This document shows positions 1 through 36,425 of a DNA stretch of 36,425 nt, piece by piece. How positions within the stretch are numbered: position 1 is the stretch's first letter; each line of letters starts with the position of its first letter. The notes under the pieces were generated by a model. It did not search any database, was not told where the DNA came from, and saw nothing but the letters and a program-made list of their open reading frames with translations. This DNA is from Klebsiella pneumoniae (GTDB lineage Bacteria; Pseudomonadota; Gammaproteobacteria; Ga0077536). A program made the translations under genes and the position numbers. The stretch spans positions 1 to 36,425 of the forward strand of contig CAMATU010000014.1 in the NCBI GenBank assembly GCA_945861225.1. Reading direction: 5' to 3'.

Positions 1-2076
1 GACGCTTTTGATCCACACGCAGTTGTCGTGAAAGGCCGCACCGCCCACCGGCCCAGTGGGATCGGCGCCCGTCAGCGCATTAATGCCCAGCCCGCCGGGA
101 AAGGCGCGATTCGGCCAGAGGCTCTCACAGATCACCACGCCACGTTGCACACCTTCGAATATTTCGCTGATCAATTCAACTTCGCCGCGCAGGTTACCCA
201 CGCGGAGCGGCGCCCCGTCGACTAAATTCAGCGCGCGCGCATCGGCGGGATGAATCAGCAATGTCGGATGCCGCTCGCGGCGTTGCGAAGTTGGCGTTTC
301 GGTAAAGCTGGAATTAAGAAAATGGCGTGCGGGTGCCGTGACGAGACGAAAGGGCATGGCCGCATTGCTCTCTTCAATGACTGCGTGATGATCAGGCAAG
401 CGCGGCGACGGTATGGCGGTTTCAGCGCCGAATCCGTGTGGGGTTAGCGCGTTCCAGTCGGGCGCGAAATGGAATTTCTGATCGGCGTGCGCAAAGCCTT
501 CAAGATAGTGCGCAGTCGCGAAATCCGGTTGGCAATCGATCCAGCGCGCCTGCTCAAGCTGTTTCAAATCGCCCCACCCGGATTTCTGCAGGGTCCAATC
601 GATGATTTCGCGCGAAGTCATGCTAAAGCCCGGGTGTTGCGCCCCCAGGCGCCGCGCAAGCTCACAGATCACGAAGTGATTACTGCGGCATTCACCGGGT
701 GCTTCAACAATTTTGGGACCGAACAGAATGTGCTGATGACCACCGCCTTGGTAGAGATCGTCATGTTCCACAAACATCGTCGCTGGCAGCACGATATCGG
801 CGAGCGCTGCGGTCTCGGTCATGAATTGCTCGTGCACGCAGGTGAATAAATCCTCGCGCATGAAACCGCGCCTGACCGTGTTCAAATCAGGCGCAACGGA
901 CATCGGGTTGGTGTTCTGAATTAGCAAAGCGGTAACCGTTGGACCACCCTGCAGTGCCCGGGGTTCGTGTGTGAGCACGGCGCCGATGCGCGACTGATCG
1001 AGCAGCCGGATCGCCGAATCACGCACATCCAGCCCATCAATCAATGTGCGATCCCAATGGAAGATGGCGCCATTGGTATGAAACGCGCCGCCACCTTCAT
1101 GCAGCCAAGCGCCAGTCACAGCCGGTATGCAGGACGCCGCGTGCATGTTGATCGCGCCGTTACGTTGCCGCGAGAAACCGTAACCCAGCCGGAAGAAGGT
1201 GCGCGGATGTTGCCCAACCAGCGCGGCAAACGCTTCGATAGTGGCCACCGGCACGCCGCTAATGCCACTTGCCCAAGCCGGGCTGCGCGCGCGCAAATGG
1301 GCTTCCAGGTCACGCGGACAATCCGTATAGCGCTCCAGGTAGTCCCAATTCGCAAAGCCATCGCGGAACAAACAGTGCATGACCGCGCAGGCCAGCGCGC
1401 CATCGGTACCGGGGCGCACACATACGAAGAGATCGGCCTGTTCGGCAGTCGCGTTGCGATAGGTATCGATCACCACTAATTGCGCGCCACGCTCACGGCG
1501 CGCGCGCAGCGCGTGGGTCATCACGTTCACCTGAGTGCTGGCGGCGTTGGTGCCCCAGATAACCACCACGTCAGCCTTGGCCATTTCGCGCGGATCCGAG
1601 CCCGCAAGTTTGCCAGTGCCGGCGATAAAGCCGGTCCACGCCGAGGTCACGCAAATAGTGGAATGTTGACCCGAATAGCGCTTCGCATGACGCAGGCGAT
1701 TAATGCCATCGCGCATCACCAAGCCCATGGTGCCTGCGTAAAAATATGGCCACACCGTTTCGCTACCCAGACGCTGCTCCGCTTTAAGGAAGGCCTCCGC
1801 CACTTCATCGAGTGCGGCCTCCCAACTCACCGGCGTGAACCCGCCGGATCCCTTGGGGCCAGTTCGGCGCAGCGGCACCGTGAGTCGGTCTGGGTGATTG
1901 GCCCGCTCGGCATAGCGCGCGACCTTGCTGCAAATAACGCCGGCGGTGTAGGAATTTTCAGCGGCGCCACGCACTTTGCCGATGTGGTGGGTGTCGAGTC
2001 GTTCAATCTCTAACGCACAGGTGGAGGGACAGTCATGTGGGCAGACACTGTAATGAATCTCAGGCTTGGCACCCAT
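1..2076 (-). CDS. Molybdopterin oxidoreductase with [4Fe-4S] cluster (3' end cut by window edge)
   Basis: The reading frame stays open from an ATG at 2076 to the left edge, giving 692 residues, and only a few C-terminal residues are probably missing. The N-terminus has the DMSO-reductase-family [4Fe-4S] pattern: C12, C16, C20 (CPHDCPSTC) and C49, followed by K51, the lysine that usually relays electrons to the pterin. Further along are typical bis-MGD signatures such as WGTNAASTQ, QNTNPMS and, near the end, the molydopterin-dinucleotide-binding domain (LIHPADARAL). A purine-rich AGGAG sits 9 bases before the start. No partner ferredoxin or membrane subunit is visible, and the gene is divergent from the lipoprotein gene. 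The family includes formate dehydrogenases, nitrate reductases and hydroxytransferases. The substrate cannot be assigned, and the molybdenum ligand was not identified with certainty. Confidence 0.9.
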   Translation of the reverse strand, partial: MGAKPEIHYSVCPHDCPSTCALEIERLDTHHIGKVRGAAENSYTAGVICSKVARYAERANHPDRLTVPLRRTGPKGSGGFTPVSWEAALDEVAEAFLKAEQRLGSETVWPYFYAGTMGLVMRDGINRLRHAKRYSGQHSTICVTSAWTGFIAGTGKLAGSDPREMAKADVVVIWGTNAASTQVNVMTHALRARRERGAQLVVIDTYRNATAEQADLFVCVRPGTDGALACAVMHCLFRDGFANWDYLERYTDCPRDLEAHLRARSPAWASGISGVPVATIEAFAALVGQHPRTFFRLGYGFSRQRNGAINMHAASCIPAVTGAWLHEGGGAFHTNGAIFHWDRTLIDGLDVRDSAIRLLDQSRIGAVLTHEPRALQGGPTVTALLIQNTNPMSVAPDLNTVRRGFMREDLFTCVHEQFMTETAALADIVLPATMFVEHDDLYQGGGHQHILFGPKIVEAPGECRSNHFVICELARRLGAQHPGFSMTSREIIDWTLQKSGWGDLKQLEQARWIDCQPDFATAHYLEGFAHADQKFHFAPDWNALTPHGFGAETAIPSPRLPDHHAVIEESNAAMPFRLVTAPARHFLNSSFTETPTSQRRERHPTLLIHPADARALNLVDGAPLRVGNLRGEVELISEIFEGVQRGVVICESLWPNRAFPGGLGINALTGADPTGPVGGAAFHDNCVWIKSV

Positions 2077-2196
2077 GAAATGTCTCCTGCGATGGACTGC
2101 GGCGGGAGGCTTAGTGTGCAGCCAGCTTTGCGCTAGGGCAACGGTTACTGTTTGCGTATCATGGCGAGCAACGTCTTCAGAAGGTGAAATTTGATT

Positions 2197-2919
2197 ATGC
2201 GTAAATTCTGGCTGATGTGGTTGGTGATCGGGTTAGTCGGCTGCCTCAACTTGAAGCAAGCTCGAGTCACGCCTGAGCATCGCCAGCTCAAGAACAAGGT
2301 AGGCATCGTGGTCTTTCTGGAGCCGGCGCCACGCCTGCAACACCTTCAGTTATCGGCGCTGGAAAGCACCGTGTCCACCTTGAAGCTTCCGGACTGGAAC
2401 GTCCAGGCCGTGATCACAGCGTTTCTTACTCAGCGAATGCAGGGCATGGGACTCGACGTTAAGCCAGTGACCTATGCTGCCGACAGTTTTCCGAATCCGT
2501 ACGACAGCAGCATGGCGTACCCCAACTTAGAACGCATGCGGCCCGCGCTCGGCGCCTGGGCTGCCGCGCAGGGGCTCGACATGGTGATTGCGGTATATCG
2601 ACAGGCCGAGCAGGATTTCATTGGCGACTCTATCGAAAATCTGATCGGTTATGGCCTCGTCCGGCATTCGCAAGTGCGCACGGATGCCTACGCCATGATC
2701 TATCTCGAGGCACTCGATACAGAAGGGAGATTGATCGGAAATTCCGACGGCCAGAAGGCGCTCGCGGTGGAAGACAAATTGTGGCAAGCGAAATTTGATG
2801 TCGATAAAACGTCGGTAGAGATTAGTGGGCCGGTGGCCAAGGCACTAACGGCCAACATATCACGAGCGCTGCTGGATGCCGTGCTTACTGCCGCGCAGGA
2901 AGCGGGATTGTCGCACTAA
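2197..2919 (+). CDS. Putative outer-membrane lipoprotein of unknown function
   Basis: The protein has 240 residues from the ATG at 2197. A TTG two codons upstream (2191) is an alternative start: the GAAGG motif at 2179-2184 lies 6 bases from the TTG but 12 from the ATG. The N-terminus is a lipoprotein signal peptide: two positive residues, a hydrophobic stretch, and a lipobox LVGC with C16 as the expected lipidated cysteine. The rest looks globular and soluble with no domain I recognise. A position +2 residue other than Asp suggests sorting to the outer membrane rather than inner-membrane retention (inference). The stop codon overlaps the next start (TAATG), so it is probably cotranscribed with the ketopantoate-reductase-like gene. 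Confidence 0.75.
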   Translation: MRKFWLMWLVIGLVGCLNLKQARVTPEHRQLKNKVGIVVFLEPAPRLQHLQLSALESTVSTLKLPDWNVQAVITAFLTQRMQGMGLDVKPVTYAADSFPNPYDSSMAYPNLERMRPALGAWAAAQGLDMVIAVYRQAEQDFIGDSIENLIGYGLVRHSQVRTDAYAMIYLEALDTEGRLIGNSDGQKALAVEDKLWQAKFDVDKTSVEISGPVAKALTANISRALLDAVLTAAQEAGLSH

Positions 2920-3878
2920 TGCATTTTGTGATTTTGGGCGCCGGCGCACTCGGCAGCATTCTCGCCGCGCACCTAACGCGCGCCGGTCACCAGGTGGAAC
3001 TGATTGCGCGCGGTGCGCGCGCTGCACTACTGGAGGAACGCGGCGTGCACATTCGCGGCCTGCAGTCCTTTGACGCGCGTTGCGACATCGTGCGTGACGC
3101 AGCTCGCTTGGTCGATGCAGATGTCTTCATCAACACAGTCAAGACTTACGACAGCGTTGACGCGCTTAACAGCCTCCGAGCACTGCGGCCGCAGCAGGCA
3201 TTTTCGGTGCAAAACGGGGTGGTGAAAGAAGAAGAACTGCGCGCGCGTTTCGGCGCCGCTGCCGTGCTCGGTGCGATGGCAGATTTCAGTGGCGAATTGA
3301 CCGCGGATGGGGCTGCGCTGTTTACGCGAAATATCAATCTGCATCTTGGCGAACTGACTGGGGAACTGACAGTGCGCGTGGGCGCTATCGCGGAGGCGAT
3401 TCACGCCGCCGGCATCAATGCGCGCGCAGTCCCCAACATCCAAACGCTGGTGTGGTCGAAGTACACCGGCTGGCTGGCGCTGATGCTCCTGGCGGTGCTC
3501 ACCCGCCGCTTCACCGGCGATTATCTGCAGGATCCGGATGTCGCAAACGTAGTCGCCGAGATCACACGCGAGACTGCGCAATTGGCGCATGCTCGTGGTA
3601 TTCCGTTACTCGATATTTCGCCGGTGCCGGTGGTGCGCGTGCTTGCTGGCAGCGCGGAGGAGGCTGCCGCGATTGTGCAGGAAGTTGGGGTCCGCATGGC
3701 GGCACAGGCGCCAACGCATCGGCTATCGAGCCTGCAGGATCTGCTACGCGGACGTCGTCTCGAGCTCGAGGAAACGGTGGGTTATGCGTATCAAAAAGGC
3801 CTCGAACTCGGTTTGCCGATGCCCGTGCTGACGACGTGCTATCGCATCGCGGCGGCGATCAATCGCGGCTTGCAGTGA
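2919..3878 (+). CDS. panE: Ketopantoate reductase family protein (PanE/ApbA)
   Basis: The protein has 319 residues, the usual family length. It opens with a Rossmann dinucleotide-binding loop GAGALG at residues 7-12, followed by a family-typical AAHLTRAGH helix. The middle carries the conserved SVQNGV-type segment, and WSKY around residue 180 carries the lysine that acts as general acid in PanE. The C-terminal helical domain ends with a SSLQDLLRGR motif that in this family contacts the substrate carboxylate. Family members reduce 2-dehydropantoate to pantoate with NADPH for coenzyme A synthesis. Paralogues with other 2-oxo acid substrates are common, so the exact reaction is inferred. The ATG overlaps the stop of the upstream lipoprotein gene, which suggests translational coupling. 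Confidence 0.8.
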   Translation: MHFVILGAGALGSILAAHLTRAGHQVELIARGARAALLEERGVHIRGLQSFDARCDIVRDAARLVDADVFINTVKTYDSVDALNSLRALRPQQAFSVQNGVVKEEELRARFGAAAVLGAMADFSGELTADGAALFTRNINLHLGELTGELTVRVGAIAEAIHAAGINARAVPNIQTLVWSKYTGWLALMLLAVLTRRFTGDYLQDPDVANVVAEITRETAQLAHARGIPLLDISPVPVVRVLAGSAEEAAAIVQEVGVRMAAQAPTHRLSSLQDLLRGRRLELEETVGYAYQKGLELGLPMPVLTTCYRIAAAINRGLQ

Positions 3879-3948
3879 TTTTTTCGGGCCGGACCGGGAA
3901 GATTGCTTGTTCTCATGTGCGAAAGATGCGCTCGATAATGTCAGGGCC

Positions 3949-4674
3949 ATGACGATCCTCGCGTTCACTTCGGCGTCACTGGGACCCGCCCCGACAGGCG
4001 AGAAGTTGGCTGTCGATTACTTATTGCTGGCGTTGGTTTCAGTGTTACTGCATCTCTGCGCATGGTTGTGGTACCAGCAACCACGCGAGCGCCCAGTGCC
4101 AGTTGCGCCACCGCGGGTCTTGCAGCTCAGTTTGCAGAGACCAGCGCCCGTACCGGAGGTGCCACCACCACCGCTACCCGTAATCGAACCGCCACCGGCG
4201 GTCGCCGCGCCGCCGGTCCCAAAACCTACGCCGAAGCCAAAGCCTAAGCCAACGCTGAAACCCGCACCAAAGCTCAAGCCGGCGCAGCCGCCATTAACAC
4301 CGCCGGTGGCAGTCCCGCTCGTGCCGGCACCCACTGTCACGACGCCTGATCCCGCAGCGGTGTTGAAAGTACCCAGCGCAGAGCCTGTGATAGTCCCGGC
4401 GAGTACGCGGGCGACCTCACGCCGCAATCCAAAGCCCGATTATCCGACGCTCGCCAAGCGGCGTGGCTGGCAAGGCAAAGTGCTGCTTGAGGTTGAAGTG
4501 TTGAGTGATGGGACACCGGGCAAGATTCAGGTCGCAGCGTCGAGCGGCCGTGAGGTTCTGGATAACGCCGCCGTCAAGGCGGTCAAGCGTTGGCTGTTCG
4601 AACCTGCGCGTCGCGGTGACACGCCTGTCAGCACAACCCTGAACTTATCGATCGTCTTCAAGCTGGAACAATAA
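3949..4674 (+). CDS. tonB: Energy transducer TonB
   Basis: I chose the ATG at 3949 (241 residues). An in-frame TTG at 3907 would add 14 residues but lacks a convincing ribosome site. The order of parts is classic: a short cytoplasmic tail, one signal-anchor helix (about residues 20-42), a long Pro-rich periplasmic spacer (about 50-150) with PxPKPKPKP-type repeats, and a C-terminal TonB domain. The domain contains the YPTLAKRRGWQG motif, the VSSSGxxxLDxAA-like segment (AASSGREVLDNAA) and a VKRWLFEPAR strand. TonB passes proton-motive force from ExbB/ExbD to outer-membrane receptors for siderophores, heme or cobalamin. exbB and exbD follow directly, forming a complete motor set. No TonB-dependent receptor lies in the window, so the cargo is unknown. 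Confidence 0.92.
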   Translation: MTILAFTSASLGPAPTGEKLAVDYLLLALVSVLLHLCAWLWYQQPRERPVPVAPPRVLQLSLQRPAPVPEVPPPPLPVIEPPPAVAAPPVPKPTPKPKPKPTLKPAPKLKPAQPPLTPPVAVPLVPAPTVTTPDPAAVLKVPSAEPVIVPASTRATSRRNPKPDYPTLAKRRGWQGKVLLEVEVLSDGTPGKIQVAASSGREVLDNAAVKAVKRWLFEPARRGDTPVSTTLNLSIVFKLEQ

Positions 4675-4689
4675 CGGGAGTCATCTACA

Positions 4690-5349
4690 GTGGGGCTAAT
4701 TTTGGCGAGCAGTGGAGTTGTGGGTGTCACGCTCTATGTGCTGATTGGTTTTTCTATTGCGACCTGGACGGTGGTGCTGTGCAAGGTGATGCAACACTTC
4801 CGCGCCAGCTGGCGCAATCGGGGCTATATGCGCGCATTTTGGGCGGCACCTAATTTGCTCGGCGCAAAGACCCTGACCATTCAACGGGGACCGGCGGCCC
4901 GCATCTCACACGCTGGCTTCGAAGTGCTGGCGGAAAGCGAGACTGCGCGCGATCTCGCCCATTCAGGTGAGCGGCGCGAACTGCTGGAGCGTTGTCTGCG
5001 GCAACAATTGCAGAAGGAGCGGCGCGCGCTTGAAAGCGGGCTTGCGTTGTTGGCGAGTATCGGTAGCACGGCGCCATTTGTCGGGTTGTTCGGCACTGTG
5101 TGGGGCATCATGAATGCATTAAAGGACATTACCAAGGCAGGCAATGCGTCACTTGATGTGGTGGCGGGGCCCATTGGTGAAGCATTGATAGCGACCGCGA
5201 TTGGCATCGCGGTCGCAGTGCCGGCAGTGCTGGCCTACAACTTCTTCCTGCGCCGGATGAAAACGGTGGTCGCGCAGCTCGACGATTTTGCGACCGATTT
5301 TTTGAATTTGGCGGCGCGTAATGGTTTTCGTCTTGAACGCAGCACTTGA
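4690..5349 (+). CDS. exbB: Biopolymer transport protein ExbB (MotA/TolQ/ExbB proton channel)
   Basis: The gene starts with GTG at 4690, 15 bases after the tonB stop, with GGGAG about 9 bases upstream. The 219-residue protein has three transmembrane helices (about residues 6-32, 116-142 and 165-187), with the large cytoplasmic loop between the first two, as in ExbB. The MotA/TolQ/ExbB domain covers roughly residues 70-205 and contains the hallmark glycine-rich VGLFGTVWGIMNA stretch and the GPIGEALIATAIGI helix that lines the channel. It should form the pentameric proton channel around an ExbD dimer and energise TonB. Position between tonB and exbD argues for ExbB over TolQ, since no tolA, tolB or pal is present. 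Confidence 0.92.
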   Translation: MGLILASSGVVGVTLYVLIGFSIATWTVVLCKVMQHFRASWRNRGYMRAFWAAPNLLGAKTLTIQRGPAARISHAGFEVLAESETARDLAHSGERRELLERCLRQQLQKERRALESGLALLASIGSTAPFVGLFGTVWGIMNALKDITKAGNASLDVVAGPIGEALIATAIGIAVAVPAVLAYNFFLRRMKTVVAQLDDFATDFLNLAARNGFRLERST

Positions 5350-5358
5350 GGACAAATC

Positions 5359-5766
5359 ATGGCGTTAAGTCCGCACAGTGAGCAGGATGAGGTGATGAGC
5401 GAAATCAATGTCACGCCGCTGGTGGACGTGATGCTGGTGTTGTTGGTGGTCTTCATTGTGACCGCGCCGTTACTCACTAACGCGATCCATGTTGATCTCC
5501 CTAAAACTGACGAGACCGCGAGTCCCGATGAGCCGAACGCAGTGACCGTGAGCGTAGATGCCACCGGCAGGATATTTGTGGAGAAACGCGAGGTGGCGCC
5601 GGCCGCGCTGGCACAGGAATTGAAACAGCGCAAACTCAGCAGCCCGGATCTCGCGCTCTATCTGCAGGCAGACGATGCCGCACGCTACGGCATCGTCGCC
5701 AAGGTCATGGCCAGTATCGAACGCTCCGGCGTATCGAAAGTGGCGGTGATTACCGCGGCCGAGTAG
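5359..5766 (+). CDS. exbD: Biopolymer transport protein ExbD/TolR family
   Basis: The protein has 135 residues with the standard single-pass topology: a short cytoplasmic N-terminus, one helix (about residues 21-41) and a periplasmic domain. The signature [14 protein letters not shown] is intact. D23 in it corresponds to the proton-relay aspartate of ExbD. The periplasmic part ends with the typical [21 protein letters not shown] segment that in ExbD precedes the final strand. It lies 9 bases after exbB and completes tonB-exbB-exbD. Its last 17 bases overlap the 3' end of the convergent helicase gene, so the two transcripts must share sequence at their ends. Confidence 0.92.
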
Positions 5767-7066
5767 GTCCAGAGCGAGGCGCCGCCCCCGAGCGATCGCG
5801 CTGACCATTCCCGTTTCCTTGCGCCCGGTTGCCGGAATTCGCGCTACGTGGCCGCCGCGCGCCATGCGGCGGAGCGGAGTCACGGGGCGAATGTTGGCGA
5901 CGCTCGGCGATGTGATCGCTCGGATTCGTGCTGGGTTTGTCGTACCCCGGCATGCTGAACCGTTCGATTTTTTTACCGAGCAGACGCTCGATGGCGGCCA
6001 GTTGTGATAACTCCTCCGCACACACCAACGCATGCGCCTGTCCTTCGGAGCCCGCGCGGCCAGTGCGCCCGATGCGGTGTACATAGTCTTCCGGCACGTG
6101 CGGCAATTCGTAATTCACCACATGCGGGAGCTCGCTGATATCGATGCCGCGGGCTGCAATATCCGTCGCCACCAGTACCTGCAAGGTGCCGGATTTGAAC
6201 TCGGCCAGCGCGCGGGTACGGGCGTTCTGACTTTTGTTGCCGTGGATCGCGAGTGACGGGATCCCTGCTTTATCCAATTGTTCGGCCAGGCGGTTCGCAC
6301 CGTGTTTAGTGCGCACGAACACCAGCACCTGAAACCAGTTACCGTCCTTGATCAGTTGCGTGAGCGCTTCGCGTTTGCGAGATTTATCGACCACACAGGC
6401 GCGTTGCTGGATCAGCACCGGGCTCGCGCCACTGCGCGCCACCTCGACTCTCACCGGGCGATTCAAGAGTTGATCTGCGAGCGAGGTAATTTCGCTTGGG
6501 AAGGTCGCCGAGAACAACAGGTTTTGCCGCTTGGCAGGCAGCAGCGCGAGCACGCGGCGAATATCCCGAATGAAGCCCATATCAAGCATGCGATCGGCTT
6601 CGTCCAGCACGAAAGTCTCGACAAAGCCGAGATTCAGTGCGCGCTGGCCGGCGAGATCGAGCAGGCGACCCGGGGTCGCAATCAAGACATCGACACCGCG
6701 CCGCAACTGCGAAATCTGTGGATTGATATTCACGCCGCCGAATACGACCAGCGCAGAGATTTTGGTGTAACGCGCATAGTCGCGGAAAGACGCTTCGATC
6801 TGCGCCGCAAGTTCACGCGTGGGGGTGAGAATGAGCACACGAATAGGATTGTTGGCGGGCCGTGCCGTGGCACTCAAGCGGGCCAGGATGGGCATTAAAA
6901 ACGCGGCGGTTTTGCCGGTGCCGGTTTGCGCAGCGGCGAGGACATCGCCGCCGGCGAGCACCACTGGAATGGCTTGGGTTTGAATCGGGGTGGGGGTGTC
7001 GTAACCGCACTCAAGCGCGGCACGCACTAGGATCTCCGGGAGACCCAGCGTGGAAAAAGCAGACAT
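5750..7066 (-). CDS. rhlE: DEAD-box ATP-dependent RNA helicase, RhlE type
   Basis: The protein has 438 residues with all core motifs of a DEAD-box helicase: Q motif (GYDTPTPIQ, 21-29), motif I AQTGTGKT (46-53), motif Ia PTRELA (82-87), TPGRLLDL (131-138), DEAD at 155-158, SAT at 186-188 and, in the second RecA domain, [10 protein letters not shown] and HRIGRTGR. A basic, low-complexity tail of about 65 residues, rich in Arg, Gly, Asn and Pro, follows and probably binds RNA. RhlE proteins unwind short RNA duplexes during ribosome maturation and mRNA decay. The core sequence and short upstream region fit RhlE better than CsdA, DbpA or SrmB. AGGAG precedes the ATG. The stop lies inside the exbD reading frame. 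Confidence 0.92.
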
Positions 7067-7244
7067 AAAGCTCCTAGGATTTAGGAATCGGCCTGTCGCC
7101 AGTGGTTGGCGTCAGTCAAAGGCAGATGGGATAAATTGGACGACCGTGGTCGGCGGAGAACGGAGGACTGATCAGTTAAACGCGCAGGCACTGTAACAGA
7201 TGATGCGGTAAGTGTCGCTGAGTTCAGCTCCGGCAGTATTCATA

Positions 7245-7309
7245 GGATGAGCGCAGCGTTATCCGACACGTGCCAATGATGATGATGTCGGATAACGCTG
7301 CGCTCATCC
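7245..7309. repeat. REP-like hairpin, family A (GATGAGCGCAGCGTTATCC)
   Basis: Two perfectly complementary 24-base arms (7245-7268 and 7286-7309) flank a 17-base loop with ATGATG repeats. The same core recurs at 21859-21938. The element lies in the gap between the amidase 3' end and the helicase 5' region, consistent with an extragenic palindrome that can act as a transcript-end hairpin. It has no T-run, so a classical intrinsic terminator is not supported. The rest of the gap 7067-7332 shows no gene. Confidence 0.85.
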
Positions 7310-7332
7310 GATCTATGTTTTTGACTCAGACG

Positions 7333-8739
7333 CTACACCACCGGCCGACGCTTATGCCATTCGGTCGCCCCTTCATAGGCCGCTGCAGCGCGCAGGATGG
7401 TCGCCTCATCGCCATGCCGTCCGATGAACTGCATCGCGAGCGGCAGGCCTTCGGCATTAAATCCGTTGGGAATTGTGATCGACGGGTGACCACTCAAATT
7501 CGTCGGTCCGGTATAGCGGACCAAGGTCGGCATCGCTTCTGGTGACACCACGCCCAACGGATCGAACTCCGCCTGTGGCATTGCCGGGCTGGCAGTAGCG
7601 GGGCACAAGATGCAGTCCACTTCAGACAAGGCCTGATTGAACAACGCAATGGTAGCGAGCCGCAGATGTTGCCCGCGCGAATAGTCCTCCGCGCTCGCTG
7701 CTGCGCCGTAATCGAGCATCGCGCGAAAGACGGGGCCGTATTCGTTGGCGCGCGCGGGATAGAACTCGCGATGACGAAGCAGCGCATCAACGCCGCAAAT
7801 CGTGTACCAGTACGCAAGGCCGTCGAGGATCCCCGTGAGGTCGATATCGACTATCTCCATGCCCTGGCTTTTCAGCAAGAAGCAGGCGCGAAAGGTGGCA
7901 TCCGCTTGTGCAGGATCGGTGTCGGCCGTGCAGTAACCGCGATCAATCCCAACCCTTAAGCCCTGTGCGCCGCGCGCGATTTCGGCGAGATAATCAACCT
8001 TGGGGTCGCTCCGCGTGGTCGGATCCTTTTCATCACGCCCTTCAAGAATCTGCAGCATCAGCGCGGCGTCTGCCACGCTGCGCGTCATCGGTCCAATGTG
8101 ATCAAGCGTATCGGCGAGCGGAAACACGCCATAACGTGAGACCTTGCCGTAAGTGGGCTTGATGCCGACGATGCCGCACATGGAGGATGGGAAGCGAATC
8201 GAGCCGCCCGTATCCGTGCCGATAGAGCCGAAGCATAGGGAAGCCGCAGTGGCTGCGCCTGAGCCGCTGGACGACACACCGGCTGAATAGCCGAGATTCC
8301 ACGGGTTGTGCGGTAGCGGCAGGTCGGGGTGATAACCGTACAGCGCGAACTCAGTCAAGTTGAGTTTGCCCATGCAGATGGCGCCTGCCGCCGCCAGTTT
8401 GTCGACGATGGTCGCATCGTGATCGGGAATCTGGTCACGCAGCATGGGCGACGCGCAGGTGCGCGGGATCCCTTGCACCGCAACCAGATCTTTGATCCCG
8501 ACCGGAATGCCGTGCAGCGGCCCGCGGTAGTGACCTGCGACAATCTCGCGCTCAGCCGTACGCGCCTGCGCGCGTGCCAGGTCCGCCGTCACATGTACAA
8601 AGCTTTGCAGCTTGTCGTCTAAGGCCTCGATGCGGCGCAATTGCGCCTCCACCAGTTCCACAGGGGAGATTTCACGGCGCGCGAGAAGCGGCGCGACTGC
8701 GCTGATGGTGCTGGTGAGAAGTTCGTCTATGTGGGCCAT
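7333..8739 (-). CDS. Amidase signature family hydrolase
   Basis: The protein has 468 residues, the normal length for the amidase signature family. The Ser-cisSer-Lys triad is visible: K83 in GIPVGIKD, a serine of the SSS run at 156-158 in the GVSSSGSGAA signature, and nucleophile S180 in TDTGGSIRFPSS. Family members hydrolyse small amides or, as GatA, supply ammonia for Gln/Asn-tRNA formation. GatA is unlikely because no gatB or gatC is adjacent and the surroundings are catabolic. The gene sits 19 bases downstream of the Rieske oxygenase on the same strand and is probably cotranscribed, so a role in degrading an amide or nitrogen-containing substrate is a reasonable inference. The substrate is unknown. 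Confidence 0.88.
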   Translation of the reverse strand: MAHIDELLTSTISAVAPLLARREISPVELVEAQLRRIEALDDKLQSFVHVTADLARAQARTAEREIVAGHYRGPLHGIPVGIKDLVAVQGIPRTCASPMLRDQIPDHDATIVDKLAAAGAICMGKLNLTEFALYGYHPDLPLPHNPWNLGYSAGVSSSGSGAATAASLCFGSIGTDTGGSIRFPSSMCGIVGIKPTYGKVSRYGVFPLADTLDHIGPMTRSVADAALMLQILEGRDEKDPTTRSDPKVDYLAEIARGAQGLRVGIDRGYCTADTDPAQADATFRACFLLKSQGMEIVDIDLTGILDGLAYWYTICGVDALLRHREFYPARANEYGPVFRAMLDYGAAASAEDYSRGQHLRLATIALFNQALSEVDCILCPATASPAMPQAEFDPLGVVSPEAMPTLVRYTGPTNLSGHPSITIPNGFNAEGLPLAMQFIGRHGDEATILRAAAAYEGATEWHKRRPVV

Positions 8740-8758
8740 GGAGTTCCTCGCTTGAGCA

Positions 8759-10123
8759 TTAAGATTCGCAATATTGCGCGTAGGTTTCGTAGAAATGCCG
8801 CAGCCGAATTTCCTGCCGACTCAGACGTAACCCCTTGAAGCCGCGCGAGCGCACGCCACGTTGAACAAGCCGGAGTTGCCGCCCATCCTGATCGAGGAAG
8901 TCCCCCATACCCTGCTCGCCGTGCTTGATGCGAAGTCGCACCGGCCGCGGCGTATTGCCGGTCAAATCAGCACCTGCCGCGTCCATATAAAACGGCAGGC
9001 GGAAGGTCGAATCCGCCACTTTGCGCGCAAGCACCCACACATCGTAATGGCACAGTTCGGGATCGGTGGCATGGGGGCGGAAGCGCATCACCAGGATGCC
9101 TTCTGGATGTGCGTTGAACGTAATATTTGGAAAGACCGAAAAATTCCAGTCATCCGAAATCTGACTATCGGTGAAATGCGTGTAATCCAGGCCAAAGCGT
9201 GCGCCCCATTCGCGGCGACGTTGCTGCAGTACGCCGCGGACCTCGCGCGCGCGCTGTGTGAAATCTGCGGGATTAAGCTCAAGCTCCGCAAGCAGCGCGC
9301 CAAGTTCCGGTGTCAGCGTGTCCTGATCTTCGAAGCGCGGGCTTTTCAGGCCGATCGGAATGATCATGCGGCTGTGGCCGTGCGCGAACAGATCATGCTG
9401 GAAATGGTAGTCATCAACCAGTCGGATCAATTCGGGATGACGAGAGTGCGCGTGATAACCCTCGAGAAATGCATCGAGGCCAATCTTCCAATTAATCGGC
9501 CATTCGGCCGACACATCTTTCACCACAATCATGTCTTGCGGCTGATAGGGGTCGAGCAGGCCCGGCAATGCGGATAAATACTCCAACAGTGGAATCGCTG
9601 TCGGATCAAGATTGATAAAGACGAAGCCGCCCCAAGTTTCGCAGCGGACCGCGCTGAGCCCGGGTTCATCCTTAATGATTTCCGGATCGAAGGTTTCCCG
9701 ATCGGTAATGCGTTGCAATTTCCCGTTCAAGGCCCAGCACCAGGAATGGAATGGACACACGATGCGCTTGCGGTGTCCAAAGTCTTCGTCCACCAGCTGA
9801 GATCCGCGATGCTGACAGACATTGTGAAACGCCCGCAGGGTCCCGCTGTCATCGCGAACGATGAGGAAAGACTCGGGCCCCAGATCAAAACGAAAGAAAT
9901 CGCCGATCTTTGCGACATCAGACTCACGCCCGGCGATATTCCAGGTGCGTGACCACAATTCCCGCCACTCGCGCTCAGCATGCGCGCGCGAGTAATACCG
10001 CTCGGGATGGTCGATAAGGCGCGGCGCATGGACGGGATCAGGCCACTTAGCATCGGGATTGCCGACGCTCGCGCCCGGATTGATCAGGAACGACTTGCTG
10101 TAAATCGAGTATGCATCGCCCAT
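8759..10123 (-). CDS. Rieske non-heme iron oxygenase, alpha subunit
   Basis: The protein has 454 residues. The Rieske [2Fe-2S] domain carries C103-x-H105 (CQHRG) and C123-x2-H126 (CPFHSW). The catalytic domain carries H224 and H229 (EGYHAHSRH), spaced by five residues as in naphthalene dioxygenase, with E221 in the place of the bridging acid. The enzyme should use electrons from a separate reductase to oxygenate an aromatic or related substrate. Neither a beta subunit nor a reductase or ferredoxin gene is next to it, which fits an alpha-only (alpha3) enzyme fed by a reductase elsewhere. GGAGA precedes the ATG. The amidase gene follows on the same strand. The truncated esterase remnant lies just upstream, ending 11 bases before this start. 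Confidence 0.9.
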   Translation of the reverse strand: MGDAYSIYSKSFLINPGASVGNPDAKWPDPVHAPRLIDHPERYYSRAHAEREWRELWSRTWNIAGRESDVAKIGDFFRFDLGPESFLIVRDDSGTLRAFHNVCQHRGSQLVDEDFGHRKRIVCPFHSWCWALNGKLQRITDRETFDPEIIKDEPGLSAVRCETWGGFVFINLDPTAIPLLEYLSALPGLLDPYQPQDMIVVKDVSAEWPINWKIGLDAFLEGYHAHSRHPELIRLVDDYHFQHDLFAHGHSRMIIPIGLKSPRFEDQDTLTPELGALLAELELNPADFTQRAREVRGVLQQRRREWGARFGLDYTHFTDSQISDDWNFSVFPNITFNAHPEGILVMRFRPHATDPELCHYDVWVLARKVADSTFRLPFYMDAAGADLTGNTPRPVRLRIKHGEQGMGDFLDQDGRQLRLVQRGVRSRGFKGLRLSRQEIRLRHFYETYAQYCES

Positions 10124-10134
10124 TTCAGTCTCCT

Positions 10135-10569
10135 TTACGCCTCATTCACGCCGCCGCCGGTCATAAACGCGCCAGAGGCGGGAACAGTCGCGTCTGGTGT
10201 TGACTGTGCTACAGATATTTCTGCAGAAACGCCGCTGGTAGCCCAGCGAAACTGGTCCAGCGCCGCATAGCAATCCTCAGCGGGCACCGGCGCCTTGAAC
10301 TGCGGTGCTTTGCGGTATTCCACGCTGACGATGATAACCCAGGTCTTATTGCACAAGGTACGGCACGGGCCATCATGGGTATCGAGATTCATCAGCACCC
10401 AGCCGCCCTCATGGAAATGCACCAGGGCCGGCAAGGCCTAAGTGTTCGCTGGCACATACAGATGTGCAGGGATGGTGCCGCCCGCGACCGGAATGACTTT
10501 TTGTTAAAGCGATGCAGGGACCGTACTAAAGTGCGTGGCCGCGCGCAACGGCGGCAGGTCTGTGGTCAT
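10135..10569 (-). pseudogene. Remnant of a hormone-sensitive-lipase family alpha/beta hydrolase
   Basis: A single reading frame from an ATG at 10569 to the TAA at 10135 resembles the N-terminal third of HSL-family esterases: a segment GGTIPAHLYVPAN, then LPALVHFHEGGWV (the oxyanion-hole HGGGW motif, here with Glu in place of the first Gly), then VSVEYRKAP and the DCYAALDQF helix. Two in-frame stops interrupt it, TAA at 10504-10506 and TAG at 10438-10440. The frame ends before the nucleophile motif GDSAGG, so the catalytic serine, Asp and His are all missing. About half of the usual 300 or so residues is lost. It was probably once the first gene of the Rieske/amidase group. Nothing here should encode a working enzyme. 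Confidence 0.75.
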
Positions 10570-10680
10570 GTGCGAGCGCACATAGTTACGGGCTCGGGCA
10601 CTGGCATTACCGCCTCAAGAGGGAAGTGATACGCTTCCTCGCGCTATTATTCAAATCTATCAAGCAGAGGAGGGGAGATC

Positions 10681-11655
10681 ATGGGAATCGCGCTCTCAAG
10701 AGAGGACTTGCTCGAAGCCTACCGTCGCATGAAAACGATCCGCGAATTCGAGGAGCGGGTGCATGTCGAGTTTGCCAAAGGCGGCATTCCGGGCTTTGTG
10801 CATTTGTACGCGGGTGAAGAAGCCTCCGCCGCCGGCGTGTGTATGAATCTCACGGACGACGACAAAATCGCGAGCACCCATCGCGGTCACGGTCATTGCA
10901 TCGCCAAGGGCGTCGAGGTGAAAGGCATGATGGCAGAGATTTATGGCAAGCAGACCGGGACCTGCCACGGCAAGGGCGGCTCGATGCACATCGCCGATCT
11001 CGATACCGGCATGCTGGGCGCGAATGGCATTGTCGGCGGTGGCCCGCCGTTGGTGTGTGGCGCAGCGCTGGCGGCCAAATTCAAAGGCAATGGCGGCGTC
11101 GCAGTCGCCTTCTTCGGCGATGGCGCCTCCAATCAAGGCACCACTTTCGAGAGCATGAATCTCGCCGCCGCGTGGAAGATCCCCGCGATTTTCGTCGCCG
11201 AGAACAACGGCTATGCCGAGGCCACCGGCGCGCGCTTCTCGGTGGCCTGCGGGGATGTTTCCACCCGCGCAGCGGGCTTTGGCATGCCAGGTGTGACGGT
11301 GGATGGACACGATTTTTTTGCGGTGTATGAAGCGATGCGCGTGGCGGTTGAGCGCGCACGCCGCGGTGATGGGCCTTCGCTGGTGGAGGTCAAACTCGAT
11401 CGCTTTTTCGGTCACTTTGAAGGTGATAATCAAAATTACCGAGCACCGGATGAGGTCAAAAACGTTCGTGCCACCAAGGACTGCCTCGTGCGATTCAAAG
11501 ATCGGGTCACCCGCGAACACAGCATCTCACCGGCGGAACTTAGCCTAATCGATGACGAAGTCGCGCGCCTGATCGAGGAAGCGGTGGCCGCCGCCGTGGC
11601 GGCGCCCAATCCTGCGCCGGAAGATTTGTTGACCGACGTCTACATCAAGTATTAA
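10681..11655 (+). CDS. acoA: Thiamine-dependent 2-oxoacid/acetoin dehydrogenase E1 alpha subunit
   Basis: The protein has 324 residues, typical for E1 alpha. It shows the RGHGHCIAKG region, the HGKGGSMHIAD loop (with the conserved His that binds the diphosphate) and the TPP/magnesium motif running from GDG (146-148) to NN (175-176). With the next two genes it forms a complete E1 alpha, E1 beta, E2 set. The E2 type (lipoyl plus alpha/beta hydrolase) points to acetoin dehydrogenase, which splits acetoin into acetaldehyde and acetyl-CoA, rather than pyruvate dehydrogenase. A very strong site, GGAGGGGAG, lies directly before the ATG. A small inverted repeat (GGAAG at 10622-10626, CTTCC at 10634-10638) is upstream. 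No AcoR-type activator gene is in view. Confidence 0.88.
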   Translation: MGIALSREDLLEAYRRMKTIREFEERVHVEFAKGGIPGFVHLYAGEEASAAGVCMNLTDDDKIASTHRGHGHCIAKGVEVKGMMAEIYGKQTGTCHGKGGSMHIADLDTGMLGANGIVGGGPPLVCGAALAAKFKGNGGVAVAFFGDGASNQGTTFESMNLAAAWKIPAIFVAENNGYAEATGARFSVACGDVSTRAAGFGMPGVTVDGHDFFAVYEAMRVAVERARRGDGPSLVEVKLDRFFGHFEGDNQNYRAPDEVKNVRATKDCLVRFKDRVTREHSISPAELSLIDDEVARLIEEAVAAAVAAPNPAPEDLLTDVYIKY

Positions 11656-11666
11656 GGGGATAAGTC

Positions 11667-12677
11667 ATGGCGCGAAAAATTTCATTCCAAACGGCCATCA
11701 ACGAAGCGCTCGATCAAGAAATGGCGCGCGACCCGACGGTCATTCTGATGGGCGAAGACGTGGTGGGTGGGACAGGTGCGGATGGCGAAATGGACGCCTG
11801 GGGCGGCGTGCTCGGGGTGACCAAAGGGCTCTACGGCAAGTATGGGAACCGCATCATGGATACGCCGATATCCGAGTCCGCGTTTGTGGGTGCCGCGATT
11901 GGCGCCGCGACCTGCGGCATGCGCCCCGTGTGTGAACTGATGTTCATCGATTTTCTCGGGGTGTGTTTCGATCAGATCTACAATCAGGCTGCAAAGTTCC
12001 GCTACATGTTCGGCGGCAAGGCCAGAACCCCGGTGGTGATCCGCACCATGATCGGTGCTGGTTTTCGCGCCGCCGCGCAGCACTCGCAGTGCCTGTATCC
12101 GATCTTTACGCACATCCCCGGCCTGAAAGTGGTGATTCCATCGAATCCCTACGATGCCAAAGGCCTGTTGATTCAGGCGATCCGGGATGACGATCCAGTG
12201 ATTTTCTGCGAACACAAGGCGCTCTATTCCATGGAGGGCGAGGTGCCCGAAGAGTCCTACACCATTCCGTTTGGCGAAGCCAAGGTGGTGCGCGAAGGCA
12301 CGGATGTGACGATTGTTGCGCTGGCGCGCATGGTGAATCAGGCGAAGAAGGCGGCCGAGACACTCGCCAAAGAAGGCATCAGCTGCGAAATTATCGATCC
12401 GCGTTCGACTTCGCCGTTTGATGAAGACACCATTTTGGAAAGCGTTGAGAACACCGGGCGCTTGGTGATTGTCGATGAGGCCTCGCCACGTTGCGGCATG
12501 GCGACTGATATTTCCGCGATGGTCGCCCAAAAGGGCTTTAAATTCCTCAACGCACCGATTCAGATGGTCACGCCGCCACATACGCCAGTGCCCTTCTCCG
12601 GCGTGCTGGAAGATCTCTATATCCCCGGCCCGGCCCAAGTTGAAGCCGCCGTGCGTAAGTGCATGGAGTACGCGTGA
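11667..12677 (+). CDS. acoB: Acetoin dehydrogenase E1 beta subunit
   Basis: The protein has 336 residues, the usual length of E1 beta (transketolase pyrimidine-binding plus C-terminal domains). The start is ARKISFQTAINEALDQEM, and it contains MGEDVVGG, the TPISESAFVGAAIGAA helix that contacts the thiamine pyrimidine ring (with the activating Glu), and near the end IPGPAQVEAAV. It pairs with the alpha subunit to form the alpha2beta2 E1. The start is 12 bases behind the acoA stop with AAGGGG as ribosome site. The stop overlaps the E2 start (TGATG), so the three proteins are translationally linked. Confidence 0.9.
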   Translation: MARKISFQTAINEALDQEMARDPTVILMGEDVVGGTGADGEMDAWGGVLGVTKGLYGKYGNRIMDTPISESAFVGAAIGAATCGMRPVCELMFIDFLGVCFDQIYNQAAKFRYMFGGKARTPVVIRTMIGAGFRAAAQHSQCLYPIFTHIPGLKVVIPSNPYDAKGLLIQAIRDDDPVIFCEHKALYSMEGEVPEESYTIPFGEAKVVREGTDVTIVALARMVNQAKKAAETLAKEGISCEIIDPRSTSPFDEDTILESVENTGRLVIVDEASPRCGMATDISAMVAQKGFKFLNAPIQMVTPPHTPVPFSGVLEDLYIPGPAQVEAAVRKCMEYA

Positions 12678-13792
12678 TGGCTTATCCAGAGATTGCGCCG
12701 ATCACGATGCCCAAGTGGGGCTTGTCCATGCAGGAAGGGAAGGTAGTTGATTGGTTGGCTGCGGTTGGCACGTCACTGCAGCCGGGCGATCAGGTGCTCG
12801 ATATCGAAACCGAGAAAATTGCGAATACTTTCGAAGCACTTGAACCCGGGCTGCTGCGGCGGCAAGTCGCTAAGGCGGATGATGTGCTGCCAGTCGGTGC
12901 GTTACTGGGCGTGATGGCGCCGGCGTCGGTGAGTGAGGCGGAGATCGATGCCTACGTCGCAGAATTTCTGGCCAACTATGTGCCGCCCGCACCAGAGGAA
13001 GGAGACACCGGCCCTAACTACCTGTGGGCTGAGGTGGGCGCAGGGCGTTTGCGCTACACCAAGGTGGGTGATAGCGGTCCGGCAGTGATATTGATTCATG
13101 GCTTTGGCGGCGATCTCGGCAACTGGTTATTCACGCAGGAACCGTTGGCCACTGTCGCCCAGGTTTATGCGCTCGATCTGCCCGGACACGGTCAGTCCAC
13201 TAAAGCGCTTGCGGACGGCTCGCCGGCGGCGCTCGCGCAAGTGGTGCTGAATTTTATGACGGCGGTCGCTGTCGAGCGCGCACATCTCGTCGGTCATTCA
13301 TTAGGCGGTGCGCTTGCGCTGCAGCTCGCGCTGGTGGCGCCCACGCGAGTCCTCTCAGCATCCTTGCTCGCACCGGCCTCCCTTGGAGATGAGATCAATG
13401 GCAGCTATCTGAGTGGTTTCATCAGTGGTGAATCGCGCCGTGATATGAAACCGATATTGCAGCAGCTGGTAGCCAACCCCGAGCTCATCACGCGGCAGTT
13501 GATCGACGACATCCTGAAGTTCAAACGCACCGATGGTGTGCCGGAGGCGCTGCGCATGATCGCAGCGGGATTTGTGAATGGAGATCGGCAGCAGGTGAAT
13601 CTACGCGAGAAACTCGCGAGCTTAGCAATGCCAGTGCAAGTGATCTGGGGTAAACAGGATCAGATCATCTCTGTGCATCAGGCGAGTGGACTACCAGCGA
13701 ATGTGCACGCGCATGTGCTTGAGGGTGTTGGTCATCTTGTGCACATGGAGGCAGCGACCCAGGTGAATGCGTTTATCAAGGCGTTTCTTTGA
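12677..13792 (+). CDS. acoC: Acetoin dehydrogenase E2: lipoyl domain fused to alpha/beta hydrolase
   Basis: I chose the ATG at 12677 overlapping the acoB stop; it gives 371 residues, close to known AcoC proteins. Residues 5-80 are a biotinyl/lipoyl domain with the lipoylation site K47 in DIETEKIAN. After a short Pro-rich linker, residues 115-371 are an alpha/beta hydrolase with HGFGG oxyanion region (141-145), nucleophile S208 (GHSLGG), D328 (WGKQD) and H353 (GVGHLVHME). There is no classical 2-oxoacid dehydrogenase acyltransferase domain. This layout is what separates acetoin dehydrogenase E2 from pyruvate dehydrogenase E2. It should pass the acetyl group from E1 to coenzyme A. No dihydrolipoamide dehydrogenase gene follows, so E3 must come from elsewhere. 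Confidence 0.9.
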   Translation: MAYPEIAPITMPKWGLSMQEGKVVDWLAAVGTSLQPGDQVLDIETEKIANTFEALEPGLLRRQVAKADDVLPVGALLGVMAPASVSEAEIDAYVAEFLANYVPPAPEEGDTGPNYLWAEVGAGRLRYTKVGDSGPAVILIHGFGGDLGNWLFTQEPLATVAQVYALDLPGHGQSTKALADGSPAALAQVVLNFMTAVAVERAHLVGHSLGGALALQLALVAPTRVLSASLLAPASLGDEINGSYLSGFISGESRRDMKPILQQLVANPELITRQLIDDILKFKRTDGVPEALRMIAAGFVNGDRQQVNLREKLASLAMPVQVIWGKQDQIISVHQASGLPANVHAHVLEGVGHLVHMEAATQVNAFIKAFL

Positions 13793-13826
13793 ATCAATTT
13801 GCCACGGAAGGCGCGGCACTAATTCT

Positions 13827-13854
13827 GTCATCCCGGGCGCAGATCCGGGATCCA
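13827..13854. repeat. Short dispersed repeat, family C (GTCATCCCGGGCGCAGATCC)
   Basis: A single GTCATCCCGGG...CCGGGATCCA element with partial internal dyad (CCCGG/CCGGG) lies between the E2 gene and the SnoaL-like gene. Its sequence matches one half of the larger hairpin at 23231-23336. It belongs to the GTCATCCCG/CGGGATGAC type of extragenic repeats common in proteobacteria. Confidence 0.6.
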
Positions 13855-13909
13855 AGGGGCCGTGAGGTTCTGCGCGGAAAATCCAAATCTCGATCTTGAA
13901 GGAGACTAA

Positions 13910-14374
13910 ATGAGCTTCGTAACCCTGATAACCGACATGACCCGTGCCGCGGTCGCTGGCGATGGCCGCGCGGCCCGTGCCTGTTTCACGCCTGAGGGTG
14001 TCTACCACGATTGCCTGTACGGCGCGTTTCAGGGCGACGCGATTATCCAGATGATTGAAGGCTACTTTCATCGCGATGCCGGGAATTTCCGCTGGGATCT
14101 CCATGATCCGGTGTCGGACGGACGTTTAGGCTATGTGCGCTATGTGTTCAGTTTTGATTCCAAGCTGCCCGAGTTCGCGGGTAAACGGGCCGGCTTTGAA
14201 GGGGTGTCGATCTGCGAGTTGCAGGATGGCAAGCTCGCGAGTTATCGCGAAGTCGCCAATTCATTGGTAGGTCTGCAGGCCTTGGGCTTCGCGCCGGAGC
14301 GTCTCGCGAAGCTCGCAGCGCGCGAGGCGACGGCGTTTTTCGCGCGACCGGAGAGCGTGCATCATCGCGGTTGA
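13910..14374 (+). CDS. SnoaL/NTF2-like protein
   Basis: The protein has 154 residues, a single NTF2-like alpha+beta fold judged from length and pattern: an N-terminal helix (TLITDMTRAAVAGDGRAAR), FTPEGVYHDCLYGAFQGDAII with the cone-forming strand, an aromatic-rich middle (YFHRDAGNFRWDL) and C-terminal strands. The family holds isomerases, dehydratases, hydrolases and non-enzymatic small-ligand binders, so no reaction can be given. AAGGAG lies 8 bases before the ATG. It follows the acetoin dehydrogenase genes on the same strand after a 117-base gap with a repeat and may be transcribed separately. Confidence 0.7.
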   Translation: MSFVTLITDMTRAAVAGDGRAARACFTPEGVYHDCLYGAFQGDAIIQMIEGYFHRDAGNFRWDLHDPVSDGRLGYVRYVFSFDSKLPEFAGKRAGFEGVSICELQDGKLASYREVANSLVGLQALGFAPERLAKLAAREATAFFARPESVHHRG

Positions 14375-14404
14375 TTGTCGTTGCGAGGTGCGCAGCGACG
14401 TAGT

Positions 14405-14471
14405 AATCGCGGCTAAAGCCGCTCCTACAGGGTCGATCAAGGCTCTTGTAGGAGCGGCTTTAGCCGCGATT
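14405..14471. repeat. REP-like hairpin, family B (GTAGGAGCGGCTTTAGCCGC)
   Basis: Perfect 25-base inverted arms (14405-14429 and 14447-14471) surround a 17-base loop. The same core in opposite order is found at 26171-26232. Each arm is itself partly palindromic (GCGGCTAAAGCCGC). It lies between convergent genes, a usual place for REP elements, and could end or stabilise transcripts from both sides. Confidence 0.9.
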
Positions 14472-14480
14472 GGGCGATAT

Positions 14481-15290
14481 TCAACCAATTCTCTGCCGAC
14501 GCCGAACGGGCACCAACAATCCCGCAAGCCCCAACCCCAGCAACGAAAGCGTGGCTGGCTCTGGCACCGTCGGCGGCAGTTCAACACCACCTTCGATCGC
14601 ATCGTTATTGCAGGTCATGCCCCAGTGCAGAGACAGATATTCCCAATTCGCAAGTTCCTGCGCCAAACTTAGGTCAAGTTCGAAGCTGAGGCGCTTTTCA
14701 CCGGTATTTGTATTCCAGGTGCCGTTGCCGATCTCGGTTACCGTGGAGGGCTTGTTTACGGTGGACGGCGTGCGATCAACATGAACCGCCTGACCCTGAC
14801 GAACGATCGCACCTGGCTTGAAGAGTTCTTCACTCAGAATCAAGTTCTCGAGATTCGTGCCACCGAGTTTGTACAGCGTGAAAGTGCCATTAGTCGCGGT
14901 GCTCCACGGATCGTCGAAGCTTAAGCCGTAAGCCCAATGGGTGCCGTTGGTGGCATTGTCCAGTTTATGTCCGACGGTATTGTCGGGCGAAAAGGGAGTC
15001 CATGGGCCGCCCAGGAACAAGTCACCGTAGCCGATTCCCAGGCCGTTGGTGGTAAGTCCCGCGTATTTACCTACGTTCCCGACAAAATTTGTAAAGACAT
15101 CGATGTTGAGCTGACCGTTCTCGCGGATGACCTCGGCTCGCTGAGTGTCGAACCAATCTGGATTTCCGATCACATCTCCGTAGCCGTGATCGTTTGAACC
15201 AATATAGTTATCAAACAACGGCACAGCGTGCGTTTGCGCACTCAGCAGCATGGCGCCAACCGCCACTGCATGACCTAAAAATTTCTTCAT
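14481..15290 (-). CDS. PEP-CTERM sorting domain protein
   Basis: The protein has 269 residues. It starts with a Sec signal peptide (MKKFLGHAVAVGAMLLSAQTHA, cleavage after about residue 22). The middle is rich in Gly, Asn, Thr and Asp and lacks cysteine pairs, typical of secreted beta-rich surface proteins. The C-terminus carries the PEP-CTERM signal: VPEPATL, a hydrophobic helix (SLLGLGLAGLLV) and a basic end (RRRQR). Such proteins are exported, then processed and anchored by an exosortase (EpsH/XrtA type), often linked to exopolysaccharide. No exosortase gene is in the window. The gene has its own upstream gap and appears monocistronic. The function of the mature part is unknown. Confidence 0.88.
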   Translation of the reverse strand: MKKFLGHAVAVGAMLLSAQTHAVPLFDNYIGSNDHGYGDVIGNPDWFDTQRAEVIRENGQLNIDVFTNFVGNVGKYAGLTTNGLGIGYGDLFLGGPWTPFSPDNTVGHKLDNATNGTHWAYGLSFDDPWSTATNGTFTLYKLGGTNLENLILSEELFKPGAIVRQGQAVHVDRTPSTVNKPSTVTEIGNGTWNTNTGEKRLSFELDLSLAQELANWEYLSLHWGMTCNNDAIEGGVELPPTVPEPATLSLLGLGLAGLLVPVRRRQRIG

Positions 15291-15624
15291 TGAGCGAACA
15301 CTCCGTTCATTGGATAACTCGAACTCCCTCTCCAGTGCCCGTTATCGTTCGAGCATCTCACAGGGATAGAGCAAGCCGCGTGCCGAAACACGCGATGCCT
15401 CAGGCGCGCGCCCTCGCAGACCAAGGACGAATGCCGCGAGGTGGGTTATCGATCAAGGAGATGCGCGCGCAATCCGGTGCTGTTAAACACTATGGCGCAG
15501 CGGAGATGGCGCGAAGAAATTTACGCAAGGAGACGATTCGCGGCGCTTAGCGCGTGTACCGTCGGCGGCCCGCGACAATCAGCGCGCACCGCCTGTGACG
15601 CGCATCACGTTTGCTCAGCGCACC
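15291..15624. other. Gene-free gap of 334 bases
   Basis: This stretch lies between the start of the PEP-CTERM gene and the 3' end of the nitroreductase gene. It should contain the PEP-CTERM promoter. Short open frames occur, one ending GAAEMARRNLRKETIRGA at 15550, but they have no ribosome site and no family resemblance I can name. No tRNA-like fold, strong hairpin or repeat shared with the rest of the window was seen. Confidence 0.5.
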
Positions 15625-16248
15625 TTAATCTGCCAGGCAGTTTCCACCGAGTGATTCGAATTGCACGATTTCACTCAAGGGCCGGCGATACAGCCGAGGC
15701 GGTTGTTCGCCGTTCCGCGCTTTGCCAAGTGTGACCAGCATCACGGGCACGATGTTGGGCGTGAGGTCGAGCAGGCCGGCGACTTTCTGCGCATCGAAGC
15801 CGATCATCGGTCCACTGTCCCACCCAAAATGCTTGGCGGCATACATCAAGGTCATCGCTGCCAGCGCACCGGAACGAATCGCTTCCTCCCGCTGCAACGT
15901 CGGCTGGTTGCGATAAACGCCGCCGATCATGGGCACGAATTTTTCGCGCATCTCGGCTGGTGCTGAGGCGTAGAGATCGGCGGCGTCCTCGAATGCGTCC
16001 AGTCGTCCACACACCAGCACGGCCGCCGCGCAATCTTCCACTTGCTGCTGGCCATAGGAGAGATCCCGCAGTGATTTCTTGCGGGCGGGCTCGCGGATCA
16101 CGATAAAACGCCAATGTTGCAGATTGAAAGAACTCGGCGAGCGTTGCACCTGCAGAAAGATCTCACGCAGTTCTGCGTCGGTGATCGTAAGCTCGGGTTG
16201 ATAGCGTCGCACGCTGTGGCGTTGTTCGGTGAGTGCCGCAAAATTCAT
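15625..16248 (-). CDS. Nitroreductase family FMN oxidoreductase
   Basis: The protein has 207 residues with the nitroreductase pattern: N-terminal RHSVRRYQPE (FMN phosphate-binding Arg residues), SPSSFNLQHWRFIVI (with the typical PSSxNxQPW-like loop), then a GALAAMTLMYAAKHFGWDSGPMIGFD segment and a C-terminal strand VPVMLVTLGK. These FMN enzymes reduce nitro groups, quinones or enones with NAD(P)H as homodimers. The native substrate cannot be deduced. It stands alone between the PEP-CTERM gene and the divergent heme-protein operon. A second, only distantly similar nitroreductase is encoded at 20169-20822. Confidence 0.88.
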   Translation of the reverse strand: MNFAALTEQRHSVRRYQPELTITDAELREIFLQVQRSPSSFNLQHWRFIVIREPARKKSLRDLSYGQQQVEDCAAAVLVCGRLDAFEDAADLYASAPAEMREKFVPMIGGVYRNQPTLQREEAIRSGALAAMTLMYAAKHFGWDSGPMIGFDAQKVAGLLDLTPNIVPVMLVTLGKARNGEQPPRLYRRPLSEIVQFESLGGNCLAD

Positions 16249-16368
16249 GGCGAGGTTTCGTTTGGTTGAACGTGCCGTAGTATGGCCTAAAGCTCAGCGA
16301 AGCAGGGAACGGCAAGCCAAAATCTGGCAGACTCCGCGACTACGTGTTCTTCTCGCCCCAGGTTTTTC

Positions 16369-17172
16369 ATGCCGCCACCGGCTGCCGCAGTTTCCACCTA
16401 CACCGTACTCGAGCAGCGCTGGTTTGCCGCAGTGCTGTTTTATACGTCAGTCCCGGTCGTGATTCTGCTGGTCGCGGGACCGCCACGCGCAATTGATTTT
16501 TGGTGGGATTTTGCGATGGCGCTCGGCATTCTCGCGGCGAGCAGTCTCGCCCTGCTGCCACTGCTGAGTGCCCGCTGGTGGGCGCCACAGCATCGGGCCA
16601 CCGGTTTCTTGAGATTGATTCAAGCCACGCATCGCTCGCTTGCGTATCTCGGGACGGCGCTGGTGCTGGCGCACGTAGGCTTGCTCATCCTGCTTGAACA
16701 CAGGGTGATTGAGTACCTCAAACTGGGTGCGGTGGCGCCGATGATGGCCGGCTTGCTTGGCACCGTACTCAGTGTCTTTTTGATCGTGTCCTCGTTATAT
16801 CGCGAGGCTTGGCGTTGGTCTTACCAGAGTTGGCGTTACTGGCATGCTGGCTTGTCAGTGATGGCGATCGGCTGCATCGGTTGGCATCTGCTGGGCGCCG
16901 GGTATTACTACGACAATGGAGGCCGGCGTGTAGCGTTGCTGTGGCTGCTGTTGGTGCCGACCTTGACGACCTGGGGGTTACGGCGTTGGCCCCTGCGCTC
17001 TGCTGCGAGTGCCGCGCGTGATCCCACTCATCTTGAGCGACGCCGCGTGCAGCGACTTATCGGCGCGATTGCGCTTACGTGGTTGGCCGTCTCGCTGGGC
17101 TTTGCCTGGTCCGGCCAATTTCAGACTCCTGCTGTGGAGCGCCCGTTGTGCGCCATCGATCCCTGCTTATAG
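16369..17172 (+). CDS. Ferric-reductase-like transmembrane protein (probable di-heme b)
   Basis: The 267-residue protein has six to seven hydrophobic helices. Two pairs of histidines sit in helices with the H-x13-H spacing of the ferric reductase/NADPH oxidase/MsrQ superfamily: H88 and H102, then H159 and H173. This arrangement normally stacks two b hemes across the membrane. There is no FAD or NAD domain. Its 3' end overlaps by 25 bases a tetraheme cytochrome c gene, so electrons probably pass between the membrane hemes and that periplasmic cytochrome (inference). The direction of flow and donor or acceptor are unknown. MsrQ is a possible relative, but no msrP gene is nearby. Confidence 0.75.
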   Translation: MPPPAAAVSTYTVLEQRWFAAVLFYTSVPVVILLVAGPPRAIDFWWDFAMALGILAASSLALLPLLSARWWAPQHRATGFLRLIQATHRSLAYLGTALVLAHVGLLILLEHRVIEYLKLGAVAPMMAGLLGTVLSVFLIVSSLYREAWRWSYQSWRYWHAGLSVMAIGCIGWHLLGAGYYYDNGGRRVALLWLLLVPTLTTWGLRRWPLRSAASAARDPTHLERRRVQRLIGAIALTWLAVSLGFAWSGQFQTPAVERPLCAIDPCL

Positions 17173-17528
17173 CGATCACTTTCAGCGCGGCTGCCGGCTA
17201 TGGGATCAGCCAGTGGCGTGATCAGGTGATCGTGCGCCGGCCATTGTTGCCGATTAATTTTGATCACCATGATCATGGGGCGGTCAAATGCGCGACTTGT
17301 CATCACAATTTCTTCGATGCGACGGGACGGGATTCCTGTTACTTCTGCCACAAGATTCGCCCCGTGCTCGCGCGGCGGATCGAAGCCGATTTTCACACCT
17401 TCTGCCGCGACTGCCATGTGCAGATCGTACAGCAGGGAATTAAGAGTGGCCCACTGCGTCGGTGCGGGGCTTGTCATGATGATCCCACTGGCGTGTTAGT
17501 TGGTCACGAAAAGACGGTGCCGCCGTGA
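17148..17528 (+). CDS. Tetraheme c-type cytochrome (c3/c7-like), membrane-anchored
   Basis: I chose the GTG at 17148 because it places an uncleaved signal anchor (RHRSLLIAITFSAAAGYGI) at the N-terminus and has GGAG 9 bases upstream; the frame is open further upstream inside the preceding gene. The 126-residue product has four CxxCH heme sites: CATCH 48-52, CYFCH 64-68, CRDCH 86-90 and CGACH 106-110. Extra histidines at 40, 41 and 43 could be the sixth ligands, as in cytochromes c3 and c7. It should be a periplasmic electron carrier. The gene overlaps both neighbours: the di-heme-b membrane protein upstream and the photolyase downstream (GTGA). Confidence 0.85.
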   Translation: MRHRSLLIAITFSAAAGYGISQWRDQVIVRRPLLPINFDHHDHGAVKCATCHHNFFDATGRDSCYFCHKIRPVLARRIEADFHTFCRDCHVQIVQQGIKSGPLRRCGACHDDPTGVLVGHEKTVPP

Positions 17529-18934
17529 CTGCTGCCATCTGGTGGGTGCGGCGTGACCTGCGTCTCACGGATAACCCCGCGTTGATGGCGGCCCTTGCAC
17601 ATGGCGAAGTGGTGCCGGTGTTCGTGCTCGATCCCGCGATTCTTGATAGCCGCTATCACCGCCATGCCGCGCGTCGGCGTGCTTTCCTGTTTGGGGGCTT
17701 GCGTGAACTTGATGCCGCATTAAGACAGCGCGGTTCGCGCTTGCTGATCGCGGAGGGCGCACCCCTGGAGGTACTACGCGGAATAATGGCAAGCACCGCA
17801 GCCACGGCGATTTATGCTGCAGAGGACTTCAGTCCCTATGCACGTCGGCGCGATACCGAGCTGGCTCGTGAACTCCCGCTGACCCTGTTGCCCGGCATCA
17901 CGGTCCATCATCCGGCGCGCGTGCTGAGCAAGCAACAGACACCCTATAGTGTGTTCACGCCGTTTAGTCGCACGTGGCAAGCACTGCCAGCACCGACCTT
18001 GGCGGACTGCTTGCCGGCACCATTGACCGTGCCAACGCCGGCAGTCAAGTTGCCGTGTGCATTGCTACCGCCATTCATCGCCAGCCTGGACTTTCCGCCT
18101 GGCGAGATCACAGCGCAACGGCGCCTCGCGGATTTCCTCACAGCACCGCTCGCTGCTTACGCCAGGCAGCGCGATTTGTTGGCGGCCGGCGGCACTTCAG
18201 CCCTCTCGCCTTATCTGCGCTTCGGCATGCTCTCGCCGCGAGTCGCGGTGGTGGCAGCGCGCAACGCACTGGCTACGACGCCGGCGAGTCTGGGCGCGAC
18301 TACCTGGCTGAAGGAACTGGTGTGGCGTGAATTTTATCTCGCGGTGCTCTATCACTTCCCACACGTCCTGCGCACGGCGTTTAATCCGCGGCTGCGGGCG
18401 ATTCCGTGGCGGACGGCGCCGGAGGACTTAACCGCCTGGCAACAGGGCCAAACGGGTTATCCAATCGTGGACGCCTGCCTGCGCCAGTTGTTAACCACCG
18501 GCTGGATGCATAACCGCGGGCGCATGATTGTTGCTTCGTTTCTCACCAAGGATTTGTTGCTCGACTGGCGCGAGGGTGAGCAATGGTTCATGAATCAATT
18601 GATCGATGGCGATCCCGCCGCCAACAACGGTGGTTGGCAGTGGGCAGCCGGCGTCGGCACCGATGCAGCGCCGTATTTTCGGATCTTTAATCCGGTCCTG
18701 CAGGGTGAGAAATTCGATCCGGAGGGGGCCTTTGTCCGACGTTTCGTCCCTGAGCTGGCGGCGATTCCCGCGCGCTACATTCATCGCCCATGGGAAATGC
18801 CGCCACTCACAATGGCTTTGCACGGCTTCACCCCGGGCGGAACCTATCCACTGCCGATAGTTGAGCACGCGATTGTTAAAGCGCGCACCCTCGCGGCCTA
18901 TCGCGCGGCGCAAGAAAAAATTCGCGAGCCATAG
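17525..18934 (+). CDS. phrB: Deoxyribodipyrimidine photolyase (class I CPD type)
   Basis: The protein has 469 residues from a GTG start overlapping the cytochrome stop. The N-terminal antenna-binding domain begins IWWVRRDLRLTDNPAL, the standard photolyase opening. The C-terminal FAD domain holds GTSALSPYLRFGMLSPR, WLKELVWREFY, GYPIVDACLRQL, GWMHNRGRMIVASFLTKDLL and the WFMNQLIDGDPAANNGGWQW stretch that binds FAD and the pyrimidine dimer. ASPYFRIFNP-like sequence (APYFRIFNPVLQ) follows. It repairs UV-induced cyclobutane dimers using blue light and reduced FAD. Its translation looks coupled to the heme genes, which is unusual. The antenna chromophore (folate or flavin) cannot be told from the sequence. 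Confidence 0.93.
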   Translation: MTAAIWWVRRDLRLTDNPALMAALAHGEVVPVFVLDPAILDSRYHRHAARRRAFLFGGLRELDAALRQRGSRLLIAEGAPLEVLRGIMASTAATAIYAAEDFSPYARRRDTELARELPLTLLPGITVHHPARVLSKQQTPYSVFTPFSRTWQALPAPTLADCLPAPLTVPTPAVKLPCALLPPFIASLDFPPGEITAQRRLADFLTAPLAAYARQRDLLAAGGTSALSPYLRFGMLSPRVAVVAARNALATTPASLGATTWLKELVWREFYLAVLYHFPHVLRTAFNPRLRAIPWRTAPEDLTAWQQGQTGYPIVDACLRQLLTTGWMHNRGRMIVASFLTKDLLLDWREGEQWFMNQLIDGDPAANNGGWQWAAGVGTDAAPYFRIFNPVLQGEKFDPEGAFVRRFVPELAAIPARYIHRPWEMPPLTMALHGFTPGGTYPLPIVEHAIVKARTLAAYRAAQEKIREP

Positions 18935-18968
18935 AAAACACGCCGCCGAGCCACGTCCCGGCAGCGTT

Positions 18969-20144
18969 TTATGCCGCACCTACCTCCGCGTAAACCCGTC
19001 GCTCAAATTCGCGCAGCAACGCGATGGTCTTGGGATCGAAGAACGGCAAAAGCTGGGTGGCCAATACCGCGCAGATGTCACGCTTTAAATCGATCCAGTA
19101 ATAGCAATTCGAAAGCCCGGCCCAGGCGAGACTGCCTGCCGCGCGGCCGTGTGGCACCGCGGCGCGATTGATCACGAAGCTCAGGCCCCAGCCCGCCTGT
19201 GTACCAGGAAAGAATTCGGCATCGTGCAAGACTTCCGGCGCCACGCTCAGTACGCGGCCGCAGTCCATGCCGGGACAATGATCGCGCGTCATCTCTGCCA
19301 CCGTCTCGGGCCGTAGTACGCGCACCCCAGCAAGGCTCCCGCCATTTAGAATCATGCGCATGAAGCGCAGATAGTCATGGACTGTGCTGTAGAGGCCGCC
19401 GCCTGCCATCTCCAACTCTGGTGCTTGTGGCATGACCAAATCCAGAGGGGCGAGCGAGCCGTCCGGCGCGCGGGCATGCATGCCGGCCAGGCGCAGGTTT
19501 TGCGCGGCACTCAGTTTGAACGAAGTACTGGTCATCTCCAACGGACCGAATAAAGTGTCTTGCAGGACCTGACCGATCCTTTGAGCGCAGACCTTCTCCA
19601 CCATTTTGGCGGCCCAATCGATCCCGGTCCCATATTCCCAGCGCTCGCCCGGATCGAACAGCAGCGGCGCGCCAAGCGCGGCGTTGGTACAGGTCATGAT
19701 GCTGGGCAGGCCACTGGCGTCCATGTAGCGCCTGGTGTCTGCGCTCGAAAATTCATAACCGAAACCCGCCGTGTGCGTGAGTAAATGGCGCAACGTGATC
19801 GCACGGCGTGGCGCCCGCAGTTGCGGCTTACCTGCTGCATCGAAGCCTGCGAGGACCTGGGTTTGGCCAAGTGCCGGCAGCACATTCTGCGCGGGAGCGT
19901 CGAGCTCAAGGCGGCCCTGTTCCACCAACTGCATGACCGCTGCAGAGGTGATCGCTTTGGTCATCGACGCGATCCAAATCACGCTCTGCGGTGTTAATGC
20001 TGCTGATGCGCCCAGGCTGGTCGGCCCAAAGGCGCCTTCATAGACCACGCCATCGCGATTGCCGACGATGGCGACCACATTGGGGATTTCACCAGCGCTG
20101 ATCGCGCCTTTAAGCAGCGCGTCGAGCTTGACTGTCATTGTCAT
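18969..20144 (-). CDS. Serine hydrolase, beta-lactamase class C/EstB family
   Basis: The protein has 391 residues with no signal peptide. The SxxK motif is S60-M-T-K63, and the second motif Y171-G-T is in the place of the YxN of class C beta-lactamases, as in EstB-type esterases. LRHLLTHTAGFGY is a strongly conserved segment of this family. Cytoplasmic location and the altered second motif favour an esterase or transesterase over antibiotic hydrolysis. It is followed by no gene on its strand, and the nitroreductase gene lies 24 bases upstream on the same strand, so the two are likely cotranscribed. Confidence 0.87.
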   Translation of the reverse strand: MTMTVKLDALLKGAISAGEIPNVVAIVGNRDGVVYEGAFGPTSLGASAALTPQSVIWIASMTKAITSAAVMQLVEQGRLELDAPAQNVLPALGQTQVLAGFDAAGKPQLRAPRRAITLRHLLTHTAGFGYEFSSADTRRYMDASGLPSIMTCTNAALGAPLLFDPGERWEYGTGIDWAAKMVEKVCAQRIGQVLQDTLFGPLEMTSTSFKLSAAQNLRLAGMHARAPDGSLAPLDLVMPQAPELEMAGGGLYSTVHDYLRFMRMILNGGSLAGVRVLRPETVAEMTRDHCPGMDCGRVLSVAPEVLHDAEFFPGTQAGWGLSFVINRAAVPHGRAAGSLAWAGLSNCYYWIDLKRDICAVLATQLLPFFDPKTIALLREFERRVYAEVGAA

Positions 20145-20168
20145 GCGAGATCTCCGTAAACGGGTTGG

Positions 20169-20822
20169 TCAGACATAGGCAGCAGCACCTGGCAGTGCCG
20201 CGCCATAGGTGTCGAGGAAGGCGGTGGTCGCGAGCGGCTTGCGTTTGAGTTTCTTCGGGAAGGGCTTTGCCGGCCAGCCCAAGGTGATTACTGCGGCGGT
20301 CGCGACGTCTTCGGGAATGTTGAGTAATTTCTTGATCTCGTTTTCGGACAGCACCAACAAGGTGGTGAGCACAGTGCCGAGCCCTTCGCTGCGCGCCGCG
20401 AGCATCATATTCTGCACGGCAGGATAAATGGACGAACCCGGGGTTAACACAGTGCGCCCAAGGTTCGCATCGAGCGCGGTGAGTTCCTGCCAGCGGGCAC
20501 ACACCACAATCATGACCGGCACATCGCACAAATGCCGCGCAAAGTGATCAACATTGGCGAGAAACTTGGCATCGAAGCCGGATTTGATTTCGCCACTCGA
20601 ATATTTCTGCATGACCGTGTCCCAGATCGGCTGATACAGGTCGTGGATCGCGCGGCGTTTCGCGGCATCGCGGACCACCACATAAGTGACCGGCTGGTTG
20701 TTACTGCCGGTCGCGGCCCAGCGCGCGCTGTTCAGAATTTTGGCGACCAGTGAGTCAGCGACGGGATCGGTCTTGTAGTGGCGGCAGGCGTTCAAGGTTT
20801 GCATTGCTTCTAGGACATCCAT
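20169..20822 (-). CDS. Nitroreductase family protein
   Basis: I chose the ATG at 20822 (217 residues), which has AGGAG 7 bases upstream; the frame continues to 21014, but the extra part looks like noise. The start MDVLEAMQTLNACRHYKTD, the ATGSNNQPVTYVVV loop and the SEGLGTVLTTLLVLSENEIKKLLNIP segment are typical of FMN-dependent nitroreductases. The last third ends with WPAKPFPKKLKRKPL, common in members that act on small enones or halogenated aromatics, but no substrate is assigned. It precedes the esterase gene on the same strand and is divergent from the enoyl-CoA hydratase gene across a 185-base gap that must hold both promoters. Confidence 0.87.
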   Translation of the reverse strand: MDVLEAMQTLNACRHYKTDPVADSLVAKILNSARWAATGSNNQPVTYVVVRDAAKRRAIHDLYQPIWDTVMQKYSSGEIKSGFDAKFLANVDHFARHLCDVPVMIVVCARWQELTALDANLGRTVLTPGSSIYPAVQNMMLAARSEGLGTVLTTLLVLSENEIKKLLNIPEDVATAAVITLGWPAKPFPKKLKRKPLATTAFLDTYGAALPGAAAYV

Positions 20823-21007
20823 GGCGGGCTCCTGGCGTTTCGTCATTGGTGAGTGAGAGTCTGTGCGGGGAGGATAAGGGGAAGTGCCAAGGGCGGATAG
20901 AGGGGCGGTGCGACGCTGCGAGCGGTGGTGGTGTGGATGCTGGTAATCTTGCGCCGAGACCCCGATTGATTCGCCCCCCACAATGATTGCTGGCAGGAGA
21001 CCCGAAC

Positions 21008-21805
21008 ATGGCATCGCTGAATTATGAAGTCACTGGACACATTGCCCTCATCACCCTCAACCGACCGGAAGCGCGCAACGCCCTTAATCCAGAAGTCGCG
21101 GTACGCCTCGCGCAGGCCTGGGCCGACGTGCGTGCTGATGACCGAGTGCGCGTGGCAGTGCTCACCGGCACCGGCAGCGCGTTCTGCGCGGGCGCCGATC
21201 TCGGCCAGCTCATTCCACTCATCTCCGGCGCACGTCAGGCGGAGAATGAATGGGATGAGAAATATCTGCAGGACCCCATGCTCGCGCGGCGCGCGCTGCT
21301 GCGCGACTTCGATCCTGAGAAGCCGATCATCGCCGCGGTTAATGGACACGCGATCGCGGGTGGCATGGAGATCCTTCAGGGCACGGACATTCGGGTGAGC
21401 GTGCCGGCGGCCAAGTTCGGCGTGCAGGAAGTGAAGTGGGCGATTTTTCCGGCCGGTGGTTCCAGCGTGCGTCTGCCGGTGCAACTGCCATTTGCCAAAG
21501 CGATGGAACTGCTGCTTACCGGCGATTTGATTACGGCGCAGGAGGCGCTGCAGCTGGGCTTCTTGAACTACGTGACGGATGATCCACTCGCCAAGGCGCT
21601 CGAGATCGCCGGCAAAATTGCGGCGAATGGCCCGCTCGCGGTAAAAGCAATTCGGCGCTCGGCGCGCGCGTGCCTTGGCCTGCCGGAACGCGCCGCGCTG
21701 GATTTGGAACACGAGATCGCGGCGCCTGTGTTCCAGACTGAGGATGCCAAAGAAGGTCCGCGCGCGTTCATGGAAAAGCGCGCGCCGGTTTATCGGGGGC
21801 GCTAG
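21008..21805 (+). CDS. Enoyl-CoA hydratase/isomerase (crotonase) family protein
   Basis: I chose the ATG at 21008 (265 residues), with AGGAG 8 bases before it. The crotonase features are visible: ITLNRPEARNALN, the CoA-binding and oxyanion segment FCAGADL (59-65), and NGHAIAGGMEILQGTDIRV (112-130) with the second oxyanion glycine. E121 and E141 are the acidic residues at positions usually relevant for catalysis. After that the usual GxxPGGGG loop is altered to FPAGGSSVRLP. Members hydrate enoyl-CoA in beta-oxidation or catalyse related reactions. With the class III CoA-transferase close by, it hints at degradation of an acyl-CoA intermediate. Confidence 0.88.
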   Translation: MASLNYEVTGHIALITLNRPEARNALNPEVAVRLAQAWADVRADDRVRVAVLTGTGSAFCAGADLGQLIPLISGARQAENEWDEKYLQDPMLARRALLRDFDPEKPIIAAVNGHAIAGGMEILQGTDIRVSVPAAKFGVQEVKWAIFPAGGSSVRLPVQLPFAKAMELLLTGDLITAQEALQLGFLNYVTDDPLAKALEIAGKIAANGPLAVKAIRRSARACLGLPERAALDLEHEIAAPVFQTEDAKEGPRAFMEKRAPVYRGR

Positions 21806-21858
21806 GACGCTGATCGTTGCGCGCGAATCCGACTCCGGGAAATTTGTCGCAAACCATA

Positions 21859-21938
21859 ATGTCGGATAACGCTGCGCTCATCCGACCTATAGGGTGCGGT
21901 CTTTCTATAGGTCGGATGAGCGCAGCGTTATCCGACAT
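21859..21938. repeat. REP-like hairpin, family A, long form
   Basis: Two perfectly complementary 34-base arms (21859-21892 and 21905-21938) enclose a 12-base loop. The core is the same as in the element at 7245-7309, but here the arms extend through CCGACCTATAG. It lies between the convergent enoyl-CoA hydratase and CoA-transferase genes and may serve as a bidirectional transcript end. Confidence 0.9.
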
Positions 21939-21950
21939 CTTTCTGAACGC

Positions 21951-23150
21951 CTACCGGTCGCCCTTAATCAATACGCCGCTGGTCGCGAGCGCCGCGATCT
22001 TATCCCCGGAATAGCCGAGCACCTCTTCCAATACACGCTGGTTATGCTCGCCGAGCAGCGGCGCAGTGAGTTCGGGAAACTCGGGTTGTTCGGAGAAACG
22101 CAGCGGGAAACCTGGAATGACGAAATCACCGAGGATCGGATCCTTGACCGTGCGCAAGGTGCCGCGCTTCTCAAAGTATTCGTACTTGGGTGCGTCAAAG
22201 GGGCTGATCACCGGTGCGCTCGGCACCCGAAATTCTTCGAGCCGGGCGAGCGCTGCGTCATCCGTGTCGAAGGTGGCTAGCCAGGCTTCGATCTGGGGAT
22301 TGAGTTCGTCCTGGTTTTTTGCGCGCGGTGCGGGTTGTGCGAAGCGCGGGTCGTGTTCGAGATCGGGACGCTGCATTGCTTTGCAAAGATTCGGCCATTG
22401 CAGCTGCAAGGCCATGATCACGATATAGCCTTCCGGGCCTTTAAACACGCCGATCGGCGCGACCAGCTCATGATTAGTGCCTACCCGCCCCGGCTTCCAG
22501 CCATTGCCGAGTGAAATCGATTGCACATTGACTTCGTGCATATGAAACAGCGCATCGACCATGGAGATATCCAGATACTGGCCGCGGCCCGTGCGTTCAC
22601 GATGAAACAGCGCGTAGCCGATTGCGGAGAAAGCGTGCACCCCGGAGCCGACATCCGCCATGCCGACGCCGACGGGATGCGGTTTGCCACCCTTGGGCCC
22701 CGTCACATGCATGAAGCCAGCATAGGCTTGCGCAATCCAGTCGTAGCCCGTGCGATGCGACAGCGGACTCACTCTGCCGAAGGCCGAGATCGAAGCCATG
22801 ATCAACCGTGGATTCAGCTTGGACGCGCCGGCATAGTCCAAGCCGCGCCGCTCCATCACGCCGGGGCCATAGTTCTCCACCAGCACGTCCACGCTTTTTA
22901 CCAGGTCAGTCAGAATTTCTTTGGACTCTGGTTTCGACAGATCGAGACACACACTCTGCTTGCCGCGATTCTGCTGCACGAAGTAACCGCTGCGGCCGTC
23001 TTTCATGAAAGGCAGGCCGCGCGAGGGATCGCCACTCGGCGCGTGTTCGATTTTGATGATCTCGGCGCCCATTTCGGCCATCAGCCGAGTGACCGTCGGG
23101 CCGGCCAGGTACTGCGTGAAATCCAGGACGCGAATGCCTTCAAGAATCAT
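21951..23150 (-). CDS. Class III (CaiB/BaiF) CoA-transferase
   Basis: The protein has 399 residues, the normal length. It begins with LEGIRVLDFTQYLAGPTVTR, a hallmark of the family, followed by GAEIIKIEHAPSGD and NRGKQSVCLDL. The catalytic aspartate is D166 in VGMADVGSG, which forms the acyl-CoA anhydride intermediate. GRGQYLDISMVDAL is the usual later signature. These enzymes move CoA between organic acids such as formyl/oxalate, carnitine, succinyl/benzylsuccinate or bile acids; the substrate here is not evident. AceE is encoded upstream on the same strand, with a repeat hairpin between them, so cotranscription is uncertain. Confidence 0.9.
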   Translation of the reverse strand: MILEGIRVLDFTQYLAGPTVTRLMAEMGAEIIKIEHAPSGDPSRGLPFMKDGRSGYFVQQNRGKQSVCLDLSKPESKEILTDLVKSVDVLVENYGPGVMERRGLDYAGASKLNPRLIMASISAFGRVSPLSHRTGYDWIAQAYAGFMHVTGPKGGKPHPVGVGMADVGSGVHAFSAIGYALFHRERTGRGQYLDISMVDALFHMHEVNVQSISLGNGWKPGRVGTNHELVAPIGVFKGPEGYIVIMALQLQWPNLCKAMQRPDLEHDPRFAQPAPRAKNQDELNPQIEAWLATFDTDDAALARLEEFRVPSAPVISPFDAPKYEYFEKRGTLRTVKDPILGDFVIPGFPLRFSEQPEFPELTAPLLGEHNQRVLEEVLGYSGDKIAALATSGVLIKGDR

Positions 23151-23230
23151 GGGTGACTCCTTTACTGGTTATTTAGGATTGGTCGGTAATTTCTCGTTCT
23201 GGAGTGTCACCGCCATTCCATCGCCCCCGC

Positions 23231-23336
23231 CCGTCATCCCGGGCGGAGCCGCATCGCGGCGCAGACCCGGGATCCATGGGCTCGCAGGAAGCAGCATGGA
23301 TCCCGGATAAGCGCTGCGCGCTTTACGGGATGACGG
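23231..23336. repeat. Composite inverted repeat, family C
   Basis: The outer arms CCGTCATCCCG (23231-23241) and CGGGATGACGG (23326-23336) and inner arms CCGGGATCCAT (23267-23277) and ATGGATCCCGG (23296-23306) form a nested hairpin. It sits in the gap between the aceE 3' end and the CoA-transferase 5' end. A half copy occurs at 13827-13854. Elements starting GTCATCCCG and ending CGGGATGAC are widespread extragenic repeats in proteobacteria. Confidence 0.8.
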
Positions 23337-23352
23337 AAGTGGGTGCAGTGGA

Positions 23353-26040
23353 TTAGCGCTCCCACGGCGCCGCGCAGTCGGCATCTATCGCGTAACGCGC
23401 AATCGCCTGTGCCGGAAAATCTTCCGCCACCGCGCCCGTGCGTGCCAACGCACTCAACGCAGTGAGCGCAATATGGCGTCGATCCACTTCGAAGAAATCG
23501 CGCAGCACCTCGCGTGAATCGCTACGCCCAAAGCCATCGGTACCGAGCGCGCAGAATGGTGCAACAAGATAGGGCGCGATAAGTGCTGGGTAGGCGCAGA
23601 CATAATCAGTCGCGGCCACAATCGGCACGCCGCCGGGCAGGCAGCTCGCAAGATAGGCAATCCGTGCCGGCAGCTGCGGATGCAGGCGATTCCAGCGTAC
23701 GGTGTCGCGCGCCTCGCGCGCCAGCTCGCTGAAGCTGGTGACACTCCATACTTCGCACGTCACGCCCCAGTCCGTCGCCAGCAGTTCGGCGGCGGCGATG
23801 ACTTCGCGCAGGATCGTGCCCGAGCCGAGCAGGCGGATGGCGGCCGGTGCGTCGCCGCTACCAGGATCTGCGAGTCGGTACATCCCGCGCAAGATTCCGT
23901 CCACTACATCCAAGGGCATGCTCGGCTGCGCGTAAGACTCGTTCATCACCGTGATGTAGTAGAACTCATCAACCTGCTGTTCGAGCATCCGGCGCATGCC
24001 GTGATCGAGGATCACTGCGAGTTCGTAGGCGTAGGTGGGATCGTAGGCACGACAATTTGGAATGGTCGCCGCCACCAGCTGGCTGGAGCCGTCCTGATGT
24101 TGCAAGCCTTCGCCACTCAACGTGGTGCGACCGGCAGTGGCTCCCAACAGAAAGCCGCGTGCCCGCTGATCGGCGGCCGCCCAGATCAAATCGCCGACTC
24201 TTTGAAAGCCAAACATCGAGTAATAAATATAGAACGGCAGCATCGCGAGTCCGTTCACGCTGTAGGAAGTGGCCGCCGCGACCCACGACGACAGCGCACC
24301 GGCTTCGGTAATTCCTTCTTCCAGCAGCTGGCCGTTTTTGATTTCCCGGTAGTAGAGCATGGAGCCGGCGTCTTCGGGCTCGTAGATTTGACCAACGGAA
24401 GAATAGATCCCGACCTGGCGAAACAGATTCGCCATGCCGAAGGTGCGCGCTTCGTCGGCGACGATCGGCACCAGGCGTGGACCGAGGGTCTTGTCGCGCA
24501 GCAAATTGCCGAGCAGGCGCACGCAGGCCATGGTGGAGGACATCTCTTTGGCGTCTGCCTGCAAGGCGAAGTTGGCGTAGCTCGCGAGTGGTGGGATGGG
24601 CACGCTGGGTGCGGCGCCCTGGCGGCGCGGCAGGCAGCCGCCCAAGGCGGCGCGCCGCGCATTCAAATAGCGCAGCTCTGGACTGTCTGGTGCAGGTTTG
24701 CAAAATTCGAGTGCCGCTACCTGAGCATCCGAGAGCGGCAGGTGAAAACGATCGCGGAAAGATTTCAGCGCGTCCACATCGAGCTTTTTTGCGGAGTGCG
24801 CAGTCATCCGTGATTCTCCGGTATCACCCATGCCGAAACCCTTCTTGGTTTTGGCGAGAATCACGGTGGGTTGACCACGCGTGGCCTTAGCGGTCGCGAA
24901 CGCTGCATAGAGCTTGCGGAAATCGTGGCCACCACGCCGCAGCGCATCGATCTCTGCTTCCGACATATGCGCGACCAGCTGGGCGAGCACCGGATCCTGC
25001 TGAAAGAAATTCGCGAGATTGTAGCTACCATCTTTCGCACCGAGCGTCTGGTACTCACCATCCGGTGTGGCTGCAAAAATCCGCAGCAAGGTGTGCTGGG
25101 TGTCGCGCTGGAACAGCGCATCCCAATCCGAACCCCACAGCACTTTGATTACATTCCAGCCCGCGCCGGTGAACAGCGCTTCCAGTTCCTGAATGATCTG
25201 GCCATTGCCGCGCACGGGGCCGTCGAGCCGTTGCAGGTTACAGTTGATGATGAAGGTGAGATTGTCGAGCTTCTCGCGCGCCGCCAAGGTAAGGCCGGCG
25301 ATAGACTCCGGCTCATCCATCTCGCCATCGCCAAATACGCCCCACACCCGGCGCTCATCCGGCGTGGCGAGCCCGCGATCACGCAAGTAGCGCAGGAAGC
25401 GCGCCTGATAGATAGCACTGATCGGCCCGATCCCCATCGAGCCCGTGGGGAACTGCCAGAAGTTCGGCATTAGCCACGGATGCGGATACGAGCACAGGCC
25501 ATGGCCGCCCACTTCCTGGCGATAGTTGGCGAGTTGGACTTCGCTGAGGCGGCCCTCGAGGAAAGCGCGCGCATACACGCCAGGGGCCGAGTGCGGCTGA
25601 AAGAACACCAGGTCACCGCCATCTGCGGCATCCACGCCACGAAAAAAATGATTGAAGCCGACCTCGAAAATTTCCGCGGCTGACGCATAGCTCGCAATAT
25701 GCCCGCCAAGTTCGCCATGCGCGTGATTGGCGCGCATGACCATCGCAAGCGCATTCCAGCGCATGAGCGACGTGAGGCGTTCTTCGAGCAGCAGGTCGCC
25801 GGGATACGGTGTCTGGCTGTCCAGCGGAATGGTATTGCGGTAGGCCGAATAGGGCAGTGTGGGTGAGTGCACCCCTGTCTCGCGCAGGCGCTCTTCGAGT
25901 TGATGCAGCAGGAACTGCGCGCGTTCGCTGCCCGTGTCGCGAATCACGGCGTCGAGCGATTCGAGCCACTCCTGAGTTTCTTGCGGATCGTCATCTTCCG
26001 CGCGATGGCGTGCCGCGCGTTCGCTGCCTTCCGCTGCCAT
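23353..26040 (-). CDS. aceE: Pyruvate dehydrogenase E1 component, homodimeric type (AceE)
   Basis: I chose the ATG at 26040 (895 residues) preceded by GAGGAG; the frame extends to 26142 but the extra 34 residues do not resemble AceE. The sequence follows the bacterial homodimeric E1: the N-terminal dimer segment (DPQETQEWLESLDAVI), YPGDLLLEERL, ANHAHGELGGHIASYAS, the thiamine motif from GDGE (237-240) to N267, and RLDGPVRGN. Later parts match the second and third transketolase-like domains (YSSVGQIYEPEDAGSMLYYRE). It decarboxylates pyruvate and acetylates the lipoyl group of AceF. Unusually, no aceF or lpd is next to it. It could serve a complex encoded elsewhere, or a paralogue with another 2-oxoacid substrate. 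Confidence 0.92.
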   Translation of the reverse strand: MAAEGSERAARHRAEDDDPQETQEWLESLDAVIRDTGSERAQFLLHQLEERLRETGVHSPTLPYSAYRNTIPLDSQTPYPGDLLLEERLTSLMRWNALAMVMRANHAHGELGGHIASYASAAEIFEVGFNHFFRGVDAADGGDLVFFQPHSAPGVYARAFLEGRLSEVQLANYRQEVGGHGLCSYPHPWLMPNFWQFPTGSMGIGPISAIYQARFLRYLRDRGLATPDERRVWGVFGDGEMDEPESIAGLTLAAREKLDNLTFIINCNLQRLDGPVRGNGQIIQELEALFTGAGWNVIKVLWGSDWDALFQRDTQHTLLRIFAATPDGEYQTLGAKDGSYNLANFFQQDPVLAQLVAHMSEAEIDALRRGGHDFRKLYAAFATAKATRGQPTVILAKTKKGFGMGDTGESRMTAHSAKKLDVDALKSFRDRFHLPLSDAQVAALEFCKPAPDSPELRYLNARRAALGGCLPRRQGAAPSVPIPPLASYANFALQADAKEMSSTMACVRLLGNLLRDKTLGPRLVPIVADEARTFGMANLFRQVGIYSSVGQIYEPEDAGSMLYYREIKNGQLLEEGITEAGALSSWVAAATSYSVNGLAMLPFYIYYSMFGFQRVGDLIWAAADQRARGFLLGATAGRTTLSGEGLQHQDGSSQLVAATIPNCRAYDPTYAYELAVILDHGMRRMLEQQVDEFYYITVMNESYAQPSMPLDVVDGILRGMYRLADPGSGDAPAAIRLLGSGTILREVIAAAELLATDWGVTCEVWSVTSFSELAREARDTVRWNRLHPQLPARIAYLASCLPGGVPIVAATDYVCAYPALIAPYLVAPFCALGTDGFGRSDSREVLRDFFEVDRRHIALTALSALARTGAVAEDFPAQAIARYAIDADCAAPWER

Positions 26041-26170
26041 GAGCCTGCTCCTCGATTTCAGTGCCGCACAGTATCGCCAGCCGCGCGCATAAACGGAATC
26101 ACTACAACGGCGTCTGAATCCGCTGACCCGAGTGACACTCACTTAAGGCACGCGGTTCGATCCTATTACC

Positions 26171-26232
26171 GTAGGAGCGGCTTTAGCCGCGATGGGCGAT
26201 TCAGCACTGTTCGCGGCTAAAGCCGCTCCTAC
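26171..26232. repeat. REP-like hairpin, family B
   Basis: Arms of 22 bases (26171-26192 and 26211-26232) with a perfect match and an 18-base loop. Compared with 14405-14471 the two arms are in the reverse order, so the loop sides differ. It lies in the 273-base gap between the aceE start and the methyltransferase 3' end; the remainder of this gap shows no gene. Confidence 0.9.
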
Positions 26233-26313
26233 CGAGAGCTGTGAAGAAATGCCTACTTGCCCTCGAGTGCCGTCCTACCAACGCGCTTAAATCAAGGCGT
26301 TCTCCCTTGACCC

Positions 26314-26961
26314 CTACGCGGGTGCCGTATCGACATTTGAACTTCGCCAAACGCTCGCCAGCCACGGCTGTTCCGCGCGCGGTAGCCCTGGGGGTCGATA
26401 GTAATGCTGCACTTCGCTAAAACCCGCCCGGCACACATAATCGCGCCAGCGTTCCCAGCTGTGGTAGGTGCCGTAGCGCTCACCCTGCCAACCCTCCTGA
26501 TCGTTTCCTCGTGGGTTGGAAGTGAACAGCACGCCGCCAGGTTTGAGTGTGGCGTGCAGCTGCGCCAACACGCGCGGCAGTGCTGCACTCGGCACATGAA
26601 ATAACGACGCGTTGGCAAAGACCCCATCGAACTTCGCGTTCGGCAGCGCGAGCGTCAGGAAATCCTGCTGCCAGACTTCGCAGCCACTGTGGATCCGCGC
26701 CAGCGCGACGAACTGCGGCGCACCATCAAGCCCAATCGCGTGATGACCGAGTTGCGTGAAAGTTGTGAGGTCGCGCCCGGGCCCGCAGCCGAAATCGAGA
26801 ATGGTCCAGGGCGGCACCCCTTCGAGCGCCGCCAGCAGCGCGGCCACATTCTGGCTGACATCATGATCGTGGGTGCCGTCCCAGTAAGCCTGGGCGCGCT
26901 CATCGTAGTGACCGATAGTGCGCGCCGAACTACCGACCACGCCGTGTGGCTTAGTCGTCAT
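26314..26961 (-). CDS. Class I SAM-dependent methyltransferase
   Basis: The protein has 215 residues. Motif I of the Rossmann-like methyltransferases is clear: ILDFGCGPGRDL at about residues 54-65, followed by the motif II acidic residue in IGLDGAP and motif post-II (VWQQDFLTLALP). FDGVFANASLFHVP and LKPGGVLFTSNPRG are motifs IV to VI. The methyl acceptor is unknown. The N-terminal AYWDGTHDHDVSQN segment is common in a group of small uncharacterised methyltransferases. The gene is divergent from the MFS transporter gene. Confidence 0.87.
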   Translation of the reverse strand: MTTKPHGVVGSSARTIGHYDERAQAYWDGTHDHDVSQNVAALLAALEGVPPWTILDFGCGPGRDLTTFTQLGHHAIGLDGAPQFVALARIHSGCEVWQQDFLTLALPNAKFDGVFANASLFHVPSAALPRVLAQLHATLKPGGVLFTSNPRGNDQEGWQGERYGTYHSWERWRDYVCRAGFSEVQHYYRPPGLPRAEQPWLASVWRSSNVDTAPA

Positions 26962-27119
26962 ACGTGACGGACATTAAAACAATGCGGCGGAACATTTGTC
27001 ATGGGGGAATTTCCAGCAGGTGGCACCCACATTAAACACAGCAGGGACCCGCCTGCAACGTCTTGCTCACGCACGGTCGCGCTTGCTTATCGGGCATACG
27101 CCCGGCACGATTGCCGACC

Positions 27120-28400
27120 ATGAATGAACCGACAGCCCCGTTGCACAGTACCCGCCGCTATGTGCTCGGCATTCTAGTGGTCGTGTACACCTTCAATTTT
27201 ATTGACCGCCAAATTCTGTCGATCCTGCTGGAGGATATCAAACGCGAATTGCAGTTGTCAGATAGCGCGCTGGGACTGCTATCAGGCATTGCGTTCGCGA
27301 TGTTCTACGCCACCCTCGGTATCCCGATCGCGCGTTACGCGGATCGCGCGAATCGCCGCAATGTCATTGCGATCTCACTCGCCCTGTGGAGCGGGATGAC
27401 GGCGCTATCGGGGCTGGTCACGAACTTCTGGCAATTGCTCGCCGCGCGCATCGGCGTCGGGATTGGCGAGGCAGGGTGTACCCCGCCCGCCAACGCGATT
27501 CTGTCCGATTATTACCCGCCTGAAGAGCGCGCGACGGCCTTCGGGATCTACGCCATGGGAATTCCGCTGGGCATTCTGTTCGGTTTCCTGGCAGGTGGCT
27601 GGATCAACCAGTACTTCGGCTGGCGCGCGGCCTTTTTTGTGGTGGGTGCGCCGGGTTTGGTACTCGCACTTATCGTGCGCTTTACGGTACGCGAACCGCT
27701 GCGTGGTCAGGCTGAGCTACGCGCCGTGGCCGTCACGCAGCCAACCCTGACTGAAACCGTGCGCCATCTGCGTCGCCAGCGGGCATTTATCCACTTGGCG
27801 TTGGGCGGCGGCCTGACGGCGTTCGTCGGTTACTCGTGGATTATCTGGATGCCGGCCTTTTTGATGCGCACCCATGGCATGACCTCGGGTGCCGTCGGCA
27901 CCTCACTGGGTCTTATCATCGGCATCGCCGGCGCGATCGGCATTGCACTCGGTGGGTATCTGGCGGATCGCTGCGGTCGGCGCGATAAGCGCTGGGCGCT
28001 CTGGATTGTGTGTGTGGCGGTGGTGATCACCCTCCCATTTGCCTACGGGGTGTTCTTTGCGTCTAACGCGAAGCATGCGTTGTGGTTCATGGTGGTGCCC
28101 TTTCTGCTCGGCAACTTCTGGCAGGGTACGTGCTTTGCGCAGACGCAGAGTTTGGTCGGCCTGCGCATGCGCGCAGTCGCCGCTGCGGTGCTGCTGTTTA
28201 TCGTGAACATCATCGGGCTTGGTGCGGGCCCGCAGTTTGTCGGTGTGATGAGCGATCTGTTGCACGCGAAATATGGCGTCGATTCGCTGCGCTATGCGTT
28301 GTTCTTGTGTTCCTTGTTCAATGTGTGGGCGGCAGTCCATTTTTATTTCGCGGGAAGGGCCTTGCCAGAGGAACTGGCAGCGCAAGCGGCGGAAGTCTAG
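27120..28400 (+). CDS. MFS transporter, spinster-like
   Basis: I chose the ATG at 27120 (426 residues). The product has about 12 hydrophobic helices in two halves. The early motif YTFNFIDRQILSILLEDIKREL and LGLLSGIAFAMFYATLGIPIARYADR are typical of the spinster-related MFS group; the motif A loop reads ADRANRRN. A second A-like loop, GGYLADRCGRRDKR, occurs after helix 8. Members export or import small organic or lipid-like molecules. In proteobacteria they are often found next to genes for degrading cyclic or aromatic compounds. The position upstream of the oxidoreductase and monooxygenase genes suggests a substrate transporter for this cluster (inference). No clear ribosome site precedes the start. 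Confidence 0.87.
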   Translation: MNEPTAPLHSTRRYVLGILVVVYTFNFIDRQILSILLEDIKRELQLSDSALGLLSGIAFAMFYATLGIPIARYADRANRRNVIAISLALWSGMTALSGLVTNFWQLLAARIGVGIGEAGCTPPANAILSDYYPPEERATAFGIYAMGIPLGILFGFLAGGWINQYFGWRAAFFVVGAPGLVLALIVRFTVREPLRGQAELRAVAVTQPTLTETVRHLRRQRAFIHLALGGGLTAFVGYSWIIWMPAFLMRTHGMTSGAVGTSLGLIIGIAGAIGIALGGYLADRCGRRDKRWALWIVCVAVVITLPFAYGVFFASNAKHALWFMVVPFLLGNFWQGTCFAQTQSLVGLRMRAVAAAVLLFIVNIIGLGAGPQFVGVMSDLLHAKYGVDSLRYALFLCSLFNVWAAVHFYFAGRALPEELAAQAAEV

Positions 28401-28408
28401 CCGCTGCG

Positions 28409-28699
28409 ATGGCCGGGAAGGCGCCACGCTGGCAGTCGTGCGCGCTTCCACTACAATCGAGACGCGCCTGGTTCAGAAGTGTGCTGCCGGATACGCGAGC
28501 CTATGACGGCTTCGTTACGCTGCATATGGGACAGAATCAGGACGCTCCGACCGAACTCATTATCGTTGAACAGTGGGATACGCGTGCGGCTTACGAAAAA
28601 TATCTGGCCTGGCGCGGTGAACGGGGCGATATGAACGCGTTGGGTGCGATGCTCGCTGGCGAACCGAAGATTCGGTTCTTCAACTATTTCGGCGTGTGA
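28409..28699 (+). CDS. Antibiotic biosynthesis monooxygenase (ABM)-like domain, N-terminus degraded or unclear
   Basis: The frame from the ATG at 28409 gives 96 residues. The part from residue 23 on matches the ABM dimeric alpha/beta-barrel family: RSVLPDTRAYDGFVTLHM, then the QNQDAPTELIIVEQWDTRAAYEKYLAWR stretch, and a C-terminal KIRFFNYF strand. The usual first beta strand (a hydrophobic VxLxVKPG-like stretch) is missing; in its place is MAGKAPRWQSCALPLQSRR, which looks unrelated. There is no ribosome site at the ATG. Either the N-terminus is degraded, or translation starts at a nearby GTG. ABM proteins oxidise quinol-like compounds or degrade heme, or only bind ligand. It lies 8 bases after the MFS stop and 18 before the luciferase-like gene. 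Confidence 0.5.
   Translation: MAGKAPRWQSCALPLQSRRAWFRSVLPDTRAYDGFVTLHMGQNQDAPTELIIVEQWDTRAAYEKYLAWRGERGDMNALGAMLAGEPKIRFFNYFGV
28429..28457 (+). promoter_or_regulatory. Possible sigma-70 promoter (CTGGCA-N17-TACAAT)
   Basis: CTGGCA at 28429-28434 matches four of six bases of the -35 consensus, and TACAAT at 28452-28457 matches five of six bases of the -10, with an optimal 17-base spacer. If real, it would start transcription of the luciferase-like gene and those downstream, and would lie inside the unconvincing 5' part of the ABM frame. Such matches also arise by chance. Confidence 0.3.
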
Positions 28700-28717
28700 A
28701 TTCACAGGAAAGAACCG

Positions 28718-29596
28718 ATGCAGCTGGGCGTTTTTTCATTCAACACTGAATACGCTCTGCGCCTGGACCACCTCGCGCGGGCCGCCGAAGCACGCGGCTT
28801 TGAATCGCTATGGGTTCCCGAGCACACCCACATCCCGGTGCCGGGGAAGGGCGAGCCTGCCGATCCGCAGACCGGGATGCCGCTCGCTGGCAATGGCAAG
28901 TTTTTCCTGCCGGAAGAATACCGGCACATGTCGGATCCGTTTACCACCTTGGCCGCTGCTGCGGCAGTCACCAGCCGCCTGCGGCTTGGTACCTGCGTGT
29001 GTCTGATCAATCAGTACCATCCGATTTCGCTCGCCAAACAGGTGGCCACCCTTGATCGCTTGAGTGATGGACGCTTAATTTTCGGCGTGGGCGCTGGCTG
29101 GAATGTCGCCGAGATGGGCCATCATGGGGTGCGCTTCGAACATCGCTGGCGCGAGCTGCGCGAACGACTCAGCGCATTGCGCACGTTGTGGGCGCACGAA
29201 CGCGCGAGTTTTGCCGGCGAGTACGTGCAGTTCGCAGAAAGCTGGCAATACCCTAAACCACTGCGACCGGAGGGCCCGCCGGTGGTGTTGGGAACGCTTG
29301 ATACGCCGTTCGGGCGCAGCCAGGTCGCGCGTTACGGCGACGGCTGGCTGCCGCTGACCTTTGATGTGGAAGAGACCCGACGCAGCATTGCCGACATTCA
29401 CGCGCAGATGCGCTCGCTCGGTCGCGATCCGGCCAAACTCGAGGTGTCTTTGTTTTTCCTCGCCGATGAGATCCAGTCGGCCGTGACGCTCGCCAAGGCA
29501 CGCGATTCGGGTGCCACGCGGGCCATCATGCGTTTGCCAGTCGGCGACGAGAAGGTTGTTCTAAAAGCATTGGATGAATACGCACAATACATTTGA
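28718..29596 (+). CDS. Luciferase-like (LLM class) flavin-dependent oxidoreductase
   Basis: The protein has 292 residues and the TIM-barrel pattern of the bacterial luciferase/F420-dependent superfamily: LGVFSFNTEYALRLDHLARAAEARGFESLWVPEH at the first two strands, RLRLGTCVCLINQYHPISLAKQVATLDRLS and GVGAGWNVAEM. The C-terminal part has GWLPL and the family's DIHAQMRSLGRDP helix. It uses FMN or F420; which one cannot be read from the sequence. F420 is rare in this type of bacterium, so FMNH2 is the cautious guess. It follows the ABM-like frame, with AGGAAAG as ribosome site, and precedes the SnoaL-like gene by 23 bases. The pairing with SnoaL and the diiron monooxygenase suggests a shared catabolic role. 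Confidence 0.85.
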   Translation: MQLGVFSFNTEYALRLDHLARAAEARGFESLWVPEHTHIPVPGKGEPADPQTGMPLAGNGKFFLPEEYRHMSDPFTTLAAAAAVTSRLRLGTCVCLINQYHPISLAKQVATLDRLSDGRLIFGVGAGWNVAEMGHHGVRFEHRWRELRERLSALRTLWAHERASFAGEYVQFAESWQYPKPLRPEGPPVVLGTLDTPFGRSQVARYGDGWLPLTFDVEETRRSIADIHAQMRSLGRDPAKLEVSLFFLADEIQSAVTLAKARDSGATRAIMRLPVGDEKVVLKALDEYAQYI

Positions 29597-29619
29597 TCAC
29601 AAGCAGCGAGAGGTTAACC

Positions 29620-30108
29620 ATGAGCAGCGAAAATTTTGAACATCGCCTCCAGCGTATCGAACACGAACGCGCGCTGAACACGCTGATTAACACCTACCAC
29701 AAACGTGCAGACGCCTTCGACTGGGTGGGATGGTCCGAATGTTTCACCGCCGATGCGGTGTTCGAATTTGCCGGCGGCTTTGGCGTGATGTGTGGCCGCC
29801 AGGACATTCATGACAAGTGCAAAGGCGCCATGGATCATGTCTACAGCGTGATGCAGCACATCATGATCAACCTTGATTTCGAGGTGAGCGGTGAGCGGGC
29901 GACCGGTACTGGCAATTTGATCTTCGTCGGCGTGACTGACGCGCAAAAGGCGACCGATTTTTATATGTCTGGTGGGCGCTACCGCTGGACGTTCGCGTTA
30001 ACGAGCGACGGCTGGAAAATTGCCGAGGCGTACCTTGAATTCATCTGGAACAACGGTGCGGACGCAGCTGCCGTGTTTGTGCCCGATGCCAAGCGCGACG
30101 CGGCCTGA
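29620..30108 (+). CDS. SnoaL-like (NTF2 fold) protein
   Basis: I chose the ATG at 29620 with GAGAGG 8 bases upstream; an in-frame TTG at 29593 overlaps the preceding stop and is less likely. The 162-residue protein is of the SnoaL_4 kind: an N-terminal helix (RLQRIEHERALNTLINTYHKRAD), DWVGWSECFTADAVFEFAGG, an MQHIMINLDFEVSGERATG strand pair and a C-terminal RYRWTFALTSDGWKIAEAYLEF. Members include ketosteroid-isomerase-like enzymes, dehydratases and ring-hydroxylating-dioxygenase beta-like proteins; the reaction here is unknown. It is the last intact gene before the monooxygenase operon, separated from it by a regulator remnant. Confidence 0.8.
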   Translation: MSSENFEHRLQRIEHERALNTLINTYHKRADAFDWVGWSECFTADAVFEFAGGFGVMCGRQDIHDKCKGAMDHVYSVMQHIMINLDFEVSGERATGTGNLIFVGVTDAQKATDFYMSGGRYRWTFALTSDGWKIAEAYLEFIWNNGADAAAVFVPDAKRDAA

Positions 30109-30132
30109 GCTTTACCTGCGTGCGCCGATGGT

Positions 30133-30388
30133 CTACGGCGACGGCACCGTACCGCGGATTAATGCCTGCAGGAATTCATCGACCTCGTATTGCTTCTGGC
30201 CACGGAACTTCAATTGCGCGATCATGTGTCCGGCACTCATGACCAGATGGCCGCCAAGTAAGGCGGTTGACGTCGGCGACGATTTCACCCGCTGTTATCC
30301 CGGATAAAATGATGTCGCTGAATGCACCGATAATCCGATCTTGGAAGTCGACAATGAGCACGAAGGGGCCTGTCCGTGAGTCAAACAC
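30133..30388 (-). pseudogene. Remnant of a TetR-family regulator (C-terminal part, frameshifted)
   Basis: On the minus strand one frame reads FQDRIIGAFSDIILSGITAGEIVADVN, ending near 30265. The next frame then continues ALLGGHLVMSAGHMIAQLKF and finishes DEFLQALIRGTVPSP at a TAG (30133-30135). Removing one C near 30265 joins the two. The GITAGEI pattern followed by a hydrophobic helix pair and a final FLQALIRG helix is typical of the ligand-binding C-terminus of TetR regulators. The helix-turn-helix half is absent: further upstream the DNA becomes the start of the monooxygenase beta gene, which it overlaps. It may be what is left of the former divergent repressor of this operon. Confidence 0.6.
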
Positions 30389-31401
30389 CGTCCGGCAGCA
30401 AAATCATTCGCTTTCGCTATTTCGAGCCAGCCAAGCGGCGGGCGACGCAATACGAGGAAGTGACCCTTCACAGCCAATGGGATCCCAAAAATTTCGCAGC
30501 GCAGGGCTGGTTCAATCGCGACCAGAACGGCCGCGCGGCCTGGGACGATAGCTCGACCAAACTTAAAGCGCAGGACTGGTGGGCTTATCGCGATCCGGCG
30601 GAAGATTGGTTTCGGCCCTATGTCACGCGCCAGGTCGCCACCGGCAACGCCATTACGCAAGCGGTCGAGGGTGCCCAACGAGCACGCTTGTTCGAGGGTT
30701 TGTTACCCCGCTGGCAGGCCTTTCTTGCTACCCACTATGCGGCCTACCGGTTTCCGGAATATGGACTATTCATGGCCCTGAGTTATGCCCAGCGCGAGGC
30801 GCTGTCCGACGTCGTCGCGGGGCCGTTGCTGTTTCAGGGGCTGGAGAAAGACCGCCACTCGCAGGACATCGCGCTCTATGGCCTGGCGCTTGAGTCGGCA
30901 CTGCCGACCTATGACGAGGGCAATTGCAAGGCGCTGTGGCTGGAATCGCCGATGTGGCAACCAACCCGTAGAGTCATCGAATATCTGATGGCGTCGCGCG
31001 ATTGGGGCGAGATCAATTTCGTCATCAATCTGATCTACGAACCATTGTTCGCGACGCTGTTCAACCGCGAGCTCGTTCTGCGCTCGGCACCACGGCATGG
31101 TGACACGGTCGCTTCAGTCATCGCCGAAGGCGCAGAAAAAGACCGCGCACCGCGACGGGCGGCTGCCACTGCGCTGGCGCGTTTTCTACTTGCCGCGGAT
31201 GCAAGCAACGCGCAAGTAATGATCGCTTGGCTTGCCCATTGGATGCCCCAGGTGATGAGCGCTTGCGACGCCATCGCGCCGCTGTTCGACGCGCTTGACG
31301 TGCCTGTGCAGAGCTTCGCTACCGCGCGCCAGACTGTAGTTCGGGAATGGCACCAACTCTTGCGCGATAGTGGGCTCGATGCCAAGCAGGCGCAGATATG
31401 A
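30376..31401 (+). CDS. Soluble diiron monooxygenase, hydroxylase beta (small) subunit
   Basis: The protein has 341 residues from a GTG at 30376, with AGGGG 7 bases upstream. The pattern AQGWFNRDQNGRAAWDDSSTKLKAQDWWAYRDPAEDWFRPYVTRQ is characteristic of beta subunits of phenol, alkene and propane monooxygenases. The later NLIYEPLFATLFNREL segment is also typical. The beta subunit has the ferritin-like fold without iron ligands and forms the dimer core that holds the alpha subunits. It is the first gene of a four-gene monooxygenase operon; its stop overlaps the coupling-protein start (ATGA). The regulator remnant on the other strand overlaps its first codons. Gene order resembles amoA/etnA of group-4 alkene monooxygenases (from memory), but I do not assign a symbol. 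Confidence 0.88.
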   Translation: MSQTPSGSKIIRFRYFEPAKRRATQYEEVTLHSQWDPKNFAAQGWFNRDQNGRAAWDDSSTKLKAQDWWAYRDPAEDWFRPYVTRQVATGNAITQAVEGAQRARLFEGLLPRWQAFLATHYAAYRFPEYGLFMALSYAQREALSDVVAGPLLFQGLEKDRHSQDIALYGLALESALPTYDEGNCKALWLESPMWQPTRRVIEYLMASRDWGEINFVINLIYEPLFATLFNRELVLRSAPRHGDTVASVIAEGAEKDRAPRRAAATALARFLLAADASNAQVMIAWLAHWMPQVMSACDAIAPLFDALDVPVQSFATARQTVVREWHQLLRDSGLDAKQAQI

Positions 31402-31697
31402 CCGCCCGCGCGCTCACCGGGTCCACGCGCGTCAGCGTGAAACTGATGGCCGGCGAGGAGGCATCGGCCATTGCCGAAGCCGCCTGCATCGATAACCCCG
31501 ATGCTGTTTTAGAGAACCACGGCGCATACCTCACGGTCAGCAATGAACGGCGCCTCGACCTGAATATTGCGACGATTTCGGAAGCGCTCGGCCGCCCCTA
31601 TGACGTGTCCACTTTGCTCGTGGTATTCGTGAGTTATACGGGGCAGGTCGAAGTGAGTGAAAAATGCGTCTCCATCAAGGAAGCGCTTGCGGACTGA
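31398..31697 (+). CDS. Monooxygenase coupling (effector) protein, MmoB/DmpM family
   Basis: The protein has 99 residues, right for this family. It has no cofactor motif and shows the MmoB/DmpM pattern: an acidic helix, AEAACIDNPDAVLENHGAYLTVSNERRLDLNIATISEALGRPYDVSTLLVVF, where the ENHGAYLTV and LDLNIATISEALGR parts are conserved. It is needed to organise the diiron site and couple electron transfer to oxygen activation. Its ATG overlaps the beta stop, and the alpha gene begins 34 bases after its stop. Its presence between beta and alpha is part of the gene order that suggests a group-4 type enzyme. Confidence 0.9.
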   Translation: MTARALTGSTRVSVKLMAGEEASAIAEAACIDNPDAVLENHGAYLTVSNERRLDLNIATISEALGRPYDVSTLLVVFVSYTGQVEVSEKCVSIKEALAD

Positions 31698-31731
31698 ATG
31701 TTGGCAACACCTGGCAGCGAGACAAAATCTG

Positions 31732-33258
31732 ATGAGTGACGCTCTTTCCACTGCCTACGATCGCGTGAAATCGATCGATTGGGATCCAACCTACATTCGC
31801 GAAGACCAGAAACTCGTAGAGAAAACGCGTTTCCACCTTGCAGGACTGAAGCCGGTCGATCCCTTCAAGACTTTCGTTCGCGAGTACTTCCAAACGGAAC
31901 ATGAGAAAGACAATCGTCACTACGCGATCCTTGAAGCGTCGAGTCGCTTGAGCGACGCCGAACCCGACGCGCGGTGGATGGAGGGGATGAAGTTCGCCCT
32001 CTCCAATCTGCCCGGCATCGAGTACTCCGCAGCCCGCCAAATGGGGCGCATGGTGCGCAGTGTGGCACCCATGGAGCTGCGTCAAGGCTACATGATGCAG
32101 AGCCTGGATGAAGTCCGACATTCGCAGCTTGAAAGCAACACCTTGCGTCATCACATGCGCAGCTGGCGTGACCCTGCGGGCTTTGACATCGCGATGCGTG
32201 CGGCGGGAACCAGTGTCGGCGGCGGAATATTTCGCGCGATGCTCGAGGATTTGCTGACCTGCGACCCTGTCGAAACTTCGCTCGGCCTGCAGATGTTCGT
32301 CGAAACCGCCTATACCAATGTCTTCTTTGTCGGCTTGTCGACCGCTGCCGCGGCGCATGGCGACAAGATGATGGCCTCGACCATGCTGACCATTCAGTCG
32401 GACGAAGCGCGACATATGGCCAATGGCTGGGCGACCTTCGTGACCTTGCTGCAGGACGACCGCAATGTTCCCTTGGTTCAACAAGCGCTCGACAAATGGT
32501 CTTGGCGAATCCATACGAGCTTGAGCGTGGGCATTAATCTGTTTACGGACTACTTCGTCACTAAGCGACAAGAGTCAGCTAAAGAAATGAACATGCGCTG
32601 GGTGTTCGATGAGTTCTACGGTGGCTTCTATCAGAAGCTTGAAAAATACGGCATTGAGGCGCCTAAGCATCTGGAGAGAATGATTTCCGACCAGGATTAT
32701 CTTTCACACTCTGCTGCGGTGTACCTGTTCGGCGCGTGGCCCGTGTTCTACCACCGCTACGATGGCATGACCGCCGCCGACATGGAGTGGTTCGAGAAAA
32801 AATATCCTGGTTGGTACGCAAACTATGGCGGCTTCTGGGAAGCTTACAATCGCTGCACCGAGCCTGCCGATCAGACGTTGGTTCTGAAAGAGCTCGGTGG
32901 ACTGCCCAATTTCTGTCAGGTCTGTCAGCTGCCGACCATCTTCCCATTGCCAAACGCTAACTCGGGGCGTTCGTGTATGCACGCCGGCAAGCTGTTTACG
33001 TTCTGCTCAGAGGGGTGTCAGGAGATTTTTTTCAAGGAGCCGATTCGCTATCAGGGCTTCCAAACCTTCCTCGATCGTTACGATGGTTTTGAGTTATCAG
33101 AAGTCACGCGCGATATGGGCTTCGTACGGGAAGACGGCAAGACACTCATCGCCCAACCGGCGCTTGAGCCCAAGCGCATGTGGACCTTGGAGGACATCAA
33201 GCGCTGCGACTACGTGGTGCAGAGACCACCGCCGCCACCACTTGTGGAGGTGGCGTGA
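31732..33258 (+). CDS. Soluble diiron monooxygenase, hydroxylase alpha (large) subunit
   Basis: I chose the ATG at 31732 (508 residues); an upstream in-frame start at 31657 would lie inside the coupling-protein gene. All six diiron ligands are present at canonical spacing: E97, E127 and H130 (DEVRH), E191, E225 and H228 (DEARH). The 30-residue gap from first to second Glu and 34 from third to fourth equal those of methane monooxygenase. The C-terminus has a Cys-rich YHS-like stretch, FCQVC near residue 405 and FCSEGC about 30 residues later, as in propane and alkene monooxygenases. This subunit activates oxygen to hydroxylate or epoxidise a hydrocarbon. A length near 500 fits groups 3 to 6. 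The stop overlaps the reductase start (GTGA). Confidence 0.93.
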   Translation: MSDALSTAYDRVKSIDWDPTYIREDQKLVEKTRFHLAGLKPVDPFKTFVREYFQTEHEKDNRHYAILEASSRLSDAEPDARWMEGMKFALSNLPGIEYSAARQMGRMVRSVAPMELRQGYMMQSLDEVRHSQLESNTLRHHMRSWRDPAGFDIAMRAAGTSVGGGIFRAMLEDLLTCDPVETSLGLQMFVETAYTNVFFVGLSTAAAAHGDKMMASTMLTIQSDEARHMANGWATFVTLLQDDRNVPLVQQALDKWSWRIHTSLSVGINLFTDYFVTKRQESAKEMNMRWVFDEFYGGFYQKLEKYGIEAPKHLERMISDQDYLSHSAAVYLFGAWPVFYHRYDGMTAADMEWFEKKYPGWYANYGGFWEAYNRCTEPADQTLVLKELGGLPNFCQVCQLPTIFPLPNANSGRSCMHAGKLFTFCSEGCQEIFFKEPIRYQGFQTFLDRYDGFELSEVTRDMGFVREDGKTLIAQPALEPKRMWTLEDIKRCDYVVQRPPPPPLVEVA

Positions 33259-34283
33259 ACCACGTCGTTACGCTCGCACCGTTTGGCGTTCAATTCGCAT
33301 GCGGCGAAGAGGAAACCATCCTCTCGGCGGCGCTCCGCCAGGGGATTGGGCTGCGTTACGGATGCAAGCATGGCGCCTGCGGCAGCTGTAAAGCGCGCAT
33401 CACAGAAGGCGAAGTGGACTTAGTGCAGGCCTCTGGTTTCGCGCTGATGCAGTACGAACGAGACGCCGGCATGACACTCCTGTGTTCAGCCTATCCGCTG
33501 GAAGACATTGTTGTGCAACTTGAGCACTACGACGAGGCCGAACTGAGCACAGCGCGCCCCATCGTGGAATTTTGTTGTCGCATCGCTGCGCGCAACAAAC
33601 TGTCGCCGGATATCTGGCAACTGGTGCTCGATATTGACAGCGACTCGCCGCTGCATTTCGACGCCGGCCAGTTCGTCGAAGTGAATGTGCCCGGGTCGCG
33701 CGAGTGGCGTGCCTACTCAATGGCCAATGCCCCTGGCGACGGCCGCAGCATCGAACTCCTTATCAAGGAGATCCCGGACGGACGGTTTTCAGGCGCCTTG
33801 GCACAGGTTCTCGCCGCAGGAGACCGCCTTGCAGTGCGTGGTCCTTTCGGCCAGTTCAAGGTACACGAGGGCAGCGCGCCGATGGTGATGGTCGCCGGCG
33901 GTTCAGGCATGGCACCGATCTTGTCGATGCTAAGGTCGCTCAGCGAACAGCGAAGCAAGCGTGAGATTGTTTTCTATTATGGAATTCGCACCGCGAACGA
34001 TCTAATCTGCAGCGAGGAAATAGCCACCATCGCGGCGGGCCTGTCGGCCTTCAAGTATGTCCCCACGGTTGCTGCGCCCGGCGCTAGCGGTGCATGGAAG
34101 GGTGAGACCGGTCTGGTGACGGAGGTGATCGATAGGCTGAGCGGTAATCTGCGTGGTGGCGACGCGTATCTGTGTGGGCCGCCCGGAATGATCGATGCGG
34201 TGATCGAAGTGCTTAAAGGCAAAGGGATGTTCGGCTCGCGCATCCGGTTCGATAAATTCGTCAGTACGGCATCATGCATCTGA
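33255..34283 (+). CDS. Monooxygenase reductase component ([2Fe-2S], FAD, NADH)
   Basis: I chose the GTG at 33255 overlapping the alpha stop (342 residues). The N-terminal ferredoxin domain has C37, C42, C45 (CKHGACGSC) and C77 (LLCSAY). The FAD domain carries RAYSMANAPGD and the preceding DAGQFVEVNVPG. The NAD domain carries VAGGSGMAPILSML and ends CGPPGMIDAV. It moves electrons from NADH through FAD and the iron-sulfur cluster to the diiron hydroxylase. It completes a four-component enzyme: no gamma subunit and no separate Rieske ferredoxin are present, excluding groups 1 to 3 of the soluble diiron monooxygenases (phenol, toluene and isoprene types, and sMMO). Confidence 0.93.
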   Translation: MNHVVTLAPFGVQFACGEEETILSAALRQGIGLRYGCKHGACGSCKARITEGEVDLVQASGFALMQYERDAGMTLLCSAYPLEDIVVQLEHYDEAELSTARPIVEFCCRIAARNKLSPDIWQLVLDIDSDSPLHFDAGQFVEVNVPGSREWRAYSMANAPGDGRSIELLIKEIPDGRFSGALAQVLAAGDRLAVRGPFGQFKVHEGSAPMVMVAGGSGMAPILSMLRSLSEQRSKREIVFYYGIRTANDLICSEEIATIAAGLSAFKYVPTVAAPGASGAWKGETGLVTEVIDRLSGNLRGGDAYLCGPPGMIDAVIEVLKGKGMFGSRIRFDKFVSTASCI

Positions 34284-34417
34284 CCCAAGCTATCACTCGC
34301 GGTGCTCTGCTGAAGGCTGACTGCAAGGCGCTGCGGTGCGGCGGCCAGTCACTTACCTGGACTGGGTTCGCGGTGCGGGCTGGTCATTCTCGAAGCTTTT
34401 TCTCGGAGTAAAACGCG

Positions 34418-35317
34418 ATGAAAAAACCATTCAAGTACATTCCTAAGGACGCCAAGGAAATCGTAATCCGGAAATTCTCGTTTGAATTTCCACCGGATCT
34501 CAATCCTGTCTGGGTTCCGCACAACCCGGTGCGCTCGCATCTGTTCAATGGACTGTCGTTAACGATGCCCTATTTGGAGCCATATCTAATCAAGTCCACG
34601 CAATCTGCCATGAAGTTTGTGGATCACGAGGACCTATTGGCAGACATGCGCGGCTTCAACGGACAGGAAGCGCGACATTATCAATGCCATCGACGCTTGA
34701 ACGAACTGCTAAAGGCTAACGGGTATCCAGAACTCGGCGAGGTGGAGCAGCGTATGGCGAAGTCCTTCGAACGCTTGTCGCAGATGCGCTTGAGGACCCA
34801 ACTGGCCTACAACGCTGGATTTGAGTGCATGACGAATGGCTTTACGCATTGGTTAATCACTAAACGCCATGCCCTTTTCAAGAACGCGTCGCCGCACGTC
34901 ACGTCGTTCTGGCTGATGCACATGGTCGAGGAAACAGAACACAAAACGGTCGCCTTCGATGTCTACATGGCCTATTCGGGGAAGTATTGGCCACGGGCTT
35001 TCGGCGTGTTGCACGGAACTTTTCATTTATGGGGCTGGGGAATCGTTGGAATGTTCACGGCGCTCAGAAAGGACAATCTGCTTAAACGACCAGCGACGTG
35101 GATGAGGATCCTCAAAGAAATTGGAGCGGCCCTGTATAACGTCGGTCCCTTTATGTTGCGAGCGCTCGTGCCGGGATACAACCCGCGACAGGAACATGAT
35201 CCGGCATGGTACAAAGAGTGGATTTCCGGCCATGGAACACTGGAGGGCGACGCTCCGTTGCCACTGGTCGATACGGCGAACCCCGAAATGCCAGTGCCTT
35301 TCAGCAAGGTTGCCTGA
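34418..35317 (+). CDS. Predicted metal-dependent hydrolase family protein (PF10118-like), possible ferritin-like diiron protein
   Basis: The protein has 299 residues, with GGAG 10 bases before the ATG. It resembles the family called 'predicted metal-dependent hydrolase' (PF10118, from memory): FNGQEARHYQCHRRLNELLKANGY and the EETEHKTVAFDVY motif. I see a pattern that fits two E plus ExxH pairs: E54, E84-x2-H87, E136, E172-x2-H175. The spacings of 30 and 36 resemble those of ferritin-like diiron enzymes, including the alpha subunit encoded just upstream (30 and 34). A hydrophobic stretch (HGTFHLWGWGIVGMFTAL) follows around 200-217 and may be a membrane-associated helix. It lies 134 bases after the reductase and 41 before the isomerase-like gene. 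The function is unproven. Confidence 0.75.
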   Translation: MKKPFKYIPKDAKEIVIRKFSFEFPPDLNPVWVPHNPVRSHLFNGLSLTMPYLEPYLIKSTQSAMKFVDHEDLLADMRGFNGQEARHYQCHRRLNELLKANGYPELGEVEQRMAKSFERLSQMRLRTQLAYNAGFECMTNGFTHWLITKRHALFKNASPHVTSFWLMHMVEETEHKTVAFDVYMAYSGKYWPRAFGVLHGTFHLWGWGIVGMFTALRKDNLLKRPATWMRILKEIGAALYNVGPFMLRALVPGYNPRQEHDPAWYKEWISGHGTLEGDAPLPLVDTANPEMPVPFSKVA

Positions 35318-35358
35318 GGCGAATCGGTTCACGATCTATAAAAATGAGGAGTGATGTT

Positions 35359-35826
35359 ATGGAGCGGCTACAACAAATAATGATAGGGCACGGGCTGCTG
35401 GTGATTCTGGCAGCGATGTTCGCGGGTTTTATGCTGATGTTTAACCTTCTGGGCGGAATGGAAGTATGGCCTGGGACTATCCTTGAAGTGCCTATGTATG
35501 GAACCACAGCGGGCTGGGTCCGCGCGCATACGGGCGGCGCGCTGAATGGCGTATTGGTGATTATCGTGGGCTTGGCGCTACCTAAATTAAAGCTCACTGA
35601 GTTTGCGCAGAAATTCACTGCTTATGGATTGATATATTGTGCGTGGACCTTCACGATTTTTTATTGGCTCGGGAACGCGTCTACCAATCGGGGGCTTTCG
35701 ATCGGGCCGAGCGCCTTAGGCCAGCCGGATTTGATCGGCCTGATAGCATTTCTGCCGGGCCTGCCGAGCGTGTTTATTGTTGTTGCCGTTTTGATCGTCT
35801 GCGCAAAAAGCATTTTTTCACGCTAA
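35359..35826 (+). CDS. Styrene oxide isomerase-like membrane protein (StyC family)
   Basis: I chose the ATG at 35359 (155 residues) with GGAG 7 bases upstream. Four hydrophobic helices span most of the chain. It lines up without gaps over its first 120 or so residues with my memory of Pseudomonas StyC: GHGLL, NLLGGMEVWPGTILE, GWVRAHTGGALNGVLVI, FYW and NRGLSIGP. H57 matches the heme b ligand (H58 of StyC), N63 matches N64, and Y102 matches Y103. D95 of StyC is replaced by C94. StyC isomerises styrene oxide to phenylacetaldehyde using heme iron as a Lewis acid. Following an alkene-monooxygenase-like operon, it could convert the epoxide product to an aldehyde. The gene is AT-rich (21 G/C of 60 bases in 35581-35640). 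Confidence 0.82.
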   Translation: MERLQQIMIGHGLLVILAAMFAGFMLMFNLLGGMEVWPGTILEVPMYGTTAGWVRAHTGGALNGVLVIIVGLALPKLKLTEFAQKFTAYGLIYCAWTFTIFYWLGNASTNRGLSIGPSALGQPDLIGLIAFLPGLPSVFIVVAVLIVCAKSIFSR

Positions 35827-35843
35827 TGGCGTGTCCGCGCCGC

Positions 35844-36425
35844 TCAGGTTTGCAGCGGTAACACAATTTCCGCAAGCCACGTGAGCTCGGCGCGCCAATC
35901 GGCGCTGTCGCTCAACGAGCGCAACACGAATTTGCTTAGACCCGCATCCAGATGCGCGTGCACGAGAGCTAGCAGGGCCGCCCGGCCGATCGGCAGGATT
36001 TGCGTGAGATCGCGATCAACACGCCGCGTTCGTAGGACATCCACTGCCGCCGCCGGCGGCGCGTGCTCCGCATAGGGAATGCTGATCCCAAAATGTTCGG
36101 GATCGAGGCTGCGGCCGAGCGCCGTCGCGCGCTCGGCGATGATGCGTCGGCCGTGCCCGGCTTCGGCCGGTGTCGCGCTTGCCGTCAGCCACCCGTCCGC
36201 GAGTCGCGCAACCCGCTCCAGGGCTGCGGGGCCGATGCCCCCGAGCCAGATTTCGAGCGGGTGCTGCAACGGTCGCGGTTGCAAGCTCAGCGCGTCAAAG
36301 GTGTAGGGGCCATGCGTGGCGGTCACGGCCTCGCCCGCCCACCAGCGGCGCAGCAGGTCGATGATGTCATCGATCGCCCGCCCGCGATCACCATTCGAAT
36401 GTCCGAGTGCGGCGCGCTCCGCCGG
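35844..36425 (-). CDS. Luciferase-like flavin oxidoreductase (5' end cut by window edge)
   Basis: The frame enters at the right edge and ends at the TGA at 35844-35846, giving 193 residues of the C-terminal part. LLRRWWAGEAVTATHGPYTF, LQPRPLQHPLEIWLGG and ERVARLADGWLTASATP are typical of the second half of the LLM/F420-dependent family barrel, where the strand with GG(x)GPAALERVA closes the flavin site. It converges on the isomerase-like gene with only 17 bases between the stops. The start and the cofactor-specific residues lie outside the window. It is not close to the other luciferase-like protein at 28718-29596. Confidence 0.83.
   Translation of the reverse strand, partial: PAERAALGHSNGDRGRAIDDIIDLLRRWWAGEAVTATHGPYTFDALSLQPRPLQHPLEIWLGGIGPAALERVARLADGWLTASATPAEAGHGRRIIAERATALGRSLDPEHFGISIPYAEHAPPAAAVDVLRTRRVDRDLTQILPIGRAALLALVHAHLDAGLSKFVLRSLSDSADWRAELTWLAEIVLPLQT

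Follow-up and report, generated by a model that had tools for sequence, protein, structure and literature searches.

A candidate heme epoxide isomerase gene paired with a PF10118 gene encoding a predicted diiron protein

Genes at the locus

The window analyzed here, a stretch of 36,425 nucleotides, carries near its 3′ end a forward-strand gene (35359..35826) for a 155-residue homolog of StyC, the heme-dependent styrene oxide isomerase (SOI). The protein has four predicted membrane helices, a histidine (H57) at the heme-ligand position, and five further residues that recur in the analysis below: N63, C94, F98, Y102 and R111. Its ATG start codon at 35359 lies 7 nt downstream of a Shine-Dalgarno-like GAGGAG on the same strand (35346..35351). 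We preferred this start over a longer in-frame alternative from 35206 because the longer frame overlaps the gene upstream, and because homologs share the Met encoded at 35359 in an alignment of relatives. Positioned directly 5′ of the SOI-like gene, also on the forward strand, is a gene for a 299-residue protein of Pfam family PF10118 ('Metal_hydrol'; 34418..35317), a predicted ferritin-like diiron protein with putative ligands E54, E84xxH87, E136 and E172xxH175. When we compared the window with a 92% relative (locus L054) by the NG86 method, the SOI-like gene showed a dN of 0.038 and a dS of 1.0, and is thus under strong purifying selection. The resulting dN/dS of ~0.04, together with a value of ~0.05 for the PF10118 gene in the same comparison, indicates that both genes are maintained.

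Upstream of this pair, positions 30376-34283 of the forward strand hold a complete soluble diiron monooxygenase (SDIMO) operon, in the order hydroxylase beta subunit (30376..31401), effector of the MmoB/DmpM type (31398..31697), hydroxylase alpha subunit (31732..33258, from an inferred ATG at 31732) and 2Fe-2S/FAD/NAD reductase (33255..34283, from an inferred GTG start). The same order is found in the ethene-oxidizer plasmid loci of Nocardioides JS614 and Mycolicibacterium NBB4, and it is the gene order used as a criterion for group 4 SDIMOs. The alpha subunit shares 40% identity with EtnC and 38.5% with the PH-06 alpha subunit, and it occupies a deep branch of its own; the fork that would unite it with EtnC and AmoC lacked resolution, and the tree gave no firm support for placing the operon in group 4. 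Elsewhere in the window, on the reverse strand (14481-15290), a gene encodes an exported protein with a C-terminal tail resembling a sorting signal (VPEPATLSLLGLGLAGLLVPVRRR). On the naming of the source genomes, we note that L054 and L111 come from metagenome-assembled genomes titled Klebsiella pneumoniae, and that their counterparts (G024 and G016) fall within the window's own family, such that the titles look wrong.

Fold, active-site residues and clade of the SOI-like protein

A phmmer comparison with StyC (PDB 8pnu) aligned residues 5-142 of the window protein without gaps (E 9e-25), a match far above chance by sequence. The only PDB sequence matches were two styrene oxide isomerase entries, and the second StyC-fold entry, 30tw, gave an identical register from the His to the Tyr. 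Against the NCBIfam StyC model (NF045734), the protein scored 123.7 bits (E 6e-36, positions 1-140 of 147), below the equivalog cutoff of 150 bits, whereas a StyA-linked StyC from the same genus scored 242 bits. An AlphaFold2 model of the window protein (pLDDT 89.7) retrieved 8pnu in a Foldseek search (TM 0.88, E 8e-11) and no other significant match. On the combined strength of the full-length sequence match, the modeled fold and an axial His in register, the protein is a member of the SOI superfamily.

The gapless alignment places H57, N63, C94, Y102 and R111 on StyC residues H58, N64, D95, Y103 and R112. The initial annotation had proposed a StyC homolog that retains the His, Asn and Tyr and carries Cys at the Asp position, and this description was borne out in full; a displacement of the His or Tyr in a proper alignment was looked for and did not occur. 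Three features went beyond that annotation at the residue level, namely the replacement of N99 by F98, the replacement of T20 by A19, and the retention of R112 as R111. In the SOI of Pseudomonas sp. VLB120, ferric heme b is held by H58, which is locked by T20, and N64, D95, N99 and Y103 form a hydrogen-bond network on the substrate side; the N64A and D95A mutants are impaired without being dead, and N99A and Y103A are inactive (PMC11374702). In the Rhodococcus opacus SOI, H57A lacks both heme and activity, D94A is still active, and R111 appears to stabilize the heme (PMC12502698). Judged by the published D95A and D94A mutants, Asp95 is the least telling of the network sites.

Conservation among relatives follows a similar division. 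An alignment of 47 relatives shows no variation at H57, N63, Y102 or R111, and the heme-ligand His is unchanged across 107 sequences of the superfamily. StyC position 95, by comparison, is occupied by C, I, V, A or T in close relatives, and by C, I, V or A within the window's own clade; Asp occurs there in just 7 of the 107 superfamily sequences, all StyC-type, and among nine StyA-linked SOIs, three carry Ala (L184, L187 and L193). The exchange of Asp for Cys, which the initial annotation had singled out as the telling change, did not hold up as such, and with the position this variable among relatives and StyA-linked SOIs alike, we discarded the idea that Cys94 is a catalytic substitution. 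At position 99, Phe is found in every one of the 47 relatives except the three members of the L105 group, which retain Asn, and by this alignment the change that defines the clade is N99 to Phe98 rather than Cys94. The accompanying suggestion of an altered substrate or selectivity stays plausible in that the pocket differs from that of StyC, but its marker is the conserved Phe98 and not the Asp position. With both N99 (Phe98) and D95 (Cys94) gone from the hydrogen-bond network, the substrate is probably not styrene; with Phe98 in place of an essential Asn, catalysis by the window protein is not assured.

A tree of 89 SOI-like proteins set the window clade (support 100/95), together with its sister, the L105 group (100/93), apart from the branch of StyA-linked SOIs (99/94), so that the window protein belongs by sequence to a separate, well-supported clade. 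This placement bears on the possibility that the gene encodes a conventional styrene oxide isomerase with a part in the organism's breakdown of styrene. Homology and the three conserved active-site positions would fit such a role, yet the clade lies outside the StyA-linked SOIs and the protein falls short of the StyC cutoff. Moreover, StyA, which does adjoin true StyC loci, was found in no window-clade locus, and one relative genome (G004) holds both a StyA-linked StyC and a window-type protein. We therefore regard an ordinary styrene oxide isomerase as very unlikely.

Two further StyC or StyC-like sequences were encountered along the way. The window genome itself carries, near the end of another contig (C198; L132:140-316), a fragment of ~59 residues with 44% identity to a true StyC, near which neither StyA nor StyB was found. 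On plasmid pR1CP1 of Rhodococcus opacus 1CP (L207:2480-4501), a StyC gene is preceded by one annotated as a nitric oxide synthase oxygenase.

The PF10118 partner and its conservation

The strongest functional clue, also absent from the initial annotation, is the neighboring PF10118 gene. In a survey of 59 public loci from a genome collection, a PF10118 gene lay immediately 5′ of the SOI-like gene on the same strand in 50, as it does in the window, with gaps between -8 and 92 nt except at one locus, where a frameshift gives an apparent 297. Nine loci lacked an adjacent copy: three of these have a PF10118 gene of 59-64% identity elsewhere in the genome, one has just 110 bases of upstream sequence, and the nine showed no pattern of a substitute oxygenase. 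The window genome contains two PF10118 copies in 4.5 Mb, which puts chance adjacency at about one in a thousand per locus; the observed pairing is not expected by chance. No third gene of a conserved module emerged from the 59 loci, the next commonest neighbors being an ABC ATPase and an SDR (11/59 each), and no reductase gene accompanied the pair. The second PF10118 copy of the window genome, also of the module type, lies on contig C53 (L212:6300-7304) without an adjoining SOI-like gene.

The partner is a clear family member by profile (196 bits against a gathering cutoff of 33.2; 41 of 41 aligned members match), and no PDB entry matched it by sequence. Its model is an all-helical bundle (pLDDT 92.8), for which the top 50 rows of a structural realignment comprised ribonucleotide reductase R2, CmlI, AurF, R2-like oxidase and methane monooxygenase, with Z of 10.8-12.1. 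Because the Foldseek match was weak (best E 0.11), and because unrelated helical bundles can reach a Z near 12, the best value obtained, by chance, the ligand motif carries weight. E54, E84, H87, E136, E172 and H175 are invariant in 49 aligned PF10118 sequences, non-paired members included; in the predicted structure they lie on helices of a four-helix bundle, with E172 and H175 at and just beyond the end of helix 159-174, and follow the canonical diiron order E, ExxH, E, ExxH. Together, these features point to a ferritin-like diiron protein, and we infer that the partner is a candidate oxygenase.

The family name implies something else, a metal-dependent hydrolase that would open or process the epoxide or its product. 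That name speaks for such a role, while the modeled fold and the set of putative ligands point to a ferritin-like diiron protein. The literature searched, which comprised papers outside subscription and preprint sources, yielded no experimental support for the name and nothing useful on the function of PF10118 or COG3687. We give the hydrolase reading very little credence. On an Acinetobacter plasmid (L121:356-4843), a PF10118 gene has oxygenase-type surroundings: genes for a cytochrome P450, an FAD oxidoreductase and a 2Fe-2S protein lie nearby.

Deeper lineages extend the association and complicate it. Here too SOI-like genes adjoin a PF10118 gene, which precedes them in some lineages and follows them in others; where it follows, the stop and start codons overlap. 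The PF10118 and SOI trees are discordant: PF10118 proteins from the L105 loci cluster with those linked to a third SOI group, and window-clade PF10118 clusters with the PF10118 of the deep group, unlike the pairing in the SOI tree. This discordance suggests that the two families were brought together more than once. In the deep group (L053, L125, L126, L128, L129 and L166-L176), Tyr103 is lost and Asn64 sometimes too, whereas the heme His is retained, as the Arg usually is, and pairing with PF10118 persists; a search for plasmid relatives of this group found none. Since the deepest PF10118-linked proteins lack Tyr103, linkage to PF10118 alone does not imply an isomerase.

These same proteins feed the main rival to an isomerase role, in which the SOI-like protein would serve as a heme membrane anchor or redox partner of the diiron protein. 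Such a role could accommodate a heme His conserved without Tyr103, the lack of a co-travelling reductase gene, and the loss from the window protein of the N99 that StyC requires. It accounts poorly, by contrast, for the invariance of Asn63 and Tyr102 in the window clade, as would be expected if the distal pocket handles a substrate oxygen, and the StyC heme, with its single axial His, acts as a Lewis acid and not in electron transfer (PMC11374702). Taking both sides into account, we consider an anchor or redox partner unlikely, and favor an isomerase.

Proposed pathway and comparison with known systems

We propose that the window encodes a heme epoxide isomerase that works together with a PF10118 diiron oxygenase, which would replace the flavin-dependent StyAB. 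Most likely, the diiron oxygenase would turn an alkene into an epoxide, the counterpart of the role of StyAB for StyC. In the SOI-fold membrane protein, His57 would be the ligand of a ferric heme b, Asn63 and Tyr102 would position the epoxide oxygen from the substrate side, and the epoxide would be isomerized on the ferric heme to an aldehyde or ketone by Meinwald rearrangement; the substrate is probably one other than styrene. We hold this coupled pathway as our leading explanation with a little short of even confidence. Weighing against it are the replacement of N99 by Phe, the weak Foldseek E value of the partner, the solo second PF10118 copy in the genome, and the lack of a co-travelling reductase.

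The neighboring SDIMO raises the alternative that the steps run in another order, with a different oxygenase, for example the adjacent SDIMO, making the epoxide, the SOI-like protein converting it to an aldehyde, and the PF10118 protein acting on that aldehyde. The SDIMO operon does stand just upstream of the pair in the window and in L054, with a gene order like that seen at the alkene monooxygenase loci in Mycolicibacterium NBB4 and in Nocardioides JS614. In addition, the spacing of the putative PF10118 ligands (30, 52 and 36 residues) resembles that of aldehyde-deformylating oxygenase. However, eight further genomes of the family carry SDIMO orthologs (77-94%), and in the six whose surroundings were read, the operon stands without an adjoining PF10118/SOI-like pair; operon and pair adjoin each other in the window and L054 alone, and the PF10118 gene stays with its partner where the SDIMO lies elsewhere. 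We accordingly rejected the SDIMO as a conserved partner and judge the reordered pathway distinctly unlikely, while noting that the SDIMO may supply epoxide in this lineage from outside the conserved module. In L054, an acyl-CoA ligase gene absent from the window (3756-5312) lies between the SDIMO reductase and PF10118 genes.

Beyond this locus, the coupled pathway we favor would extend to a widespread, undescribed module of two metalloenzymes, in which a ferritin-like PF10118 diiron oxygenase would epoxidize an alkene, leaving isomerization of the product to a heme b protein of the SOI fold whose substrate pocket has been rebuilt (Phe for N99), the two having been re-paired more than once in Proteobacteria. 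We advance this generalization tentatively, as a possibility somewhat short of an even call. The new points are the signature of the clade and its pairing with PF10118; no description of an SOI with a diiron partner, or of PF10118/SOI-like pairing, was found in the literature searched, again papers outside subscription and preprint sources. To our knowledge, heme-catalyzed Meinwald rearrangement has so far been tied to styrene degradation and to flavoprotein epoxidases of the StyAB type. Were the proposal true, the same heme chemistry would act on other alkenes in many uncultured Proteobacteria of the sea and of fresh water, where a diiron enzyme would provide the epoxide. The name of PF10118 would then be wrong, and naturally occurring isomerases with Phe in place of N99 could be used to ask which SOI pocket residues are really required. 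Co-expression of the two genes offers a direct test.

Placed beside StyC of Pseudomonas sp. VLB120 (PDB 8pnu and 8pnv; NF045734), the window protein shares the four-helix membrane fold, length and register, along with the heme-ligand His, Asn64, Tyr103 and Arg112. It differs in its identity of ~34-39%, in the three exchanges N99 to F, D95 to C and T20 to A, in a score under the equivalog cutoff, and in having PF10118 instead of StyA/StyB as its neighbor. That neighbor is a member of the family described as 'predicted metal-dependent hydrolase', yet is predicted to be a ferritin-like diiron protein and not a hydrolase. With the AurF and CmlI N-oxygenases, ribonucleotide reductase R2 and the methane monooxygenase hydroxylase, it has the E-ExxH-E-ExxH ligand order and, by prediction, probably the fold in common at ~10% identity; any shared function is putative. 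The SDIMO operon, finally, resembles etnABCD of Nocardioides JS614 and Mycolicibacterium NBB4 in its order of beta, effector, alpha and reductase genes and in its alpha subunit (39-40% identity), whereas the etn clusters follow a gene of the cobalamin-independent methionine-synthase-II family, which we take to be EtnE, and stand without a PF10118/SOI-like pair.
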